Part shown: piece after piece, positions 1-64,000 of the stretch
Position numbering within the stretch: the stretch's first letter is position 1
Layout of the letters: every line of letters begins with the position of its first letter
Assembly: GCF_001894925.1 (NCBI RefSeq)
Contig: NZ_BCXD01000003.1
Location: forward strand, 124,001 to 188,000
Direction of reading: 5' to 3'
DNA length: 64,000 nt
From: Rhodococcus rhodnii NBRC 100604
Lineage (GTDB): Bacteria > Actinomycetota > Actinomycetes > Mycobacteriales > Mycobacteriaceae
Program-made: the position numbers and the translations under genes
The notes under the pieces: model-generated
Told to the model about the DNA's origin: nothing
Database searches by the model: none
The model's input: the letters and a program-made list of their open reading frames with translations, nothing else

Positions 1-136
1 GATCGGAACGGTCGACGACGGTGTCGCTCAGCACGATCCGCAGCCCGGTGACGGTCGCTCCCTTCGCCGCGAACCACCGTTGCCGCGGCAGCCAGGATGC
101 GAGGAGCTCGGTGAGATCGCGATCGCCGCCGCTCAT
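1..136 (-). CDS. mak: Maltokinase, N-terminal part (runs off the window)
   Basis: Only the first 45 codons are inside the window. The translation begins [20 protein letters not shown] and continues with a WFAAKG motif, which is the start of the N-terminal cap domain of actinobacterial maltokinase (Mak/Pep2). The enzyme phosphorylates maltose to maltose 1-phosphate with ATP in the TreS-Mak-GlgE route to alpha-glucan. The ATG (134-136) overlaps the treS stop (ATGA), so the two genes are translationally coupled and the products are expected to form the known TreS:Pep2 complex. The catalytic kinase lobe lies outside the window. Confidence 0.85.
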
Positions 137-1968
137 CGGACGGCCTCCTCGGCCTCGCTGCTGACGTGCCGGTGCGGCGCGGCGTCGCTCGTCGCCGGGT
201 CGGGTTGCAGCGAGAACCAGTAGAACCCGTGGCCGGGCAGGGTGATCTGGTACTCGCCGTCGCAGATCGTGGGGAACGGCACCGAACCGGTCAGCTCGAC
301 GGGGATCCGGCCCGCGAACGCGGTGAGGTCGAGCTGGACCGCCTGCGGGTACCGCGAGAGGTTGTTGACGCACAGGATGACGTCGCTGTACTCGCCGTCG
401 GGGCCGAGCGGCATCTCGCGCAGATACGACAGCACGGCGGGGTTGAGCGAGCCGATCTCCGTGAACGACGCCTTGCCGAAGGCCGGATGCTGCTTGCGCA
501 CTTCGATCATGCGCCGCGTCCAGTGCAGCAGCGTGTTGGTGGAGTTCATCTGCGCTTCGACGTTGACCGACTGGTAGCCGTAGGTCGGATCCATGATGAC
601 CGGCAGATACATTCGGCCCGGGTCCGCGCGCGAGAAGCCCGCGTTGCGGTCGGGGGTCCACTGCATCGGCGTGCGCACCGAATCGCGGTCGCCGAGCCAG
701 ATGTTGTCGCCCATCCCGATCTCGTCGCCGTAGTACAGCACCGGCGATCCCGGCAGGCTCAGCAGCAGTGCCGTGAACAGCTCCAGCTGATTGCGGTCGT
801 TCTCGAGCAGCGGCGCGAGCCGGCGGCGGATGCCGATGTTCGCCTTCATCCGCGGATCCTGCGCGTACTCGGCGTACATGTAGTCGCGCTCTTCGTCGCT
901 CACCATCTCGAGCGTCAGCTCGTCGTGGTTGCGCAGGAAGATGCCCCACTGGGCCGACTGCGGGATCGGCGGGGTCTGCGCGAGGATCTCCGAGATCGGG
1001 AACCGATTCTGCCGCCGCACGGCCATGAAGATGCGCGGCATGAGCGGGAAGTGGAAGGCCATGTGACATTCGTCGCCGACGTCGGGTTCGCCGAAGTACT
1101 CGACGACGTCCGACGGCCACTGGTTGGCCTCGGCCAGCAGGACGCGGCCGGTGTACTCGGCGTCGATCACGGCGCGGCACTTCTTGAGGAAGGCGTGGGT
1201 CTGCGGGAGGTTCTCGCAGTTGGTGCCCTCCCGTTCGAACAGGTACGGGACGGCGTCGAGCCGGAAGCCGTCGATGCCGAGGTCGAGCCAGAACCGCAGG
1301 ACGGCGAGCATCGCCTCCTGCACCTCGGGATTGTCGTAGTTGAGGTCCGGCTGGTGGGAGAAGAAGCGGTGCCAGTAGTACTGGCCGCGCACCGGATCCC
1401 ACGTCCAGTTCGACGTCTCGGTGTCGACGAAGATGATCCGCGCGTCGGGATAGCCGGTGTCGTCGTCGGCCCACACGTAGAAGTCGCCGTACGGGCCGTC
1501 CGGGTCCGAGCGCGACGCCTGGAACCACGCGTGGGTGTCGGAGGTGTGGTTCATGACGAGGTCGGTGATGACGCGGATGCCGCGCTTGTGCGCCTCGTCG
1601 AACAGTTCGACGAAGTCGTCGACCGTGCCGAAATCCGGGAGCACCTTGCGGAAGTCGCGAATGTCGTAGCCGCCGTCACGCAGCGGCGAGTCGTAGAACG
1701 GCGGCAGCCACAGGCAGTCGACGCCGAGCCAGTCGAGATAGTCGAGCTTGCTCGTGAGGCCGCGCAGATCGCCGACGCCGTCGCCGGTGGAGTCGTAGAA
1801 GGCGCGGACGAGCACCTCGTAGAAGACGGCCGTCTTGAACCACTCGGTGTCCTCGGGCAACTCGCGCGCGTGCGCGAAATCGTCGGCCTGGGCCTCGATC
1901 ACGTGCCCTTCGGCGTCGGTGTCCGCCTGCGGCGTGCCCTCGGCGGATCGTGCCTGCTCGTGTCCCAT
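133..1968 (-). CDS. treS: Trehalose synthase (maltose alpha-D-glucosyltransferase)
   Basis: This 611-residue cytoplasmic GH13 enzyme interconverts maltose and trehalose. The (beta/alpha)8 barrel shows the family signatures in order: [20 protein letters not shown] near the N-terminus, [18 protein letters not shown] with the nucleophile Asp, LLAEANQWP with the acid/base Glu, and FLRNHDELT with the His-Asp transition-state pair. Length is normal for the family. The gene overlaps the downstream maltokinase by 4 bp. The first 40 residues are an acidic, low-complexity extension typical of actinobacterial TreS, and the ATG at 1968 is the first plausible start. The upstream region is shared with the divergent rpmJ2 gene and its Zur-like box. 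Confidence 0.95.
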
Positions 1969-2101
1969 ACGCGCCCCTGTTCGTGTGCCGAAGCCTCACG
2001 CGCGCTGGCGAAGCGGATTCGGTCCGAGCGTAAGGGCTGGGCTGCGTTCGCGCTGGGATCCGGCGGTGCGGGCGCGCGTGGTGGGGCGCATCGCGCGCCA
2101 G

Positions 2102-2122
2102 TAATGGCAACGATTATCATTA
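2102..2122. promoter_or_regulatory. Putative Zur operator
   Basis: This 21-bp imperfect palindrome has perfect outer arms TAATG/CATTA and inner AA/TT pairs around its centre, in strongly GC-rich surroundings. It fits the general form of actinobacterial Zur boxes. It ends 38 bp before the start of a zinc-free L36 paralogue, a class of gene usually repressed by Zur. Identity as a Zur site is inferred from sequence form and from the target gene. Confidence 0.7.
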
Positions 2123-2160
2123 CTGTGTTGTTGTGTCGTGCCGAGAACACCGGAGGTCCC

Positions 2161-2283
2161 GTGAAGGTCCGTGCATCCCTGAAATCGCTCGCAGCGCAGC
2201 CCGGCGCACAGGTCGTGCGCCGACGCGGCCGCATCTTCGTGATCAACAAGAAGAATCCCCGCTTCAAGGGGCGACAGAAGTAG
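2161..2283 (+). CDS. rpmJ: 50S ribosomal protein L36, zinc-independent paralogue
   Basis: The 40-residue product starts [10 protein letters not shown] and ends NPRFKGRQK, the hallmark of bacterial L36, but it has no cysteine, so it cannot bind the structural zinc of the canonical C+ form. Such C- paralogues replace the zinc protein in ribosomes under zinc starvation and release zinc. The GTG start is set by a GGAGG ribosome binding site at 2152-2156. A Zur-like palindrome lies just upstream. The gene stands alone, away from the ribosomal protein operons, and is divergent from treS. Confidence 0.92.
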
Positions 2284-2304
2284 CCCCGTCCGGACGCACC
2301 CGGA

Positions 2305-2710
2305 TCAGGCTCGCAGCGACGGCGCCGCGAGCCACCGCGTGACCGTCACCTCGAGGACGACGCGCTGCGGGTTGGGCCGCGGCTCCCGATACCGCCGCGC
2401 GTAGCGGCGTTCGGCGTCGCGCACCGACTCGGCGTCCGAGAGAATGCGCGCCGGTCCCTCGACCGTCAGCCATCTCCGACCGTCCACCTGGCAGAGCGCC
2501 GCATACCCGGTGCGCTCGACGTTGCGCGCCTTCTGCGTCGTTCCTGTGGTGATGACCCGCGCGATGCCCGTGTCGGGGTCCCACGTGAATCCGGCGGCGA
2601 CGACGTGCGGGGTTGCCGTCGCGGCGGAGGGTGGTCAGCGTCGCGATGTGCCGTTCGGTCACGAACTCGGTGGCGGCGTCGGAGAGGACCGGAACGGGCG
2701 TGTCGCGCAT
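2305..2710 (-). pseudogene. Frameshifted Rv2074-like F420/PPOX split beta-barrel protein
   Basis: Two frames together encode one protein resembling the mycobacterial Rv2074 family (F420-dependent biliverdin-reductase type, PPOX fold). The first frame gives [17 protein letters not shown] and the second gives [20 protein letters not shown], followed by [10 protein letters not shown] and a tail with [16 protein letters not shown]. The break is one extra base at about 2613-2614 (TT after GGGG). Removing one T restores DGTPHVV, a signature of the family. ATG 2710 is chosen as start, with GTG 2719 possible. Either the gene is recently inactivated or the read has an error. The neighbouring reductase at 2790 is divergent, an arrangement I recall for Rv2074/Rv2073c in M. 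tuberculosis. Confidence 0.8.
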
Positions 2711-2789
2711 ACCGCTCACGGTATCGGGAGGCGCGACCGCCGACCGGTGCGGCCGCCGCGAGAGAGGCGGCATGGGCAAGACTGGGGGC

Positions 2790-3545
2790 ATGAGCAGACG
2801 AGAGATTCCCGACGGCGTGGTGCTGGTACTCGGTGGGCGCAGCGAGATCGGTGTCGAGACTGCGCGCCGCGTCGCCGCGGGACGGACCATCGTGCTCGCG
2901 GCCCGGCGCAGCGGCGACCTGGAGACGCAACGCCGGACGTTGCTCGACGCGGGCGCTGCCGCCGTGCACACCGTCGAGTTCGACGCGGACGCCCTCGACA
3001 CGCACGCTGCGATCATCGCCGGCGTGGTCGAACGTCACGGCGACATCGGCCTCGCGGTGCCGGCCTTCGGGATCCTCGGCGATCAGGCCCGCGCCGAGCG
3101 CGACGCGGAGCACGCGGTGCAGATCGTTCACACCGACTACGTCGCACAGATCGCCGTCCTCACACGCCTCGCGGAACTCATGCGGGCGCGGGGGAGGGGA
3201 GCGCTCGTGGTCTTCTCGTCCGTCGCGGGCTGGCGTGTGCGACGCGCGAACTACGTGTACGGGTCCGCGAAGGCCGGCCTCGACGGATTCGCGACGGGGC
3301 TGTCGGACGCCCTGCACGGCACGGGAGTTCACGTCCTCGTCGTGCGACCGGGCTTCGTCGTGGGGCACATGACCGAGGGGATGGACCCGGCGCCGTGGTC
3401 GAGCACGCCGGATCGGGTGGCGGACGCGACCGTCGCGGCGCTACGCAGGGGAGCGAGGACCGTGTGGGTCCCGGGAATCCTGCGGGTCGTGTTCTTCGGC
3501 ATGCGGCTGCTGCCCGGCCCGGTGTGGCGGCGCCTGCCGCGCTGA
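2790..3545 (+). CDS. DprE2-like short-chain dehydrogenase/reductase
   Basis: This 251-residue Rossmann-fold protein closely resembles DprE2, the NADH-dependent 2-ketoreductase that completes decaprenylphosphoryl-arabinose synthesis for the cell wall. Shared features in order are VLGGRSEIGVETARR (cofactor loop), FGILGDQ, SSVAGWRVRRANYVYGSAKA with the catalytic Ser, Tyr and Lys, LVVRPGFVVGHMT, and the C-terminal WRRLPR. No dprE1 adjoins it, so it is more likely a paralogue (Rv2073c-like) than the housekeeping dprE2. The ATG at 2790 was chosen because upstream codons lack homology. It is divergent from the broken PPOX gene. Confidence 0.8.
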   Translation: MSRREIPDGVVLVLGGRSEIGVETARRVAAGRTIVLAARRSGDLETQRRTLLDAGAAAVHTVEFDADALDTHAAIIAGVVERHGDIGLAVPAFGILGDQARAERDAEHAVQIVHTDYVAQIAVLTRLAELMRARGRGALVVFSSVAGWRVRRANYVYGSAKAGLDGFATGLSDALHGTGVHVLVVRPGFVVGHMTEGMDPAPWSSTPDRVADATVAALRRGARTVWVPGILRVVFFGMRLLPGPVWRRLPR

Positions 3546-3670
3546 GCGCTCGACGACCGTTCCGCCGCGAACCTGACGTAGAAGACTCCGACCCGGACGG
3601 AACTCTAGAAAAACACGAATAAGCGCACACCACAGGTACGCGACCTCGCACCAGCACCGACACGAGAGGC

Positions 3671-4147
3671 TCAGTCGTTCAGGTCGAGTGCGGGGGAGTC
3701 GGCGTCGAAGATCAGCCCGAGCGGTGCGAGAACGCGGACGATCTGCTCGGCGCGCCAGTCGTCGAGCCCGTGGACGAGGATCGTGCGGCGGCGCGTGACG
3801 ACGATCGGGTGCCCGACTGCCGCGAGGAATTCGGCCGTTCGGGTGGGAAGGATTCCGTCGGCGACGCCGGCACCGAGCGTGACGACGGCGCCGTCGGACT
3901 CGGCGTGCGCGATCCAGCCGATCTCGGCCGGTGCGTGCTCGTCGTCCGGGCTCGGGGGCCCGTCCTCGAGCCCGGTCTCGCGCAGCCGGGCGCGCACCGC
4001 GTCGACGTCGTCGAGACCGGTCAGCCGGACGCCGCCGGGCGACAGGGTGATCGCGGCGGAGGCCGAGTCGGCCGCGACCTCCGCGAGGAGCTGCAGCTGT
4101 TCGGGTGACAGCTCCCCGCGGGGCGGGTGGTACTCGAGTTCGGTCAC
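3671..4147 (-). CDS. NiR/SiR-type half-domain protein, CobG-like relic
   Basis: The 158-residue product holds two short repeats resembling the ferredoxin-like half domains of sulfite/nitrite reductases and precorrin-3B synthase (CobG): LSPEQLQLLAEVAADSASAA with SPGGVRLTGL, and DGAVVTLGAGVADGILPTRT with a following TILVHGL. It contains no cysteine, so the Fe4S4/siroheme-binding domain is absent. The GTG start at 4147 overlaps the rhodanese stop (GTGA), making a two-gene operon. Function is unknown. It may be a reduced CobG, a regulator, or a substrate-binding remnant. The half-domain call rests on pattern only. Confidence 0.55.
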   Translation of the reverse strand: MTELEYHPPRGELSPEQLQLLAEVAADSASAAITLSPGGVRLTGLDDVDAVRARLRETGLEDGPPSPDDEHAPAEIGWIAHAESDGAVVTLGAGVADGILPTRTAEFLAAVGHPIVVTRRRTILVHGLDDWRAEQIVRVLAPLGLIFDADSPALDLND

Positions 4148-4995
4148 CTCGGGTCGGCGCCCTCGACCAGCGGGAGATCGGGATCGGCGGTCCACGCCGT
4201 CATCGAGCCGTCGTACACCGCGACGTCGTCACGGCCCGCGATGGCGAGCGCGTGGGCGACGGGGGTGCGCTGCGGGTCGAGCAGGCCTGCGTCGGAGAAC
4301 AGCGTCCGCAGCTGGTCGGGGGAACGCAGCCCACCCGTGTCGGGGTCGACGATCTCGCTCACGGGGAGGTTGATCGAGCCCGGAATGTGTCCCGGCCGTG
4401 CGTAGTTGGTGCTCTCGCCCCGGTACGTCGCGGGGTCGAGGACGTTGACGAGCACGGTGCCGGGATCGTCGAGCTCGGCGAGCACCTGCTGCGTGGTGCG
4501 GATGAGCTCGGGCCGGTGGACGCCGCTGAAGGTCCGCGGTACCGGGACGGTCTCGTCGTCGGTGACCGGCAGGCCCTCTGCCTTCCATGCGGGAAGCCCG
4601 CCGTCGAGGACGACGGCGTCGTCGAACCCCTCGAGCCGCAGCTGCCACCAGAATCGCGTCGACCACATCTGCGGGCCGGGGGTGTCCTGGTAGATCACGA
4701 CGCGCGCGCCGTCACCGATCCCGATCTCGCCCGCGGCGGCCGCGAACTGCTCGTGCGACGGCGCCGTCCACGGGAACGGGGCGTCGGAGTCGGCGAACGC
4801 GGTGAGCGGGTCGGCGAACACCGCACCCGGAATGTGCTCGGCGAGATACGCGTCGCGCCCCGACTCGGGGGTGTAGGGGCCGTCGTCCGGGACGACGAGG
4901 TGATTGCTCGCGTCCACGGCGACGAGGTCGGCGTCGTCGAGGTGGTCCCGCAGCCAGTCGACGGTGACGAGCGGAGGAGTGATGGGTGCGCTCAT
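4144..4995 (-). CDS. Rhodanese-fold sulfurtransferase lacking the catalytic cysteine loop
   Basis: The 283-residue protein has the two tandem rhodanese domains of thiosulfate/3-mercaptopyruvate sulfurtransferases: AEHIPGAVFAD with FWWQLRLEGFDDAVVLDGG in the first, ARPGHIPGSINLP and VAVYDGSMTAW in the second. The active-site loop that normally reads C-G-x-G between strand and helix is missing. The sequence passes from LDPQRTPV directly to AHALAIAG, an in-frame loss of roughly 12 residues. No cysteine occurs anywhere, so persulfide chemistry by the known mechanism is not possible. The ATG at 4995 is well supported. It is coupled to the half-domain gene downstream. Confidence 0.88.
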   Translation of the reverse strand: MSAPITPPLVTVDWLRDHLDDADLVAVDASNHLVVPDDGPYTPESGRDAYLAEHIPGAVFADPLTAFADSDAPFPWTAPSHEQFAAAAGEIGIGDGARVVIYQDTPGPQMWSTRFWWQLRLEGFDDAVVLDGGLPAWKAEGLPVTDDETVPVPRTFSGVHRPELIRTTQQVLAELDDPGTVLVNVLDPATYRGESTNYARPGHIPGSINLPVSEIVDPDTGGLRSPDQLRTLFSDAGLLDPQRTPVAHALAIAGRDDVAVYDGSMTAWTADPDLPLVEGADPR

Positions 4996-5092
4996 GAGGG
5001 CCTCCAGCGAATCGAGGGGGGAGTGGCTCCCCTTCGACGGTAGTCGTGTCGAGTCGCCGGGTGCGTGGACCGGGCGCGGCTAGGCTCGCGGC

Positions 5093-5749
5093 ATGGCGAT
5101 CATCTACGACGCGCAACTGGACCCGTCGAAAGCGGACCTGGTGGCCGCATGGCTGCCGGCGCAGCCGTGGTTCGACGGTGACGTGGCCGGCCTCCGCATG
5201 CTCGCGGCGTATCGCTTCGACGATCCGGACGGCGAGGTGGGCATCGAGACCCACCTCGTGCAGTCCGGCGACGGGGGCGTGTGGCAGGTCCCGCTGACCT
5301 ATCGCGGGGCGCCACTGGTGGGAGCCGAACGCTTCCTCGCCGGCGAGACGGAACACTCGGTCCTCGGGCACCGGTGGGTGTACGACGCGTGCGGCGACCC
5401 CGTGTACGCCGCCGCGCTGACGGCGGTCGTGAACGGCGATGCGGCGCAGGCCGAGGAGACGAGCGTCGGTGACGACGGCGACCCGGCGAAGGGAACGCCG
5501 CGCACGCCGTCCGCGACCGTCCACCGATCGGGGGCCGGGCTCGGGGGAGCGGCCACGCCGGGGAGCGTGTCCGCCGTCGCCGACGACGGCACCGTCACGC
5601 GTGTGGACTCCGGGACCGTGACGCTCGCGGTGTACCGGCGACCGGAGGGGCCCGTGCCGGAGACGAGCGAGACCGGAGCGCTCGTGGGCCGGTGGCCCGG
5701 GGTCGAGGACGACGTGCTGCTCGCCGCGGCGCGGGCGCGCACGGTGTGA
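5093..5749 (+). CDS. Orphan maltokinase N-terminal-cap-like protein
   Basis: The 218-residue product resembles the N-terminal cap of maltokinase: LVAAWLPAQPWFDGD, LAAYRFDDPDGEVGIETHLV, VWQVPLTYRGAPL and GHRWVYDACGDPVY. The first part parallels [18 protein letters not shown] of the maltokinase gene at the window's left end. No kinase lobe follows. The second half has a Gly/Ser/Pro-rich linker and a short beta-rich tail with GTVTLAVYRRP. Similar stand-alone cap proteins occur in actinobacteria without a known role. It may bind a sugar or pair with a glucan enzyme. The ATG at 5093 is preceded by about 100 bp of intergenic DNA. Confidence 0.7.
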   Translation: MAIIYDAQLDPSKADLVAAWLPAQPWFDGDVAGLRMLAAYRFDDPDGEVGIETHLVQSGDGGVWQVPLTYRGAPLVGAERFLAGETEHSVLGHRWVYDACGDPVYAAALTAVVNGDAAQAEETSVGDDGDPAKGTPRTPSATVHRSGAGLGGAATPGSVSAVADDGTVTRVDSGTVTLAVYRRPEGPVPETSETGALVGRWPGVEDDVLLAAARARTV

Positions 5750-5770
5750 GGTACGCCCTATCCTGACCGC

Positions 5771-6160
5771 ATGGCTCCTTCCGTGCGCGATCTCGCCGCC
5801 GCCCAGTACGTGCTGCTCACGACGTTCCGGAAGGACGGCACCCCCGTCGACACCCCGCTGTGGGTCGCGCCGGACGGCGACGCCGCCGTGGTGTGGACGC
5901 CCCGCGAGTCGTGGAAGGTGCGGCGCATCCGTCACACGCCCCGCGTCACGGTCGCCGAGTGCGACGTCCGCGGGAACGTGCGGGGCGATTCCGTCTCCGC
6001 CCACGCCGAACTGCTCGACGACGCCGGGTCCGATCATGTGCGTACGCTCGTCGCGCGCAAGTACGGCATTCTCGGGCGGCTGACGCTGTTCGGCAGCCGG
6101 GTGCGTCGCGGGCGCACGGGAACGATCGGAATCCGGATCACCGGGGAGCCCGCCGCCTGA
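5771..6160 (+). CDS. PPOX-class, probably F420-dependent enzyme (Rv2061-like)
   Basis: This 129-residue single-domain split beta-barrel protein has the start YVLLTTFRKDGTPVDTPLWV and the mid motif ESWKVRRIRHTPRVTVAECD, typical of the Rv2061-type subgroup of flavin/deazaflavin oxidoreductases. The family usually uses coenzyme F420; the substrate is unknown. It lies 21 bp after the maltokinase-cap gene on the same strand and may be co-transcribed with it. The ATG at 5771 fits the domain start, and the length is normal. Confidence 0.8.
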   Translation: MAPSVRDLAAAQYVLLTTFRKDGTPVDTPLWVAPDGDAAVVWTPRESWKVRRIRHTPRVTVAECDVRGNVRGDSVSAHAELLDDAGSDHVRTLVARKYGILGRLTLFGSRVRRGRTGTIGIRITGEPAA

Positions 6161-6228
6161 CCCGCACCGTGATCCGTTCCCGCCCCGAACCGGGTCCGGG
6201 GCCCGCGAGCGTGTCGTAGCGTCGATAC

Positions 6229-7251
6229 ATGCACGCGTGGGAGGTCACCGATCCTGCCCCGATCGAGACGATTCCGTTGCGCTGGACCGAGCGTCCGGTC
6301 CCCGAACCGGGACCGGGTGAGTTGCTGCTGCACGTGCGGGTGTGCGGAGTGTGCCGCACCGACCTGCACGTCACGGAGGGAGACCTGCCCGTCCACCGCC
6401 GGCACGTCGTCCCCGGACATCAGGTCGTCGGGACCGTCGTCGGGCTCGGCAACGCCGTCACGGGCTGGCGTGACGGCGATCGTGCCGGGGTCGCGTGGCT
6501 GCGCAGCACGGACGGCGTGTGCCGGTACTGCCGGCGCGGCGACGAGAATCTCTGCCCCGACTCCCGATACACCGGGTGGGACGCCGACGGCGGGTACGCC
6601 GAGTACACGACCGTGCCCGCCGACTACGCGTATCACCTCGACGCCGCCACGCTCGGCGGTGACATCCCCGACGTCGAACTCGCGCCGCTGCTGTGCGCCG
6701 GGATCATCGGCTACCGAGCCCTCGTGCGTGCAGCGGTTCCGGACGGCGGCCGGCTCGGTCTCTACGGCTTCGGCGGCAGCGCGCACCTGTGTGCTCAGGT
6801 CGCGATCGCCCGCGGGGCGCGCGTGCACGTGATGACGCGCGGCGACGCGGCCCGGCGGCTGGCGCACGAGCTGGGCGCGGCATCGGTACAGGGCGTCACC
6901 GACTCACCGCCGGAACCGCTCGATTCGGCGATCACGTTCGCGCCCGTCGGGTCGCTCGTCCCCGTCGCGATGCGCGCACTCGACCGCGGCGGGATCCTCT
7001 CGATCGCGGGTATCCATCTCTCGGACACCCCGCCACTGAACTACGAGCGGGAACTGTTCTACGAGAAGGAGATCCGCAGTGTCACGTCAAACACTCGCGG
7101 CGACGGCCGCGAGTTCCTCGAACTCGCGGTGCGTCATCACGTGCGTGCGACGACGCACACCTATCCGCTGTCGGAGGCCCCGCGCGCGTTGCAGGATCTG
7201 AAGGCGGGCCGGTTCGACGGCGCCGCCGTCCTGATCAACGACATCTCCTGA
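6229..7251 (+). CDS. Zinc-dependent alcohol dehydrogenase family protein
   Basis: The 340-residue medium-chain dehydrogenase has the catalytic zinc ligands in [12 protein letters not shown] and PGHQVVG, the structural zinc cysteines in [12 protein letters not shown], and a nucleotide-binding [10 protein letters not shown] loop. It fits the zinc-binding alcohol dehydrogenase subfamily often annotated AdhA-like in mycobacteria, oxidising alcohols with NAD(P). The ATG at 6229 is the first of the reading frame with homology. It ends 30 bp from the convergent tldE gene, with no clear hairpin terminator between them. Confidence 0.88.
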
Positions 7252-7281
7252 GTCGGCACACCCCTGGTCGGCACGCCGGCG

Positions 7282-8643
7282 TCACTGTGCTCGGCTGACC
7301 GACGACATGTGGAAGTCGGGGATGCGCAGTGCGGGCATCGCGGTGCGGGTGAACCAGTCCTTCCATTCGCGCGGCAGGGTGCGTTCGGTGGCCCCGGCCT
7401 CGGTGGCGCGCCGCAGCAGGTCGAGCGGACTCTCGTTGAACCGGAAGTTGTTCACGGCAGCCCGCACCTCGCCGTCCTCGACGAGATACACGCCGTCGCG
7501 GGTGAGCCCCGTGAGCAGCAGCGTGGTGGGGTCGACGTCGCGGATGTACCAGAGCGTGGTGAGCAGCAGTCCGTGTTCGGTCGAGGCGATCATCGCGTCG
7601 AGGTCGGTCGTGGAGTGCGAGTGCAGGATCAGGTTGTCGCCGGGCACGGCGACGGGCGCGTCGAAGCGGTGTGCGCTCGCGCGGGAGTAGGCGAGGGCCG
7701 CGATCGTGCCGTCCGCGATCCACTCGACGGCGTCCGCCGTCATCCCGTTGTCGAACAGCGAGAGCGCGTCACCGGAGGACTCGGTCGCGACGAACGGCCG
7801 GTACCCGATGCCGGGTGCGGTCGGGTCGCTCACGAGCGCGAGTGGCAGCGACGTGAGCCGTTCGCCGACGCGGGTGCGCCCCTCGGGGGCCGCGAACGCC
7901 GATCGGCCCTCGTGGGCGGCGCGTCCCTCCATCGCCCACATCAGCGGGATCAGGAGATCGGCGACGGTGGACGGCGGCAGCAGCGTCTCGTAGCGGCCGG
8001 CTGGCAGCGAGACGGTGCGCGCCGACCAGTCCAGTCGCCGCGCGGCGTCCGCGAGCAGTGCCTCGGTGTCGACGTCGGTGAAGTCGGTGGTTCCCGCCCC
8101 GACCCAGACGCTCGCGTCGCCGCGTTTGGCGTTGATCTCGATCGACCCGGTCGGCTGGACGTGCCGGCGTCGCACCCCCGTCGACGTTCCGAGGGTCACC
8201 GTCTCGGCTGCGTGCTCGGCGTACCCGTACAGCGGGTCGGGTCCGCCGAATCCTGTGGCGAGGGCGTCGACGACACCGGCAAGAACGTCGAAGTCGGTGG
8301 TCGCCGCGTCGTCGCCCCAGTCCGGGTCCTCGGCGCCCGCGACGAGCGGCGCGGTGTCGTCGACGGGTTCGGCTGCCCGCGCGGCGTCCTCCGCGGCCCG
8401 TACGACGGCGGCGACGGCGTCGGGGTCGGTGCTCGCGGATCCCACGACACCGATGCGCGTGCCGCCGGTCGACCGCAGCAGCGAGATCACAGTCCAGTGC
8501 CGTGCGGTGGTCAGCCCGTTCGTCGTCGGCGACCCGCCCGCCCACCGGACGTTCGTCTCCGCGCGGTCGGTGACGATGCACATCGTCTCGTCGGCGCGCG
8601 CGGCACGCAGTACCCGTTCGACGAGGTCACCTGCGGGGATCAT
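7282..8643 (-). CDS. TldE/PmbA-family metallopeptidase subunit
   Basis: The 453-residue protein is the non-catalytic partner in TldD/TldE protease complexes, which unfold and cleave small modified peptides. It shows the family pattern WAGGSPTTNGLTTARHW near the N-terminus, the central LPAGRYETLLPPSTVADLL and the C-terminal HSHSTTDLDAMIASTEHGLL. The metal motif is in the partner. Its start overlaps the tldD stop by 4 bp, so the pair is co-translated. No peptide substrate gene is visible nearby. Confidence 0.9.
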   Translation of the reverse strand: MIPAGDLVERVLRAARADETMCIVTDRAETNVRWAGGSPTTNGLTTARHWTVISLLRSTGGTRIGVVGSASTDPDAVAAVVRAAEDAARAAEPVDDTAPLVAGAEDPDWGDDAATTDFDVLAGVVDALATGFGGPDPLYGYAEHAAETVTLGTSTGVRRRHVQPTGSIEINAKRGDASVWVGAGTTDFTDVDTEALLADAARRLDWSARTVSLPAGRYETLLPPSTVADLLIPLMWAMEGRAAHEGRSAFAAPEGRTRVGERLTSLPLALVSDPTAPGIGYRPFVATESSGDALSLFDNGMTADAVEWIADGTIAALAYSRASAHRFDAPVAVPGDNLILHSHSTTDLDAMIASTEHGLLLTTLWYIRDVDPTTLLLTGLTRDGVYLVEDGEVRAAVNNFRFNESPLDLLRRATEAGATERTLPREWKDWFTRTAMPALRIPDFHMSSVSRAQ

Positions 8644-10160
8644 CGTCCACCCTCCTCACGCGTGTTGAGCACCGAGACGCCCCGGAACAGTGCCGAGGGG
8701 CAGCCGTGGCCGACGGCGGCGACCTGCCCCGGCTGGCCCTTGCCGCAGTTGAACGCGCCGCCGAGCACGCGCGTCGAGGGGCCGCCGACCGCCTCCATCG
8801 CGTTCCAGAAGTCCGTCGTCGTCGCCTGGTACGCGACGTCGCGCACCTGCCCGTCGAGCCTCCCCGAGCGGATGCGATAGAAGCGCTGGCCCGTGAACTG
8901 GAAGTTGTAGCGCTGCATGTCGATCGACCACGACCGGTCACCGACGACGTAGATGCCGTCCTCGACGCCCGCGATCAGATCGGCCGTCGAACGATCGACG
9001 TGCGGGTCCGGTTCGAGCGAGACGTTCGCCATCCGCTGCATCGGCATGTGATGCGCCGAGTCCGCGTACGCGCAGCCGTTGGAGCGCGGCAGGCCAAGCT
9101 TCGCGGCGAACGCGCGATCGACCTGATAGCCGGTGAAGACGCCGTCGGTGATCAGATCCCACGCGCCCGTCTCGACGCCGTCGAAGCCGACCGTCGCGAG
9201 CCCGTGCGGCTCGGTGCGGTCGGCGCGGACCGTCATCGCCTCGCTGCCGTAGCGCAGCGTACCGAGCAGGTCGGGGGTCGCGAACGACGTACCCGCATAG
9301 GCGGCTTCGTAACCGATCGCGCGGTCGTACTCGGTGGCGTGCCCGATCGACTCGTGGATCGTGAGCCAGAGATTGCTGGGGTCGACGACGAGGTCGGTGG
9401 CGCCCGCACGCACCGACGGCGCGCGCAGCTTCTCGGTGAGCAGCGACGGCAGTGCGTCGAGTTCGCCGGTCCAGTCCCAGTGCTCGTCGCCCGCGACGTA
9501 TTCCCAGCCGCGTCCGGTGGGTGGTGCCAGCGTGCGCATCGAGTCGAACTCGCCGGTGGCGGTGTCGACCGCGACGGCCGTCACCTCGGGATGCACGCGG
9601 ACACGCTGCTGCACGATCGACGAGCCCGCGAGGTCGGCGTAGAAGACCTGTTCCTTCACGAGCAGGGCACTCGCCGACACGTGGGCGACTCCCGGTGCCG
9701 CGAGCAGGGTCCGCGACCGCTCCGCGAGCACCGCCAGCTTGTCGCCGACGGACAGCGAGAACGGATCCACCTCGTACTCCGAGACCCACACCGCGTCCCG
9801 GTGCACGGACTCGTCGGCCAGAACGACCGGGTCACGGACGAGGGGTGCGAGTCGCCGGGCGACCGTCACCGCGCGGCGCGCCGTGGCCGCCGCGGCGTCG
9901 CGGGTCGGCTCGGCGTGCGACGCGAACCCCCACGCCCCGTTCACCAGCACGCGGACGGCGATGCCGAGGTCCTCGTCGTCCACGGCGGACTGGACCGCGC
10001 CGTCGCGCAACTGCAGCGACTGCGAGCGCACCCGGTGCACGCGCACGTCCGCATGCTCCGCGCCGGCCGCGCGCGCCGCGCTCAGTGCGGCGTCGGCGAG
10101 ACCCGCGTGGTCGAGTGCGAGGAAGTCGCTGTCGATCTCGTGAGTGGGCACGATCGACAC
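8640..10160 (-). CDS. tldD: TldD-family zinc metallopeptidase
   Basis: The 506-residue subunit carries the catalytic HExxxH motif in WLTIHESIGHATEYDRAIGY, followed by the conserved GTSFATPDLLG and the C-terminal glycine-rich TRVLGGAFNCGKGQPGQVA. TldD and TldE form a barrel that degrades extended peptides; known roles are microcin maturation and CcdA degradation. The N-terminal ADVRVHRVRSQSLQLRDG matches the domain start, so the ATG at 10160 is kept. It lies upstream of, and overlaps, tldE in a two-gene operon. The TSUP exporter gene begins 14 bp beyond its 5' side. Confidence 0.92.
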   Translation of the reverse strand: MSIVPTHEIDSDFLALDHAGLADAALSAARAAGAEHADVRVHRVRSQSLQLRDGAVQSAVDDEDLGIAVRVLVNGAWGFASHAEPTRDAAAATARRAVTVARRLAPLVRDPVVLADESVHRDAVWVSEYEVDPFSLSVGDKLAVLAERSRTLLAAPGVAHVSASALLVKEQVFYADLAGSSIVQQRVRVHPEVTAVAVDTATGEFDSMRTLAPPTGRGWEYVAGDEHWDWTGELDALPSLLTEKLRAPSVRAGATDLVVDPSNLWLTIHESIGHATEYDRAIGYEAAYAGTSFATPDLLGTLRYGSEAMTVRADRTEPHGLATVGFDGVETGAWDLITDGVFTGYQVDRAFAAKLGLPRSNGCAYADSAHHMPMQRMANVSLEPDPHVDRSTADLIAGVEDGIYVVGDRSWSIDMQRYNFQFTGQRFYRIRSGRLDGQVRDVAYQATTTDFWNAMEAVGGPSTRVLGGAFNCGKGQPGQVAAVGHGCPSALFRGVSVLNTREEGGR

Positions 10161-10173
10161 CGTAACCGGCTCG

Positions 10174-10941
10174 TCAGCCGAACTGCTGCCATCCGAGCCG
10201 GATCACCATGCCGACGACGACGATCAGCAGCGTGACCCGGACGAAGCCCGCGCCCTTGCTGATCGCCATCCGCGACCCCACCACGGCGCCGAGGACGTTG
10301 CACACAGCCATCGCGAGGCCGAGTGTCCACCACACGCTTCCCGTCGCGGCGAAGAACGTGAGGGCTCCGATGTTCGAGCCGAGGTTGAGGACCTTCGCCA
10401 TCGCGGCGCTGCGCACGAACTCCGTCCCCAGCAGCGTCGCGAACGTGAGGATCAGAAAGGTGCCCGTGCCCGGGCCGAGAATCCCGTCGTAGTAGCCGAT
10501 GACGGCGGCGGCGGTGAGAACGACGAGCAGCATCCGGCGCTTGGTCGGCGGCGTCGCGGGAGCCGTCGTACCGATCGTGGGACGCAGCGTCACGAAGACG
10601 GCGACCGCGATCAGCACGCACATGATGATGGGGACGAACAGATCACGGTCGATGAGCGAGACCGTGGCCGCGCCCGCCGCGGACGTCAGCGCCGCGAGAA
10701 CACCCGCGGGCAGCAGCACCCGCAGGTTCATCGGCACGCGCCGTGCGAACGTCAGCACCGCCGCCGTCGTCCCGGTGCAGGCGGTGAGCTTGTTGGTGCC
10801 CAGTGCCGTCGCCGGCGACAGATGCGGTGCCGCCAGCAGGATCGCGGGAAGCAGGATCAGGCCACCGCCACCGACGACGGCATCCACCCATCCGGCGGCC
10901 GTCGCCGCGACGAGCAGAACCGTCCAGTCGAGTGCACCCAC
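10174..10941 (-). CDS. TauE/SafE (TSUP) family membrane exporter
   Basis: The 255-residue polytopic membrane protein has about eight hydrophobic segments. Two half repeats include AGWVDAVVGGGGLILLPAIL with LGTNKL near the N-terminus and YYDGILGPGTGTFLI in the second half, the two glycine-rich signatures of the TSUP family. Such proteins export sulfite, sulfoacetate or other small organosulfur anions, but the substrate cannot be read from sequence. The start is GTG 10941. It sits 14 bp upstream of tldD on the same strand and could be the first gene of that operon. Confidence 0.85.
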   Translation of the reverse strand: MGALDWTVLLVAATAAGWVDAVVGGGGLILLPAILLAAPHLSPATALGTNKLTACTGTTAAVLTFARRVPMNLRVLLPAGVLAALTSAAGAATVSLIDRDLFVPIIMCVLIAVAVFVTLRPTIGTTAPATPPTKRRMLLVVLTAAAVIGYYDGILGPGTGTFLILTFATLLGTEFVRSAAMAKVLNLGSNIGALTFFAATGSVWWTLGLAMAVCNVLGAVVGSRMAISKGAGFVRVTLLIVVVGMVIRLGWQQFG

Positions 10942-10988
10942 CGGATCATTCGATCATTGCCGATACCGCGACCGTAGAGTGGCCCGGT

Positions 10989-11687
10989 ATGCGACCGACG
11001 AGCGAGAAGATCCTGCGCGAACTGGCGGAGCACGCTCGCGACTGGCGGCTTCCCGAGCAGAGCCTCGACGACCTGCTGCGCGAGATCACTCGCTCGGCGC
11101 TGGCGCTGATTCCCGGGTGCGAGAGCGTCGACGTCCTCATGATCGAGGCGGACGGCACCTTCACCTCGCGGGCCGCGACGAGCGAGTCCGTCGAACGGCT
11201 CGACGCGTTGCAGATCTCGCTCGGGGAGGGGCCCTGTGTCGCCGCGGCGACAGCGCCCGAGGCCGCGACCACGGTCAGCCAGGACATGAACGACGAGACT
11301 CGCTGGCCCCGCTTCGCTCGCGCCGCCGCCGAGGCGGGCGTCGGCAGCATGGTCTCGGTGCGCCTCTACACGCGGGAGGGAAGGATCGGCGCGCTCAACG
11401 TCGTCGCGCCGGCCCCCGGCGCCTTCGACGACGATGCGATCGTCGTCGCCGAGTCCCTCGCGGCGCATGCGGCGTCGACGATCGTCGCCAACACGCTCGA
11501 GCACCAGCTCCGGTCGGCCGTCGCGAGCCGCGACGTCATCGGCCAGGCCAAGGACATGATCATGGAACGCTACGGCCTCGACGCCGCCGCGGCGTTCCGG
11601 ATGCTCTCCGGCATCTCGCAGAACACGAACTCGCCGCTGATCGAGGTCGCGCGGACCGTCGTCGAGCACTCCGGCGAGAACGCCTGA
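10989..11687 (+). CDS. GAF-ANTAR RNA-binding regulator
   Basis: The 232-residue protein has an N-terminal GAF domain (about 20-165; the signature region is LGEGPCVAAATAPEAATTVS) and a C-terminal ANTAR domain (about 172-230) with ASRDVIGQAKDMIMERYGLD and AAAFRMLSGISQNTNSPLIEVA. ANTAR domains bind paired RNA hairpins and prevent transcription termination. In actinobacteria such proteins respond to redox or small-molecule signals. It is divergent from the TSUP gene and convergent with the sigma factor gene, whose end is only 8 bp away. Its RNA targets are not obvious in this window. Confidence 0.9.
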   Translation: MRPTSEKILRELAEHARDWRLPEQSLDDLLREITRSALALIPGCESVDVLMIEADGTFTSRAATSESVERLDALQISLGEGPCVAAATAPEAATTVSQDMNDETRWPRFARAAAEAGVGSMVSVRLYTREGRIGALNVVAPAPGAFDDDAIVVAESLAAHAASTIVANTLEHQLRSAVASRDVIGQAKDMIMERYGLDAAAAFRMLSGISQNTNSPLIEVARTVVEHSGENA

Positions 11688-11694
11688 TCGGGAA

Positions 11695-12387
11695 TCACCC
11701 CGCCGCGTCGAGCGTCCGCCGCAGCCCGGCGAGGGTCGCCCGCAGCTCCCGGGACACCTGCATCTGCGAACACCCGAGATCGTGCGCGATCGTCGTCTGC
11801 GTCATGTCGAGGACGAAGCGCATGTGCAGCAGCTGCTGCGGCCGCTCGGGCAGCGCGCCGACCGCGGTCCGCAACTCGAGCGTGTCGTCGACCCGATCGA
11901 GGTCGTCGTCGTGGTGCAGGGCACGGGCACTCTGCTCGGTCGCCGCGTCGAGCAGATCCGTCCGGTACGCCGAACGCGCGGCGAGCGCACGCGCCATGAC
12001 CTCGACGCTCACCCCGTAGTGGGCCGCGAGTTCGTCGGTGGTCGGTGGCCGGCCGTGACGAGCCTCGAGCCGGGCCGCGACCTCGTCGAGAGACCCCTGG
12101 ATCTCCTTCGCCGAGCGCGCGACGGCGACCGGCCACGTGCAGTCGCGAAAGTACTTGCGTATCTCGCCGACGATCGTCGCCGACCCGTACGTCTCGAAGC
12201 GGACCCCACGATCCGGATCGAACCGTCGCAGTGCCGTGACGAGCCCGCAGTACGCGACCTGCTGCAGATCCTCGAGCGGCTGGCCACGCCCCGCGTAGCG
12301 GCGGGCCAGGGCCTCGGCGAGCGGGCGGTGACGCTGCACCGCCGCAGCGAGATCGGCATCGGTCGAGCGGGAATCGGGTGCGGTCAT
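11695..12387 (-). CDS. SigF/SigB-family RNA polymerase sigma factor
   Basis: The 230-residue group 3 sigma factor has region 2 (LAEALARRYAGRGQPLEDLQ, then FDPDRGVRFETYGSATIVGE), region 3 (PPTTDELAAHYGVSVEVMAR) and region 4 (LPERPQQLLHMRFVLDMTQT, with the helix-turn-helix CSQMQVSRELR). This order and RF-ETY-IVGEIRKYFRD are typical of stress sigma factors of the SigF/SigB/SigG type. ATG 12387 is preferred to an upstream GTG that adds a non-homologous extension. No anti-sigma gene is adjacent. A SigF-like promoter lies 150 bp away, facing the divergent stress genes. Confidence 0.92.
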   Translation of the reverse strand: MTAPDSRSTDADLAAAVQRHRPLAEALARRYAGRGQPLEDLQQVAYCGLVTALRRFDPDRGVRFETYGSATIVGEIRKYFRDCTWPVAVARSAKEIQGSLDEVAARLEARHGRPPTTDELAAHYGVSVEVMARALAARSAYRTDLLDAATEQSARALHHDDDLDRVDDTLELRTAVGALPERPQQLLHMRFVLDMTQTTIAHDLGCSQMQVSRELRATLAGLRRTLDAAG

Positions 12388-12542
12388 CGGCGACGCTCCT
12401 CCGAGTCTGCGAGCGCGCGGTGGTCGTCGCCGGCGCGCCCGGGTGTTCAGGACGTCGGAGGCCGGCTTCTTCACCTCTCGTCTCGAACGTAACCGGAACG
12501 GCGTACCGCGTGGGGTGACCGACGCACACCGTCGGCAAGGGC

Positions 12543-12568
12543 GTTTGTCGCATGCGGTGTTCGGGTAG
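12543..12568 (+). promoter_or_regulatory. SigF/SigB-type promoter
   Basis: GTTT at 12543-12546 and GGGTAG at 12563-12568 are separated by 16 bp. This matches the actinobacterial SigF consensus GTTT-N15-17-GGGTAT at all but the last base. It lies 41 bp before the small zinc-ribbon gene and next to the divergent SigF-like gene, so the adjacent sigma factor is its likely user (inference). Confidence 0.7.
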
Positions 12569-12608
12569 GACTCGACCGGCACGGAAAACCGCGACACGAG
12601 GAGTCGTC

Positions 12609-12842
12609 ATGGCCACCTGTGAAACCTGCGGAAACGACTACGACAAGACCTTCACCCTGACGCGCGGCGACCGCACGGGGGTCTTCGACAGCTTCGAATG
12701 CGCTGCCCAGGCGATGGCGCCGCAGTGTGCGCACTGCGGCACGCGCATTCTCGGGCACGGGGTCGAAGCCGGCGACACCGTGTACTGCTGCGCCCACTGC
12801 GCGCGTGCCGCCGGCGCCGCACAGCTCACCGACCGCGCATGA
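12609..12842 (+). CDS. Small cysteine-rich zinc-ribbon (metallothionein-like) stress protein
   Basis: The 77-residue cytoplasmic protein contains nine cysteines in CETCGNDYD, FECAAQ, CAHCGTRILGHGVE and YCCAHCARA, a pattern that should bind one or two metal ions. The closing GHGVEAGDTVYCCAHCA is shared by many small actinobacterial proteins annotated only as hypothetical or metallothionein. ATG 12609 follows GAGGAG. A SigF-like promoter lies upstream and an SDR gene follows after 16 bp, which suggests a general-stress operon. Metal identity and role are unknown. Confidence 0.75.
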   Translation: MATCETCGNDYDKTFTLTRGDRTGVFDSFECAAQAMAPQCAHCGTRILGHGVEAGDTVYCCAHCARAAGAAQLTDRA

Positions 12843-12858
12843 CCGAAGGGAGTTCTCG

Positions 12859-13707
12859 ATGACCGAGCAGACGCCGCACCGCATCCCCTACCCCGGGGAG
12901 ACGGGCGAGATGGCGGAGGAACCGCACGACGAGATGCGCTCCTATCAGGGCCGCGGACTGCTGGCCGGCAAGAAGGCGCTGGTCACCGGCGGCGATTCGG
13001 GGATCGGCCGCGCGGTCGCCGTCGCTTTCGCGAAGGAGGGCGCCGACGTCGCGATCGCCTACCTCTCCGAGGACTCGGACGCCGAGCACACCGCCGCCCT
13101 GGTGCGCGAGCAGGGAGTGACCGCTGCGGTCCTGCCCGGCGATCTCGCGGATCCCGCACACGCCCGCGGCATCGTCGAGGCCACGGTGCAGCAGCTCGGC
13201 GGCCTCGACGTCCTCGTCAACAACATCGCCTACCAGTCGCCCGTCGACGACTTCCTCGAGCTGACGCCCGACCAGTGGGACCACACCTTCGCGGTGAACA
13301 TCGACAGCTTCTTCCACACGACGCGCGCCGCAGTCGAGCACATGCCCCGCGGCTCGGCGATCGTCAACACCGGATCGATCAACGGGTTGCGCGGCAACAA
13401 GACTCTGATCGACTACTCCGCCACCAAGGGCGCGGTCACGGCGCTGACGTACTCGCTCGCCCAGTCGCTGCTCGATCGGGGGATCCGGGTCAACTGCGTC
13501 GCCCCCGGCCCGGTGTGGACGCCACTCATTCCCGCGACGCTGCCCGCGGACAAGGTCGGCGACTTCGGCGCACAGACGCCGTACGGCAGGGCCGCACAGC
13601 CCGACGAGATCGCGCCGTCGTACGTCTTCTTCGCCTCGGAGCAACTGTCGTCGTACTACACAGGAGAAGTGCTCGCCCCGATCGGCGGCGAGACGCTGCC
13701 CGGCTGA
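12859..13707 (+). CDS. SDR oxidoreductase of the general-stress type (YhxC/YghA-like)
   Basis: The 282-residue short-chain dehydrogenase has a family-typical N-terminal extension ending in GRGLLAGKKALVTGGDSGIG, which contains the NADP loop TGGDSGIG. It also has NNIAYQ, TGSING and the catalytic DYSATKGA motif, followed by VAPGPVWTPLIP. Members with this extended N-terminus are common in stress regulons of actinobacteria and bacilli and reduce aldehydes or ketones. The AGGGAGT ribosome site precedes ATG 12859. It is the second gene of the presumed SigF-dependent operon. Confidence 0.9.
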   Translation: MTEQTPHRIPYPGETGEMAEEPHDEMRSYQGRGLLAGKKALVTGGDSGIGRAVAVAFAKEGADVAIAYLSEDSDAEHTAALVREQGVTAAVLPGDLADPAHARGIVEATVQQLGGLDVLVNNIAYQSPVDDFLELTPDQWDHTFAVNIDSFFHTTRAAVEHMPRGSAIVNTGSINGLRGNKTLIDYSATKGAVTALTYSLAQSLLDRGIRVNCVAPGPVWTPLIPATLPADKVGDFGAQTPYGRAAQPDEIAPSYVFFASEQLSSYYTGEVLAPIGGETLPG

Positions 13708-13732
13708 GCCGGGCCGACGAAAGGAACGCGTC

Positions 13733-14014
13733 ATGCCGAAGGAATCCGGCCGATCCGACGATCAGCCCGAGCTGAAGGATCAGGACCTCTACGAGAAGCT
13801 GCGCGACGAGGGCAATTCGAAGGAGAAGTCGGCGCGCATCTCCAACGCGGCGGCGAACCGGGGCCGCAGCGCCGTGGGCCGCAAGGGCGGGCACGCGGAG
13901 GCCTACGAGGAGTGGACCGTCGACGAACTCAGGTCGAGGGCGAAAGAGCTGGGCATGACCGGGTATTCGGACATGAACAAGGGCGACCTGATCGACGAAC
14001 TCCGGAACCACTGA
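13733..14014 (+). CDS. Small Rho_N/SAP-like stress protein
   Basis: The 93-residue protein has a charged N-terminal part with LKDQDLYEKLRDEGNSKEKS and ARISNAAANRGRSAVGRKGG, a block common to actinobacterial stress proteins. It is followed by a Rho N-terminal/SAP-like motif, WTVDELRSRAKELGMTGYSD, which may bind nucleic acid. It starts 26 bp after the SDR gene, with AAAGGA upstream of the ATG. A second Rho_N protein occurs at 37288 with a near-identical C-terminal motif. Function is unknown. Confidence 0.8.
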   Translation: MPKESGRSDDQPELKDQDLYEKLRDEGNSKEKSARISNAAANRGRSAVGRKGGHAEAYEEWTVDELRSRAKELGMTGYSDMNKGDLIDELRNH

Positions 14015-14136
14015 CTCCGAGCCCGCCGGATTCCGGCGTCACCGTGGCGACGCGTCCACCCCAGCGGACGCGCCGGGGTCGCTACGGTCGACACACGGGT
14101 CGAACCTTGGCGACCCGCCGACAGACGGGAGATCAC

Positions 14137-14445
14137 ATGGCACCGGACGAAGGACACGATCGGGCACCGGGCGCCGCGGCCGGGCACGAGCGTGCCGCGG
14201 AGGCGCCGGGTGGAGCGACCGGACCGCGCTCGCGCGAACGCTTTCTCACCATCGTTCTCGCGCTTCTCACCGTGGTGGCGGCAGGACTGTTCCTGACCGC
14301 GCTCGCGGGCGGATTCGCCGGGTGGGCGTGGATCGCGGGACCGGTGGCACTCGTGCTCGCCGTCCTCACGCTCCTGGTGATGCGGGACGCCCGGCGCCGC
14401 CGGAACGACCCCATCGTCTACACGCCCGACAACGAACGCCCTTGA
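14137..14445 (+). CDS. Small membrane protein, two transmembrane segments
   Basis: The 102-residue product has a hydrophilic N-terminus of about 30 residues, then two hydrophobic helices (FLTIVLALLTVVAAGLFLTA and GWAWIAGPVALVLAVLTLLV), then a basic cytoplasmic tail RDARRRRND. No enzyme motif is present. Its stop overlaps the TTG start of the glycosyltransferase gene (TTGA), so it may be the lead gene of the GT/ACAD/PIG-L/methyltransferase operon rather than the last of the stress operon. The role is unknown. Confidence 0.7.
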   Translation: MAPDEGHDRAPGAAAGHERAAEAPGGATGPRSRERFLTIVLALLTVVAAGLFLTALAGGFAGWAWIAGPVALVLAVLTLLVMRDARRRRNDPIVYTPDNERP

Positions 14446-15167
14446 CCGTCCAGGCGACGACCGTCCGCGCGACACGAACGGAGCCGGACCGGGTCGCGGT
14501 GATCGTTCCGGTACACAACGAAGCGGAACTGCTGCCCCGGTGCATCGCCTCGCTGCGGCGCGCAGCGGCGCCGTGCCCCGTGCCGGTGACGATCGTGGTG
14601 GTTCTCGACGCGTGCGACGACGGCTCGAACGCGACCGTGTCGCCCGCCCGGGATCTCCTCGTCGTGGAGACCTCGGCGCGCAACGTCGGGGCCGCGCGCC
14701 GGGCCGGGTTCGCGGCGGCGCTGTCCACCGGCTGCTCGGACACGTGGCTCGCGACCACCGACGCCGACACGGTCGTGCCGGAGCGCTGGCTGGCCGCGCA
14801 GGCGACGCACTGGGGACGTTGCGACGCGCTGCTGGGCACCGTCACCGTCGACTGGCACACGTACGGGCTCGACGTCCGCCGCCGCTACGACGCGCGATAC
14901 CGCGCAGGGACGAGAGGCGGCCGCCACACGCACGTGCACGGCGCGAACCTCGGCGTGTGGGCCGACGCCTACCGCGACGTCGGCGGGTTCCGTCCGCTGC
15001 GCAGCGGTGAGGATGTGGATCTGGTGCGGCGGCTGCGGGCGCGGGGTGCCCGCGTGCACTCCGTCGTCGACAATCCCGTGCTCACGTCGGATCGGGTGCG
15101 CGGCCGGGCACCGGCGGGTTTCGCCGGCCATCTGCGCACGATCTCGCAGGAGGTGGCAGCGCCGTGA
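14442..15167 (+). CDS. Family 2 glycosyltransferase
   Basis: The 241-residue GT-A enzyme has the standard RVAVIVPVHNEAELLPRCIA opening, the nucleotide-sugar region VVVLDACDDGSN, an RNVGAARRAGFAAAL motif and the metal-binding TTDADTVVPERWL. A later HVHGANLGVWADAYRDVGGF is typical of GT2 acceptor loops. The start is TTG 14442, overlapping the preceding stop. No membrane segment is present. The next gene starts inside its last codons (GTGA). Donor and acceptor are unknown, but the deacetylase downstream suggests an N-acetylated sugar. Confidence 0.85.
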   Translation: MTVQATTVRATRTEPDRVAVIVPVHNEAELLPRCIASLRRAAAPCPVPVTIVVVLDACDDGSNATVSPARDLLVVETSARNVGAARRAGFAAALSTGCSDTWLATTDADTVVPERWLAAQATHWGRCDALLGTVTVDWHTYGLDVRRRYDARYRAGTRGGRHTHVHGANLGVWADAYRDVGGFRPLRSGEDVDLVRRLRARGARVHSVVDNPVLTSDRVRGRAPAGFAGHLRTISQEVAAP

Positions 15168-16096
15168 GCACCGACGTCGATGTCACCACGCTGCTGCCGC
15201 TGCCGGGCGAGGGCGAGACCGCGGGGCGCTGGGACGCGCTGATCTCCGCCGCGCGGCGCGACCTCGTGGCGGCGCGCTTCCTCGAGGCACACAACGACGC
15301 CGCCGCGATCCTGCACGAGCTGGGCGCCGACGCGCCGCGCCCGGGGCAGTGGTGGGGCGTGTGGGCCGCCGAACCGCCCGATCCCGTGCTGCGCGCCGTC
15401 GCCACCGACGCGGGCCACCGGTTGCGTGGCCGCAAACCGTGGTGTTCGGGCGCGCATTCGTGCACGCACGCACTCGTCACCGCCACCCGTGAGGACGGCC
15501 GAGTCCAGTTGTTCGCGGTCGATCTCGGACAGCCCTCGGTGCGGCCGGTTCCGGACAGCTGGCACGCGATCGGGATGGCCGCATCCGACTCGGGTGCAGT
15601 CGATTTCGACGACGTGCCGGCGCAGCCGATCGGCGAACCGGGCGACTATCTCGCGCGCCCCGGCTTCTGGCACGGCGCGATCGGGGTCGCCGCGTGCTGG
15701 TTCGGCGGGGCACTGGCCGTCGGTGACGCGCTGCGCGACAGCAGGCGTGACGATCCCTTCACGCTCGCTCATCTCGGTGCGGTCGACGCTGCCGAATACG
15801 CCGCACGCGCCGCTCTCGAGGCTGCGGCGCGAGAGACGGACCTCGCCCCGGACGACACCGACGCGGCCCGGATCCGGGCCCGCCGGGTGCGGGCGATCGT
15901 GGAACACGTCGCGACCGCCACGATCGACCGGGTGGGCAGGGCACTCGGACCGGGCCCCCTCACGGCGAATCGGCGACATGCCCAGCTGGTCGCCGATCTC
16001 GGCGTCTATCTGCGGCAGAGCCACGCCGAACGCGACCTCGCCGCCCTCGGCGCGGATGCGCGCGCCGTCGGCACCGACGGCGAGGGGGCGCGATGA
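15164..16096 (+). CDS. Acyl-CoA-dehydrogenase-like protein of a GT/PIG-L operon
   Basis: The 310-residue protein looks like a shortened acyl-CoA dehydrogenase (usual length about 380). It has LRAVATDAGHRLRGRKPWCSG in the place of the flavin-contacting LSGxKxxxSGA segment, a middle beta domain, and the helical C-terminus with RHAQLVADLGVYLRQSHAERD. The usual catalytic glutamate context is not recognisable. It is coupled by GTGA to the glycosyltransferase and by ATGA to the deacetylase. It may dehydrogenate or desaturate an acyl group on the product (inference). Confidence 0.75.
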   Translation: MSTDVDVTTLLPLPGEGETAGRWDALISAARRDLVAARFLEAHNDAAAILHELGADAPRPGQWWGVWAAEPPDPVLRAVATDAGHRLRGRKPWCSGAHSCTHALVTATREDGRVQLFAVDLGQPSVRPVPDSWHAIGMAASDSGAVDFDDVPAQPIGEPGDYLARPGFWHGAIGVAACWFGGALAVGDALRDSRRDDPFTLAHLGAVDAAEYAARAALEAAARETDLAPDDTDAARIRARRVRAIVEHVATATIDRVGRALGPGPLTANRRHAQLVADLGVYLRQSHAERDLAALGADARAVGTDGEGAR

Positions 16097-16857
16097 GCGG
16101 TGACGAGACCCGATGGGGGAGTGCGCGTCTCGCTGCGACGCCGTCCGAGAGCAGCGGAACCCCCGCATCCGTCTGGGCGCGACTGGTTCCGCCGCCACTG
16201 GACACGAGCGACTGCCCGGGCGCCGTCGTCGTCGCCCCGCATCCCGACGACGAGGTCCTCGGCGTCGGCGGACTGGCCGCACTGCTCGCCGCGGCGGGGG
16301 TGAGCGTCCGAACCGTCGCGGTCACCGACGGCGACGCGTCCCACCCGGGGTCTCCCACGTGGAGCCGCGACCGTCTGGTGCGTGCACGAATCGGCGAATC
16401 ACAGCGTGCGGCGGCACATCTCGGACTCGACCCACCCCGCCGGCTGGGGCTTCCCGACGGTGACGTCGGCGCCCACGAGGCCCGCCTCACCGAGGAGATC
16501 GCCGGTCTTCTGCGTCCGGGCTGGTGGTGCCTGACGACGTGGCGCGGCGACGGCCACCCCGACCACGAGGCGACCGGACGCGCGAGTGCACGCGCGGCCC
16601 GAAGCGCCGGTGCGCGACTGCTGGAGTTCCCGATCTGGGCCTGGCACTGGGGGACACCCGACGACCCGCACATCCCGTGGGGCAGGGCCAGGGCAGTGGA
16701 ACTGCCGCCCGACGTGCACGCCGCCAAGCGCCGCGCGATCGACGAGTTCGTCACGCAGACCGCGCCGCTGTCGGAGGACCCCGCCGACCGCGCGATCCTG
16801 CCGCCGCACATCCTCGAACGCTTCCTCGGCACGCGCGAGACGGTGTTCGTCTCGTGA
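16093..16857 (+). CDS. PIG-L family N-deacetylase
   Basis: The 254-residue LmbE/PIG-L protein has the metal-binding motif APHPDDEVLGVGG at about residue 45 and the second motif GDGHPDHEATG. These zinc enzymes remove N-acetyl groups from sugars, as MshB does in mycothiol synthesis and PIG-L in GPI anchors. It is not MshB-like in length or context. ATG 16093 overlaps the previous stop, and the methyltransferase starts inside its last codons. Together with the glycosyltransferase it suggests a deacetylated amino-sugar product. Confidence 0.88.
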   Translation: MSGDETRWGSARLAATPSESSGTPASVWARLVPPPLDTSDCPGAVVVAPHPDDEVLGVGGLAALLAAAGVSVRTVAVTDGDASHPGSPTWSRDRLVRARIGESQRAAAHLGLDPPRRLGLPDGDVGAHEARLTEEIAGLLRPGWWCLTTWRGDGHPDHEATGRASARAARSAGARLLEFPIWAWHWGTPDDPHIPWGRARAVELPPDVHAAKRRAIDEFVTQTAPLSEDPADRAILPPHILERFLGTRETVFVS

Positions 16858-17510
16858 GCCGGCTACCGGACGAATACTTCGACGCGATGTACCGGGACGC
16901 GCGCGACCCGTGGTCGTTCGAGGAGCGCTGGTACGAGCAGCGCAAACGCGCCCTCACGCTCGCGGCGTTGCCGTATCCACGCTTCGCGACGGCCTTCGAG
17001 CCGGGATGCTCGATCGGCGTCCTCACCGCGGACCTGCTCACGCGATGCGACCGCGTCGTCGCCACCGACATCGCGCAGGCCGCACTCGATTCCGCGGCAC
17101 AGCGGCTCGGGCCCGCCGTGACGGACGGCCGCGTGGACTTGCTCCCCCGATCGCTCGACGAACCCTGGCCGGACGAGACGTTCGATCTGATCGTGCTGAG
17201 CGAGGTGGGCTACTACCTGGACGCCGCTGCGCTCGAGCACGCCGCTGCACAGGCCGCGGAGCACCTCGCACCGGGCGGCGTGGTGCTCGCCGTCCACTGG
17301 CGCCACAGCGTCGAGGACTACCCGCTCACCGGTGATGCAGTCCACGAGATCCTCGCGAACCGCCCCGACTGGGTCTGCACCGGCCGCTACCGGGACCGCG
17401 ACGTGATCGTCGAGACGTTCGAGCGGCCCCCCGCGCTATCCGTCGCCGAACGCGGCGGACTCACCGAGCGACCAGGGCGACCGTCGCCGGATCGGGTCCG
17501 CCGGTCATAG
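16854..17510 (+). CDS. NodS-like SAM-dependent methyltransferase
   Basis: The 218-residue class I methyltransferase opens with LPDEYFDAMYRDARDPWSFE, a signature shared with rhizobial NodS, which N-methylates the deacetylated end of chitooligosaccharides. The SAM-binding motif is AFEPGCSIGVLTADLL, followed by DIAQAALDSAA and LPRSLDEPWPDETFDLIVLS. The start is GTG 16854, overlapping the deacetylase stop. It is the last gene of the coupled operon. By analogy with NodB/NodS it may methylate the amine exposed by the PIG-L enzyme (inference). Confidence 0.85.
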   Translation: MSRLPDEYFDAMYRDARDPWSFEERWYEQRKRALTLAALPYPRFATAFEPGCSIGVLTADLLTRCDRVVATDIAQAALDSAAQRLGPAVTDGRVDLLPRSLDEPWPDETFDLIVLSEVGYYLDAAALEHAAAQAAEHLAPGGVVLAVHWRHSVEDYPLTGDAVHEILANRPDWVCTGRYRDRDVIVETFERPPALSVAERGGLTERPGRPSPDRVRRS

Positions 17511-17606
17511 GTGCTCCGTGCCGTGGATACCCGAGTTCGCACCATGAACTCGTGCGTCGGACCGTTGGGAGTCCCCGCGGTCGGAGGTGGGAGGTACGCG
17601 GCACCC

Positions 17607-18089
17607 TCACATGATCGGGGATGGGTCGTCGGGTGGAGGCTCGGGACGACCCGACCGCGTGAAGAAGGAGACTCTCCCATTGGTCTCCAAGATCGCGATC
17701 TCGACGTCTGCGAGATCGCGGATCCCGTGCTGTCGCGCATCTGCGCGTAGGTCGTCGATCGACATGCGTTCGGATCGCAGGCGCTTCGCCACCGGTGTGC
17801 CGTTCTCCACGATCACCACCGGAATCCCCTGTGTGACACCACGGGTTCGCGGGAACCGTGCGTTCGTCCACGACAATGCGAGGGTGAGCAACGCGAACAC
17901 TCCCACCGCCAGCACCGCCGACGTCACCGAGTAGTCCTGTTGTGTGACGCCCTGCTGCACCAGATCTCCCATGACGATGAACAACACCAGTTGGAACGTG
18001 CTGAGCTCACCGACCGTCGAGCGACCCACCAGGCGCGTGACGGCCCACAGGAAGAAGAAGACGATCACCGCGCGCACCACGAGTTCCAT
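17607..18089 (-). CDS. DUF421 (YetF/YcaP-like) membrane protein
   Basis: The 160-residue protein has three N-terminal membrane helices (LVVRAVIVFFFLWAVTRLVG, TFQLVLFIVMGDLVQQGV, SAVLAVGVFALLTLALSW) and a cytoplasmic alpha/beta domain with GIPVVIVENGTPVAKRLRSE and MSIDDLRADARQHGIRDLAD, the DUF421 signature. Function is unknown; bacillus members influence spore or membrane properties. The start at 18089 overlaps the upstream gene's stop as TGATG, so the two are coupled. The last residues are a proline-rich tail. Confidence 0.88.
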   Translation of the reverse strand: MELVVRAVIVFFFLWAVTRLVGRSTVGELSTFQLVLFIVMGDLVQQGVTQQDYSVTSAVLAVGVFALLTLALSWTNARFPRTRGVTQGIPVVIVENGTPVAKRLRSERMSIDDLRADARQHGIRDLADVEIAILETNGRVSFFTRSGRPEPPPDDPSPIM

Positions 18090-18613
18090 CAGGGCACCAC
18101 CCATGTCGTGAAGGAGACCGCCACCGCCTCGGCGCCGGTGTCGTCGAGGACGCGAATCCAGCCGTCGGAGCCCCACTGGCTGCTCGGTTGGACGTAGGCG
18201 TCGAAGTCGAGCACGAAGACCTCGCCCGGTGGCGAATCGAACGTCATGAACAACTCGGACTCGTCGGCGGTCTCCGTCGCAGGCTCGGGCGACCAGCCCT
18301 GAGTCTCGAGGATGCGGAGATACTGCGACGACACCGCCACCGCCACGCCGGCGGGCTATCCGCCGTCCCGGTGAACCGACAAGCTGAACGGAACGTCCAG
18401 CCCGGAACGCGCGACGCTCGCGTAGGTGAGTTCGGAAAACCACCCGGGAGCGCTGGCCGACGTCGACGTACTGTGCACACCCAACCTGCCGAGCGCCGCG
18501 AGAACCACCACGACGGCGAGGGTGCCGGCCGCCACGCCCCGGACCACGGTGACCGCACGGGGCCGTGCTCGACGACGAACGTCCACGAACGTCGAGTAGT
18601 CGTCTGTGCCCAT
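18089..18613 (-). pseudogene. Membrane-anchored hypothetical protein with an in-frame TAG
   Basis: Reading from ATG 18613 gives MGTDDYSTFVDVRRRARPRA, one transmembrane helix (GVAAGTLAVVVVLAALGRLG) and FSLSVHRDGG. It then meets TAG at 18356-18358 and continues in the same frame with PAGVAVAVSSQYLRILETQG and a beta-rich tail ending FTTWVVP. Both halves look coding and belong to one protein of about 174 residues coupled to the DUF421 gene. Either a sense codon has mutated to TAG, or the downstream half is re-initiated at GTG 18346. No homologue is recognised. Confidence 0.6.
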
Positions 18614-18759
18614 GTGGTGATCCTGCCCGACCGCTCGGCTCTCCGGTGCTTTCGGGAGAACCCGGTGACGGGCGGTGGCGCTATACCGTGAAGGAGACGC
18701 ACACCGTCGTGCTCCGCCTACCGACCGCGGCCACGAGCGACCAGGGAAGAAGGTTAACG

Positions 18760-19251
18760 ATGACACGTGACACTGCTCGAATCGCCGACCTCGCCGGCCG
18801 GTCCGGGCTGACGGTCGCCGTGGCCGAATCGCTCACGGGCGGACAGGTCTCGTGCGCCCTCGCCGCGGCGCCGGGGTCGTCGGACTGGTACCGGGGTGCG
18901 ATCGTCTCCTACTCCAAGGGCGTGAAGCGTGATCTTCTCGCCGTCCCGGACGGGCCGGTGGTCAGTCGGGCGGCCGTGGAAGCGATGGCAACCAACGCCG
19001 CGCGGTTGCTGGGCGCCGATCTCGCGCTCGCCGTCACCGGCGCCGGCGGGCCGGAGGGCCAGGACGGCGCGGAGCCGGGCACGGTGTGGGTGGCGCTCGC
19101 CCGTCGCGGCGAGTGCGACACCGAGCGGCACGTGTTCAGCGGGGAACCCGGCGACATCGTCGAGAAGACCTGCGATTACGCACTCGATCTCCTCGCGGCG
19201 CACCTCCATCGGTACGTCGACGACGACCCGGAGTCGAACCGGAACGAGTGA
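18760..19251 (+). CDS. CinA-family nicotinamide-nucleotide amidase
   Basis: The 163-residue protein equals the C-terminal domain of CinA, which hydrolyses NMN to nicotinate mononucleotide in pyridine nucleotide salvage. It has LTVAVAESLTGGQVSCALAA, GAIVSYSKGVKRDLL, and ALAVTGAGGPEGQDG with PGTVWVALA, all family signatures. The N-terminal competence/damage domain is absent, as in many stand-alone amidases. ATG 18760 follows an AGAAGG site. It is divergent from the TAG-interrupted gene. Confidence 0.92.
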   Translation: MTRDTARIADLAGRSGLTVAVAESLTGGQVSCALAAAPGSSDWYRGAIVSYSKGVKRDLLAVPDGPVVSRAAVEAMATNAARLLGADLALAVTGAGGPEGQDGAEPGTVWVALARRGECDTERHVFSGEPGDIVEKTCDYALDLLAAHLHRYVDDDPESNRNE

Positions 19252-19337
19252 CCCGGCCCGCGCGCGGATGTGTCGGCCGAGCCCGGTCCGGGTAAGGCAC
19301 CGGTACGAGGACACACGCATCGGCGAGAGGAGACGCG

Positions 19338-20519
19338 ATGAAGGCGGTCACCTGGCAGGACAAGCGCAAGGTCGAGGTCACGGAGGTCCCCGATCCGCGT
19401 ATCGAGGAGCCGACCGACGCGATCATCCGCGTCACCAGCACCAACATCTGCGGATCGGACCTCCATCTGTACGAGGTGCTCGGGCCGTTCATGCACGCCG
19501 GCGACATCCTGGGCCACGAACCGATGGGGATCGTCGAGGAGGTCGGCAGCGACGTCACCGGCCTGTCCGTCGGCGACCGCATCGTCGTCCCGTTCCAGAT
19601 CGCGTGCGGGCACTGCTACATGTGCGGCAACGGGCTGAGCACCCAGTGCGAGACGACGCAGGTCCGCGACACCGGTATGGGCGCCGCGCTCTTCGGGTAC
19701 TCCGAGCTCTACGGCAGCGTGCCGGGCGGGCAGGCCGAGTACCTGCGGGTTCCGCACGCCGACTTCACTCACATCACCGTTCCGGAGGGGCCGGACGATC
19801 AGCGGTTCGTCTATCTGTCGGACGTGCTGCCCACGGCGTGGCAGGGAGTCGAGTACGCGCACATCCCCGACGGCGGCACCGTCACGGTGCTCGGGCTCGG
19901 CCCGATCGGCGACATGGCGGCACGAGTCGCCCTGCACCGGGGGGCGCGCGTGTTCGGCGTCGACCCCGTGCCCGAACGGCGCGCACGAGCACGCGAGCGC
20001 GGCGTCGAGGTCTTCGACTCCGCGGAACTCGGCGACGACCTCGGCGACGCGATCCGGGACCGCACCGACGGCCGTGGCAGCGACTCCGTCATCGACGCCG
20101 TCGGGATGGAAGCGCACGGCTCGCCGGTCGCCGGAGGCCTGCAGGGGCTCGCCGGCGTGCTGCCGAAGTCCGTCGCCAAGCCGTTCATGGAGAAGGCCGG
20201 AGTCGATCGGCTCGGCGCCCTCTACTCGGCGATCGACATCGTCCGCCGCGGCGGGACCATCTCGCTCAGCGGCGTCTACGGCGGCGCGAAGGACCCGCTG
20301 CCGATGCTCACTCTGTTCGACAAGCAGGTCACCCTCCGGATGGGGCAGGCGAACGTCAAGCGGTGGGCGGACGACATCCTGCCGCTGCTGACCGACGACG
20401 ATCCGCTCGGCGTCGACACCTTCGCCACCCACACACTGCCGCTCGCCGACGCACCCCGCGCGTACGAGATGTTCCAGCGCAAGGAAGACGGCGCCGTCAA
20501 GATCGTCCTTCAGCCCTGA
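19338..20519 (+). CDS. Zinc-dependent alcohol/formaldehyde dehydrogenase-like protein
   Basis: The 393-residue medium-chain dehydrogenase has the catalytic zinc site in STNICGSDLHLYEVLG and GHEPMGIVEEVG, structural zinc cysteines in CGHCYMCGNGLSTQC, and the NAD fold GLGPIGDMAARVA. Its length and a mid insert containing LQGLAGVLPKSVAKPFMEKA are typical of the glutathione-independent formaldehyde dehydrogenase-like group. A GAGAGGAGA site precedes ATG 19338. A possible SigF-type promoter, GTGT-N16-GGGTAA, spans 19270-19295, which would link it to the stress regulon. The substrate is unknown. Confidence 0.88.
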   Translation: MKAVTWQDKRKVEVTEVPDPRIEEPTDAIIRVTSTNICGSDLHLYEVLGPFMHAGDILGHEPMGIVEEVGSDVTGLSVGDRIVVPFQIACGHCYMCGNGLSTQCETTQVRDTGMGAALFGYSELYGSVPGGQAEYLRVPHADFTHITVPEGPDDQRFVYLSDVLPTAWQGVEYAHIPDGGTVTVLGLGPIGDMAARVALHRGARVFGVDPVPERRARARERGVEVFDSAELGDDLGDAIRDRTDGRGSDSVIDAVGMEAHGSPVAGGLQGLAGVLPKSVAKPFMEKAGVDRLGALYSAIDIVRRGGTISLSGVYGGAKDPLPMLTLFDKQVTLRMGQANVKRWADDILPLLTDDDPLGVDTFATHTLPLADAPRAYEMFQRKEDGAVKIVLQP

Positions 20520-20572
20520 CGCGCGGCCGCGAAGACCGGCGACGACCGCGCCCGCGTGGTAACTCTCGACAG

Positions 20573-21490
20573 GTGACACAGCGTCCCTGGACCGACAGCC
20601 ACGTGCATGTCGTCGACTTCCTGCAGCATCGGGGCGACATGGGCGCACTCGCCCGGGAGATGGGCGAACACGGGTGCACCCGGGCGGTCGCGTTCGGGCT
20701 TCCCGTCAAGAAGCACTGGGCCCGGAGCGAGCCGGAGAAGCCCACCTACTATCTCGACGACAACGCACCCTGCCACTACCACTCGTTGACGGACGTCGTT
20801 CTCCTCGACGCCGTCGACGAGCTCGAACGGGCGGGGATCCGTGTCGCGCCCCTCGCATCCGGGTTCGCGCCGACGGACCGGCTCGCTGGCGAACATCTCG
20901 AGCACCTGTGGGAACGTTCCGAGCGCTGGGCCGGTGTCGGCGAGGTGATGCTCCGGCACGACGATCTCACCGATCTCACCGCAGGTGAGACTCCTACCGC
21001 CGATCACATCGCGATGGATGTCGTCGCCGACTTCTGCCGCGACAAGAACGTTCCGCTGCTCGTCCATCACGATTCGAGTTCACCCGGCCGTCCGGGTCGT
21101 CACGAGTACGTCGCCGAACTCGACCGGTTGCTGCGCCGGCACCCCGGCACCTCCGTCGTGTGGGCGCACGGTGGCGTGTCGCGTCGGATCGATCCCCGCG
21201 GTCAGGCCGAGATGCTCGACGAGTTGACGCGACGCCACCCTCGATTGCATGTCGACCTCTCGTGGGTCCTGCTCGACCGAATTCTCGACGGTGGTCGACT
21301 CGACGACCGGTGGACCGACGTGCTGCGGCGTCGCCCCGATCGTTTCGTCGTCGGCACCGACACGGTCGGACGCGCCGACATGTTCGCCGACCGCGCCCGC
21401 CAGATCGCAGTTCTGCTCGACTGCCTCGGTCCCGTCGACGCCGAGTACATCGCGACGGCGAACGCCGCGTCGCTGTGGTTCCGCGAGTGA
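20573..21490 (+). CDS. Amidohydrolase-family (TIM-barrel) protein
   Basis: The 305-residue product has metal-ligand-like motifs in order: TDSHVHVVDFLQHRGDM at the start, VGEVMLRHDDL, VPLLVHHDSSSPGRPG, VVWAHGGVSRRID and FVVGTDTVGRADMF. These follow the amidohydrolase_2 pattern, in which a single metal is held by His, His and Asp. Substrates in the family include decarboxylated aromatic acids and lactones, but none can be assigned. The start is GTG 20573. It lies 53 bp after the alcohol dehydrogenase and may be transcribed with it. Confidence 0.8.
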   Translation: MTQRPWTDSHVHVVDFLQHRGDMGALAREMGEHGCTRAVAFGLPVKKHWARSEPEKPTYYLDDNAPCHYHSLTDVVLLDAVDELERAGIRVAPLASGFAPTDRLAGEHLEHLWERSERWAGVGEVMLRHDDLTDLTAGETPTADHIAMDVVADFCRDKNVPLLVHHDSSSPGRPGRHEYVAELDRLLRRHPGTSVVWAHGGVSRRIDPRGQAEMLDELTRRHPRLHVDLSWVLLDRILDGGRLDDRWTDVLRRRPDRFVVGTDTVGRADMFADRARQIAVLLDCLGPVDAEYIATANAASLWFRE

Positions 21491-21596
21491 ACGGGCAAGG
21501 TCGTGACACGACCCGTGCGCCCGATTCATCCGGATGGGGAGAAAAACGTCGGTCTCGTACGTTGAACAGGACGACACCGACGGAAGGACCCTCACC

Positions 21597-22139
21597 GTGC
21601 CCGCCCTCTTCGTTCTCTACGTGGTCACGGAGCTCGCTGCGCTGCTCGTGACGGCGAACTTCATCGGCGCCGGCTGGACCGTGCTGTTGCTGCTCGCCGG
21701 CACCCTCGTCGGGCTCGCGCTGCTCCGCTCGCAGTGGCGGCGCGTGATGGAAGGTTTCCGCAGCGCATCGCAGGGGCGTGGCTCGCCCGGTAGCGCCGTC
21801 GCCGACGGCGCGCTCGTCGCGGCCGGCTCGGTCCTCATGGTCGTTCCCGGTCTCGTGACGTCCGTCCTCGGCCTGCTGTGCCTGCTCCCGTTCACCCGCA
21901 TGCTGATGCGCCCGCTCGCCGTCGCGGTCGCCGGACGCCGCGGTGCCGCCGTGATGGCCGGTGCGGGCGTGTACGGCCGGATGCGTCGACCCGGTGGCGG
22001 TGACGTCATCGACGGCGAGGTGGTCGCCGAGACCCACGACACGCCCGAGCCAGGAACGACCCGTGCGGACGACGCCTGGCAAGGGCGTGTCCTCGAAGGC
22101 GAGATCATCGATCCGGCCGACGACCAGCGCCGCCGCTGA
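21597..22139 (+). CDS. fxsA: FxsA-family membrane protein
   Basis: The 180-residue cytoplasmic membrane protein has the three FxsA helices, with FVLYVVTELAALLVTANFIG, TVLLLLAGTLVGLALLRSQW and the signature region ADGALVAAGSVLMVVPGLVT followed by LLCLLPFTRMLMR. The C-terminal 60 residues are hydrophilic and acidic. E. coli FxsA relieves F-exclusion of phage T7, but the normal role is unknown. The start is GTG 21597. It precedes the amidohydrolase and lnt genes, an order I recall near ppm1 and rbpA in mycobacteria. Confidence 0.9.
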   Translation: MPALFVLYVVTELAALLVTANFIGAGWTVLLLLAGTLVGLALLRSQWRRVMEGFRSASQGRGSPGSAVADGALVAAGSVLMVVPGLVTSVLGLLCLLPFTRMLMRPLAVAVAGRRGAAVMAGAGVYGRMRRPGGGDVIDGEVVAETHDTPEPGTTRADDAWQGRVLEGEIIDPADDQRRR

Positions 22140-22206
22140 ACATCTCGGTTCGGATCGCGGTATCCCCGTTCGGAACTCCCCGTCTCCGTCGGGGACACTG
22201 GGAGGC

Positions 22207-23823
22207 GTGAGTATCGGAGAACGCGCGGGCACGACCCTCCTCCTCGGCGGGCACATCTACAGTTCCTTCGCGCCGGACGCGACGGCGATGGCGATCACCG
22301 GCGACACCGTCGTCTGGGTCGGCGAGGACCGCACCGGACGCGCGTTGCATCCGGACGCCGACGTCGTCGATCTGCACGGCGCGTTCGTCGCACCCGGGTT
22401 CGTCGACACCCACGTCCACGTCACGGCGCTCGGGCTCAATCTCATCGGACTCGACCTCACCGGGGCACGGTCGCGCAGCGAATGTCTGCAGTGGGTCCGC
22501 GCCTACGCCGCGACGAGCGCCGACGACATCGTGTGGGGCCACGGCTGGGACGACGAGTCCTGGGACGACGGCGGCCCGCCGACCACCGCGGAGCTCGACG
22601 AGGCCGCCGGTGGCCGCCCCGTCTACCTCTCCCGCATCGACGTTCACTCGGCCGTGTGCTCGACGGCACTGCGCCGCGTCGTCGCCGGGCTGGACGAGAG
22701 CGCCGGATACTCACCGGACGGGCCACTGCGGTTCGACGCCCACCACCTCGGACGTGCCGTCGCCCGTGATCTGCTCACCCCCGCGCAGCGCGCCGCCGCG
22801 CGCACCGCGGCACTCGACCTCGCGGCGTCGCGCGGCGTCGTCGCCGTCCACGAGTGCGGTGGTCCCGACATCTCCGGGCTCGACGATTTCCGTGAACTCC
22901 TCGCGCACGAGCACGCCGTCGAGGTGCGCGGATACTGGGGCGAGGCCGCACGCGACGCCGGGCACGCGCAGGAGTTGCTCGACCGCACGGGTGCTCACGC
23001 GCTCGGCGGCGACCTGTTCCTCGACGGCTCGATCGGCTCCCACACCGCGCACCTGTCGCAGCCCTACACCGACCGGCCCGACCTGGTCGGCGAGTCCTAT
23101 CTCGACGCCGAGCGCGTCGCCGCGCACGTCGCGGCATGCACCGAGGTCGGAGTCCAGGCCGGATTCCACGTCATCGGCGACGCCGCGATGTCCGTCGCCG
23201 TCGACGGGTTCTCCCGGGTCGCGGACCGGCTGGGTGGCCCCGCCGTCGCACGCCTCGGCCACCGGCTCGAGCACGCCGAGATGATGAGTGCCGGCGACGC
23301 GCAGGCCCTCGCGCGGCTCGGTGTCATCGCGAGCGTGCAGCCCGTGTTCGACGCGCTCTGGGGCGGCCCGGACGGCATGTACGCCACCCGCCTGGGCGCC
23401 GAGCGCGCTGCGGCGATGAACCCGTTCGTCATGGCAGCCGGCGCCGGAGTGTCCCTTGCATTCGGCTCCGACGCGCCCGTGACACCCGTCGACCCGTGGA
23501 CGATGCTGCGGGCCGCTGTTCATCACCACACGCCCGGCAGCGCCGTGTCACCGCGTGCCGCGTTCGCCGCCGCCACTCGCGGCGCCTGGCGCGCGGGCGG
23601 GGTGCGCGACGGACTCGCCGGCACCCTCCAGCCCGGCGCCCCCGCGTCGTACGCGGTGTGGGACACCGACGAACTCGTCGTCGCCGCACCCAAGGACGCA
23701 GTGCAGCGGTGGTCGACCGATCCGCGCTCCGGGGTTCCCGCCCTGCCACGGCTCGACGCCGACGCGACGCTGCCCGTGTGCCTCTCGTCCGTCCACCGCG
23801 GACGCACCGTGTACACGCGATGA
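22207..23823 (+). CDS. YtcJ-like amidohydrolase
   Basis: The 538-residue metal-dependent hydrolase has an N-terminal beta domain with TTLLLGGHIYSSF, the first metal motif GFVDTHVHVTALG, LFLDGSIGSHTAHLSQPYTD, HVIGDAAMS, ARLGHRLEHAEMM and the final aspartate motif LAFGSDAPVTPVDPWTM. These are typical of the YtcJ/LAF3 group, whose substrates are formamides or amides. The start is GTG 22207. The lnt start codon overlaps its stop (ATGA), so the two are co-translated. Confidence 0.9.
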   Translation: MSIGERAGTTLLLGGHIYSSFAPDATAMAITGDTVVWVGEDRTGRALHPDADVVDLHGAFVAPGFVDTHVHVTALGLNLIGLDLTGARSRSECLQWVRAYAATSADDIVWGHGWDDESWDDGGPPTTAELDEAAGGRPVYLSRIDVHSAVCSTALRRVVAGLDESAGYSPDGPLRFDAHHLGRAVARDLLTPAQRAAARTAALDLAASRGVVAVHECGGPDISGLDDFRELLAHEHAVEVRGYWGEAARDAGHAQELLDRTGAHALGGDLFLDGSIGSHTAHLSQPYTDRPDLVGESYLDAERVAAHVAACTEVGVQAGFHVIGDAAMSVAVDGFSRVADRLGGPAVARLGHRLEHAEMMSAGDAQALARLGVIASVQPVFDALWGGPDGMYATRLGAERAAAMNPFVMAAGAGVSLAFGSDAPVTPVDPWTMLRAAVHHHTPGSAVSPRAAFAAATRGAWRAGGVRDGLAGTLQPGAPASYAVWDTDELVVAAPKDAVQRWSTDPRSGVPALPRLDADATLPVCLSSVHRGRTVYTR

Positions 23824-25394
23824 CGGCGGACGCACCTGCCGCCACGAGCCGGCGCTCGGGCGCACTCGAGGTGCTCGCGCGCTCGCTGTGCGCCGTCGTG
23901 GCCGGTCTGCTGCTGTTCGCGAGCTTCCCGCCGCGGCCGCTGTGGTTCCTCGCGCCCCTCGGCATCGCGCTGTTCGTGCTGACCCTCACGACACGCCGCC
24001 GGACGCCGCTGCGCGCGCGAGCCGGCTTCGGCTACGGGTATCTCACCGGCCTCGCGTTCTTCCTTCCCCTGCTGCCGTGGATCGGCGAGTTCGTCGGCGC
24101 GCTCCCGTGGCTCGCGCTCTCGGCCGCCGAAGCCGTGTTCGTCGGCGCTTTCGGTGCCGGGACCGCGGTGATCCTCCGCAGTCGCGTGCTGCCACGGTGG
24201 CTCGACCCCGTCGCCGTCGCCGCGCTGTGGTCGCTCACCGAGTGGCTGCGCTCCTCGGTGCCGTTCGGCGGATTCCCGTGGGGCCGCCTCGCGTTCGGTC
24301 AGCCCGACGGCTGGCTGCTCCCGCTCGCTGCACTCGGCGGCGCGCCGCTGCTCTCGTTCGGCGTCGCACTCACCGGCACGGGCCTCGCCGCACTGGCGCT
24401 CGCCGTCGCAACGCGGGAACGTGTCCGCGCGCTCACCGGCGTGGGAGTCGTCACCGTCGCCGCGTCGCTCCTCGCGGTCGCGGCGACCCCCTTCGTCGAC
24501 CGCGCGGAGCCCGATGCGGACACGCTCACCGTCGCCGCGATCCAGGGAAGCGTGCCGCGGCTCGGCCTCGACTTCAACGCGCAACGCAAAGCAGTGCTGG
24601 ACAATCACGTCGGACGGACCCTCGAGCTCGCCGACGACGTGCGCTCCGGCCGCGCGCCGCAGCCCGACGTCGTCGTGTGGCCGGAGAACGCCTCCGATAT
24701 CGATCCTCTGCGCAACCGCGACGCCTACACCGACATCACGCGCGCCTCGGTCGCGATCGACGCGCCGATCCTCGTGGGCAGCGTCGTGTCGAACCCCGAC
24801 GGCACGTCCACCAACACCGTGATCGTCTGGAACGGCGAGGACGGGCCGGGGGAGCGGCACGACAAGAAGATCATCCAGCCGTTCGGCGAGTACCTGCCCT
24901 ACCGCGAGTTCTTCAGCATGTTCTCCGAGTACGCGGATCGCGCCGGAAACTTCGTTCCCGGCGACGGTGACGGCGTCGTCCACGCTGCGGAGACGGCGAT
25001 CGGTGTCGCCACCTGCTACGAGGTCGCCTTCGACCGGGCCTTCCGGCAGTCGGTCGACGCCGGCGCGCAACTGCTCACCGTCCCGACGAACAACGCGACC
25101 TTCGGCGACACCGAGATGACCTACCAGCAGCTCGGCATGTCCCGCGTTCGCGCCGTCGAGCACGATCGCTCCGTCGTCGTCGCCGCGACGAGCGGCGTCA
25201 GCGCCGTCATCTCGCCGGACGGCGCGATCGTCGAACAGACCGACCTGTTCGTCCCCGCCGCACTCGTCCACGAGGTCTCGCTGTCGGAGACGACGACGCT
25301 CGCAAACCGGCTGGGCCCGGCCCCCGAGTACGTGCTCGCGGCCGGGGCGCTGGTCGCGCTCGTGTTCGTCGCAGTCCGTCGCCGACGCTCCTGA
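23820..25394 (+). CDS. lnt: Apolipoprotein N-acyltransferase
   Basis: The 524-residue integral membrane enzyme adds the third acyl chain to the N-terminal cysteine of lipoproteins. About seven helices occupy residues 15-220, starting with ASFPPRPLWFLAPLGIALFV. The nitrilase-type domain follows, with the catalytic triad in VVVWPENASD (Glu), DKKIIQPFGEYLPY (Lys) and GVATCYEVAFD (Cys). Length is normal. In mycobacteria lnt and ppm1 are fused or adjacent. Here lnt ends alone before a strong terminator, and a Ppm1-like end occurs at the right border of the window. Confidence 0.95.
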   Translation: MTADAPAATSRRSGALEVLARSLCAVVAGLLLFASFPPRPLWFLAPLGIALFVLTLTTRRRTPLRARAGFGYGYLTGLAFFLPLLPWIGEFVGALPWLALSAAEAVFVGAFGAGTAVILRSRVLPRWLDPVAVAALWSLTEWLRSSVPFGGFPWGRLAFGQPDGWLLPLAALGGAPLLSFGVALTGTGLAALALAVATRERVRALTGVGVVTVAASLLAVAATPFVDRAEPDADTLTVAAIQGSVPRLGLDFNAQRKAVLDNHVGRTLELADDVRSGRAPQPDVVVWPENASDIDPLRNRDAYTDITRASVAIDAPILVGSVVSNPDGTSTNTVIVWNGEDGPGERHDKKIIQPFGEYLPYREFFSMFSEYADRAGNFVPGDGDGVVHAAETAIGVATCYEVAFDRAFRQSVDAGAQLLTVPTNNATFGDTEMTYQQLGMSRVRAVEHDRSVVVAATSGVSAVISPDGAIVEQTDLFVPAALVHEVSLSETTTLANRLGPAPEYVLAAGALVALVFVAVRRRRS

Positions 25395-25411
25395 GCCCCG
25401 AACGAGTACCG

Positions 25412-25461
25412 GACACGACGAAGCCCCGGAGTGAACGTTCACTCCGGGGCTTCGTCGTGTC
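25412..25461. terminator. Perfect 50-bp palindrome, bidirectional terminator
   Basis: The 25-bp arms are exact reverse complements with no unpaired centre (GTGAACGTTCAC across the axis). It lies between the convergent lnt and rbpA stops, so it can terminate both transcripts. A T-tract is absent, as is usual in high-GC actinobacteria. Confidence 0.9.
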
Positions 25462-25476
25462 GTTGCGCGGCGGGAC

Positions 25477-25815
25477 TCAGGCTCCGCGGCGGCGCTGCTT
25501 GAGGAGGTCGAGGCGCTCCTTGAGCAGTTCCTCGAGCTCGTCCGTCGAGCGGCGCTCGAGCAGCATGTCCCAGTGGGTACGCGGCGGCTTCACCTTCTTC
25601 GGCTCCGGCGCCGTCCCCTCGATGAGGGTGCCCTCGAGTCCGTTCTTGCACATCCACGTCCCGGGAATCTCGGCATCGTCCGCGAACGGGATGTCGTAGA
25701 TCTCGCCGTTGTCGCAGCGGTAGCGCGCCATCCGGCGGGGAGCCAGATCGTGGTCGCGATCGGTCTCGTAGCTGACGGCACCGAGTCGGCTGCCTCGAAG
25801 AACGCGATCTGCCAT
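25477..25815 (-). CDS. rbpA: RNA polymerase-binding protein RbpA
   Basis: The 112-residue transcription activator binds RNA polymerase and group I/II sigma factors and stabilises the open promoter complex. It is found only in actinobacteria. It begins MADRVLRGSRLGAVSYETDR, has the core YRCDNGEIYDIPFADDAEIP and TWMCKNGLEG, and ends in the sigma-interacting helix region RTHWDMLLERRSTDELEELL. ATG 25815 gives the standard N-terminus. It is convergent with lnt and separated from it by the palindromic terminator. Confidence 0.97.
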   Translation of the reverse strand: MADRVLRGSRLGAVSYETDRDHDLAPRRMARYRCDNGEIYDIPFADDAEIPGTWMCKNGLEGTLIEGTAPEPKKVKPPRTHWDMLLERRSTDELEELLKERLDLLKQRRRGA

Positions 25816-26033
25816 GGTGGTGTCCTCTCGTCGATCGACTCCGTGACCGCGTAGAGCACACCGCGGCGGTCTCCCGGCCGGGCGCGATCTACGCACACGT
25901 GTACTCAACGCGCCGCGGCCCGGAAACGTTCCCACACGAACGTTCGCGTCTCGCCGCGACATGTCAACCGCTCGATTCTACCCGGTGTACGCCTCACGGA
26001 TACCGAGACCGTCGCACAGTAGGGTCGGTCTTC

Positions 26034-26366
26034 GTGACCGCATCGCGCCGACGCCCCGAATCCTGTCAGTGGTGTGGCCGCGACTGCGGGGACACCGGGC
26101 TCGGCCGGCGACGTCTCTACTGCGGCCGCTCGTGCCGGCAACGGGCCTACGAACAGCGCAATCGCGCGAAGGCCCTCGGGCTGCCCGAGGGCAGCGTCGT
26201 GCTCACCGCCGACGAGGTGACGTCCATCGCCGACCGGATCTTCACCGCACGCTGTGCCGCCGAGGATGTCGCCACTGCCGTCGACGAAGGCGCCGCGAGC
26301 ACGGAACTCGCCGCGCTGTGCAGCACCCTCGTCGACGCGCTCCGCGAGGCCGAGCGGCTCCGCTGA
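26034..26366 (+). CDS. Small CxxC zinc-finger hypothetical protein
   Basis: The 110-residue product opens with a likely zinc-binding site SCQWCGRDCGDTGLGRRRLY followed by CGRSCRQRAYEQR. This pattern is found in small actinobacterial proteins beside rbpA. A mostly helical C-terminus with VLTADEVTSIADRIFTARCA follows. The basic segment after the cysteines suggests nucleic-acid binding (inference). The start is GTG 26034. It ends 2 bp before the convergent PLP-enzyme gene. Confidence 0.7.
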   Translation: MTASRRRPESCQWCGRDCGDTGLGRRRLYCGRSCRQRAYEQRNRAKALGLPEGSVVLTADEVTSIADRIFTARCAAEDVATAVDEGAASTELAALCSTLVDALREAERLR

Positions 26367-26367
26367 C

Positions 26368-27411
26368 TCACGTGTTGCGGCCGCGCGCGTCGACGGGCCA
26401 GACGCCACCGTCGGACGTGTGCAGTTCGTCGACGAGGTTCACCGTCGCGCACACATGATTCGGGACGACGTCGATCCGGTCCCCGACGCTCGGGAGCGGC
26501 GAACCCGGTACCGGCGTCACGACGGCGTGGTGTTCCCACAACCGTGCGACGACGTCGCCGGGCCGCGACGGAATCCAGCCGTGTCCCTCGACGTAGGCGG
26601 GGGAGTCGAGGCCCAGCAGCTTCGCACCGGCGTCCAGAACGTAGCTGCCGCGCACCGCCGTGCTCACGACCGAGGATCGCACCGTCAACGCCAGGTCCTC
26701 GTCTCGCGCGACGCCCAGGGCACGTTGCTGTGCGTCCATCAGCGCGTAGACACCCGGGCGCAGTTCGGTCACGACGGTCGCGTCGGTGTGCGCCGCCGTC
26801 GGGGTACACCCTCCCGACAACACCGGATCGGTCACCCCGCCCGCGTGCAGGACGTCGCGAGCGGCGGCCGATGCGACGGCTTCGTCGCGGGCTGCATCTG
26901 CCGCACCGGAGCCCGCACTGTAGCCGTGACCGGGGAACGAGAACACGCCCTCGACGGGAATGTCCCGTGCATGGGCGGCCCGCACGAGCGCGTCGAGCCG
27001 GTCGACCGCGACACCCGAGCGCCGCAGCCCCGTGTCGATCTCGATCGAGATCGCAGCACCGGACCCGGCGATCGCATCGAAGGAATGCTCGGAGTCGGCA
27101 CCGACGATCACGTCGACACGCTGCGTGAGCGCCCGCAACCGGTCGGCGTCCACGAGCGCCGGGTACGCGACGAGGATGGAGACGCCGTACTCGCGGGCCA
27201 CTGCAGCGAAGACCTCCGCCTCACCGAGCGTCGCCACGGTCAGCCCGTGTGCGCCCGCATCGAGCTGGCGTCGCGCGATCACGAGGCTCTTGTGCGTCTT
27301 GACGTGGGGACGCAGCGCAATGCCTCGGTTATCGCAGAACGACTGCATCGCAGTGATATTGGCGTCGAGGACCTCGACATCGATCCGGACGTGCGGCGTG
27401 CGATCGGTCAT
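26368..27411 (-). CDS. D-threonine aldolase / D-serine dehydratase-type PLP enzyme
   Basis: The 347-residue fold-type III PLP protein has an alanine racemase-like barrel with the cofactor lysine in ALRPHVKTHKSLVIARRQL. GLTVATLGEAEVFAA follows, and the C-terminal domain carries the metal-site region RPGDVVARLWEHHAVVTPVP and the conserved IDVVPNHVCATVNL, whose His and Cys bind the metal in this family. The reaction is cleavage or dehydration of a D-beta-hydroxy amino acid; the exact substrate is unknown. ATG 27411 fits the domain start. Confidence 0.88.
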   Translation of the reverse strand: MTDRTPHVRIDVEVLDANITAMQSFCDNRGIALRPHVKTHKSLVIARRQLDAGAHGLTVATLGEAEVFAAVAREYGVSILVAYPALVDADRLRALTQRVDVIVGADSEHSFDAIAGSGAAISIEIDTGLRRSGVAVDRLDALVRAAHARDIPVEGVFSFPGHGYSAGSGAADAARDEAVASAAARDVLHAGGVTDPVLSGGCTPTAAHTDATVVTELRPGVYALMDAQQRALGVARDEDLALTVRSSVVSTAVRGSYVLDAGAKLLGLDSPAYVEGHGWIPSRPGDVVARLWEHHAVVTPVPGSPLPSVGDRIDVVPNHVCATVNLVDELHTSDGGVWPVDARGRNT

Positions 27412-27474
27412 CGGACGATGATGTCAGACCGCCGTGGGCGACGAGGTCACGGAAAGACCTTTGCCGCCGCGTCG

Positions 27475-28110
27475 CTACCACGAGCACGCTGTCGCGCGAG
27501 CGATCAGATCCGACTCGATCGAGGAGCGATCCTCGCGGCGGGAGAGCCACCGACTGCTCGCGTCCGCGGCGTCGCGTACGAACAAATTTTCGGCGAGGTC
27601 CAGGTCGTCGGCACGGAGGTCGGCCCATCCCGCGATGGTTGCGCCGATGTACGGATGGAGCGCGCCGTCGCGCACATCGCTCGCGACGGTGCGGGTGTGG
27701 ATGACGAGACCGCGCCGCCGATCGTCGCTCTCGTTCGGGACCAACCTGGCGCGGACCGTGCGCTCGAACTCGGCCCGAACGTCTCTGCCGGATGCCGGCT
27801 GTATGTCCCGGCCGGGAACGACGGTGACCGCCCACTGCAGCGTCTCGGCGACCGGCTCGGGAATGTCACCCGGCCATGCCGAATCGTCGGCTGCCCCCGA
27901 CATCGCGAACGCCGCCACGAGAAACGAGAAGCGCCCTGGTATCGCTTCGCCCAGTGCAGGGAACGACAGTGCCCGCATGAAGTCGTACGCCACGACTCGC
28001 TGCAGCGATGCTCGATACCGCATCCTCTCGGCTTCGGCGAACGAGATGTCGCCGGCGACGATGCGGTCGCGGATCTTCGCATCGATGTCGCTCCGAATTC
28101 GGCAAGAATC
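27475..28110 (-). pseudogene. 5'-truncated hypothetical gene
   Basis: From about 28110 down to the TAG at 27475 this frame reads like a real protein: AKIRDRIVAGDISFAEAERM, LPALGEAI-like FPALGEAIPGRFSFLVAAFA, RLVPNESDDRRRGLVIHTRT and ENLFVRDAADASSRWLSRRE. Upstream of about 28110 the same frame turns into low-complexity Pro/Ser/Arg sequence without coding character, so the 5' end appears lost. An internal ATG (MRYRASLQRV) could allow a shorter product of about 190 residues. No family is recognised. It lies at the left edge of the accessory region. Confidence 0.5.
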
Positions 28111-28489
28111 GCGCACGAAACAACGACAGCGGGTTGAACAGCGGTTATCCGCTGCAACGTCTCGGGCCGCGGAGGGGCTGGGTTGGTGCTCGCCTGGCTG
28201 CCGATGAGGTTCGGTCGGTGTGGCTGGATCGGGTTTCGTGTGCGACACCGGTGATTGCGAATGGGGCGTTGGCGCGGTTGCGAGGTTCCGAGACCAGCGG
28301 CGAGGAGTCGGCGCTTTCGAGGTGGACATCGACGCTGAACTCGGCCCGACCGGGAACCTGCTGCTACGGGTCCGCGACGCGTTGTTCGGACCTGCTCGCC
28401 TGCGGCTACGAGGCCCTCGGCGACACCTGGGCGAAGACCTGACGGCGGGCATTGGTCAGCGAAGCAGAGCGGTCCTAGTGTCGTTGCTT
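28111..28489. other. Gene-poor stretch with atypical composition
   Basis: No credible gene was found on either strand in these 380 bp. Several frames are open simply because of base composition. The part at 28190-28300 is rich in G and T at third positions, unlike the C/G-ending codons of its neighbours. It may be a fragment of foreign origin left by the event that truncated the gene on its left. No terminal repeats were found. Confidence 0.45.
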
Positions 28490-29182
28490 GTGACAGCACT
28501 TCCCTCGCATGCCCGTGTGACAGCAGATGCCTACGACGCTGTCGCCGTCCTCTACGCCGAACTCTTCAGCGATGCGCTCGACGGCTCTCCATCGGATCGC
28601 GCGACACTCGCCGCGTTCGCCGAGGTGGTGCGGGCGACCGGTCCAGGCCCGGTCGCCGATCTCGGCTGTGGGCCTGGACATGTGACCGCGCACCTGGCTG
28701 ATCTAGGGCTCGATATCTTTGGCGTCGACCTGTCACCGGTAATGATCGATCTCGCCCGCGAGACCTACCCCGGGCTGCGGTTCGAGGTGGGGTCCATGGA
28801 CGCGCTGGATATGGCCGACGGAACGCTGCAAGGAATCGTGTCCTGGTACTCGGTCATTCACGCTCCACCGCAGGACGTGCCTTCCTACTTCGGCGAGTTC
28901 CGTCGAGTTCTCGCACCCGGCGGACACCTCCTGCTCGGCTTCTTCGAGTCGGAGAACGACCCGGTGACAGAGTTCGACCACAAAGTGACAGCAGCCTACC
29001 GATGGCCGATCGACGACCTCGCGACGCTGGCTGGCGAAGCCGGATTCATCGAGGTCGGCCGGACGCTGCGTGAGCCGCTCGAAGGAGAGCGGTTCCGTCA
29101 GGGACGTCTGCTGATGCGCCAAGGCACGCAATTCGCGGGTGAAGCGGTGGGTCTCACACCAGCAGGAGGACCCGGCGAATGA
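28490..29182 (+). CDS. Class I SAM-dependent methyltransferase
   Basis: The 230-residue enzyme has the SAM-binding motif VADLGCGPGHVTAHLADLGL, motif II FGVDLSPVMIDLARE, and GTLQGIVSWYSVIHAPPQDV followed by FRRVLAPGGHLLLGFFESEN, typical of UbiE/Coq5-like small-molecule methyltransferases. GTG 28490 is preferred; GTG 28517 is also possible. Its 3' end overlaps the convergent MerR gene by 29 bp. The substrate is unknown. The adjacent MerR and truncated gene place it in the accessory segment. Confidence 0.88.
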   Translation: MTALPSHARVTADAYDAVAVLYAELFSDALDGSPSDRATLAAFAEVVRATGPGPVADLGCGPGHVTAHLADLGLDIFGVDLSPVMIDLARETYPGLRFEVGSMDALDMADGTLQGIVSWYSVIHAPPQDVPSYFGEFRRVLAPGGHLLLGFFESENDPVTEFDHKVTAAYRWPIDDLATLAGEAGFIEVGRTLREPLEGERFRQGRLLMRQGTQFAGEAVGLTPAGGPGE

Positions 29183-29858
29183 CGTCGAGTTGATTCGGTG
29201 TGTACAGCTCGCGGAGTGCCTCCGACATCGTCCGACGAGCGGTATCGGCATCGATGCCCGGAGTCAACCGGGATGCCGGGTCTCGCAGCCACGGGTAGTC
29301 GGAGAACGTTCGCCCCAGTGCGGGTGCGAGTTTCTCCGCGAGCCGTTGACGGGTCGCTTCGTCGGCGTCGTCGCGGAGGTGTTCGAACTCGTCGTCGGCC
29401 TGGTCGTTGTCGGCGATCATCCGGCTGATGTCGGCCAGGGTTCCCCCGTCGTAGAGCCGTGAATAGATCGACGTCAGCGACCGATCGGCATCGGACAGCC
29501 GTGAGGCGACGGCTCCGAAGCCCGACGGCGTGTCGGCGGGCACTCCATGCTCGAGAACCGTGGCGATCTCGCTGCGGGCATGCTGAAGCCGTTCGATCGT
29601 CGACGCGAGCTCTGCATCGAGGGCACGCAGAGACTCCTCGGTGTCGTCGGCAGTGTCCACGGCATCGATGCGAGCGAGTGGCACACCGAGGTCGCTCAAT
29701 CGGCGGATCCGCAACAGCCGAACCAGATGCTCGACCCGGTACTGCTTGTACCCGTTGCTGCGGCGTTCGGGTTCGGCCAACAGCCCGATGCGATGGTAGT
29801 AACGGACCGTGTTCGTCGTCGTGCCGGCCAGATCCGCCAGTTCACGTGTGCTCCACAC
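29154..29858 (-). CDS. MerR-family transcriptional regulator
   Basis: The 234-residue protein has the N-terminal winged helix in STRELADLAGTTTNTVRYYH and RIGLLAEPERRSNGYKQYRV, followed by LLRIRRLSDLGVPLARI, then the dimerisation coil around LDAELASTIERLQHARSEI. The C-terminal 110 residues resemble a TipAS-type or unknown effector domain, with MIADNDQADDEFEHLRDDAD. No metal-binding cysteines are present, so it is not a metal sensor. The start is GTG 29858. It may control the overlapping methyltransferase. Confidence 0.88.
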   Translation of the reverse strand: MWSTRELADLAGTTTNTVRYYHRIGLLAEPERRSNGYKQYRVEHLVRLLRIRRLSDLGVPLARIDAVDTADDTEESLRALDAELASTIERLQHARSEIATVLEHGVPADTPSGFGAVASRLSDADRSLTSIYSRLYDGGTLADISRMIADNDQADDEFEHLRDDADEATRQRLAEKLAPALGRTFSDYPWLRDPASRLTPGIDADTARRTMSEALRELYTPNQLDVIRRVLLLV

Positions 29859-29921
29859 CCGACCATCTCCTTCGCGTCGACTCGAACGACGTCCACCTTC
29901 ACACAGATCGCACGCGACCCG

Positions 29922-31523
29922 TCAGGACTCGCACGTCGCGCCGGGCGGCGGAGTGGTGAGGTCGATCAGGTAGTCCGCGGCCATCTCGTCCACACACGGG
30001 TTGGTGCCGGCCATGACGACGGTGTGGCCGCTGCCGCGGACCGTCAGCAGGGACGCGCCCAGATTCTCCGCGAACGTCCGTCCACCCTCGTACGGTGTCG
30101 TCGGGTCGGCGGTGAACGCCACGACGAGCGTCTCCGGCAGGCCCTCGATGTCCTGTGCGTACGGGTATCCGAGAGTGGGCTGCACCGGCCATGATTCGCA
30201 GCCGTCGTGGACGTCTCGGGTGACGTCGACTCCAGGATCCATGAAGGGTGCGTCACGGAACGTCGCTGCCCGGAGGTCGCCGCTCTCCGAAGGGGTCAGG
30301 CGTTCCTCGTCCATGCAGTTGATGGCGTAGTTCGCCTCGTTCTGATTGGTCCACGCGCCGGACGGATCGCGAAGGCTGAAATCGTAGCTGAGCTGGAGGA
30401 GTTCGTCGCCGCGTCCGGCTCGAACCTCGTCGACACCGGCGATGATCCTGGGCCACGCGGTAGGGGAGTAGAGACCGGCGATGACCCCACCGACCGCCGA
30501 ATCGAAGGTCAGTTCGGCGCCCAACGCGGGAATCGGGTTGTCGCGCAGCGGCTGGACGAGGTCGGAGAACACCTCGGTGGCCCGGCTCGGATCGTCGCCC
30601 AGCGGGCAGTCGCCCTCGGTCGCGCAGAAGGCTGCCATGGAATCGAACGCTTCCTGGAAGCCCGCGTACGCTCCGACTCGTCGTTCGAACGTGCCGGCTG
30701 CGGAGTCGACGGCTCCGTCCAGAATCATCGCTCGCACCCGCGTGGGGAACTGCTCCGCGTACACCGCGCCGAGCCTGGTGCCGTAGCTCTGACCCAGGTA
30801 ATTGGTCTGCTCCTGACCGAGAGCCGCACGCAGCATGTCCATGTCCCGTGCGGCGTCACGGGTCCCGACATGCGCCAGCACCTCCGGGCCGCCGGATCGC
30901 TCTGCGCACCGGTCGGCGAGCGCGCGTGCATCGTCGCCGGTGAACGGCGTCGTGGTTCCTTGCGATCCGAGCGCGGGGATCCGATCGCGTTCGGCATCGG
31001 TGAAGCACTCGATGGCCGGGGTCGACGCACCAACACCGCGCGGATCGAAGCCGACCATGTCGAAGTTCTCGGTGATCCGGCTGTCGGCGAGGCCGCCGTA
31101 CGACAGGATCGTGCTCATCAGTCCCGAACCCCCGGGGCCACCGGGATTGGTGATCAACGGGCCGCGGGATTCGCCGCGAGCACCGATCCGCATGACGGCG
31201 ATCGACGCCGTCTCACCGTCAGGAGCGGAATAGTCGAGCGGCACCGTCAGCCGCGCGCACCGCGCCGCTGACGCCGCCGTGTAGAGCTCGCTCTCCGTCG
31301 GCGTCGTCGCATAGTCCGCGCATGCTTCCCAGCTCAGTTCCTGCTCGTAGAAGCCGGTGAGGTCGGGCGGCGACTCGTCGTCCGTTCCGGCCGTGCATGC
31401 TGTCGTGCCGAGCAGCAACGCCAACATCCCGACGAGGACCCTCGGCGTGTGACGACGTGTTCGACACACGAGCTTCGTGCGTGTGCCGCCAAGATGATCG
31501 ACGCGTAGATCCCGGGAGTCCAT
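29922..31523 (-). CDS. Secreted S33 tripeptidyl aminopeptidase-type lipoprotein
   Basis: The 533-residue alpha/beta hydrolase has a signal peptide (VLVGMLALLLGTTA) ending in a lipobox cysteine (ACTAG), so it is probably a lipid-anchored exoenzyme. The oxyanion region is GPLITNPGGPGGSGLM, the nucleophile is in NYLGQSYGTRLGAVYAEQFP, and the C-terminal TAP-like domain carries the Asp region FTADPTTPYEGG and the His in VRGSGHTVVMAG. Relatives are the Streptomyces Tap/Slp proteases. ATG 31523 follows an AGGAAGG site. An in-frame upstream ATG at 31592 lacks support. Confidence 0.92.
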   Translation of the reverse strand: MDSRDLRVDHLGGTRTKLVCRTRRHTPRVLVGMLALLLGTTACTAGTDDESPPDLTGFYEQELSWEACADYATTPTESELYTAASAARCARLTVPLDYSAPDGETASIAVMRIGARGESRGPLITNPGGPGGSGLMSTILSYGGLADSRITENFDMVGFDPRGVGASTPAIECFTDAERDRIPALGSQGTTTPFTGDDARALADRCAERSGGPEVLAHVGTRDAARDMDMLRAALGQEQTNYLGQSYGTRLGAVYAEQFPTRVRAMILDGAVDSAAGTFERRVGAYAGFQEAFDSMAAFCATEGDCPLGDDPSRATEVFSDLVQPLRDNPIPALGAELTFDSAVGGVIAGLYSPTAWPRIIAGVDEVRAGRGDELLQLSYDFSLRDPSGAWTNQNEANYAINCMDEERLTPSESGDLRAATFRDAPFMDPGVDVTRDVHDGCESWPVQPTLGYPYAQDIEGLPETLVVAFTADPTTPYEGGRTFAENLGASLLTVRGSGHTVVMAGTNPCVDEMAADYLIDLTTPPPGATCES

Positions 31524-31953
31524 CGGTGATGTGCCTTCCTCTTGTCGGCGCGTGTCACTCGAGGACACACCATGTTCCAACAACAGGGTCAAGGTTTCGG
31601 GTGCAGGAACTCGGAATACGGGGCGTGGACATGCGCCATTACGTCACAGTGACGAATTGAGGGTGTGTAAGCCGGAAGTGCGGGGAAGTGGCTCGAGGGG
31701 CTCGAAGTGATGCGAAGCGTGGACGGTGGCGCTCCGGAGCGGGGTCGGCGCGAACCGCCTCACTCGTGCCCGACTCATCCGAGAGCGTGAATAATATTCG
31801 CGCGGCAGAACGCGGGAGCGCGACTGTCGATGCATCACGCCGTCGCAGGGTCGATTCCGCGAGGTGGCCGGATACGGCTCCGAGCCGTGCTGCAGGCCTA
31901 CCTGTGGACCGATCCTCGGGCTCCACCAGCGCCTGCGATAAAGCGCCGATAAT

Positions 31954-32172
31954 CTACATTATGTCAACTCTGCGGCGGGTGGGCGCGGTCGAGCCGGCAT
32001 CCGTCGCCCCCGCTGCTCGGTCGGCGATGGAGTCACCGTGCGAGGCCCAGGAACGCCCTGTCGCGTCGGCCTGCGCGACGAGAACCGATTGCTTGCGGGC
32101 TTCTGCGGCGAACTCGGGCGTGCGCACATCGGGAACCCAGACCTGTAGTGGTCGCAGTCCCCGTTCGCGCAT
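31954..32172 (-). pseudogene. MazE-type (DUF3018) antitoxin remnant
   Basis: The 72-residue frame [20 protein letters not shown] followed by [17 protein letters not shown] matches the core of antitoxin MazE-family proteins. The N-terminal DNA-contacting residues before MRERG are missing, and the C-terminus after ADATG departs from the family (no acidic toxin-binding tail). No MazF toxin gene follows on the minus strand. It is therefore a relic of a toxin-antitoxin module, bordered by palindromic repeats. Confidence 0.65.
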
Positions 32173-32194
32173 CCGCCGCCGGTATCAGCGGCTG

Positions 32195-32240
32195 CGAATC
32201 GCTCGAGCGATTCGCTTCGCTCGAGCGATTCGCTCGCGGT
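32195..32240. repeat. GAATCGCTCGAGCGATTC palindrome cluster
   Basis: A perfect 20-bp palindrome (32195-32214) is followed directly by a second copy of its core GCTCGAGCGATTCGC (32219-32233), so two copies of the unit lie in tandem. It lies upstream of the antitoxin remnant. It could be a hairpin terminator, a recombination scar or a protein-binding site. Confidence 0.7.
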
Positions 32241-32247
32241 TCCGCGA

Positions 32248-32323
32248 TTCTGCACCCGAAATGCCGTTCTGCACCCCGCTCGATCGCCTGATGCGGGTGC
32301 AGAACGCAACTAGGGGTGCAGAA
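32248..32323. repeat. Symmetric array of four TTCTGCACCC sites
   Basis: TTCTGCACCC occurs on the plus strand at 32248-32257 and 32267-32276, and its exact reverse complement occurs at 32295-32304 and 32314-32323. Each pair is spaced by 19 bp, and both pairs share one symmetry axis at 32285.5. This looks like a double operator. It ends 98 bp before the AraC-type regulator's start. Confidence 0.75.
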
Positions 32324-32421
32324 CCGCGGACGCACGCACGCGCACCGACCGAATCGGGCATCGATCGTCGGGCCCCGGCACCCTCCCGTTGGCAGGATCG
32401 ACGGTGACCGGGAGGAGACAC

Positions 32422-33270
32422 ATGCGCGAATGGAACGCCGCGATGGAGCACATCGAGGCGACGCTGACGGAGAACGTCTCGGCTGCGGACCTCGCGCGGA
32501 TCGCCCTGACGTCGGAATACCACTTCCGGCGGATGTTCGCGACGCTCGCGGGAATGCCGCTGTCGGAGTACATCCGGCGGCGCCGCCTCACCGCGGCGGC
32601 CACCGAGATCGTGGGCGGCCGCCCCGTCCTCGACGTCGCGCTCGCGTACGGCTACGGCTCCGCGGACTCGTTCACGAGAGCGTTCAAGGCGATGCACGGC
32701 GTCACGCCGTCGCAGGCCCGCTCCCCCGGCACCGCGCTGCACTCGCAGTCGCGGCTGACATTTCACCTGACCATAGAAGGGAGCACCGACGTGCAGTATC
32801 GGATCGAAGACAAGGGGCCGTTCCGTCTCGTCGGCTTCCGGGCCGTCGTCCCCATCGTCGCGCTCGGCCGGAACGACGTCATGGAGCAGTTCGAACGGAA
32901 CATCGACCCCGATGCGGCGGAGCGGCTCGTCGACATCTCGAACGTCGAGCCGCGGGGAACCCTCGGTGTGACGGAGTATCTCGACGGCCGTGACGACATC
33001 GTCGAGTACTGGCACGCAGTCGCCACCACGGCAGACGCGCCCGAGGGCGTCGAGTCGAAGGACGTTCCGGCCGGCCGGTGGGTCGTGTTCACCGGCGGCG
33101 GCGTGTTTCCCGAAGCGCTGCAACAACTCTGGGCCACGGCGGCGACCGAGTGGTTCCCCACCCACCCCTACCGGTGGGCACCGGGACCACAGCTGCTCAG
33201 CATCACCGAGGACGAGGGAGATTCGGGCCGCGGCGACCTGTGGATCCCCGTCGAGCCCGACGAGGCGTGA
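32422..33270 (+). CDS. AraC-family regulator with GyrI-like effector domain
   Basis: The 282-residue protein has an N-terminal pair of AraC helix-turn-helix motifs (SAADLARIALTSEYHFRRMF and DVALAYGYGSADSFTRAFKA, ending with HGVTPSQAR). After a linker comes a GyrI/Rob-like effector domain starting YRIEDKGPFRLVGFRAVVP and including VPAGRWVVFTGGG. This is the Rob/SoxS-like arrangement that senses small hydrophobic or cationic compounds. ATG 32422 follows GGGAGGAG. The symmetric repeat array upstream could be its own operator. Confidence 0.92.
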   Translation: MREWNAAMEHIEATLTENVSAADLARIALTSEYHFRRMFATLAGMPLSEYIRRRRLTAAATEIVGGRPVLDVALAYGYGSADSFTRAFKAMHGVTPSQARSPGTALHSQSRLTFHLTIEGSTDVQYRIEDKGPFRLVGFRAVVPIVALGRNDVMEQFERNIDPDAAERLVDISNVEPRGTLGVTEYLDGRDDIVEYWHAVATTADAPEGVESKDVPAGRWVVFTGGGVFPEALQQLWATAATEWFPTHPYRWAPGPQLLSITEDEGDSGRGDLWIPVEPDEA

Positions 33271-33456
33271 TCGCGGTCGATCCCTCCCGGGAGTGGCCGC
33301 TCGCGGCCGGAACGGTCATTCCCCGAGAACGTAGCAGTGCCCCGACCGCCCGATTCGGCATCGGGACGGCCCACGAGCGGTCATCATCGAGTGATGTACC
33401 TCGACGTCGCGCGGCCGGCCCACCCCGTGGGGCGCCGCCGTGGCCGGTGATCGGGT

Positions 33457-34356
33457 GTGTCGGGTGGTGGGGAGGTCCGGGCACGGATCAAGTCGGTCTC
33501 GTCGACGAAGAAGATCACGCGCGCGCAGGAACTGATCGCGTCGGCGCGCGTCGTCCGGGCCCGGACGACGCTCGAGCGGACCGCGCCCTACGACGACGAG
33601 TTCGTGCGGCTGCTCGGACTTCTCGATCGCGCGTCGATCCCGTTCGATCATCCGCTGCTCGCACCACGCGAGACCATCCGGCGCGCCGCGGTTCTCGTCG
33701 TGGCGAGCGACCGGGGCTTCAACGGCGGCTACACCGGCAACGTCGTGCGCTGCGCGGATCGGCTCGACGACGAGTTGGGGCGCGCGGGCACCGAGACCGT
33801 GTACTACGTCATCGGCGGCAAGGCGGTCGAGTACTTCCGCTTCCACGAGCGGGACGTCGCGCACACGTGGACAGGTGAGACGCAGAACCCGAGCCCGGAG
33901 ACCGCGGCGTCGATCGGGAGTTTCCTCGCGGAGTCGGTCGTCGCGGGCTCGGACGGCACGCTCACCGGCTTCGGCGGCGACGTCGTGCCCGGGCTCGACG
34001 CGGCGTACGTCGTGCACAGCAAGTTCGTGTCGATGATCGACCAGCGCCCGGTGTCGCTGCGTCTGGCGCCGGTCGAACTCCCACCCGAGATCGTGACGAC
34101 CGCGGCCGATCGCGCGCTCGAGCCGGAGATCGACGACGTGGCGCCCGCCCTGCTCGCGCGCGCGGTCACCTCGCACGTGTTCGCGGCGATGCTCGACGCG
34201 TCGGTGTCGGATTCCGCGGCGCGCCGTGCCGCCATGAACCTGGCGACGAACAACGCGTCGGAACTCCTGGACGACCTGCATCTGCGCGCCAACAAGGAGC
34301 GGCAGGCGCAGGTCACCCAGGAGTTGTCGGAGATCGTCGGCGACATCCTGTCGTGA
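33457..34356 (+). CDS. Orphan ATP synthase gamma-subunit-like protein
   Basis: The 299-residue product resembles F1 gamma along its whole length. The N-terminal helix is EVRARIKSVSSTKKITRAQE with LIASARVVRAR. The central domain has AAVLVVASDRGFNGGYTGNV. The C-terminal helix has NLATNNASELLDDLHLRANK and RQAQVTQELSEIVGDIL. Gamma is the rotor shaft and is normally encoded inside the atp operon. Here it stands alone between a regulator and a copper ATPase, with no other ATP synthase gene in the window. It is either a divergent paralogue or a translocated gene. The start is GTG 33457. Confidence 0.88.
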   Translation: MSGGGEVRARIKSVSSTKKITRAQELIASARVVRARTTLERTAPYDDEFVRLLGLLDRASIPFDHPLLAPRETIRRAAVLVVASDRGFNGGYTGNVVRCADRLDDELGRAGTETVYYVIGGKAVEYFRFHERDVAHTWTGETQNPSPETAASIGSFLAESVVAGSDGTLTGFGGDVVPGLDAAYVVHSKFVSMIDQRPVSLRLAPVELPPEIVTTAADRALEPEIDDVAPALLARAVTSHVFAAMLDASVSDSAARRAAMNLATNNASELLDDLHLRANKERQAQVTQELSEIVGDILS

Positions 34357-34365
34357 CGACCGCGG

Positions 34366-36477
34366 TCAGTGTTCTCGGCCGGTGTGTGCCCGGTCGAGGA
34401 CGACGCGCGCGCTGTGCTCCGGGGTGAGGTCGAGGCGGCGCAACAGCTGGGCGTTGAGCGCTACGACCACCGTCGACGCGGACATGAGGATGGCGCCGAC
34501 GCTCATCGGGAGGACGAACCCGATGGGTGCGAGGATGCCGGCCGCGAGCGGGACAGCCGCGAGGTTGTAACCCGCCGCCCACCACAGGTTCTGCTTCATC
34601 TTGCGGTACGCGGCGCGCGAGAGTTCGAGCACCGAGAGCACCGAACGCGGATCCGAACTCGCGAGCACGACTCCCGCGGAGCCGATCGCGACGTCCGTGC
34701 CGGCACCGATCGCGATGCCGACGTCGGCGCGGGCGAGGGCGGGTGCGTCGTTGACGCCGTCGCCGACCATCGCGACCTTGCGGCCCTCCGCCTGCAACTG
34801 CGCGATCGTGTCCGCCTTGTCCTCGGGCCGCACCCCTGCGAAGACCCGGTCGATGCCGAGATCGTCGGCGACGGTCTCCGCGACGGCCTGGGCGTCGCCG
34901 GTGACCATGACGACGGAGATGCCGAGCGCGTGCAGCGCGTCGACGGCCTCGCGGGACTCGGGCCGGATCTCGTCGGCGAGCCGCAGCGCACCGACGACGG
35001 CGCCATCGACCACGACGTGGAGGATGATCGCGCCTTCGCGGCGCCACTCGTCTGCGACGGGAAGCTCGTCCGTGTTCGTCTCGTCGAGCAGGCGCGGGCC
35101 ACCGACCCGCACCTCGCGCTCCCCCACGGTGGCCGTGACACCGACCGCGGGTGACGACGAGAATCCGGACGCGCTCGGCACCGTCAGCGACTTCTCCCGC
35201 GCTGCACCGACGATCGCGGTCGCGAGCGGGTGCTCGCTGTCCGCCTCGGCCGCCGCGGCCAGTGCGAGAACGTCGTCGGCGTCGTGGCCGGGCGCGGGCT
35301 CGACACCGGTGACGGTGGGCTCGCCCTTCGTGAGGGTGCCGGTCTTGTCGAAGAGCACCGAGTCGACGGTGCGCATGGCCTCGAGGGCGAGCCGATCCTT
35401 GACCAGGACGCCGCCGCGCGCCGCGCGTTCCGTCGCGATGGAGACGACGAGCGGGATCGCGAGGCCGAGCGCGTGGGGGCATGCGATGACGAGCACGGTG
35501 ATGGCGCGGACGACGGCGTCGTCGGGCATGCCGAGGACCGTCCACGCGAGTGCGGTGACGACGGCCGCACCGAGCGCGAACCAGAAGAGCCAGCCCGCAG
35601 CGCGATCGGCGAGCCGCTGGGCGCGCGACGTCGAGTTCTGTGCCTCGGAGACGAGGCGTCCGATGCCGGCGAGCGCGGTGTCGTCGCCGACGGCGGTGAC
35701 CCGTACGCGCAGACCCGAGTCGGTCGCGACGGTGCCGGCGACGACGTGATCACCCACGGCGCGAGCGACCGGCTTCGACTCGCCGGTGACCATCGACTCG
35801 TCCATGTCGGCCGAGCCGTCGACGATCACGCCGTCAGCAGGGACCGACGCCCCCGGCCGCACGACGACGACGTCGCCCACCACGAGGGTGTCGGGTGAGA
35901 CCGTGACGATGTCGTCCCCGTCGAGCTTCTCGGCCTCGGCCGGCAGCAATGCCGAGAGCGAGTCGAGCGCCGACGTCGTCTGCGCGAGCGAGCGCATCTC
36001 GATCCAGTGACCGAGGAGCATGATGACGACGAGCAGCGCGAGCTCCCACCAGAAGTCGAGTTGCGCGTCGAGGATGCCGAGCGTCGAGCCCCACGACGCG
36101 ACGAAGGCGACCGTGATCGCCAGGCCGATGAGCAGCATCATTCCCGGCGCGCGGCCGCGGATCTCGCTGATCGCGCCGGTCAGGAACGGCCGCCCGCCCC
36201 AGAGGTAGACGACGGTGCCGAGGATCGGCGAGACCCACCCGACCCAGGCGGCGTCGGGCAGGTGGTAGCCGACGAGGTGGGCGAACATGTCGTTGAACAC
36301 GACCACCGGCACCGCCAGGACGAGCATGATCCAGAAGAGGCGGCGGAAACTCGCGACGTGGTCGTGATGATCGTGTCCGCCGCCGTGATCGTGCCCGCCG
36401 TGATCGTGGCCGGGCTCGGCAGGATTCTCGCCGCCGTGCGCGTGCACCGTGGGTTCTGTCTCGTGGTTCGCGTGCAT
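34366..36477 (-). CDS. copB: CopB-type copper/silver-translocating P-type ATPase
   Basis: The 703-residue P1B ATPase has a histidine-rich metal-binding N-terminus (GHDHGGHDHGGGHDHHDH), the actuator motif SMVTGESKPV, the transmembrane CPH motif in VLVIACPHALGLA, the phosphorylation site DKTGTLTKG, the HP locus SEHPLATA and the hinge MVGDGVNDAPAL. A CPH motif with a His-rich tail in place of a CxxC domain is typical of the CopB (P1B-3) class, which exports Cu or Ag. ATG 36477 is 9 bp from a copper-box palindrome. It is convergent with the gamma-subunit gene. Confidence 0.95.
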   Translation of the reverse strand: MHANHETEPTVHAHGGENPAEPGHDHGGHDHGGGHDHHDHVASFRRLFWIMLVLAVPVVVFNDMFAHLVGYHLPDAAWVGWVSPILGTVVYLWGGRPFLTGAISEIRGRAPGMMLLIGLAITVAFVASWGSTLGILDAQLDFWWELALLVVIMLLGHWIEMRSLAQTTSALDSLSALLPAEAEKLDGDDIVTVSPDTLVVGDVVVVRPGASVPADGVIVDGSADMDESMVTGESKPVARAVGDHVVAGTVATDSGLRVRVTAVGDDTALAGIGRLVSEAQNSTSRAQRLADRAAGWLFWFALGAAVVTALAWTVLGMPDDAVVRAITVLVIACPHALGLAIPLVVSIATERAARGGVLVKDRLALEAMRTVDSVLFDKTGTLTKGEPTVTGVEPAPGHDADDVLALAAAAEADSEHPLATAIVGAAREKSLTVPSASGFSSSPAVGVTATVGEREVRVGGPRLLDETNTDELPVADEWRREGAIILHVVVDGAVVGALRLADEIRPESREAVDALHALGISVVMVTGDAQAVAETVADDLGIDRVFAGVRPEDKADTIAQLQAEGRKVAMVGDGVNDAPALARADVGIAIGAGTDVAIGSAGVVLASSDPRSVLSVLELSRAAYRKMKQNLWWAAGYNLAAVPLAAGILAPIGFVLPMSVGAILMSASTVVVALNAQLLRRLDLTPEHSARVVLDRAHTGREH

Positions 36478-36485
36478 GGTTCCAA

Positions 36486-36508
36486 CATATACCCCTATAG
36501 GGTATATG
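36486..36508. promoter_or_regulatory. Copper-responsive (CsoR/RicR-type) operator
   Basis: The 23-bp palindrome has perfect 9-bp arms CATATACCC/GGGTATATG around CTATA. The TACCC-N-GGGTA core is the form recognised by CsoR/RicR copper repressors in actinobacteria. It lies 9 bp upstream of the copB start and 30 bp from the divergent membrane gene. No csoR gene is seen in the window. Confidence 0.88.
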
Positions 36509-36537
36509 TCACGGAATCGCGCAGGCAGGATGAGCGG

Positions 36538-37203
36538 ATGTCCGCCCCACGTCGCACCCCGTCCGCAGCTGCGGTGCCGTACTCCCTCGTCGCGGGAATC
36601 GCGGGACTGTGCCTGGTGGTGCAGGTGTGGCTCGTCGCGACGGGCGGCGGCGACGGCACCGCCGCACGCCGGCTGCTCGAACTCGCGAGCTACTTCACGA
36701 TCCAGAGCACCGTGCTCGTCACCGTCACCTCGGTGCTCCTCGCACGCTCGATGTCACGGCCGAGCCCGGGGTTCCGCGCCGTCCACCTCGACGCGCTCGT
36801 CGGCATCACGGTCACGGGCCTCGTCTACACCGTCGTCCTCGCCGACGACAATTCACCGACCGGAGTGGCCGCCGTCGTCGACAAGGGACTCCACTACGTC
36901 GTCCCGGCCCTGACCATCCTCACGTGGCTCGCGTTCGGCCCGACGCTCGTCCTCGACGCCGCGGTGATCGCCCGCGCCCTGATCTGGCCGCTCGCGTGGC
37001 TCGCCTACACGTTCGCGCACGGCGCGATCACGGGCTGGTACCCGTACCCGTTCCTCGACGTCGCGCATCTCGGCGCGGGCACCGCAGCCGTGAACGTGGG
37101 CTGGGTGCTGGTCACGGGCGTCGTCGTGGCGGCGGTGCTGTGGGCGCTCGGGCGCGCCACCGAGAGCGTGCGCACCCGCGTCCGGAGGGCCGCCGCCGGC
37201 TAG
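36538..37203 (+). CDS. Pr6Pr-family six-helix membrane protein
   Basis: The 221-residue product has about six hydrophobic helices (for example LVAGIAGLCLVVQVWLVATG, YFTIQSTVLVTVTSVLLARS and VNVGWVLVTGVVVAAVLWAL). Conserved polar residues occur in the YFTIQST, HLDALVG and FAHGAITGWYPYPFLDV motifs, which fit the Pr6Pr / FAR-17a-like group. No function is established. It is divergent from copB and starts 30 bp from the copper-box palindrome, so it could share copper control. ATG 36538 gives the expected N-terminus. Confidence 0.8.
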   Translation: MSAPRRTPSAAAVPYSLVAGIAGLCLVVQVWLVATGGGDGTAARRLLELASYFTIQSTVLVTVTSVLLARSMSRPSPGFRAVHLDALVGITVTGLVYTVVLADDNSPTGVAAVVDKGLHYVVPALTILTWLAFGPTLVLDAAVIARALIWPLAWLAYTFAHGAITGWYPYPFLDVAHLGAGTAAVNVGWVLVTGVVVAAVLWALGRATESVRTRVRRAAAG

Positions 37204-37287
37204 CGCGTCGCGTCGAACGCCAGCCCACCCCGCTCGGGGCGCGTACCGTACGAACCGATCCCACTCGGCGGGCGGGCAGGAGGCACC

Positions 37288-37632
37288 GTGGCGAAGAAGA
37301 CGGCGAGCAAGAAGCCGACGAAGAAGGAACTCGGCGAGCGCATCGCGCGACTCGAGGCGGACGTCGAACGGCTCACCACAGAGGCGGTCACCGCCGTCCG
37401 CAAGGCGGAGAAGAAGGCGCGCAAGGCGATCGAGCAGAACACGTCGCTGCGGGCTCGGGTCGACGAACTCGAACAGGCCGCGCCGGGGAGTCCGATCCCG
37501 CAGAGCGCGCCCGCGGGCGAGGATCTCGAGTCCCTCACGGCCGCGGAACTGCGTTCCCGCGCGAAAGCGGCGGGCGTCCCGGGCTATTCGCGGATGCCGA
37601 AGGCAGCGCTCGTGGAGGCGCTCGGATCGTGA
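37288..37632 (+). CDS. Coiled-coil protein with C-terminal Rho_N motif
   Basis: The 114-residue protein has a Lys-rich start (KKTASKKPTKKE), a coiled coil (about 12-65: GERIARLEADVERLTTEAVT and onward), a short linker and a Rho N-terminal/SAP-like motif SLTAAELRSRAKAAGVPGYS. The last motif matches the stress protein at 13733, so the two share a module that may bind nucleic acid. The start is GTG 37288. Its end overlaps the convergent VOC gene by 49 bp. Function is unknown. Confidence 0.75.
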   Translation: MAKKTASKKPTKKELGERIARLEADVERLTTEAVTAVRKAEKKARKAIEQNTSLRARVDELEQAAPGSPIPQSAPAGEDLESLTAAELRSRAKAAGVPGYSRMPKAALVEALGS

Positions 37633-38354
37633 CGCTCACGCTGCTCGAGGAGCAGCGTCGGCAGCAGTAGCTCCGGGTCGCGCACCGTCGCGACCCGGGT
37701 ACCGGGCTTGCGGCCCGTGCGGATCTCGCTCACCTCGCATCCCGCCGCCAGCAGCCGCGTCCGCGTCGCCGCGAGGTCGCGCGAGCGCCATGCCAGCCCG
37801 CCGAGGCCGTCGTCACCGGTGAGCACCACCTCGACGACGGTCGCGGGCGCGCGAAAGAACAACTGACGCATCCCGAACGCCTCGCTGTCCAGCCGGAAGT
37901 CCAGGCCGAGAACTCCCGAGCACAACGCGACGGCGCCGTCGCGATCACGCGACGTGAGGACGACGTGGTCGAGCGCGACGATGTCCCCCGAGCCCTCGTT
38001 GTCCCCCGATTTCTCGTTGTCCTCTGCGCCGCCGTGCTCCGTGGCGCCGTATTCGGCGGTCACCCCGAGGTACGGGAAACGGTCGAGCACACTCCCCCAC
38101 TGGTCCGTCGTCACCGTCTCGCCCCGGCGGTGCAGCAGCCGTGTCGCGGCCTCGTGGTCCTCGACCGCGAACAGCACGCGGTGTCCTACCCCACCCTGTC
38201 CCGTACCGCCCTGCCGCACGTCGACCGTCGCCGTCGCGACGCCCAGAGGCGAACCGGGCTCGGCGGCGAACAGTCGCGCGTACGCGAGTGCCGTCCGGTC
38301 GGTCCCGTCGAGGTCGACGATGATGCGGCGCGCGGCCGCGGCGGGAGCGCTCAT
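37584..38354 (-). CDS. VOC-family (glyoxalase-like) protein
   Basis: The 256-residue protein consists of two paired glyoxalase-fold halves. The second begins IVALDHVVLTSRDRDGAVAL and includes FFRAPATVVEVVLTGDDGLG with GLAWRSRDLAATRTRLLAAG. The first half starts RRIIVDLDGTDRTALAYARL. Between them is an acidic direct repeat, EDNEKSGDNEGSGD. The pattern fits lactoylglutathione lyase-like/DUF1338-type proteins without a known substrate. The 3' end overlaps the Rho_N gene on the other strand. ATG 38354 is used. Confidence 0.78.
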   Translation of the reverse strand: MSAPAAAARRIIVDLDGTDRTALAYARLFAAEPGSPLGVATATVDVRQGGTGQGGVGHRVLFAVEDHEAATRLLHRRGETVTTDQWGSVLDRFPYLGVTAEYGATEHGGAEDNEKSGDNEGSGDIVALDHVVLTSRDRDGAVALCSGVLGLDFRLDSEAFGMRQLFFRAPATVVEVVLTGDDGLGGLAWRSRDLAATRTRLLAAGCEVSEIRTGRKPGTRVATVRDPELLLPTLLLEQRERHDPSASTSAAFGIRE

Positions 38355-38450
38355 GCCGCGATCGAATCACACACACGATTGCGGAGACCTGTGACTCGAA
38401 TTACTGTGACCGAAAGAAACACACACAGCGCGTCGCGTCGGAAGGCAGTC

Positions 38451-40035
38451 ATGGCACAGCGAGCTCCCCGTCACCACACCTCCCCCGAGTTCGCCGGTTC
38501 TCCCGAGTTCGATGCGGTGATCGTCGGCGCCGGCTTCGGCGGAATGGGAGCCGCCATCTCGCTGCGGCGCCTCGGCTTCGACTCGCTCCTCATCGCCGAA
38601 CGCGAGAACGACCTCGGTGGAACGTGGCACGTCAACCACTACCCCGGTCTCGCCGTCGACATCGCCTCGGTCACGTACTCGTACTCGTTCGCACCCAATC
38701 CGAACTGGACGCGCCTCTTCGCGCCGGGCAGCGAGCTGAAGTCCTATGCCGAGTACATCGCGGACCGCTACGACCTCTGGCGCCACATGCGCTTCGGCAC
38801 GGCGGTCGAGCGCGCGACCTGGGACGAGCGCGACCGACTGTGGCGGGTCGCCCTCGCCGGCGGGGAGACCACGACGTCCCGCTATCTCGTCACGGCGACG
38901 GGCTTCCTGTCGCAGCCGCACGTGCCTCCGTTCGAGGGGATCGACACGTTCGAGGGCACCATCCTGCACACCTCCGCCTGGGACGACGACTACTCGGCGG
39001 CCGGACGGCGCGTCGCCGTCGTCGGCACGGGGTGCGACGTCGGTCCAGCTCGTGCCGCAGCTGGCCCGCGACGCCACCGAACTCACCGTCTTCCAGCGGA
39101 CCCCGATCTGGGTCGTCCCGAAACCCGACCTGCCCATCCCCGCCGTCGTGCGGCGCCTGTTCCGCCGCGCACCGGTGACCCAGCGGATCGCGCGGGCGGT
39201 CAACACCTCGATCCTCGAACTTATCATGGTCGTGGGCGTCCTGAAGTTCCGGCAGGCCCATCGCGTCAACGCGCTCGCCGCGCTCGCCTCCCGAGCACAC
39301 CTGCGCATGCAGGTGCGGGACCGGCGCACCCGCGAGAAGCTCACGCCGGACTACGACTTCGGCTGCAAACGCCCCACTTTCTCCAACGACTACTGGCGCT
39401 CGTTCGATCGCACGAACGTGCATCTCGAGACGGACGGTCTCGCACGGATCGAACCGGGCGGGATCGTCACCCGCACGGGACGCACGATCGCCGCCGACAC
39501 CCTCGTCCTCGCAACCGGATACGACCTGTGGGACACGAACTTCCCGGCGTTCGAGATCGTCGGCCGCGACGACCGCGAACTCGGTGCGTGGTGGCGCGAG
39601 AACCGCTTCCAGGCGTACGAGGGGATCACGGTGCCCCGGTTCCCGAATCTGCTGTCGCTCAACAGCCCCTACGCGTACAGCGGCCTCTCCTACTTCACGA
39701 CCATCGAGGCGCAGATGAAGCACCTCGAGCGGCTGTTCACCGAGATGCGCCGACGCGGCGCCGACGTCTTCGAGGTCGAGGAGAGCGCGAACACCGCTTT
39801 CCTCGACGATGCGACCGCACGGCTCGAGGATTCGGTGTTCTACGCCGGCGACTGTGCGACGTCGCGCAGCTACTACTTCAATCAGCACGGCGAGGCGACG
39901 CTGCTCCGCCCCAACTCGACCCTCCGCACGCACCGTGCGGCGACCTCGTTCCCGCTCGACGACTACCGCTACGAATCACGGCCTCGGCGAAGCGATCCCG
40001 CGCGATCGGACTCGATCGACGCCGTGCCTCGATAG
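38451..40035 (+). pseudogene. Frameshifted flavin-containing (Baeyer-Villiger-type) monooxygenase
   Basis: The first frame encodes residues 1-195 with the FAD motif VIVGAGFGGMGAAISLRRLG, FLSQPHVPPFEGIDTF and the BVMO fingerprint FEGTILHTSAWD, up to RRVAVVGTG. The second frame resumes with SVQLVPQLARDATELTVFQR and TPIWVVPKPDLPIPAV and runs to a normal C-terminus at 40035. The break is one extra T at 39033. Removing it restores VGTGATSVQ, the second Rossmann motif. An intact protein would be about 527 residues, normal for the family. It is either freshly inactivated or a sequencing error. Confidence 0.88.
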
Positions 40036-40094
40036 GCTGAGCGCGCAGCCCAGGAGCAGATCCCAGACGCGATCGCTCCGTGAGAGGAGCGACG

Positions 40095-40529
40095 ATGAAC
40101 TGGAAACGGGTCACCGGAGGCGTCGGATGCGCACTCCTGCTCTCCGTCTCGGTGCTGGGATGCGCGGAGGACGACGACACCGAGGCCACGCCCACGACCC
40201 TGCCGCCGGCCACCGCCACCGAACCGGGATCGGACCAGTCCGGCGTCGTGATGCCCGACTACGAGGGAACGTCGCTCCGGGACGCGCGGATCGGCCTCGA
40301 ACAGCTGGGACTGAACCTTGACCGCGTGTCCACCATCAGATCCTGGGACGAAGTCGACGAGGAACGGCTCGACGCCGACCAGATGTCCGAGGAGGAAGCA
40401 GCGCAGGCGTTCGACTCGATGGTGACGGACGGCGGAGACGACAACGGAATCGTCGCGTTCACCCTGCCCGAGCCGCAGGAGACCGTACCGCCGGGTTCGG
40501 ACGTGTGGGTGATCCTCGAACCTCGCTGA
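40095..40529 (+). CDS. Small lipoprotein with a PASTA-like domain
   Basis: The 144-residue precursor has a signal peptide (GGVGCALLLSVSVLG) with lipobox VLGCAED, a Thr/Pro-rich linker, and a domain that starts VVMPDYEGTSLRDARIGLEQ, LGLNLDR and ends PEPQETVPPGSDVWVILEP. This resembles a PASTA repeat, which binds muropeptide or beta-lactam. It is therefore probably a cell-envelope lipoprotein. ATG 40095 follows GAGAGGAG. It begins 59 bp after the broken monooxygenase. Confidence 0.78.
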   Translation: MNWKRVTGGVGCALLLSVSVLGCAEDDDTEATPTTLPPATATEPGSDQSGVVMPDYEGTSLRDARIGLEQLGLNLDRVSTIRSWDEVDEERLDADQMSEEEAAQAFDSMVTDGGDDNGIVAFTLPEPQETVPPGSDVWVILEPR

Positions 40530-40653
40530 GCCTCCTGACCGGCGAATCACCTCGACACACCTGAGGTCCCGTGCGCGCCGTGTCGGCGGCCACGTCTCGG
40601 TAGAGTCGGCCGCACGACAGGGCGTCGCACGGCACTCGACGAACGAGGGTGAG

Positions 40654-41202
40654 ATGAGCAATCAGTACGGGGACGATCCGACTCGCGCGTACGGGCGCGG
40701 TTACGACCCCCGATACGCCGACGGCGCCGGGTACCCCGGCCAGGGGCAACAGCCGTATCGCGGCGAACCGTATCCGCCGCAGGGGCCGCGGCGACCGCGC
40801 ATCGAGACCGGGCCCTTCGCCGCGGGCATCGCCGCGACGGTGCTCGTCGCTGCGATCGCGGGCTGGGTCCTCACCGCGGTCCTGCAGGCTCTGTTCAACC
40901 GGTTCGAATGGGGCTCGGTGTGGGCGTACGGCCTCGTCGACCCGTGGACCGCGGCGATCACCGGCGGATTCGCGGCGCTGTGCTCGGGCCTGCTGATGTG
41001 GCTGCTCGCGCAGGGTGTCCCCTCGCCCGGCACGTTCTACACGTGGTCGGCGACGCTCGTCGTCATCGCGGTCGTCGTGCTTCCGTTCATCGCCGCGCAG
41101 ACGTGGCCGGCCGCGATCGGCGCGGGCGTCGTGCACGGCTTCATCGGCGCCGTCGTCATCAGCCTCACGAAGGTGGTCGCCGCGCGCACCGTCCACGAGT
41201 GA
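40654..41202 (+). CDS. Four-helix membrane protein (DUF6069-like)
   Basis: The 182-residue protein has a Gly/Tyr/Pro-rich disordered N-terminus (RGYDPRYADGAGYPGQGQQP) of about 50 residues and then four hydrophobic helices, including AAGIAATVLVAAIAGWVLTA and AAIGAGVVHGFIGAVVISLT. It resembles actinobacterial DUF6069 membrane proteins. No function is known. ATG 40654 follows GAGGGTGAG. A hairpin terminator follows the gene. Confidence 0.75.
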   Translation: MSNQYGDDPTRAYGRGYDPRYADGAGYPGQGQQPYRGEPYPPQGPRRPRIETGPFAAGIAATVLVAAIAGWVLTAVLQALFNRFEWGSVWAYGLVDPWTAAITGGFAALCSGLLMWLLAQGVPSPGTFYTWSATLVVIAVVVLPFIAAQTWPAAIGAGVVHGFIGAVVISLTKVVAARTVHE

Positions 41203-41215
41203 CACCGCCCTGCTC

Positions 41216-41251
41216 CGAAGGCCCTGCATCGCCACCGATGCGGGGCCTTCG
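41216..41251 (+). terminator. Intrinsic terminator after the DUF6069-like gene
   Basis: A 16-bp stem (CGAAGGCCCTGCATCG with its complement, one G-U pair) encloses a CCAC loop. It begins 14 bp after the stop at 41202 and ends with CGTCGTCG. It separates this gene from the downstream monooxygenase/IclR unit. Confidence 0.85.
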
Positions 41252-41296
41252 TCGTCGCCACGGGTGGCGGACGTGGCTAACGCACGCTACATTTCT

Positions 41297-41329
41297 GTTC
41301 ACTGAAGTTCATAGCGTTCATAAATGAAC
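41297..41329. promoter_or_regulatory. GTTCAT operator array before the monooxygenase gene
   Basis: A perfect inverted repeat GTTCAT-AA-ATGAAC (41316-41329) is preceded by two direct half sites, GTTCACT at 41297 and GTTCATA at 41307, spaced by about 10 bp. It lies 38 bp before the monooxygenase start. The IclR-type regulator downstream in the same unit is the likely binder (inference). Confidence 0.75.
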
Positions 41330-41367
41330 ATACAGTCATCAGCTCGACGACACTCAGCGAGGAAGCC

Positions 41368-42507
41368 ATGACACACATCGCCATCGCAGGCGCCGGGATC
41401 GGTGGCCTCACGGCCGCCGTCGCGCTCGGCCGCGCAGGTCACGACGTCACCGTCTACGAGCAGGCCCCCGAGTTCGCCCGGGTCGGCGCCGACATCAACC
41501 TCACCCCCAACGCGGTCTGCGGGCTCGACGGCATCGGCGCCGCGCTCCGCGAGTCCGCCGCGCAGCCCACTCACCGCATCAGCCGTACGTGGGACACCGG
41601 CGAGGAGACGTCACGGATCGCGCTGTCGGAGACCGCGCTCGACCGCTACGGCGCACCCCAGCTCACGATGCACCGGGCCGATCTCATGACGGCGCTCGAG
41701 AGCGCGGCCGTCGCCGAGCCCACCGTCGCGATCGAGTTCGGCGCCAAGGTGACGACGGTCGACCCCACGACCGCGACGATCGAGTTCGCCGACCACGCGG
41801 CTGCGAGCGCCGACGTCGTGATCGGCGCCGACGGCATCCACTCCGCGATCCGCACCGCATGCTTCGGTCCCGACGACCCCGACTTCACGGGCGTCGTCGC
41901 CTACCGGGCCGTCGTCCCCGCGGAACGGCTCGCCGGAGTCCCGAACCTCGGCGCCTTCACCAAGTGGTGGGGGCCGGACCCCGACACGCAGATCGTGACG
42001 TTCCCGCTCAACCGCGGCCGCGACATCTTCGTCTTCGCCACCACTCCCCGATCGACGTGGACCGCCGAATCGTGGACGATGCCCGGCGACCCCGACGAAC
42101 TGCGGGCGCTCTACCGCGAGTTCCACCCCGAAGCCCGCGCCCTGCTCGACGGATGCGACACCGTCCTAGCCTCGGCGCTCTACGTCCGCGATCCGCTGCC
42201 GGCGTGGAGCATGGGAGCCGTCACGCTGCTCGGCGACGCGTGCCATCCGATGATGCCGTTCATGGCGCAGGGTGCCGGCCAGGCCGTCGAGGACGCCGTC
42301 GTCCTCGCGCGCTGCATCGACACCGTTCCCGGCATCCCCGCCGCACTCGCGACGTACGAGGCGGCCCGGCGCGAGCGGACCGCGCGTATCCAGGTGGGCT
42401 CACGAAACAACAACTGGCTCAAGGACTCCGGCAGTGGCGACTGGGTGTACGAGTACAACCCCTGGACCGTCCCGCTCGGCGACGCCGCTGTAGCCTCCCC
42501 CGCGTGA
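41368..42507 (+). CDS. FAD-dependent aromatic hydroxylase (NicC/salicylate-hydroxylase-like)
   Basis: The 379-residue class A flavoprotein monooxygenase has the FAD motif IAIAGAGIGGLTAAVALGRA, the DG fingerprint ADVVIGADGIHSAIR and the second FAD motif VTLLGDACHPMMPFMAQGAG with QAVEDAVVLARC. GADINLTPNAV, FTKWWG and the C-terminal DWVYEYNPWTVPL recall 6-hydroxynicotinate 3-monooxygenase, though salicylate-type substrates are equally possible. It uses NAD(P)H to hydroxylate an aromatic acid. Its stop overlaps the regulator's start (GTGA). A GTTCAT operator lies upstream. Confidence 0.88.
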   Translation: MTHIAIAGAGIGGLTAAVALGRAGHDVTVYEQAPEFARVGADINLTPNAVCGLDGIGAALRESAAQPTHRISRTWDTGEETSRIALSETALDRYGAPQLTMHRADLMTALESAAVAEPTVAIEFGAKVTTVDPTTATIEFADHAAASADVVIGADGIHSAIRTACFGPDDPDFTGVVAYRAVVPAERLAGVPNLGAFTKWWGPDPDTQIVTFPLNRGRDIFVFATTPRSTWTAESWTMPGDPDELRALYREFHPEARALLDGCDTVLASALYVRDPLPAWSMGAVTLLGDACHPMMPFMAQGAGQAVEDAVVLARCIDTVPGIPAALATYEAARRERTARIQVGSRNNNWLKDSGSGDWVYEYNPWTVPLGDAAVASPA

Positions 42508-43277
42508 CGGATACGCCCGCGAGCGCGACGGCGCGCGTCTTCCGCCTCCTCGACTACATCGCGGACGGCGGGGCGACGGCCAACTTCAGCGAACTCGCAC
42601 GCGAGACCGGGATCAACCGCGTCACGGCGACGCGGCTGCTCGCGGAACTCGAGAGCCTCGACATCGTGACGAAGCGTCCCGGCGGCGGACACCGCCCGGG
42701 CCTGCGGCTGCTCACGCTGTCGGCGCTCACGCTCGGCGGCGAGGACCTCACGTCGGTCGGGCGTCGCGTGCTCGAGTCGCTGAGCAGCGAACTCGGACTC
42801 TCCGCGTATCTCGTGATCCTGGACGGCGGCCACGCGCGGTACCTCCTGCGGTCCATCCCGGATCGTCCGCTCGTCAGCAACATCTCGGTCGGCAGCCGCG
42901 TCCCCGCGCACCTCACGGTGCCGGGGCGCGTCCTGCTCGCCGCACTCGACGACGCCGCGCTGCGGAACGTGCTCGGCGACGAGCCGTTCACCGCCGCGAC
43001 GACTGCGAGCCCCACGACGTACGCCGCCCTCGCTCCCCTGCTCGACGCCGCGCGCTCCGAGCCCGTCACGTGGTCGCAGCAGGGCTACGAACAAGGCATC
43101 GACGCGTGCGCTGCCGCCGTGCCCGGCCCCGGCGGTGTCCCCGTTGCGGCGATCAGCGTCGCCGGCCCGTCCACGCTGTTCCACGAGTCCGATCTGCGCG
43201 ACCGCACGGGCCGCGCGGTGCACTCGGCCGCAGCAGCACTCGCCGCGGTCGTGCGCCCCGGAGAGCCCCCGCTGTAG
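42504..43277 (+). CDS. IclR-family transcriptional regulator
   Basis: The 257-residue protein has an N-terminal winged helix (VFRLLDYIADGGATANFSEL, ARETGINRVTATRLLAELES) and a C-terminal IclR effector domain with GSRVPAHLTVPGRVLLAAL and QQGYEQGIDACAAAVPGPGG. It is translationally coupled to the flavin monooxygenase and is the probable regulator of that gene through the GTTCAT array at 41297-41329. Such pairs commonly respond to the aromatic substrate. The start is GTG 42504. Confidence 0.9.
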   Translation: MTDTPASATARVFRLLDYIADGGATANFSELARETGINRVTATRLLAELESLDIVTKRPGGGHRPGLRLLTLSALTLGGEDLTSVGRRVLESLSSELGLSAYLVILDGGHARYLLRSIPDRPLVSNISVGSRVPAHLTVPGRVLLAALDDAALRNVLGDEPFTAATTASPTTYAALAPLLDAARSEPVTWSQQGYEQGIDACAAAVPGPGGVPVAAISVAGPSTLFHESDLRDRTGRAVHSAAAALAAVVRPGEPPL

Positions 43278-43447
43278 CTGCCTGTCGTGCAGCCGCACGT
43301 GAACGGAGTCGGATTTCTGTTTTTCCTACTGTTCCGTCCTGGCCGGACTATTTCTCACTATCACGCTGCCGAATCTTCCCCCGGACCGATGCCCGGCGCA
43401 TAGGTTGGACACGAACGTGCCGGGTACCCCACGATCGGAGGTTCGTC

Positions 43448-43630
43448 ATGGACTGGGAATCGATCGGAGCAGGCGTCGGCTACGGCGTCGTCGCCATCAC
43501 CGTGATCGTCGTGACGGCCCTCGTCGTCACCCTGTTCGTCGTCTCCATCGGCGGCGACTACCACGGTCCCACCGAGGTCGACCCGTACCGCCGCGACGAC
43601 GACCCCCGACTCCCCCGCATCGACGAGTGA
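43448..43630 (+). CDS. Small single-helix membrane protein
   Basis: The 60-residue product has a short N-terminus (MDWESIGAGVGYG), one long membrane helix (VVAITVIVVTALVVTLFVVS) and an acidic tail with DYHGPTEVDPYRRDDDPRLP. Codon usage fits the genome. A GGAGGTTC site precedes ATG 43448. It lies 62 bp before ndh and may be part of its transcript. The 170-bp gap upstream is relatively AT-rich (T-tracts at 43318-43328) and probably holds the promoter. No family is recognised. Confidence 0.65.
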   Translation: MDWESIGAGVGYGVVAITVIVVTALVVTLFVVSIGGDYHGPTEVDPYRRDDDPRLPRIDE

Positions 43631-43691
43631 GCCGGCACGGCGTCCCGAGCCGGCCATCGCACGAGAGCATCCCACCGACCGAGGAGCCTTC

Positions 43692-45128
43692 ATGACCGCC
43701 GAGTTGCACGGGAACGAGCCGAGTGGGGACGAGCCGCAGCGCAGCGGCACGCAGCCCACGCACCGGCCGCGCGTCGTCGTCGTCGGATCGGGATTCGGCG
43801 GGCTTTTCACGACGCAGGCCCTCGAGAAGGCCGACGTCGACGTCACCATGATCGCCAGGACGACGCACCACCTGTTCCAGCCGCTGCTCTACCAGGTCGC
43901 GACGGGCATCCTCTCGGTCGGCGACATCGCGCCCGCGAACCGTCTCGTGCTGCGCAAGCAGAAGAACGCGACCGTCCTGCTCGGCGACGTCACGAACATC
44001 GACGTCACGGCCCGCACCGTCACCTCGAACGTGCTGGGCCGCGAGACCGTGACGCCGTACGACTGGCTCGTCGTCGCGGCAGGATCGGGGCAGTCGTACT
44101 TCGGCAACGACCAGTTCGCCGAGTTCGCTCCCGGTATGAAGACCATCGACGACGCCCTCGAACTGCGTGGCCGCATTCTCGGCGCGTTCGAGCTCGCCGA
44201 ACTCACCACCGACCCGGACGAGCGCCGACGGCTGCTCACGTTCGTGGTGGTCGGTGCCGGACCGACGGGCGTCGAGCTCGCCGGGCAGATCGCCGAGCTC
44301 GCACACCGGACACTGCGCGGCGCGTTCCGGCATATCGACCCGCGCGAGGCGCACGTGATCGTCCTCGACGGCGCCGATGCCGTCCTGCCTGTGTACGGCG
44401 GAAAGCTCAGCCGCACCGCGCGATCCGACCTCGAGAAGCTCGGGATCGAGGTCCAGCTCGGGGCGCTCGTCGTCGACGTCGACAGCACGGGACTCGTCGT
44501 GAAGGACAAGGACGGGACGGAGCGCCGGATCGAGGCACGGACCAAGGTGTGGTCGGCGGGCGTGCAGGCGAGCCCGCTCGGCCGCGTCATCGCCGACCAG
44601 ACCGACGCCGAGGTCGACCGCGCGGGCCGGCTGCTCGTGAACCCGGACCTCACCGTGCCCGGTCACCCCGAGGTCTTCGTCGTCGGCGACATGATGTCGC
44701 TCGACAAGCTCCCCGGTCTCGCGCAGGTGGCGATGCAGGGCGGCCGCTACGCCGCGAAGCAGATCGTCGCGGGCACGCGCGGCGAATCACCCGCAGCGCG
44801 ACCGCCGTTCAAGTACTTCGACAAGGGCAGCATGGCGACGATCTCGCGGTTCAACGCCGTCGCACAGGTCGGCAAGCTCGAGATCACCGGGTTCATCGGC
44901 TGGATCGCGTGGCTGTTCATCCACCTGATGTACCTCGTCGGCTTCCGCAATCGGCTGTCGACGCTCATCTCGTGGACGGTGACCTTCCTCGGCCGCAGCC
45001 GCGCGCAGATGGCGTCGACGGAGCAGCAGGTGTTCGCGAGACTCGCGATCGACAGAGCGGCGCGCGACTCGCAGAATCTCGACGCTGAATCACATGCGCA
45101 GGACGGTAGGCCACGCGCAGCCGGCTGA
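43692..45128 (+). CDS. ndh: Type II NADH dehydrogenase
   Basis: The 478-residue single-subunit NADH:menaquinone oxidoreductase feeds the respiratory chain without proton pumping. It has the FAD motif VVVVGSGFGGLFTTQALEKA, the family signature HHLFQPLLYQVATGILSVGD, the NADH motif FVVVGAGPTGVELAGQIAEL and a late FAD site VFVVGDMMSLDKLPGLAQVA. The amphipathic C-terminus (ITGFIGWIAWLFIHLMYLVG) anchors it to the membrane. ATG 43692 follows GAGGAG. The first 25 residues are a variable extension. Confidence 0.95.
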   Translation: MTAELHGNEPSGDEPQRSGTQPTHRPRVVVVGSGFGGLFTTQALEKADVDVTMIARTTHHLFQPLLYQVATGILSVGDIAPANRLVLRKQKNATVLLGDVTNIDVTARTVTSNVLGRETVTPYDWLVVAAGSGQSYFGNDQFAEFAPGMKTIDDALELRGRILGAFELAELTTDPDERRRLLTFVVVGAGPTGVELAGQIAELAHRTLRGAFRHIDPREAHVIVLDGADAVLPVYGGKLSRTARSDLEKLGIEVQLGALVVDVDSTGLVVKDKDGTERRIEARTKVWSAGVQASPLGRVIADQTDAEVDRAGRLLVNPDLTVPGHPEVFVVGDMMSLDKLPGLAQVAMQGGRYAAKQIVAGTRGESPAARPPFKYFDKGSMATISRFNAVAQVGKLEITGFIGWIAWLFIHLMYLVGFRNRLSTLISWTVTFLGRSRAQMASTEQQVFARLAIDRAARDSQNLDAESHAQDGRPRAAG

Positions 45129-45138
45129 GCCGAGGCCG

Positions 45139-45606
45139 TCAGCTGTTGCCGAGGGCGGCCGTGTCGACGATGTTCGCGAGCCGAACCTGTCCCTTCGCGA
45201 CCAGCCGCTCGGTCTCGTCGGTGATGCGCACCTCCCACAGCTGCTGGCTGCGTCCGCGATGGATCGGCAGCCCCTCGGCGACGAGCCGTCCTTCACGGAC
45301 TGCGCGCAGGAAGTCGGTGTTGTTGTTGACGCCGACGACGTGCCCCTTGCCCGCGAACCACACCGAACCGGCGACGCTCGCGACCGATTCGACGACCGAG
45401 CAGTAGACACCGCCGTGCTGGATTCCCGCCGGCTGATGGAGGGTGGGAACGACCTCCCACGTTGCGCGCACGCGGTCGGGCGTCACCTCGAGGTACTCGA
45501 GGCCGATCGCGGCGTCGAAGCCGCGCCCCAGCCGGCCCATGTGCTCGGCGATCTCGTCCTGGCTCGGCGCCGCGGAATCGCGCGTGTCACCTCGGGTCTC
45601 GGCCAT
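45139..45606 (-). CDS. PaaI-family hotdog thioesterase
   Basis: The 155-residue protein has the hotdog signature PAGIQHGGVYCSVVESVASV, preceded by LEVTPDRVRATWEV and followed by GVNNNTDFLRAVREGRLVAE and the closing LVAKGQVRLAN. It should hydrolyse an aromatic or medium-chain acyl-CoA. ATG 45606 gives a 25-residue polar lead. Its stop lies 11 bp from the convergent ndh stop. The promoter is probably in the 125 bp before the terminator at 45733. Confidence 0.9.
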   Translation of the reverse strand: MAETRGDTRDSAAPSQDEIAEHMGRLGRGFDAAIGLEYLEVTPDRVRATWEVVPTLHQPAGIQHGGVYCSVVESVASVAGSVWFAGKGHVVGVNNNTDFLRAVREGRLVAEGLPIHRGRSQQLWEVRITDETERLVAKGQVRLANIVDTAALGNS

Positions 45607-45732
45607 CGTTCACCGTTCCTTCCCTGGGCCCCGTGATGGCGGCATCTGGACGTGCTGTGTACTCCGTCGTTACTACACCACCGCGCTTGCGCCTCGGCGT
45701 CTCCCCCGTGCCCGTGTGGGGCGGAGACGAGA

Positions 45733-45768
45733 GTGGGCCCCCACGACGCGCGTGTCGTGGGGGCCCAC
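45733..45768. terminator. Strong hairpin terminator
   Basis: A perfect 15-bp stem (GTGGGCCCCCACGAC and complement) encloses a GCGCGT loop. It lies 127 bp downstream of the iron-related gene's stop at 45895 (minus strand) and ends that transcript before the thioesterase gene. Confidence 0.85.
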
Positions 45769-45865
45769 CGGGCATGGACCGGGAGTCGCTGCAGCCCTCA
45801 GGACTCCGTGTGGCCGGTCCGGACGATCGTGTCGCCTGACGTGTGACGAACAACCGAGATCGACT

Positions 45866-45884
45866 ATAGGCAAGGCTTGCCTAA
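45866..45884. promoter_or_regulatory. IdeR/DtxR-like iron box, unusual position
   Basis: ATAGGCAAGGCTTGCCTAA matches 14 of 19 positions of the consensus TTAGGTTAGGCTAACCTAA and is strongly palindromic. It lies just after the stop of the minus-strand iron gene and before a terminator, where no gene start is evident. Confidence 0.75.
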
Positions 45885-45894
45885 CTATCAAGAG

Positions 45895-46680
45895 CTACAC
45901 GAATGCCGTGCGCTCGCGCCGCAGGCTCAGCGATGCGCGGCGTGCACGCCCCCCGCTGCGCCGCGACGTCCGATACGGATGCACGCGTCGGCGCACCGGG
46001 ACGCCCGCTGCCGTGAACGCGTCGAGCAGCAACTGGCCGCGGCGGTGCCCGGTCGACTCCCCTCCCCCGGCGAGCAACGGCACGCAGCCGGCCGCACCGA
46101 GGATCGACTGGCCCACCGAGCTCCAGAAGCGCGCGGGATCGACGGGCGCACAGGCCGTCACGGCCGTGAGCGTGGCGGTGAGCGACGACAGGCACCGATG
46201 CGCCGTCCACACCGCGAGCGCACGCTCGCACGGCAGGGTGACCGTTCCCGGCATGCCCGCGGCCGGGTCGTCGGGCAGCACCCGCACGACCTCGTCGAGC
46301 ACGCCCGCCCAGTCGGCACCCTCGTCGTTGTCCATGTGGATCCACAGGTTCTCGACGCCCGGATCCCACGCGCGGCCCTCGAGGACGATCAGTGCGGCGA
46401 CCCGGCCCACGACGGCGTGGATGAGCGAGTCCGCGACCTGCAGCGCCGCCGCCTCCGGATCGGGCAGATCGAGCAGCACGCGCCGGTACATGCGGCCGAC
46501 GCGGTCGTTGCCGGGAGCGTCCGCGAGCGCCCACCATCGCCGTTTCCCCTCGTCCATCATCGCCGCGACCGCGTACATGCGCGGGTACTCGGGGTTGAGA
46601 TCGCGCAGTCGATCGCGGGACGACTCGAGCGGCGACGCGAAGGCGGCGAGCGAGGTGGGAGCGACGAGCATCGTGGTCAC
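45895..46680 (-). CDS. FhuF / IucA-IucC C-terminal-like iron protein
   Basis: The 261-residue cytoplasmic protein resembles the ferric-reductase-like domain found in FhuF and at the C-terminus of IucA/IucC proteins: RMYRRVLLDLPDPEAAALQV, RVAALIVLEGRAWDPGVENL and WIHMDNDEGADWAGVLDEV. The C-terminal C-C-x10-C-x2-C cluster that carries the 2Fe-2S centre in FhuF is not seen; the end is basic instead (VRRRVHPYRTSRRSGGRARR). IdeR-like boxes flank it, and a siderophore importer is divergent, so a role in iron release or handling is likely. The start is GTG 46680, or ATG 46671. Confidence 0.65.
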   Translation of the reverse strand: MTTMLVAPTSLAAFASPLESSRDRLRDLNPEYPRMYAVAAMMDEGKRRWWALADAPGNDRVGRMYRRVLLDLPDPEAAALQVADSLIHAVVGRVAALIVLEGRAWDPGVENLWIHMDNDEGADWAGVLDEVVRVLPDDPAAGMPGTVTLPCERALAVWTAHRCLSSLTATLTAVTACAPVDPARFWSSVGQSILGAAGCVPLLAGGGESTGHRRGQLLLDAFTAAGVPVRRRVHPYRTSRRSGGRARRASLSLRRERTAFV

Positions 46681-46802
46681 GAGGCACTCCGTTCACTGGT
46701 TCTCGAAAAGCGGTCAGGGGCTCGAAAGCGCTGCCGCCGCGGCCGTTCGGGTGGACACCCGGCATGCGGCACGCGGCGATCGCGTCTCGATGTGAACGAA
46801 GC

Positions 46803-46821
46803 TTAGGCTAGCCTCACAACA
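46803..46821. promoter_or_regulatory. IdeR/DtxR-like iron box 1 of the divergent promoter
   Basis: TTAGGCTAGCCTCACAACA matches 13 of 19 positions of the IdeR consensus, with the left half and centre best conserved. It lies 123 bp upstream of the minus-strand FhuF-like gene. Confidence 0.7.
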
Positions 46822-46881
46822 ATTGAACACCGGCCCGTGCGGTGATTCACGTCACGGCAGGACCCGCACCGGCGGACTGGG

Positions 46882-46900
46882 TAAGGTTTCCGTAACCTAA
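46882..46900. promoter_or_regulatory. IdeR/DtxR-like iron box 2 of the divergent promoter
   Basis: TAAGGTTTCCGTAACCTAA matches 14 of 19 consensus positions, and its right half GTAACCTAA is close to ideal. It lies 57 bp upstream of the plus-strand siderophore transporter operon and should repress it under iron sufficiency. Confidence 0.8.
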
Positions 46901-46956
46901 GCATCGAGTGAACCGGCAGTCCCCGAGGAGCACGACATCTTGTCCGAGAGCACCAC

Positions 46957-48423
46957 GTGACCGCGCACGGCCTCGCCGACGGCTCGACCAGCCGTCTCTC
47001 CGAGCGCCGCGCCGGATACGACGACATCCCCGAGGGCCCCGCCCCCATGCGGTCGCGCGCGCTCGCCTGGACCGTCGACGCCGGACTCACCGCAGCACCC
47101 GTCGTCCTCGGATGGCTCGTGGTGGACTCGCTGCGTGACGCCAACGGCGGCGGCCAGGCCGACCGCTGGATCTTCGGCGCCGTCGCCCTCGTAACGGCCG
47201 TCGCCCTCGCGGTCTGGAATCTCGGGCTGCGCGTCGGCGGCACCGGGCAGAGCACCGGAATGCGGTGGGCGGGGGTCCTCGCCCGCGACACCGGCACCCT
47301 TGGGCCGATCGGCCGCGACCGGGCTCTGCTGCGCGCGCTGCGCCGCGACGGAATCGAGGTCGTGCGGGAGAAGACCGCGCGCGCCGAGGGATTCACGCCC
47401 CACGAGCCCGACGGCGCACCCGCCGCGGTGCGGCGCCGACGCCTCCTCGGCCTACTCGCGCTCCTCGCGATTCTCGTGTTCGCCGTCGTCGCGAGCGTCG
47501 CTATCGGTGCGCGTCCGCTGACCATCGCCGAGGTCGCACACGGCGTGTTCGCCGCGGACGGGTCGCAGACCGACGTCATCGTGCAGACGCTGCGCGGACC
47601 GCGCACGCTCCTCGCGCTCGTCGTCGGCGCCGCGCTCGGCGTCGCGGGTGCGCTCATCCAGGGCTTCACACGCAACCCGCTCGCGGACGCCGGTCTGCTC
47701 GGCCTCAACGCAGGTGCGGCGTTCCTCGTCGTGCTGTCGATGTACCTGTTCTCGTTCACCGCACCGAGCCAGTACCTGTGGTTCGCGTTCGCGGGTGCGT
47801 TCTTCGCGAGCATCGTCGTGTTCGGACTGTCCTCGATCGGAGGTGGCGGCGGCAGCCCGCTCGGCCTGGCCCTCGCCGGGGCCGCCGTCGCCTTCTCGCT
47901 GCAGGCGCTCACCCAGGCGATCATCGTGCTCGACCAGAACAGCCTCGACTCCTACCGTTTCTGGGTCGTCGGCTCGGTCGCCGGCCGCGGCCTCGACATC
48001 TTCTGGACCGTTCTTCCGTTCATCGTCGTCGGCCTTCTGCTCGCGCTCGCGGGAACGCCGGGGCTGAACCTGCTCGGCCTCGGCGACGACGTCGCCCGCT
48101 CGCTCGGCTCGAACATCGTCTTCAGCCGCATCGTCGGGGTCGTCGCGATCACCCTGCTCACGGGCGCGGCCACGGCGGCGTGCGGACCGATCGCGTTCAT
48201 CGGCCTCGTCGTCCCGCACATCGCCCGCGCGATCACCGGGCCCGACTACCGGTGGCTCGTCCCCTACTCGGCGCTGCTGGGCTCCGCGCTGTTGCTCGTC
48301 GCCGACGTCCTCGGCCGCGTTCTCGTCCGGCCCGGTGAACTCCAGGTCGGCATCGTGCTCGCCCTGATCGGCGGCCCCTTCTTCGTCGCGCTGGTGCGGC
48401 GCCGGAAGCTGGTGTCGCTGTGA
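46957..48423 (+). CDS. RDD-like domain fused to a FecCD siderophore permease
   Basis: The 488-residue protein has two parts. Residues 30-150 look like an RDD domain with two helices (RSRALAWTVDAGLTAAPVVL and IFGAVALVTAVALAVWNLGL) and LRVGGTGQSTGMRWAGVLAR. From about 158, after RRRRLLGL, comes a full FecCD permease with LRGPRTLLALVVGAALGVAG, ALIQGFTRNPLADAGLLGLN, the EAA-like loop LNLLGLGDDVARSLG and FIGLVVPHIARAITGPDYRW. FecCD permeases of ferric-siderophore importers are usually about 330-350 residues. The start is GTG 46957. The second permease gene overlaps by 4 bp. Confidence 0.88.
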   Translation: MTAHGLADGSTSRLSERRAGYDDIPEGPAPMRSRALAWTVDAGLTAAPVVLGWLVVDSLRDANGGGQADRWIFGAVALVTAVALAVWNLGLRVGGTGQSTGMRWAGVLARDTGTLGPIGRDRALLRALRRDGIEVVREKTARAEGFTPHEPDGAPAAVRRRRLLGLLALLAILVFAVVASVAIGARPLTIAEVAHGVFAADGSQTDVIVQTLRGPRTLLALVVGAALGVAGALIQGFTRNPLADAGLLGLNAGAAFLVVLSMYLFSFTAPSQYLWFAFAGAFFASIVVFGLSSIGGGGGSPLGLALAGAAVAFSLQALTQAIIVLDQNSLDSYRFWVVGSVAGRGLDIFWTVLPFIVVGLLLALAGTPGLNLLGLGDDVARSLGSNIVFSRIVGVVAITLLTGAATAACGPIAFIGLVVPHIARAITGPDYRWLVPYSALLGSALLLVADVLGRVLVRPGELQVGIVLALIGGPFFVALVRRRKLVSL

Positions 48424-49553
48424 CGACGACACCGAACACGACCATCGGCGCAGGCGCCACGACGCATGGCGCCGCACTGCCCGCGCCGGGCGGGCACACG
48501 CGGCTCCCCCGGCGGGCGCTGCGCGTCGGCCCGCTCTCGGTCGTGCTGCGGCCGCTCGCGATCGGCGTCAACCTCGCGCTGCTCGCCGCGCTCGTCGTCC
48601 TGTTCTGCCTCGAGATCGGACTCGGCGACTATCCGATGTCGATCCCCGAGGTCCTCGCCGTCCTCGCGGGCGGGGGAACCCGGGCGCAGCAGTTCATCGT
48701 GCACGACCTGCGGTTGCCGCGTGCGCTCACGGCGCTGCTCATCGGCGTCGCGCTCGCGATCGCGGGTGCGCTCACCCAGTCGGTCTCGCGCAATCCGCTC
48801 GCCAGCCCGGACATTCTCGGCATCACCGCCGGTGCGAGCGCCGCTGCGGTCGCGCTGCTCGTCCTCGGTGGCGGCGGCGCCTTCGTCGGTGCCCTCGCGA
48901 TGCTCGGCCTCCCCCTCGCCGCACTCGCCGGTGCCCTCGCGACGGGCGCCGCGATCTATCTGCTCTCGTGGCGCCGCGGCGTCGAGGGCTATCGCTTGAT
49001 CCTCGTCGGTATCGGGATCAACGCGATGCTCGTGGCCGTCACCGGCTGGGTCATGGTCTCGGGCGACATCAACGACGTCTCCCGCGCGCAGGTGTGGCTC
49101 AACGGCTCCGTCGCGAGCGCGAACTGGTCGGCGGTGTGGCCGCTCGCCGTGGCGGTCGCCGTGCTCGGCGCGATCGCCCTCGCCGGCACCTTCACGCTCG
49201 GCGTCCTCCGGCTCGGCGACGAGAACGCCGCGTCGCTCGGCATCCGGCTCCAGGCCGCGCAGGGCGCGATGCTCCTCGTCGCCGTCGTGCTTGCCGCCGT
49301 CGCGACCGCGGCGGCCGGGCCCGTCGGATTCGTCGCGCTCGCCGCCCCGCAGATCGCCGTCCGGCTCACCCGCGCGTCGGGGCCGCCCGTCGTCGCGTCC
49401 GCCCTCACCGGCGCGGTCCTCGTCGTGGGCGCCGACCTGATCGCGCGCACCGTGCTGCCGGTCGAGTTGCCCGTCGGCATCGTGACGTCCGCCCTCGGCG
49501 GCCCGTTCCTGCTCTATCTCCTCGTCCGCAACAATCGAAAGGTGACGGCATGA
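48420..49553 (+). CDS. FecCD-family siderophore ABC transporter permease
   Basis: The 377-residue membrane protein is the second permease of the importer. It has RLPRALTALLIGVALAIAGA, LTQSVSRNPLASPDILGITA, NDVSRAQVWLNGSVASANW and GFVALAAPQIAVRLTRASGP, all typical of FecCD/FepG. The first 55 residues are a polar extension (Thr/Pro-rich), longer than usual. It is coupled at both ends: its GTG overlaps the first permease stop and the ATPase ATG overlaps its own stop. No substrate-binding lipoprotein is encoded here. Confidence 0.93.
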   Translation: MTTTPNTTIGAGATTHGAALPAPGGHTRLPRRALRVGPLSVVLRPLAIGVNLALLAALVVLFCLEIGLGDYPMSIPEVLAVLAGGGTRAQQFIVHDLRLPRALTALLIGVALAIAGALTQSVSRNPLASPDILGITAGASAAAVALLVLGGGGAFVGALAMLGLPLAALAGALATGAAIYLLSWRRGVEGYRLILVGIGINAMLVAVTGWVMVSGDINDVSRAQVWLNGSVASANWSAVWPLAVAVAVLGAIALAGTFTLGVLRLGDENAASLGIRLQAAQGAMLLVAVVLAAVATAAAGPVGFVALAAPQIAVRLTRASGPPVVASALTGAVLVVGADLIARTVLPVELPVGIVTSALGGPFLLYLLVRNNRKVTA

Positions 49554-50440
49554 GTGCACCCACACGGCCGGACGCAGAAGTCTCCAGCGCGCACACCCTG
49601 CGCGCCGACGCCCTGCGACTCGGTTACGGCGACCGCGTCGTCATCGACCGGCTCGATCTCACGGTGCGGACCGGCGTCGTCACCACGATCATCGGCCCCA
49701 ACGGCTGCGGCAAGTCGACCCTGCTGCGCGCACTCGGCCGGCTCTCGAAGCCGCGCTCGGGGTCGGTCCTGCTCGACGGCAAGGCGATCGGGACGATGAA
49801 GACCAAGGAGGTCGCGCGCGTCCTCGGAATGCTGCCGCAGGCGCCGATCGCGCCCGACGGCATCCTCGTCGCCGACCTCGTGGCACGCGGGCGCCACCCG
49901 CACCAGTCGTGGCTGCGGCAGTGGTCGTCCGACGACGAGACCGAGGTGACGGCGGCGCTCGAGCTCACCGGCATCGCCGACCTCGCGGACCGCCGTGTCG
50001 ACGAGCTCTCCGGCGGGCAGCGGCAGCGCGCGTGGATCTCGATGGCGCTCGCGCAGGGCACCGACATCCTGCTTCTCGACGAGCCGACGACGTACCTGGA
50101 TCTCGCGCACTCGATGGAGGTCCTCGACCTCGTCGACCGGCTCCACGAGGAGTACGGCCGCACCGTCGTCATGGTGCTGCACGATCTCAATCTCGCGGTC
50201 CGCTACAGCGACGAACTCGTCGTCATGAAGGAGGGCGCGATCGTCGCGTCGGGTCCGCCGTCCGAGGTCGTCACCGCGGAACTGCTCCGCGACGTCTTCG
50301 GCCTGGAGGCGACCGTGATCGACGATCCGGTGTCCGACCGCCCGCTCGTCGTCCCCGTCGGGACGCGGCACGTCTACGGCTCGGTCGGCGGACCCGTCCG
50401 GTCAGCGCCTGCCACCGACGACCGACCTCACCAGCCGTAG
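49550..50440 (+). CDS. Siderophore ABC transporter ATP-binding protein (FepC-like)
   Basis: The 296-residue ATPase has Walker A IIGPNGCGKSTLLRAL, the Q-loop MLPQAPIAPDG, signature LSGGQRQRAWISMALAQ, Walker B ILLLDEPTTYLD and the switch HDLNLAVRY. These are typical of the FepC/FhuC group that powers ferric-siderophore uptake. ATG 49550 overlaps the permease stop. The last 13 codons overlap the convergent DUF2156 gene by 39 bp. The operon is preceded by an IdeR-like box. Confidence 0.95.
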   Translation: MSAPTRPDAEVSSAHTLRADALRLGYGDRVVIDRLDLTVRTGVVTTIIGPNGCGKSTLLRALGRLSKPRSGSVLLDGKAIGTMKTKEVARVLGMLPQAPIAPDGILVADLVARGRHPHQSWLRQWSSDDETEVTAALELTGIADLADRRVDELSGGQRQRAWISMALAQGTDILLLDEPTTYLDLAHSMEVLDLVDRLHEEYGRTVVMVLHDLNLAVRYSDELVVMKEGAIVASGPPSEVVTAELLRDVFGLEATVIDDPVSDRPLVVPVGTRHVYGSVGGPVRSAPATDDRPHQP

Positions 50441-52993
50441 TCCCTGGCCGAACGACATGTCCGGCAGGTACGCGCGGCCCACGGCGTTGCCGATGCTCGG
50501 CAACGCCGCCGGGTCCGGGTACGCGAGGTACAGCGACTCGTAGCGGGGCTTGAACTTCGCCTTGAACGCGAGCAGCGACCGGAACCCGTAGACGGGTTCG
50601 AGGGTCCGGCCGAGCAGATCGAGGACGCCGCCGAGCACCGACGTGAGCGCGCCCGAGTCCGCGCCGCGCTCCGCGTCCGGCTCGTCCTCGATCTTGGCGA
50701 GCGGTGCACCCGACAGGCTCACGAACTCGTACCCCTCGCGTTCGAGGTCGAGCGCCGCCGACGCGATGAGGAACTCCATCGCGGGACGGAAGCCGTCGGC
50801 GCGGCGCCGCATGAAGTCGAGCGTCCATCCCACGATCTCGCCGTCGCGGTACACCGGCAGCCACGAGGTGACGCCGTGGACGGTGCGGTCGGCGTCGACG
50901 GCGAGCAGGCACCGCACCTGCGGGTCGTCGATCTCGTCGATACCGCCGAGCGTGAACCCCATCTCGGGCATGTCCTTGTCGGCGACCCATTCCTCCGAGA
51001 TCGCGGTGATCTGGTCGGTGAGCGCGAGCGGCGCCGACGGGAAACGGACCCACTCGGCCGCGATGCCCTGTTTGCGCGCCTTGTTCAGCGCCGTCCTGAT
51101 GTCCTGGAAGCGCTTGCCGGTGAACGCGATCGACCCGAGATCGAGGACCGTCTCCTCCGCGACCCGGATCGCACCCCACCCGAGGCCCGCTGCGGCGGCG
51201 CGCGTCTCCTCGGTGACCGAGTAGAAGCACGGCGTCCATCCGTTCGCCGCGGCGAACTCCGCGAAATGCACGATCGACGACCGCAGGCGGTCGGGTGGCC
51301 CGACAGGATCGCCTGTCGTGAGGGCGACGCCGCCGATCACGCGGTACGCGACGTAGGAGCGGCCGTCGGGGCCGAACCAGTAGCTGTTGCCGTCCCAGGT
51401 CGTCATCCACGCCAGCGGGCTGCCGGTCGAGGAGCTCAGCAGCTCGCGGGCGCGCTGCGAGTCGGTGTCGCTGCCCGCGGCCGGCGACAGGAACGTCGCG
51501 AGGACCAGCACGCAGGCGAGGACCCAGAACACGACGCCGGTCCACTCGTAGAGGAACGTCGCGACGACCGACACCGGCAGCACCGACGGATCGAGCCACT
51601 GCAGATAGACGGGTGGCACGAACTGCTCGAAGACGTGGCCGAGCAGCGTCGCGGCACCCGGCGGCCGGTCGAAGCCGTCGCGGTCCAGAAGCGCCCCGAG
51701 CACGTACACCGAGGCGAGGGCGAGCGCCACGAGCGCGATCCGCGTCCAGAACCGCCGGTAGGTGCCGCGCGGCGCACGGACGTCGAACCAGCGCCGGGTG
51801 GAGAGCAGGATGGCGAGGACGACGGCGGGCACCAGGAACGGGGCGAAGGTGCGGTAGAGGTTCGGATCGTCGAGCCCGTAGAACAGCGTCGAGCGGTCGG
51901 TCGCGGACACGTAGCGGACGAGGTAGTTGCCCAGGGAGGCCGCCAGCAGCACCAGTTGCGCGACGGCGGTGGCCCACCACGCGAAGCGCCTGCCGCGGCG
52001 CAGCCCGTCGGCGAGCGCGACGACGAACAACGGCGGAAGGATCGACAGCAGCGTCGGGCCGATCCCCGAGAACCGAAGCTCGAGCAACCCGCGACGGCAG
52101 TCCGGATCGGTCGCCGACGCCACGCACAACTCGCGCACCTCGGGCGCCGTCCACATCGTGCTGCGCACCATCTCGCTCAGCACGGCCAGCGGCCCGACGG
52201 CATCCGGCGAGAGCGCGGCGACGACCGGCCCGAGTGCGCCCGCCGCAACGACGATCGCGACGAGCACCCGGCCCTCGCGCCGCGTGCCCGAGATCCGCGG
52301 CCCGCGCGCGGAACGGCCCACGAGCCACACGCCCACCACGAGCCCGACGACGGCCGCGAGCACCCGGAAGACGTCCTGCAGTTGCCCGCCGAACAGCGCG
52401 AGCGTGAGCGTGAACGCGAGGACGGCGACCCGGATCCGGCGCCGCCACAGGGTTCCCATGTGCGCGGTGGCCGCCATGAGCGCACCGAGGATCCACGGCC
52501 CGGGGCCGATGGCGACGCCGAGGTGCAGCCGGAACCCCCAGCTCTCGTCGAGCAGCCGCATCGCGCCGGCGAACCCGAGCGTGAGCAGGGCGCCGAGCAC
52601 CTGGGACACGAGTGCTGCGACCGCGAACCTGCCCGACCCGATCCGGCGTTCGACGGGAACCGCGACGGCGAGCACGAGAATCGTCGCCACGACGTACGCG
52701 AGCAGCCCGTGCGCCCACAGCCCCGACGTGACGACCACCCACAGGTGCCCGTGTTCGACCGGGCCGACACCGAGCCCGACGCGCGGTGCGAGCCAGTGCG
52801 ACGGGCCGTGCAGGACCGACCCGGAGACGACGGCCGCCACCCAGAGGGCGACGAGGAACGCGAGCGAGACCGGTGCGCGCCCCAGCGCCGCGACGACACG
52901 TCGCGCGCGGACGGTGACCTGCGCCAACGCCGCCGGGACCGCGTCCGGAATCGCCTCGTCGCGAGGACGATCGCCCTTCGTTCCTGCGCTCAC
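50402..52993 (-). CDS. DUF2156 (MprF-like) membrane protein with pseudo-rhomboid N-terminus
   Basis: The 863-residue protein has an N-terminal membrane half. Its first six helices recall a rhomboid core (HGHLWVVVTSGLWAHGLLAY, RIGSGRFAVAALVSQVLGAL) but no GxSG serine is seen. More helices follow up to about residue 480. The C-terminal half is a DUF2156 acyltransferase domain (WDGNSYWFGPDGRSYVAYRV, GGVALTTGDPVGPP, TGKRFQDIRTALNKARKQGI and LLAFKAKFKPRYESLYLAYP), as in MprF, which transfers lysine or alanine from tRNA to phosphatidylglycerol. GTG 52993 is chosen; an upstream ATG adds 16 unsupported residues. It overlaps the ATPase gene end by 39 bp. Confidence 0.82.
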   Translation of the reverse strand: MSAGTKGDRPRDEAIPDAVPAALAQVTVRARRVVAALGRAPVSLAFLVALWVAAVVSGSVLHGPSHWLAPRVGLGVGPVEHGHLWVVVTSGLWAHGLLAYVVATILVLAVAVPVERRIGSGRFAVAALVSQVLGALLTLGFAGAMRLLDESWGFRLHLGVAIGPGPWILGALMAATAHMGTLWRRRIRVAVLAFTLTLALFGGQLQDVFRVLAAVVGLVVGVWLVGRSARGPRISGTRREGRVLVAIVVAAGALGPVVAALSPDAVGPLAVLSEMVRSTMWTAPEVRELCVASATDPDCRRGLLELRFSGIGPTLLSILPPLFVVALADGLRRGRRFAWWATAVAQLVLLAASLGNYLVRYVSATDRSTLFYGLDDPNLYRTFAPFLVPAVVLAILLSTRRWFDVRAPRGTYRRFWTRIALVALALASVYVLGALLDRDGFDRPPGAATLLGHVFEQFVPPVYLQWLDPSVLPVSVVATFLYEWTGVVFWVLACVLVLATFLSPAAGSDTDSQRARELLSSSTGSPLAWMTTWDGNSYWFGPDGRSYVAYRVIGGVALTTGDPVGPPDRLRSSIVHFAEFAAANGWTPCFYSVTEETRAAAAGLGWGAIRVAEETVLDLGSIAFTGKRFQDIRTALNKARKQGIAAEWVRFPSAPLALTDQITAISEEWVADKDMPEMGFTLGGIDEIDDPQVRCLLAVDADRTVHGVTSWLPVYRDGEIVGWTLDFMRRRADGFRPAMEFLIASAALDLEREGYEFVSLSGAPLAKIEDEPDAERGADSGALTSVLGGVLDLLGRTLEPVYGFRSLLAFKAKFKPRYESLYLAYPDPAALPSIGNAVGRAYLPDMSFGQGLRLVRSVVGGRR

Positions 52994-53121
52994 GGCGCGA
53001 GCGTAGTACGCGCGCAGGCATGTCGCGGGAAAGAAGCACACGAGAAACGGGCCTTCGCGGGCCGCCTATGCGGGCGAAGTGGAGTCCGACGTGACGATTA
53101 CCACAAGACGACCTGGGCTTT

Positions 53122-53138
53122 TACTACCAGGGGTAGTA
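53122..53138. promoter_or_regulatory. BlaI-type operator
   Basis: TACTACC-AGG-GGTAGTA has perfect 7-bp arms. TACTAC/GTAGTA half sites are those bound by mycobacterial BlaI. It lies 35 bp before the blaI-like start, in the AT-richer gap 53042-53172, and indicates autoregulation. Confidence 0.85.
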
Positions 53139-53172
53139 CGACGCAGGCCGCAGACGTACGTAGAATCGCTGC

Positions 53173-53601
53173 ATGGCTGGACTAGGCGAACTCGAACGTG
53201 CGGTGATGGACCATCTCTGGGAGTCCTCGGAGCCCCAGACGGTGCGGCAGGTGCACGAGGCACTCTCGGCGCGCCGCGAACTCGCGTACACGACCGTCAT
53301 GACGGTGCTGCAGCGACTCGCGAAGAAGGACCTCGTCGTCCAGCGTCGCGACGACCGCGCGCACCGGTACCTCCCCGTGCACCGCCGCGAGGAACTCGTC
53401 GCGAGTCTCATGGTCGACGCACTGCAGCAGGCGGACCGTTCGGGCTCGCGGCAGGCGGCCCTCGTCCACTTCGTCGAGCAGGTCGGTGCCGACGAGGCCG
53501 CGGCCCTGCGCGAGGCGCTCGCGGCCCTCGAGACCCGCGAAACGTCGCGGCCCTCGATCCGTGCCGTGCCCGACGGCGATCCGTCTCGACGCGTGAGCTG
53601 A
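53173..53601 (+). CDS. blaI: BlaI/MecI/CopY-family repressor
   Basis: The 142-residue winged-helix repressor has LGELERAVMDHLWESSEPQT, the recognition region LAYTTVMTVLQRLAKKDLVV and RDDRAHRYLPVHRREELVAS, typical of BlaI. The C-terminal dimerisation region contains LVDALQQADRSGSRQAALVHF-like helices. In mycobacteria BlaI controls beta-lactamase and respiratory genes and is paired with a membrane metalloprotease, as here. A TACTAC operator lies 35 bp upstream. The usual cleavage site cannot be fixed from sequence. Confidence 0.92.
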   Translation: MAGLGELERAVMDHLWESSEPQTVRQVHEALSARRELAYTTVMTVLQRLAKKDLVVQRRDDRAHRYLPVHRREELVASLMVDALQQADRSGSRQAALVHFVEQVGADEAAALREALAALETRETSRPSIRAVPDGDPSRRVS

Positions 53602-53668
53602 CCTACTCGTCCACTCGGCCCGACCGTCTCGTCGCCACAGCGGGACGCTCGTGCATGATGGGGGTGCC

Positions 53669-54655
53669 ATGAACACGACTGCGTTGGTCTTCGGACTGCT
53701 CGCGCTGCTGCTCGCCGGCCCCGTTCCCGCGCTGCTGGCACGCGCGTCCTGGCCGCACCGCACACCGCGGGCGGCCCTCGTGTTGTGGCAGGCCGTCGCA
53801 CTGGCCGCCGTGCTCTCCGCGTTCAGCGCCGGGCTCGCGATCGCCAGCCAGCTCCTCGTTCCCGGTCCCGACGGCCGCCCGACCACAGCGCCGCTCGCCG
53901 AGATCGACGCACTCGGCCTCCCCCTGTGGATCACCTACGTCACCGTCTTCGCGCTGACCCTGCTCATCGGTGCGCGGCTGATGTTCTCGATCGTCCGCGT
54001 CGGGGTGCGCACGCGCCGCCGCCGCGCCCGCCACCGCACCCTCGTCGACATCCTCGATCGCTGCGACACGAGCGAGATCACCGATCACACCCACGCGGCC
54101 GAGGTACTCGCCCACACGCCGGATCTGCGGGTGCTCGATCTCGCCGATCCCATCGCCTACTGCCTGCCGGGGCTCCGGCAGCGCGTCGTCCTCAGCCAGG
54201 GCACGCTCGCGAACCTCTCGCACGACGAACTGCGCGCGATCCTCACTCACGAGCGCTCCCATCTGCGTGCCCGCCACGATCTCGTCCTCGAGGCGTTCAC
54301 CGCCGTGAACGACGCCTTCCCCCGCTTCGTCCGCAGCCGCTCCGCGCTCGGCGCCGTCCAGATGCTCGTCGAGATGCTCGCGGACGATCAGGCCGTCCGC
54401 GCGACGGGTCCCACCCACCTCGCGCGGGCCCTCGTCACGTGCTCGTCGGCGGCGGCGCCGCGCGGCGCGATGGCCGCGGGCGGACCGACCACGCTGCTGC
54501 GCATCCAGCGACTGGCGGGCGCCGAACGCGACACCCGTGCCCTCTCGCTCGCGGCGTACGCGGCATCGGCCGCGATCCTCGTCGTCCCCACGATCGCCGT
54601 CGCCGTTCCGTGGCTCACCGAACTCGGCCGGCTGTTCCGCGCCGGCGGACTCTGA
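53669..54655 (+). CDS. M56-family membrane metalloprotease (BlaR-like)
   Basis: The 328-residue integral membrane protein has four helices (including LVFGLLALLLAGPVPALLAR and LWITYVTVFALTLLIGARLM) and the zinc protease motif in LRAILTHERSHLRARHDLVL (HExxH). It also has DLADPIAYCLPGLRQRVVLS, a feature of M56 peptidases. The extracellular beta-lactam sensor domain of BlaR1 is absent, so the activating signal is unknown. It follows blaI by 67 bp and is expected to cleave it. ATG 53669 is chosen. Confidence 0.92.
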   Translation: MNTTALVFGLLALLLAGPVPALLARASWPHRTPRAALVLWQAVALAAVLSAFSAGLAIASQLLVPGPDGRPTTAPLAEIDALGLPLWITYVTVFALTLLIGARLMFSIVRVGVRTRRRRARHRTLVDILDRCDTSEITDHTHAAEVLAHTPDLRVLDLADPIAYCLPGLRQRVVLSQGTLANLSHDELRAILTHERSHLRARHDLVLEAFTAVNDAFPRFVRSRSALGAVQMLVEMLADDQAVRATGPTHLARALVTCSSAAAPRGAMAAGGPTTLLRIQRLAGAERDTRALSLAAYAASAAILVVPTIAVAVPWLTELGRLFRAGGL

Positions 54656-54820
54656 CGCCCACTCCCGCGAATCCCCGGCCACCACGCGCGTGAAGCGCGC
54701 GGTGGCCGTGTGCCATGCTCCCCGAGAGAGTTTCGCGGCTCGCCGCACGCCGTGGCGCGCCGCACGCGGCATTTTCGGCAACGTTTCACCTGGCATACTC
54801 CGAGAGGGAAAGCTGTAGGA

Positions 54821-56290
54821 ATGAGCAACGAGACACCCCAGAATCACGGCGGACAGCAGCGTCTCGCGCAGATCGGCGTCACCGGTCTCGCCGTCATGGG
54901 ATCGAACATCGCCCGCAACTTCGCGCGCAACGGCTACACCGTCGCCCTGCACAATCGCTCGATCGGCAAGACCGATGCACTGCTCGATCAGCACGGTGGC
55001 GACGGCGATTTCGTCCGCACCGAATCGATCTCCGAGTTCGTCGGGGCCCTCGAGAAGCCGCGCCGCGTCCTGATCATGGTGAAGGCCGGCGACGCCACCG
55101 ATCAGGTGATCGACGAGCTCGCGGCCGTCATGGACGAGGGCGACATCATCATCGACGGCGGCAACGCCCTGTACACCGACACGATGCGGCGCGAGGCGGC
55201 GATGGCCCAGCGCGGCCTCAACTTCGTCGGTGCAGGAATCTCGGGCGGCGAGGAGGGCGCGCTCAACGGTCCGTCGATCATGCCCGGTGGACCCGCCGTC
55301 TCGTACGAGTCGCTCGGTCCGATGCTCGAGAAGATCTCGGCGCACGTCGACGGCACACCGTGCTGCACCCACGTCGGACCCAACGGTGCCGGCCACTTCG
55401 TCAAGATGGTCCACAACGGCATCGAGTACGCCGACATGCAGCTCATCGGCGAGGCCTACAACCTGCTGCGCAACACGCTCGGGCTCGGCACCGACCGCAT
55501 CGCGGACATCTTCGCGGAGTGGAACGGCGGCGAGCTCGAGAGCTACCTCATCGAGATCACCGCGGAAGTTCTGCGCCAGAAGGACGCCGCCGGCACACCG
55601 CTCGTCGACGTCATCGTCGATGCGGCCGAGCAGAAGGGCACCGGCCGGTGGACGGTGAAGTCGGCGCTCGATCTCGGTGTCCCCGTGACCGGCATCGCCG
55701 AGGCCGTGTTCGCGCGGGCCCTGTCGGGTCATCGCGAGCAGCGCGCGGCGGCGCGGGGCCTCGAGTCCGGCACCCTCGCGGCGCCGCCGACCGACGTCGA
55801 CCAGTTCACCGAGGACATCCGGCGCGCGCTCTACGCGTCGAAGATCGTCGCGTACGCGCAGGGCTTCGATCAGATCCGCGCGGGCAGCGTCGAATACGAC
55901 TGGAACATCGCGCCCGGCGACATGGCGACGATCTGGCGCGGTGGCTGCATCATCCGCGCGCGGTTCCTCAACCGCATCAAGGAGGCCTACGAGCGGAACC
56001 CGGAGCTGACGACGCTCGTCGTCGAGCCCTACTTCCGCGACGCGATCGCCGACGGCATCGACAGCTGGCGCCGGGTGGTCTCCGTCGCGACGACACTCGG
56101 CGTCCCCGTCCCCGCGTTCGCGTCGTCGCTGTCGTACTACGACGGACTGCGCGCGGACCGGCTCCCCGCAGCGCTGACGCAGGCTCAGCGCGACTACTTC
56201 GGCGCCCACACCTACGAGCGCGTCGACGCCGAGCCGGGCGCGAAGTTCCACACGCTCTGGAGCGGCGACCGCAGCGAAGTCCGGGCCTGA
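54821..56290 (+). CDS. gnd: 6-phosphogluconate dehydrogenase (decarboxylating)
   Basis: The 489-residue oxidative pentose phosphate enzyme converts 6-phosphogluconate to ribulose 5-phosphate with NADP. It has the coenzyme motif GVTGLAVMGSNIARNFARNG, NFVGAGISGGEEGALNGPSI with MPGG (substrate loop), the catalytic lysine in HFVKMVHNGIEYADMQLIGE, and the long-form C-terminus with PAALTQAQRDYFGAHTYERV, which makes it the GndA class. ATG 54821 follows a weak GTAGGA site. The DMT transporter gene begins 12 bp after its stop. Confidence 0.96.
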   Translation: MSNETPQNHGGQQRLAQIGVTGLAVMGSNIARNFARNGYTVALHNRSIGKTDALLDQHGGDGDFVRTESISEFVGALEKPRRVLIMVKAGDATDQVIDELAAVMDEGDIIIDGGNALYTDTMRREAAMAQRGLNFVGAGISGGEEGALNGPSIMPGGPAVSYESLGPMLEKISAHVDGTPCCTHVGPNGAGHFVKMVHNGIEYADMQLIGEAYNLLRNTLGLGTDRIADIFAEWNGGELESYLIEITAEVLRQKDAAGTPLVDVIVDAAEQKGTGRWTVKSALDLGVPVTGIAEAVFARALSGHREQRAAARGLESGTLAAPPTDVDQFTEDIRRALYASKIVAYAQGFDQIRAGSVEYDWNIAPGDMATIWRGGCIIRARFLNRIKEAYERNPELTTLVVEPYFRDAIADGIDSWRRVVSVATTLGVPVPAFASSLSYYDGLRADRLPAALTQAQRDYFGAHTYERVDAEPGAKFHTLWSGDRSEVRA

Positions 56291-56301
56291 CGGACCCCGC
56301 C

Positions 56302-57174
56302 GTGCTGTCGGTCGCGTGCGCCGTCGTCGCCGCGCTGCTGTTCGCGATCGCCTCGGTCGCCCAGCAGCGCGAGGCGGCGAGCGCCGCGGCCGCGTCGGGC
56401 GAAGCGAACCTGCTGCGGACGCTGATCCGCAGCCCGCGGTGGTGGGCGGGTCTCGCCGGTGACGGCGGCGGCTATCTGTTCCAGGCCGCCGCCCTCGCGT
56501 TCGGGTCGGTTCTCGTCGTGCAGCCGCTGCTCACCGCCTCCCTGCTGTTCGCGTTGCCGCTGTCGGCGTGGTTCGCGCGCACGCCCGTCGGCCGGACGGC
56601 GTGGCTGCTCGCGGGCACCCTCGCCGTCGCGCTCGCGGTGTTCCTCGTCGTCGGTGATCCGACCGAACAGCAACGCGATCCGGGCTTTCCGCAGTGGGCG
56701 CCCGCGCTCGCCGTCGTCGGCGTCGTGGTCGTCGCGGCCTGCGCCGCGGGCCTGGCCCCGCTCGCGCCCCGTGTGCGGGCACTCGGCTTCGGCGTCGCGT
56801 GCGGCACCCTCTACGGCGTCGCGGCGGCCCTGACGAAGCACGTCGTCGACCAGTTCGAGCACGGCGTGTTCTCGGCGCTCACCGGATGGCAGACGTGGCT
56901 GCTCGTCGGGTGCGGAGCGGCCGGGGTCTACCTGCAGCAGCGCGCTTTCGCCGCAGGGCCGCTCACCGCGTCGCTGCCCGCCCTCACCATCGCCGAACCC
57001 CTCGCCGCGGTCTTCCTCGGCGTGACCGTGCTCGGCGAGCACCTGCACACCGGAACGGCGGGCACCGTGGTCGTCGCGATCGCGATCGTCGTCATGATCG
57101 TCGCGACGGTGGCCCTCTCACGAGCCCGCGCGGAGGTGAGCGTCGGCACACCCCCGGCGGCCCCGGTATCGTAG
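56302..57174 (+). CDS. DMT-superfamily (EamA/DUF4175-like) membrane transporter
   Basis: The 290-residue membrane protein has about nine or ten helices, including LSVACAVVAALLFAIASVAQ, GYLFQAAALAFGSVLVVQPL and LTIAEPLAAVFLGVTVLGEH. The last motif (EPxxAxxxGxxxxGE) is the hallmark of drug/metabolite transporters. The family includes Mg2+ channel-like NIPA proteins as well as EamA exporters, and the substrate is unclear. GTG 56302 is preferred; a CTG overlapping the gnd stop is possible. It lies 12 bp after gnd and 6 bp before guaB1. Confidence 0.8.
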   Translation: MLSVACAVVAALLFAIASVAQQREAASAAAASGEANLLRTLIRSPRWWAGLAGDGGGYLFQAAALAFGSVLVVQPLLTASLLFALPLSAWFARTPVGRTAWLLAGTLAVALAVFLVVGDPTEQQRDPGFPQWAPALAVVGVVVVAACAAGLAPLAPRVRALGFGVACGTLYGVAAALTKHVVDQFEHGVFSALTGWQTWLLVGCGAAGVYLQQRAFAAGPLTASLPALTIAEPLAAVFLGVTVLGEHLHTGTAGTVVVAIAIVVMIVATVALSRARAEVSVGTPPAAPVS

Positions 57175-58617
<1,443 letters not shown>

Positions 58618-58624
58618 CGCTCCG

Positions 58625-59575
58625 ATGACCGACGGGGAGGCGGCACAGGCGACGGCGGCACACGTCGTGCTGGACCGGGAGGAGTGGACGGCGCGACGCG
58701 ACGCCCACGACGCCCGCGCCGCTCGATACACCGAGCCGCACGTGGCGCGGCGCGCCGCCGGAATCCGCCACCCAATCGAGGACTTCCTGTTCACCTACTA
58801 CAGCAACTCGCCGGGCCGGTTGCGCCGGTGGCACCCCGGCCACGGCGTGGCCCTCGCCGACGCCGACGAGTACGCGGAGCGCAGCGGGTACGGGAGGGCC
58901 GGCGGCGGCCTGGTCGCCGTCACCGACGCGACGTTGCGCAAGCGGCTCGATGCCGTGCGGTTCGTCGCCGATCTGCTCGCCGCGACGGCGTCACGTCCCG
59001 CCGTGCTCGGGTGCTTCGGGCTGCACGAGTGGGCGATGGTCTACCGCGCGGGCGTCGGGACGAATCCCGACGTCCGTCACGAGCAGGTGCCGCTGCGCCT
59101 CTCGCGCGCCGACACCGACGCCGTCGTCGAGTCGCTGCCGTTGCGCTGCACGCATTTCGACGCGTTCCGTTTCTTCACTCCCGACGCGGCGCCACGCAAC
59201 GAGCGCACGCTCGTGCGCGAGGACCAGCTCGCCTCGGAGCAGCCGGGCTGCCTGCACGCCGGGATGGACCTCTACAAGTGGGCGTACAAACTCGTGCCGC
59301 TGGTCGACTCCGAACTCGTGATGGACTGCTTCGAGCATGCGCTTGCGACGCGCGAACTCGACATGGCGGCGAGCCCCTACGATCTGCGCGAGTACGGCCG
59401 CGACCCGGTGCGCATCGAGGAGCCCGCGGGCCGCGCGGAGTACGTGCGGCGGCAACAGGAGCTCGCGCGCGACGCGAGCGTCCTGCGGGAGAGGCTGGGT
59501 CAGCGCTGCGCGACGCTGCTCGGTGCGGCGGAGCGTCGCGAGTGCTCGATCACGGCGACCGACAGCAGCGTCTGA
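58625..59575 (+). CDS. Uncharacterised protein often annotated 3-methyladenine DNA glycosylase
   Basis: The 316-residue soluble protein has LDREEWTARRDAHDARAARY, HPIEDFLFTYYSNSPGRLRR with WHPGHG, VLGCFGLHEWAMVYR, and PGCLHAGMDLYKWAYKLVPL. The aromatic and His-rich conservation suggests an enzyme, but no helix-hairpin-helix or AlkA/MPG motif is visible, so the database name found on relatives is doubtful. ATG 58625 lies 8 bp after the guaB1 stop. The 3' end overlaps the convergent lysoplasmalogenase gene by 76 bp. Confidence 0.7.
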   Translation: MTDGEAAQATAAHVVLDREEWTARRDAHDARAARYTEPHVARRAAGIRHPIEDFLFTYYSNSPGRLRRWHPGHGVALADADEYAERSGYGRAGGGLVAVTDATLRKRLDAVRFVADLLAATASRPAVLGCFGLHEWAMVYRAGVGTNPDVRHEQVPLRLSRADTDAVVESLPLRCTHFDAFRFFTPDAAPRNERTLVREDQLASEQPGCLHAGMDLYKWAYKLVPLVDSELVMDCFEHALATRELDMAASPYDLREYGRDPVRIEEPAGRAEYVRRQQELARDASVLRERLGQRCATLLGAAERRECSITATDSSV

Positions 59576-60210
59576 GCGCCGATGTAGGTCGCCATGATCC
59601 ACAACCCCGTCGCGGGCGGGGTGAACCACACCGCGAACGCGTCGAGCGCGATCATCGCGTCCGAGACGAAGAACAGCGCGCCGCCCACGGCACCGGCCCT
59701 GCCGAGACCTGTCGCGAGCACCGCCATCGTCGCGAGGACCACGCCGTACACGAGCGCCGGGACGAGCAGCGAGCCCGCGCCCGCGGCACATCCGGCGACG
59801 AGCGCGACGACCGCGGCGCCGTATCCCGCGACGACGCCGGGGGCGCGGCGCAGCACCGACTCGTGCCGATACGGCGTGAACCCGGCGATGTAGGCCAGCT
59901 GCGCGAGCAGGAAGAACCCGATCATCGTGAGGAACGCGGTGTCGCCGCTCGCGAAATCGGGGGCGACGTCGCCGAGCCACGACAGCGCGAGCCCCGCGAG
60001 CATCCACCGCACGAGCCGGGTGCGGCCTCCGGTCTCGGCCGCGACCATCGCCGCCAGCGCGGGCATGAGCAGCCACTGCGACGCCTCGGCGACCGTCGTC
60101 GCCGACGCGAGCTGCGCCGCCAGGTGGACCCCCGACACCGCGCCGAGTACTCCTGCAGCGATTCGTCCGGCCCGGGTCCGCAGGATTCGGCGTGCACGGC
60201 GTGTGACCAT
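59500..60210 (-). CDS. YhhN/TMEM86-family lysoplasmalogenase
   Basis: The 236-residue membrane protein has eight helices with the family motifs WMLAGLALSWLGDVAPDF, FFLLAQLAYIAGFTPYRHES, GGALFFVSDAMIALDAF and ATYIGAQTLLSVAVIEHSRR. The conserved Asp residues in LGD and SDAMIA form the active site that cleaves the vinyl or ester bond of lysophospholipids. ATG 60210 is preferred to longer upstream starts. Its 3' end lies inside the preceding plus-strand gene. Confidence 0.88.
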   Translation of the reverse strand: MVTRRARRILRTRAGRIAAGVLGAVSGVHLAAQLASATTVAEASQWLLMPALAAMVAAETGGRTRLVRWMLAGLALSWLGDVAPDFASGDTAFLTMIGFFLLAQLAYIAGFTPYRHESVLRRAPGVVAGYGAAVVALVAGCAAGAGSLLVPALVYGVVLATMAVLATGLGRAGAVGGALFFVSDAMIALDAFAVWFTPPATGLWIMATYIGAQTLLSVAVIEHSRRSAAPSSVAQR

Positions 60211-60298
60211 CGTCTCATCGTAGTGAGCATCCCGGTGTCGCGCCCGCACACACCGGGGATCTCCGCACACGCGATCGCAGAGATGCCACAGTGAGGGG

Positions 60299-60766
60299 AT
60301 GAGCACGCACTCGTACTCGCTCACCGTCACGTGGACCGGAGACAGGGGCGACGGGACGACGTCCCTCACCGCCTACGATCGCGACCACGTCGTGTCGGCG
60401 ACGGGCAAACCCGACCTGCCGGGCAGCGCCGACACCGCGTTTCGCGGCGACCCGACCCGCTGGAATCCCGAGGAACTACTCGTCGCGTCGCTGTCCCAGT
60501 GCCACATGCTGTGGTATCTCGGTCTCGCGGCGAGCGCGGGAATCGTCGTCGTCGGATACCGGGACCAGCCCTCGGGCACGATGACCGAACTGCCGGACGG
60601 CGCCGGGCAGTTCGACGACGTGACGCTGCGGCCGGTCGTGACCGTCACCGAGGCGGCCGTGGCCGAACGTGCGCGTGCACTCCACGCCGACGCGCACGAG
60701 AAGTGCTTCATCGCGCGGTCGGTCGCGTTCCCCGTCCACCACGAGCCGACGGTGCTGGTCGCGTGA
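60299..60766 (+). CDS. OsmC/Ohr-family peroxiredoxin-like protein
   Basis: The 155-residue protein has the two redox cysteines of the OsmC fold in LLVASLSQCHMLWYLGLAAS and ARALHADAHEKCFIARSVAF. Such proteins reduce organic hydroperoxides with a dithiol donor. NPEELLVASLSQCH is a strong family marker. ATG 60299 fits the N-terminus. The nucleoside hydrolase GTG overlaps its stop (GTGA), so the two are co-translated. Confidence 0.92.
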   Translation: MSTHSYSLTVTWTGDRGDGTTSLTAYDRDHVVSATGKPDLPGSADTAFRGDPTRWNPEELLVASLSQCHMLWYLGLAASAGIVVVGYRDQPSGTMTELPDGAGQFDDVTLRPVVTVTEAAVAERARALHADAHEKCFIARSVAFPVHHEPTVLVA

Positions 60767-61812
60767 GCACGCCGCTGCTCGTCGACGTCGACACCGGAAT
60801 CGACGACTCGCTCGCCCTGCTGTACCTGCTCGCCTCGCCGGAAGCCGAGGTACGCGGCATCGTCGCGACCGCGGGCAACGTCCCCGTGGCGCAGGTCGCG
60901 ACGAACACCCTCGCGTGGCTCGACCTCTGCGGCGCCGACGACGTCGAGGTCGCACTCGGCGCCGCGACGCCTCTCACCATCCCGCTCCGCACCACCGAGG
61001 ACACCCACGGCCCGTACGGCGTCGGGCACGCGGTGCTGCCGCCACCGCGGCGCACGACGTCGCCGCAGAGCGGTGCGCAACTGTGGATCGACGTGGCGCG
61101 GGCACACCCCGGCGAGGTCACCGGTCTCGTCACCGGCCCGCTGACGACGCTGGCCCTCGCCGTACGCGCCGAACCGGAACTGCCGAAGTTGCTGCAGCGC
61201 ATCGTCGTCATGGGCGGCGCCTTCGGCCACCCCGGCAACACGACACCCACGGCCGAATGGAACATCTCGGTCGACCCCGAAGCGGCGGCCGAGGTGTTCG
61301 CGGCGTTCTCCGGCCTCCCCGCGGGACGGCGGCCCGTGATCTGCGGGCTCGACGTCACCGAGACCATCGAGATGCGGCCCGAGCACCTGCGGCTGCTCGC
61401 CGTCCGGTCGGGAAGCGCACCGCCGGAACTGCTCTCCCCCGACGATCCGCCCACCGTCCGCTCGCGCGCCTCGAACCCGATCGTGCGTCACCTGTCGGAC
61501 GCGATCCGGTTCTACATGGACTTCCACCGCACCCACGATCAGGGCTACCTCGCGCACATGCACGACCCGTTCGCAGCCGCCTTCGCGCTCGGCCGGGTTC
61601 CCGTGACGATGCGGCCCGCGACGGTCGACGTCGAACTCGCCGGCAGCCTCACCCGGGGTATGACGGTCGCGGACTGGGTCGGCCACTGGGGACGCGAACC
61701 GAACGCCGACATCGTGACCGCGACCGACCCCGTCGCCTTCTTCGAGGACCTCGTCGAACGTGTGGGGAACCTCGCCCGCACGCGCGGGTCCGCGGCGATC
61801 GTCGCAGGGTAG
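60763..61812 (+). CDS. Inosine-uridine-type nucleoside hydrolase
   Basis: The 349-residue enzyme begins with the calcium-binding signature LLVDVDTGIDDSLALLYLLA. It also has VRGIVATAGNVPVAQVATNT, LVTGPLTTLALAVRAEPEL, VVMGGAFGHPGNTTPTAEWN and MHDPFAAAFAL with the later Ca ligand Asp. It cleaves ribonucleosides to base and ribose in nucleoside salvage; base preference is not clear. The start is GTG 60763, coupled to the OsmC gene. The VTT gene follows after 11 bp. Confidence 0.93.
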   Translation: MSTPLLVDVDTGIDDSLALLYLLASPEAEVRGIVATAGNVPVAQVATNTLAWLDLCGADDVEVALGAATPLTIPLRTTEDTHGPYGVGHAVLPPPRRTTSPQSGAQLWIDVARAHPGEVTGLVTGPLTTLALAVRAEPELPKLLQRIVVMGGAFGHPGNTTPTAEWNISVDPEAAAEVFAAFSGLPAGRRPVICGLDVTETIEMRPEHLRLLAVRSGSAPPELLSPDDPPTVRSRASNPIVRHLSDAIRFYMDFHRTHDQGYLAHMHDPFAAAFALGRVPVTMRPATVDVELAGSLTRGMTVADWVGHWGREPNADIVTATDPVAFFEDLVERVGNLARTRGSAAIVAG

Positions 61813-61823
61813 GCTCGCTAGTC

Positions 61824-62570
61824 GTGTTCCGTCTCGCACGGCTCGTTCCCCGCATCTCCCGGCCTCGTGTCTCCCGGATTCTCCGCGATCGTCGTGCCCT
61901 CGCGGCGCTGGGCGCTCTCGTCGTCGCCGTGATCGTCGTCCTGACCGTGCCGATGCCGACGGTCGCCGCGATCCGGGAGTGGGCCGATCACGCGGGTCCG
62001 CTGCTGCCCGTGCTGTTCGTCGTGGCCCACGCCCTCGTGACCATCCTGCCGTTCCCCCGAACGGTGTTCACGCTCAGCGCGGGGGTGCTGTTCGGCCCGC
62101 TGCTGGGTCTCGCTCTCACCATCGTCGCAACGACGCTGAGCGCGGTCGCCGCCCTGCTGCTGGTGCGCGCGATCGGACGCAAGGCGGTGTGGCAGCACCT
62201 GTCGCATCCCGCGGTCCGCCGCGTCGACGCGCACCTCGTCCGTCGCGGCGCGCTCGCCGTCGCGTCGTTGCGGCTCATCGCGTTCGTGCCGTTCGCCGTC
62301 GTGAACTACGTCGCGGGAGTGTCGTCGGTGCGGGCGCTGCCCTACACGATCGCGACCCTGGTCGGCATCGTCCCCGGGACGGCCGCGGTGGTGATTCTCG
62401 GCGACGCCGCCGCCGGCGGCACCCATCCCGGGCTGCTGGCGATCTCGGTGGTGTGTGTGATCGTGGGCATGTCGGGACTCGTGTTCGACCTGCGGCGGGC
62501 GTCGCACATGCCCGATCCCGGCAGCGACACCGAGATCACCCCGCCGCGCAAGACAAGCCCTCAAGGTTGA
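61824..62570 (+). CDS. VTT-domain (TVP38/TMEM64, DedA-like) membrane protein
   Basis: The 248-residue membrane protein has a short basic N-terminus, a first helix (ALGALVVAVIVVLTVPMPTV) and the VTT core: PFPRTVFTLSAGVLFGPLLG, LSAVAALLLVRAIGR, GALAVASLRLIAFVPFAVVN and NYVAGVSSVRALPYTIATLV. Relatives act in lipid scrambling or in envelope homeostasis. The start is GTG 61824. An AT-rich operator-like region begins inside its last codons and precedes the SatD-like gene. Confidence 0.9.
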   Translation: MFRLARLVPRISRPRVSRILRDRRALAALGALVVAVIVVLTVPMPTVAAIREWADHAGPLLPVLFVVAHALVTILPFPRTVFTLSAGVLFGPLLGLALTIVATTLSAVAALLLVRAIGRKAVWQHLSHPAVRRVDAHLVRRGALAVASLRLIAFVPFAVVNYVAGVSSVRALPYTIATLVGIVPGTAAVVILGDAAAGGTHPGLLAISVVCVIVGMSGLVFDLRRASHMPDPGSDTEITPPRKTSPQG

Positions 62571-62619
62571 TATCAAGCAATCAAGCTTCAAGCCTTGATT
62601 TATAGAAGTCCACCTTCTA
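62561..62619. promoter_or_regulatory. TCAAG-repeat operator region
   Basis: This AT-rich stretch holds TCAAG at 62561, 62573, 62581 and 62588 and the inverse CTTGA at 62594. It includes the palindrome TTGATATCAA (62567-62576). A separate inverted repeat, TAGAAG-N5-CTTCTA, spans 62603-62619. It ends 10 bp before the SatD-like gene, whose C-terminal helix-turn-helix may bind it (inference). Confidence 0.65.
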
Positions 62620-62629
62620 GCCTGGACTC

Positions 62630-63211
62630 GTGTTCGTCCTCACGATCGATCAACGCGGCAGCCGCCGTGACGTCGATCGTGTCACCGACCTGCTGACGAC
62701 GCTGCGCGACATGCCGGTCGTCCGCGCATTCCAGCGCACCGCGGGCGACGAGATCCAGGGCGTCGTCGAGGACGCCACCGTCGCCGTCGACGTCGCTCTC
62801 ACCGCAGTCGACGACGGCCACTGGGCCGTCGGCATCGGCGCGGGCCCCGTCGAACTCCCCCTGCCCGCCGAAACCCGCGCCGGCCGCGGCCCGGCGTTCG
62901 AGGCCGCGCGCGACGCCGTCGAGCGCGCCAAACGCGCCCTCACCCGCACCGCCGTCACCGGACCCGACACCGAGAGCGCACACGACGCCGACACCGCGCT
63001 CGCACTCGTCGCAGCGATCCTCGACCGCCGCTCCCCCGACGGCCGCAGCGCCGTCGCCCTCATCCGCGACGGGCTCAACCAGACCGAAGCCGCGACGCAC
63101 CTCGGCATCACCAAACAGGCCGTGTCGCAACGACTCGCCGCCGCAGGATGGGCACTCGAGACCCCCGGGCGCACCCTCGCGGCCCGACTGCTCGAACGGA
63201 GCGACCGATGA
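62630..63211 (+). CDS. SatD-like protein with C-terminal helix-turn-helix
   Basis: The 193-residue protein begins VFVLTIDQRGSRRDVDRVTD and has LVRAF-like VVRAFQRTAGDEIQGVVEDA and WAVGIGAGPVELP, a nucleotidyl-cyclase-like fold seen in SatD proteins. The C-terminal part is a sigma-70 region 4-like HTH, LNQTEAATHLGITKQAVSQR with LAAAGW. It may regulate its own operon through the TCAAG region upstream. The start is GTG 62630. The membrane protein gene overlaps its stop. Confidence 0.75.
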   Translation: MFVLTIDQRGSRRDVDRVTDLLTTLRDMPVVRAFQRTAGDEIQGVVEDATVAVDVALTAVDDGHWAVGIGAGPVELPLPAETRAGRGPAFEAARDAVERAKRALTRTAVTGPDTESAHDADTALALVAAILDRRSPDGRSAVALIRDGLNQTEAATHLGITKQAVSQRLAAAGWALETPGRTLAARLLERSDR

Positions 63212-63810
63212 TCGCACTCGTCGTCGTGGCGCTCGCCGTCGCGGCCCTGTCCCCCGCGCTGCAGCTCACCAGGGCTCCGCGAGTGGTGCCGCCACTGCTC
63301 GCGCTCGGCGCACTCGCCGTCGCCGCGATCACGACCGCCGCCGCACCGCCCGCCCGCGGTGTGATGCTCGCGCTCGTCGTCGTCGCCGCGGCGGTCGCGG
63401 CCGTCGCCGCGGGCGGCCCGCTGGTCCTCGCCGTCTTCCGCATCGCGCGGCGCACCACCACCCGCACCGACGATGCCCGGGACACGGAAGATCGGCCCCG
63501 CAGCGACGGGCCGCTTCGCCGTGGCGACGACGGGCCGCTTCGCCGTGGCGACGACGGGCCGCTTCGCCGTGGCGACGACGGGCCGCTTCGCGGTGGCCGG
63601 GTCATCGGCGTCCTCGAACGCGCCGCGGTCGCCGCCGCAGTCCTCGCCGGCTGGCCCGAGGGCATCGCGATCGTCCTCGCCGTCAAGGGGCTCGCCCGCT
63701 ACCCCGAACTCCGCGAACCCCAGGCCTCCGAACAGTTCATCATCGGAACCTTCACGAGCGTGCTGTGGTCGCTCGGCGCCGCCGCCATCGGCCGCGTCAT
63801 GCTGACCTGA
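63208..63810 (+). CDS. Four-helix membrane protein with a DGPLRRGD tandem repeat
   Basis: The 200-residue protein has three N-terminal helices (for example ALVVVALAVAALSPALQLTR), a charged loop and one or two C-terminal helices (AAVAAAVLAGWPEGIAIVLA, FTSVLWSLGAAAIGRV). The loop contains four copies of an eight-residue unit DGPLRRGD encoded by 24-bp direct repeats. ATG 63208 overlaps the SatD-like stop (ATGA). Proteins of this type accompany SatD-like regulators in actinobacteria; function is unknown. Confidence 0.75.
   Translation: MIALVVVALAVAALSPALQLTRAPRVVPPLLALGALAVAAITTAAAPPARGVMLALVVVAAAVAAVAAGGPLVLAVFRIARRTTTRTDDARDTEDRPRSDGPLRRGDDGPLRRGDDGPLRRGDDGPLRGGRVIGVLERAAVAAAVLAGWPEGIAIVLAVKGLARYPELREPQASEQFIIGTFTSVLWSLGAAAIGRVMLT
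63505..63597 (+). repeat. 24-bp in-frame tandem repeat, 3.9 copies
   Basis: Units GACGGGCCGCTTCGCCGTGG plus CGAC lie at 63505-63528, 63529-63552 and 63553-63576. They are identical, and a partial fourth with one substitution lies at 63577-63597. Identical copies suggest recent slippage, so copy number may vary between strains. Confidence 0.95.
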
Positions 63811-63825
63811 CCGGCTGCAGCACCA

Positions 63826-64000
63826 TCACTTACGGAAGCGGAGCTTCCAGGGAACCACTGCGGACTCGAGCTGCACCGCGAGACTCATCTTCGAGACGCC
63901 GTCGCTGCGCTCCTCGAACCGGATCGGCACCTCGGCGATCGACAGTCCGCGGCGCACGACACGATGGTTCATCTCGACCTGGAACGAGTAGCCGTTCGAC
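63826..64000 (-). CDS. C-terminal end of a polyprenol-phosphate mannosyltransferase (Ppm1-like)
   Basis: The 57 codons inside the window read SNGYSFQVEMNHRVVRRGLS, IAEVPIRFEERSDGVSKMS and end VVPWKLRFRK. The GYSFQ...VPIRFEER..G.SKMS pattern is the acceptor-side end of GT2 dolichol/polyprenol-phosphate mannose synthases. Ppm1 makes the mannose donor for lipoarabinomannan and protein mannosylation and usually lies next to lnt in this order. Here lnt is 38 kb away. The rest of the gene is outside the window. Confidence 0.85.
   Translation of the reverse strand, partial: SNGYSFQVEMNHRVVRRGLSIAEVPIRFEERSDGVSKMSLAVQLESAVVPWKLRFRK

Follow-up and report, generated by a model that had tools for sequence, protein, structure and literature searches.

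Four adjoining genes in Rhodococcus rhodnii NBRC 100604, encoding a GT2 glycosyltransferase (GT), an acyl-CoA-dehydrogenase (ACAD)-fold flavoprotein, a PIG-L N-deacetylase, and a NodS-like methyltransferase (MT), form a conserved unit that is real as judged by comparison across genomes, and the product of this cassette is probably a small N-methylated amino-sugar compound, apparently undescribed so far. The fuller reading, to which we give about even chances, is that the four core genes constitute one horizontally mobile, stress-tied pathway to such a compound, which would be protective together with trehalose and catalase.

Gene organization of the locus

The window (the whole stretch of 64,000 nucleotides that was analysed) belongs to a host genome of 4.46 Mb in 70 contigs. 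The features at and around the cassette are as follows:

11695..12387, - strand: SigB/F/G-family sigma factor, divergent neighbour, likely start (TIGR02980, 4.1e-61, under its cut-off)
12543..12567, + strand: SigF/SigB-type promoter-like site GTTT-N16-GGGTA (pattern scan; a candidate by motif match only)
12859..13707, + strand: SDR oxidoreductase, upstream on the same strand (PF13561, 6.7e-58)
13733..14014, + strand: DUF7218/Rho_N protein, same-strand neighbour (PF23855, 3.6e-21)
14137..14445, + strand: membrane protein, 102 aa, local neighbour outside the conserved core
14442..15167, + strand: GT2 glycosyltransferase, 241 aa, core gene 1 (PF00535, 1.2e-14)
15164..16096, + strand: ACAD-fold flavoprotein with a shortened N terminus, 310 aa, core gene 2 (PF02770, 4.5e-8)
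16093..16857, + strand: PIG-L zinc N-deacetylase, 254 aa, core gene 3 (PF02585, 2.7e-25)
16854..17510, + strand: NodS-like SAM methyltransferase, 218 aa, core gene 4 (PF05401, 5.6e-10)
17607..18089, - strand: DUF421 (YetF) protein, convergent neighbour (PF04239, 6.3e-15)

As the original prediction described, five ORFs on the + strand (14137-17510) are joined by four 4-bp overlaps (TTGA, GTGA, ATGA, and GTGA), the first of which presupposes that the GT gene starts at TTG, a plausible but putative start. The overlaps had been taken to imply fixed stoichiometry, but they suggest translational coupling only. The 102-aa membrane protein, with a hydrophobic maximum of 2.63 at residue 39, gave nothing above the Pfam cut-off, and a homologue in the corresponding position was absent from all other clusters compared; the five-gene unit initially proposed is thus reduced to four genes (14442-17510). 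The predicted placement beside a stress sigma factor was partly borne out, as a SigB/F/G-type gene is nearby and stress genes are around, although the sigma factor gene is divergent and 1.7 kb off, with three genes between. In addition, the SDR gene is possibly in one transcript with the downstream genes, the DUF7218/Rho_N gene also precedes the cassette in many mycobacteria, and the DUF421 gene recurs near an Acinetobacter plasmid cassette.

Conservation and distribution of the cassette

Co-occurrence of the four families, which the original prediction had put forward as a check, was confirmed in a sample of 80 named genome loci, the best of 556 confirmed matches to a profile of the ACAD-like protein, a sample leaning to close relatives. 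The complete set on one strand was present at 55 to 58 of these loci (55 in a stricter HMM recount), and the sets in other phyla were rearranged but complete. The order GT-ACAD-PIGL-MT was found at 37 of the 80 loci and ACAD-PIGL-MT-GT at 18, with GT leading in Rhodococcus, Nocardia, and mycobacteria and trailing in Streptomyces and Pseudomonas. An ACAD homologue was detected in 39 of 61 related genomes, and GT, PIG-L, and MT adjoined it in nearly all loci fetched. Of the 297 actinobacterial genomes in a phylum-wide draw, 36 had the ACAD marker, representing 27 of the 193 genera sampled; such a patchy spread would be expected of a mobile trait. Moreover, the cassette was carried by annotated plasmids of Kitasatospora, Pandoraea, Comamonas, Acinetobacter, Legionella (in the order PIGL-MT-GT-ACAD), Paracoccus, Sulfitobacter, Bradyrhizobium, and Novosphingobium, and variant cassettes were identified in Deinococcus and Rubrobacter.

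Departures from this layout were also found. The PIG-L gene of Cupriavidus basilensis lies about 3 kb apart on the opposite strand, several mycobacteria kept ACAD, with or without PIG-L, and have neither GT nor MT, and three Pseudomonas loci had a second PIG-L where the GT2 was expected, indicating that the four steps are locally incomplete in some loci. The mycobacterial losses, together with the helicase gene that separates PIG-L from MT in Deinococcus radiodurans, could be taken to favour a chance adjacency of unrelated genes from separate pathways. That reading is hardly credible and is contradicted by the comparative data, in which one set recurs in shuffled orders across phyla, ACAD-PIGL-MT are fused as one ORF in a Nesterenkonia MAG, and the pairwise distances of the four families match (correlations of 0.81-0.90, 0 of 500 permutations, partly explained by shared ancestry alone). 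The gene association is far beyond chance by these sequence comparisons. MT and GT had looked fused in Streptomyces and Kitasatospora, but their reading frames differ, and these fusions were ruled out. An identity of 56% between the GT of the window and that of Pseudomonas proved to be an artefact of remote queries; the direct comparison gave only 40-44%, and a special transfer between the two is therefore not claimed.

Predicted functions of the core enzymes

The family assignments of the original prediction (GT2, ACAD-like, PIG-L, and NodS-like) hold in Pfam (PF00535, PF02770, PF02585, and PF05401, respectively). In the GT2, DAD 107-109 and ED 190-191 were kept at 98-100% across 70 loci; no membrane span was predicted (top Kyte-Doolittle mean of 1.53), and a search against PDB sequences returned zero matches.

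The third protein carries the zinc motifs of the PIG-L/LmbE superfamily, HPDDE and D-x-H-x-D-H, and scores above the PF02585 cut-off, with HPDDE 50-54 conserved at 98% and D153/H155/D157/H158 at 97-98% (70 loci). Its closest curated models were BshB1, BshB2, and MshB (50, 49, and 30 bits against cut-offs of 182-224; 50.5/182 for BshB and 30.2/224 for MshB), enzymes of families that act on GlcNAc glycosides. This proximity, together with katE and ferritin-like neighbours, would agree with a low-molecular-weight redox compound paralleling mycothiol or bacillithiol, i.e., a GlcNAc glycoside deacetylated by PIG-L and made redox-active by the flavoprotein and methyltransferase. We regard such a product as improbable, given that all three models score under their cut-offs, that a cysteine ligase is absent from the cassette, and that mycobacteria and rhodococci already make mycothiol. 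The cassette does resemble the MshA-MshB and BshA-BshB systems in using a glycosyltransferase and then a PIG-L deacetylase on what would be a GlcNAc glycoside, whereas it adds a methyltransferase and a flavoprotein, and the glycosyltransferase of mycothiol and bacillithiol synthesis is a GT4 instead of a GT2.

For the methyltransferase, the SAM motif and the DPW...EVxYY pattern common to NodS were conserved, and 30% identity to NGR234 NodS extended across 129 aa. The protein scored 53.8 bits against the cut-off of 300 for the NodS equivalog NF041650, so that it is homologous yet outside the equivalog, and it also matches generic methyltransferase models besides PF05401. The nearest solved structure was 4isc (4e-38, residues 25-188), a structural genomics entry titled only 'Methyltransferase', which we take to be a Pseudomonas syringae protein.

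The original prediction likened the genes to the NodC/NodB/NodS logic of Nod-factor synthesis. As chemistry, the likeness is strengthened by a Rubrobacter plasmid, where ACAD, MT, and GT are accompanied by a CE4 (NodB-type) deacetylase in place of PIG-L and by an FAD/NAD(P)H oxidoreductase, and by GT2-NodS-CE4 encoded as one polypeptide in Gloeothece and Mesorhizobium. The cassette likewise combines a GT2, an N-deacetylase, and a NodS-family methyltransferase. Membership in the Nod-factor system (NodC, NodB, NodS, and NodA) did not hold, because the GT is short and predicted to be soluble (241 aa with no predicted span), unlike the membrane chitin synthase NodC; gene 3 matches PF02585 only and not PF01522 (CE4, the family of the chitooligosaccharide deacetylase NodB), with CE4 confined to variant loci; the N-acyltransferase NodA was not found in the scanned genes of the window or in the annotated surroundings of the plasmid cassettes; and the MT falls below the NodS cut-off. 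In contrast to Nod-factor genes, the cassette also adds an ACAD-fold flavoprotein and has a stress and trehalose setting, not a symbiotic one. The chemical analogy to Nod-factor, mycothiol, and bacillithiol synthesis thus stands, whereas membership in any of the three is not supported, in line with the original statement that it matches no described pathway; a description of it was not found in the open-access literature, where most subscription papers are absent.

The ACAD-like protein had PF02770 (middle domain) as its sole Pfam match, barely over the cut-off, and the Pfam scan gave no PF02771 match. An alignment-based AF2 model reached a pLDDT of 93.1 and a pTM of 0.91 and was used in place of the single-sequence model (pLDDT of 40 only); it matched many three-domain ACAD-fold chains, and on this model the fold is settled. 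The description of the protein as shortened proved correct, as it has about 310 aa and lacks the N-terminal stretch found in longer Deinococcus and alphaproteobacterial relatives. The top Foldseek matches were the flavin monooxygenases 5gj7/5z8t, DszC, TdsC, and MsuC and the amino-sugar nitrososynthases KijD3 (1.7e-12) and DnmZ (3.4e-12), with ordinary dehydrogenases close behind. DszC, TdsC, MsuC, KijD3, DnmZ, and ORF36 have this fold in common with the model (TM-score of 0.71-0.79 over the query, E of 1e-13 to 1e-11) but are 390-400 aa long, at 17-24% identity. The nitrososynthase matches, and CalS10 as a weak MT match, point to a fragment of secondary metabolism, with a nitrososynthase-like step leading to an antibiotic or signal in the form of an amino sugar that is N-methylated and N-oxygenated. 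This is quite improbable, since monooxygenases of the DszC/TdsC/MsuC type rank equal or above, TM-scores fail to separate them, and stress genes instead of NDP-sugar or polyketide genes were seen nearby. Likeness of the modelled fold alone cannot separate an oxygenase from a dehydrogenase.

Trehalose and stress genes around the cassette

The cassette sits between otsA and otsB in Comamonas, and adjoins otsAB, katE, and DUF421 on the Acinetobacter plasmid; in Legionella, it is preceded by otsB and by a GH65 gene. In Pseudomonas, it comes after malQ-treY-glgX, with treY/glgX preceding it in seven loci. The trehalose/alpha-glucan operon to which these genes belong corresponds to PSPTO_3125-3130 in P. 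syringae (PMC8982409), and the cassette is unmentioned in the Pseudomonas papers whose text was examined. Neighbours in the 80 genome loci included katE (14), topoisomerase IB (14), LigD (7), and TreY with GlgX (7), as raw counts with no background rate, and katE was also near the cassette on six plasmids.

These surroundings bear on a further alternative, namely a surface glycolipid, lipid-linked oligosaccharide, or modified exopolysaccharide, in which an N-methyl-glucosamine unit would be built or trimmed and then extended and exported by other glycosyltransferases in a Nod-factor-like manner. Extra glycosyltransferase genes ahead of the cassette in Novosphingobium and Paracoccus, a GT4 gene near it in mycobacteria, and the NodS-like MT with its GT2-NodS-CE4 fusions lend weight to this alternative. 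We nevertheless hold it to be rather doubtful, as zero membrane spans were predicted among the four core proteins, a recurring flippase, polymerase, or acyltransferase was not seen near the cassettes, and embedding in trehalose operons fits a soluble solute better.

Proposed pathway

For the protective amino-sugar compound that we favour, a nucleotide sugar would serve the GT2 as donor of GlcNAc (or a different HexNAc) for an acceptor in the cytosol, the acetyl group would be taken off by the PIG-L protein, and the NodS-like enzyme would methylate the free amine, while the ACAD-fold flavoprotein is a candidate for oxidizing the amine or the sugar. The product might then shield cells against desiccation, osmotic, or oxidative stress alongside trehalose and catalase. 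The unity of the four genes, the catalytic motifs of three of the four enzymes, and the company of stress and trehalose genes are supported by the sequence comparisons; the step order, GlcNAc, and N-methylation are proposed from family knowledge, and the substrate, acceptor, flavin step, and product location are likewise presumed. More tentatively, the cassette may represent an undescribed class of stress protectant, an N-methylated, flavin-oxidized glucosamine glycoside, possibly on trehalose or some other acceptor in the cytosol, and the genes for its four enzymes may have moved horizontally among Actinomycetota and Pseudomonadota, and in variant form Deinococcota, within stress-tolerance islands.

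If right, this would mean that a widespread, transferable pathway to a protective metabolite has been overlooked beside trehalose and catalase genes, in bacteria that live in soil, are associated with plants, come from clinical sources, or resist radiation. Such a pathway would also represent new natural amino-sugar chemistry, in which PIG-L deacetylation and NodS-type methylation are combined with a flavin step of the ACAD fold, and offer a defined genetic handle for desiccation or osmotic tolerance.

Promoter-like sites

Stress-sigma promoter-like sites, as motif matches, occurred in a minority of loci only. The site at 12543 in the window lies upstream of the + strand run 12612-17510 and adjoins the SigB/F/G-type sigma gene; four sites of the GKTT..GGGTA type were counted across the whole window on both strands. 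SigF-like sites pointed at the cassette in nine actinobacterial loci and at the divergent neighbour in about two dozen other loci, mostly mycobacteria (control patterns), and distances in the proximity test of these sites were picked post hoc. The simple claim that SigF drives the cassette is weakened by the opposite-strand position of the mycobacterial sites. A sigma-70 scan gave no match, and AlgU-type promoters were found at none of the Pseudomonas loci. In addition, EcfG-type GGAACC-N-GGTT promoter-like sites were located 140 bp upstream on two Sulfitobacter plasmids, and in Paracoccus a GGAACC-N-GTT promoter-like site precedes the glycosyltransferase run by 93 bp.

Incomplete, altered and fused cassettes

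Several mycobacterial loci (L058, L059, L061, L073, L080, L110 and others; L-numbers denote comparison loci, with coordinates local to each) retained the ACAD-fold flavoprotein (ACAD) gene, with or without PIG-L, in the absence of the GT2 and methyltransferase genes, which may reflect either stepwise loss or alternative use. In three Pseudomonas loci, a second PIG-L gene occupied the expected place of GT2 (L101:10384-11277, L106:7317-8366, and L112:10422-11249).

Domain fusions were also detected. A Candidatus Nesterenkonia MAG joined the ACAD, PIG-L, and NodS-like methyltransferase domains in one ORF (L117:5331-7886), and single proteins combining GT2, NodS-like, and CE4 (NodB-type) deacetylase domains were found in Gloeothece and on a Mesorhizobium plasmid (locus pair L043:4955-8431 and L046:5498-8410).

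The Deinococcus ACAD proteins (L042:3893-6241 and L133:5543-7882) were ~780 aa long, with an additional N-terminal half that had no Pfam match and looks glycoside-hydrolase-like by eye. On a D. radiodurans plasmid, a DEAD/DEAH helicase gene (L133:8599-11211) separated the PIG-L and methyltransferase genes.

Neighboring genes

Two further features of the window are:
7282-10160 (-), adjoining pair of PmbA/TldD-type metallopeptidase genes
10803-11687 (+), GAF-ANTAR regulator gene, adjoining the SigB/F/G-family sigma gene

Of the 80 cassette-bearing genome loci retrieved for comparison (the best 80 of 556 matches), 10 likewise carried GAF-ANTAR genes. A nucleotidyltransferase-like gene was oriented divergently from the cassette in L096 (6621-7232, -) and in other mycobacterial loci resembling it, and SigF-like GGTT-N-GGGTA sites were oriented towards this gene in ~20 mycobacterial loci.
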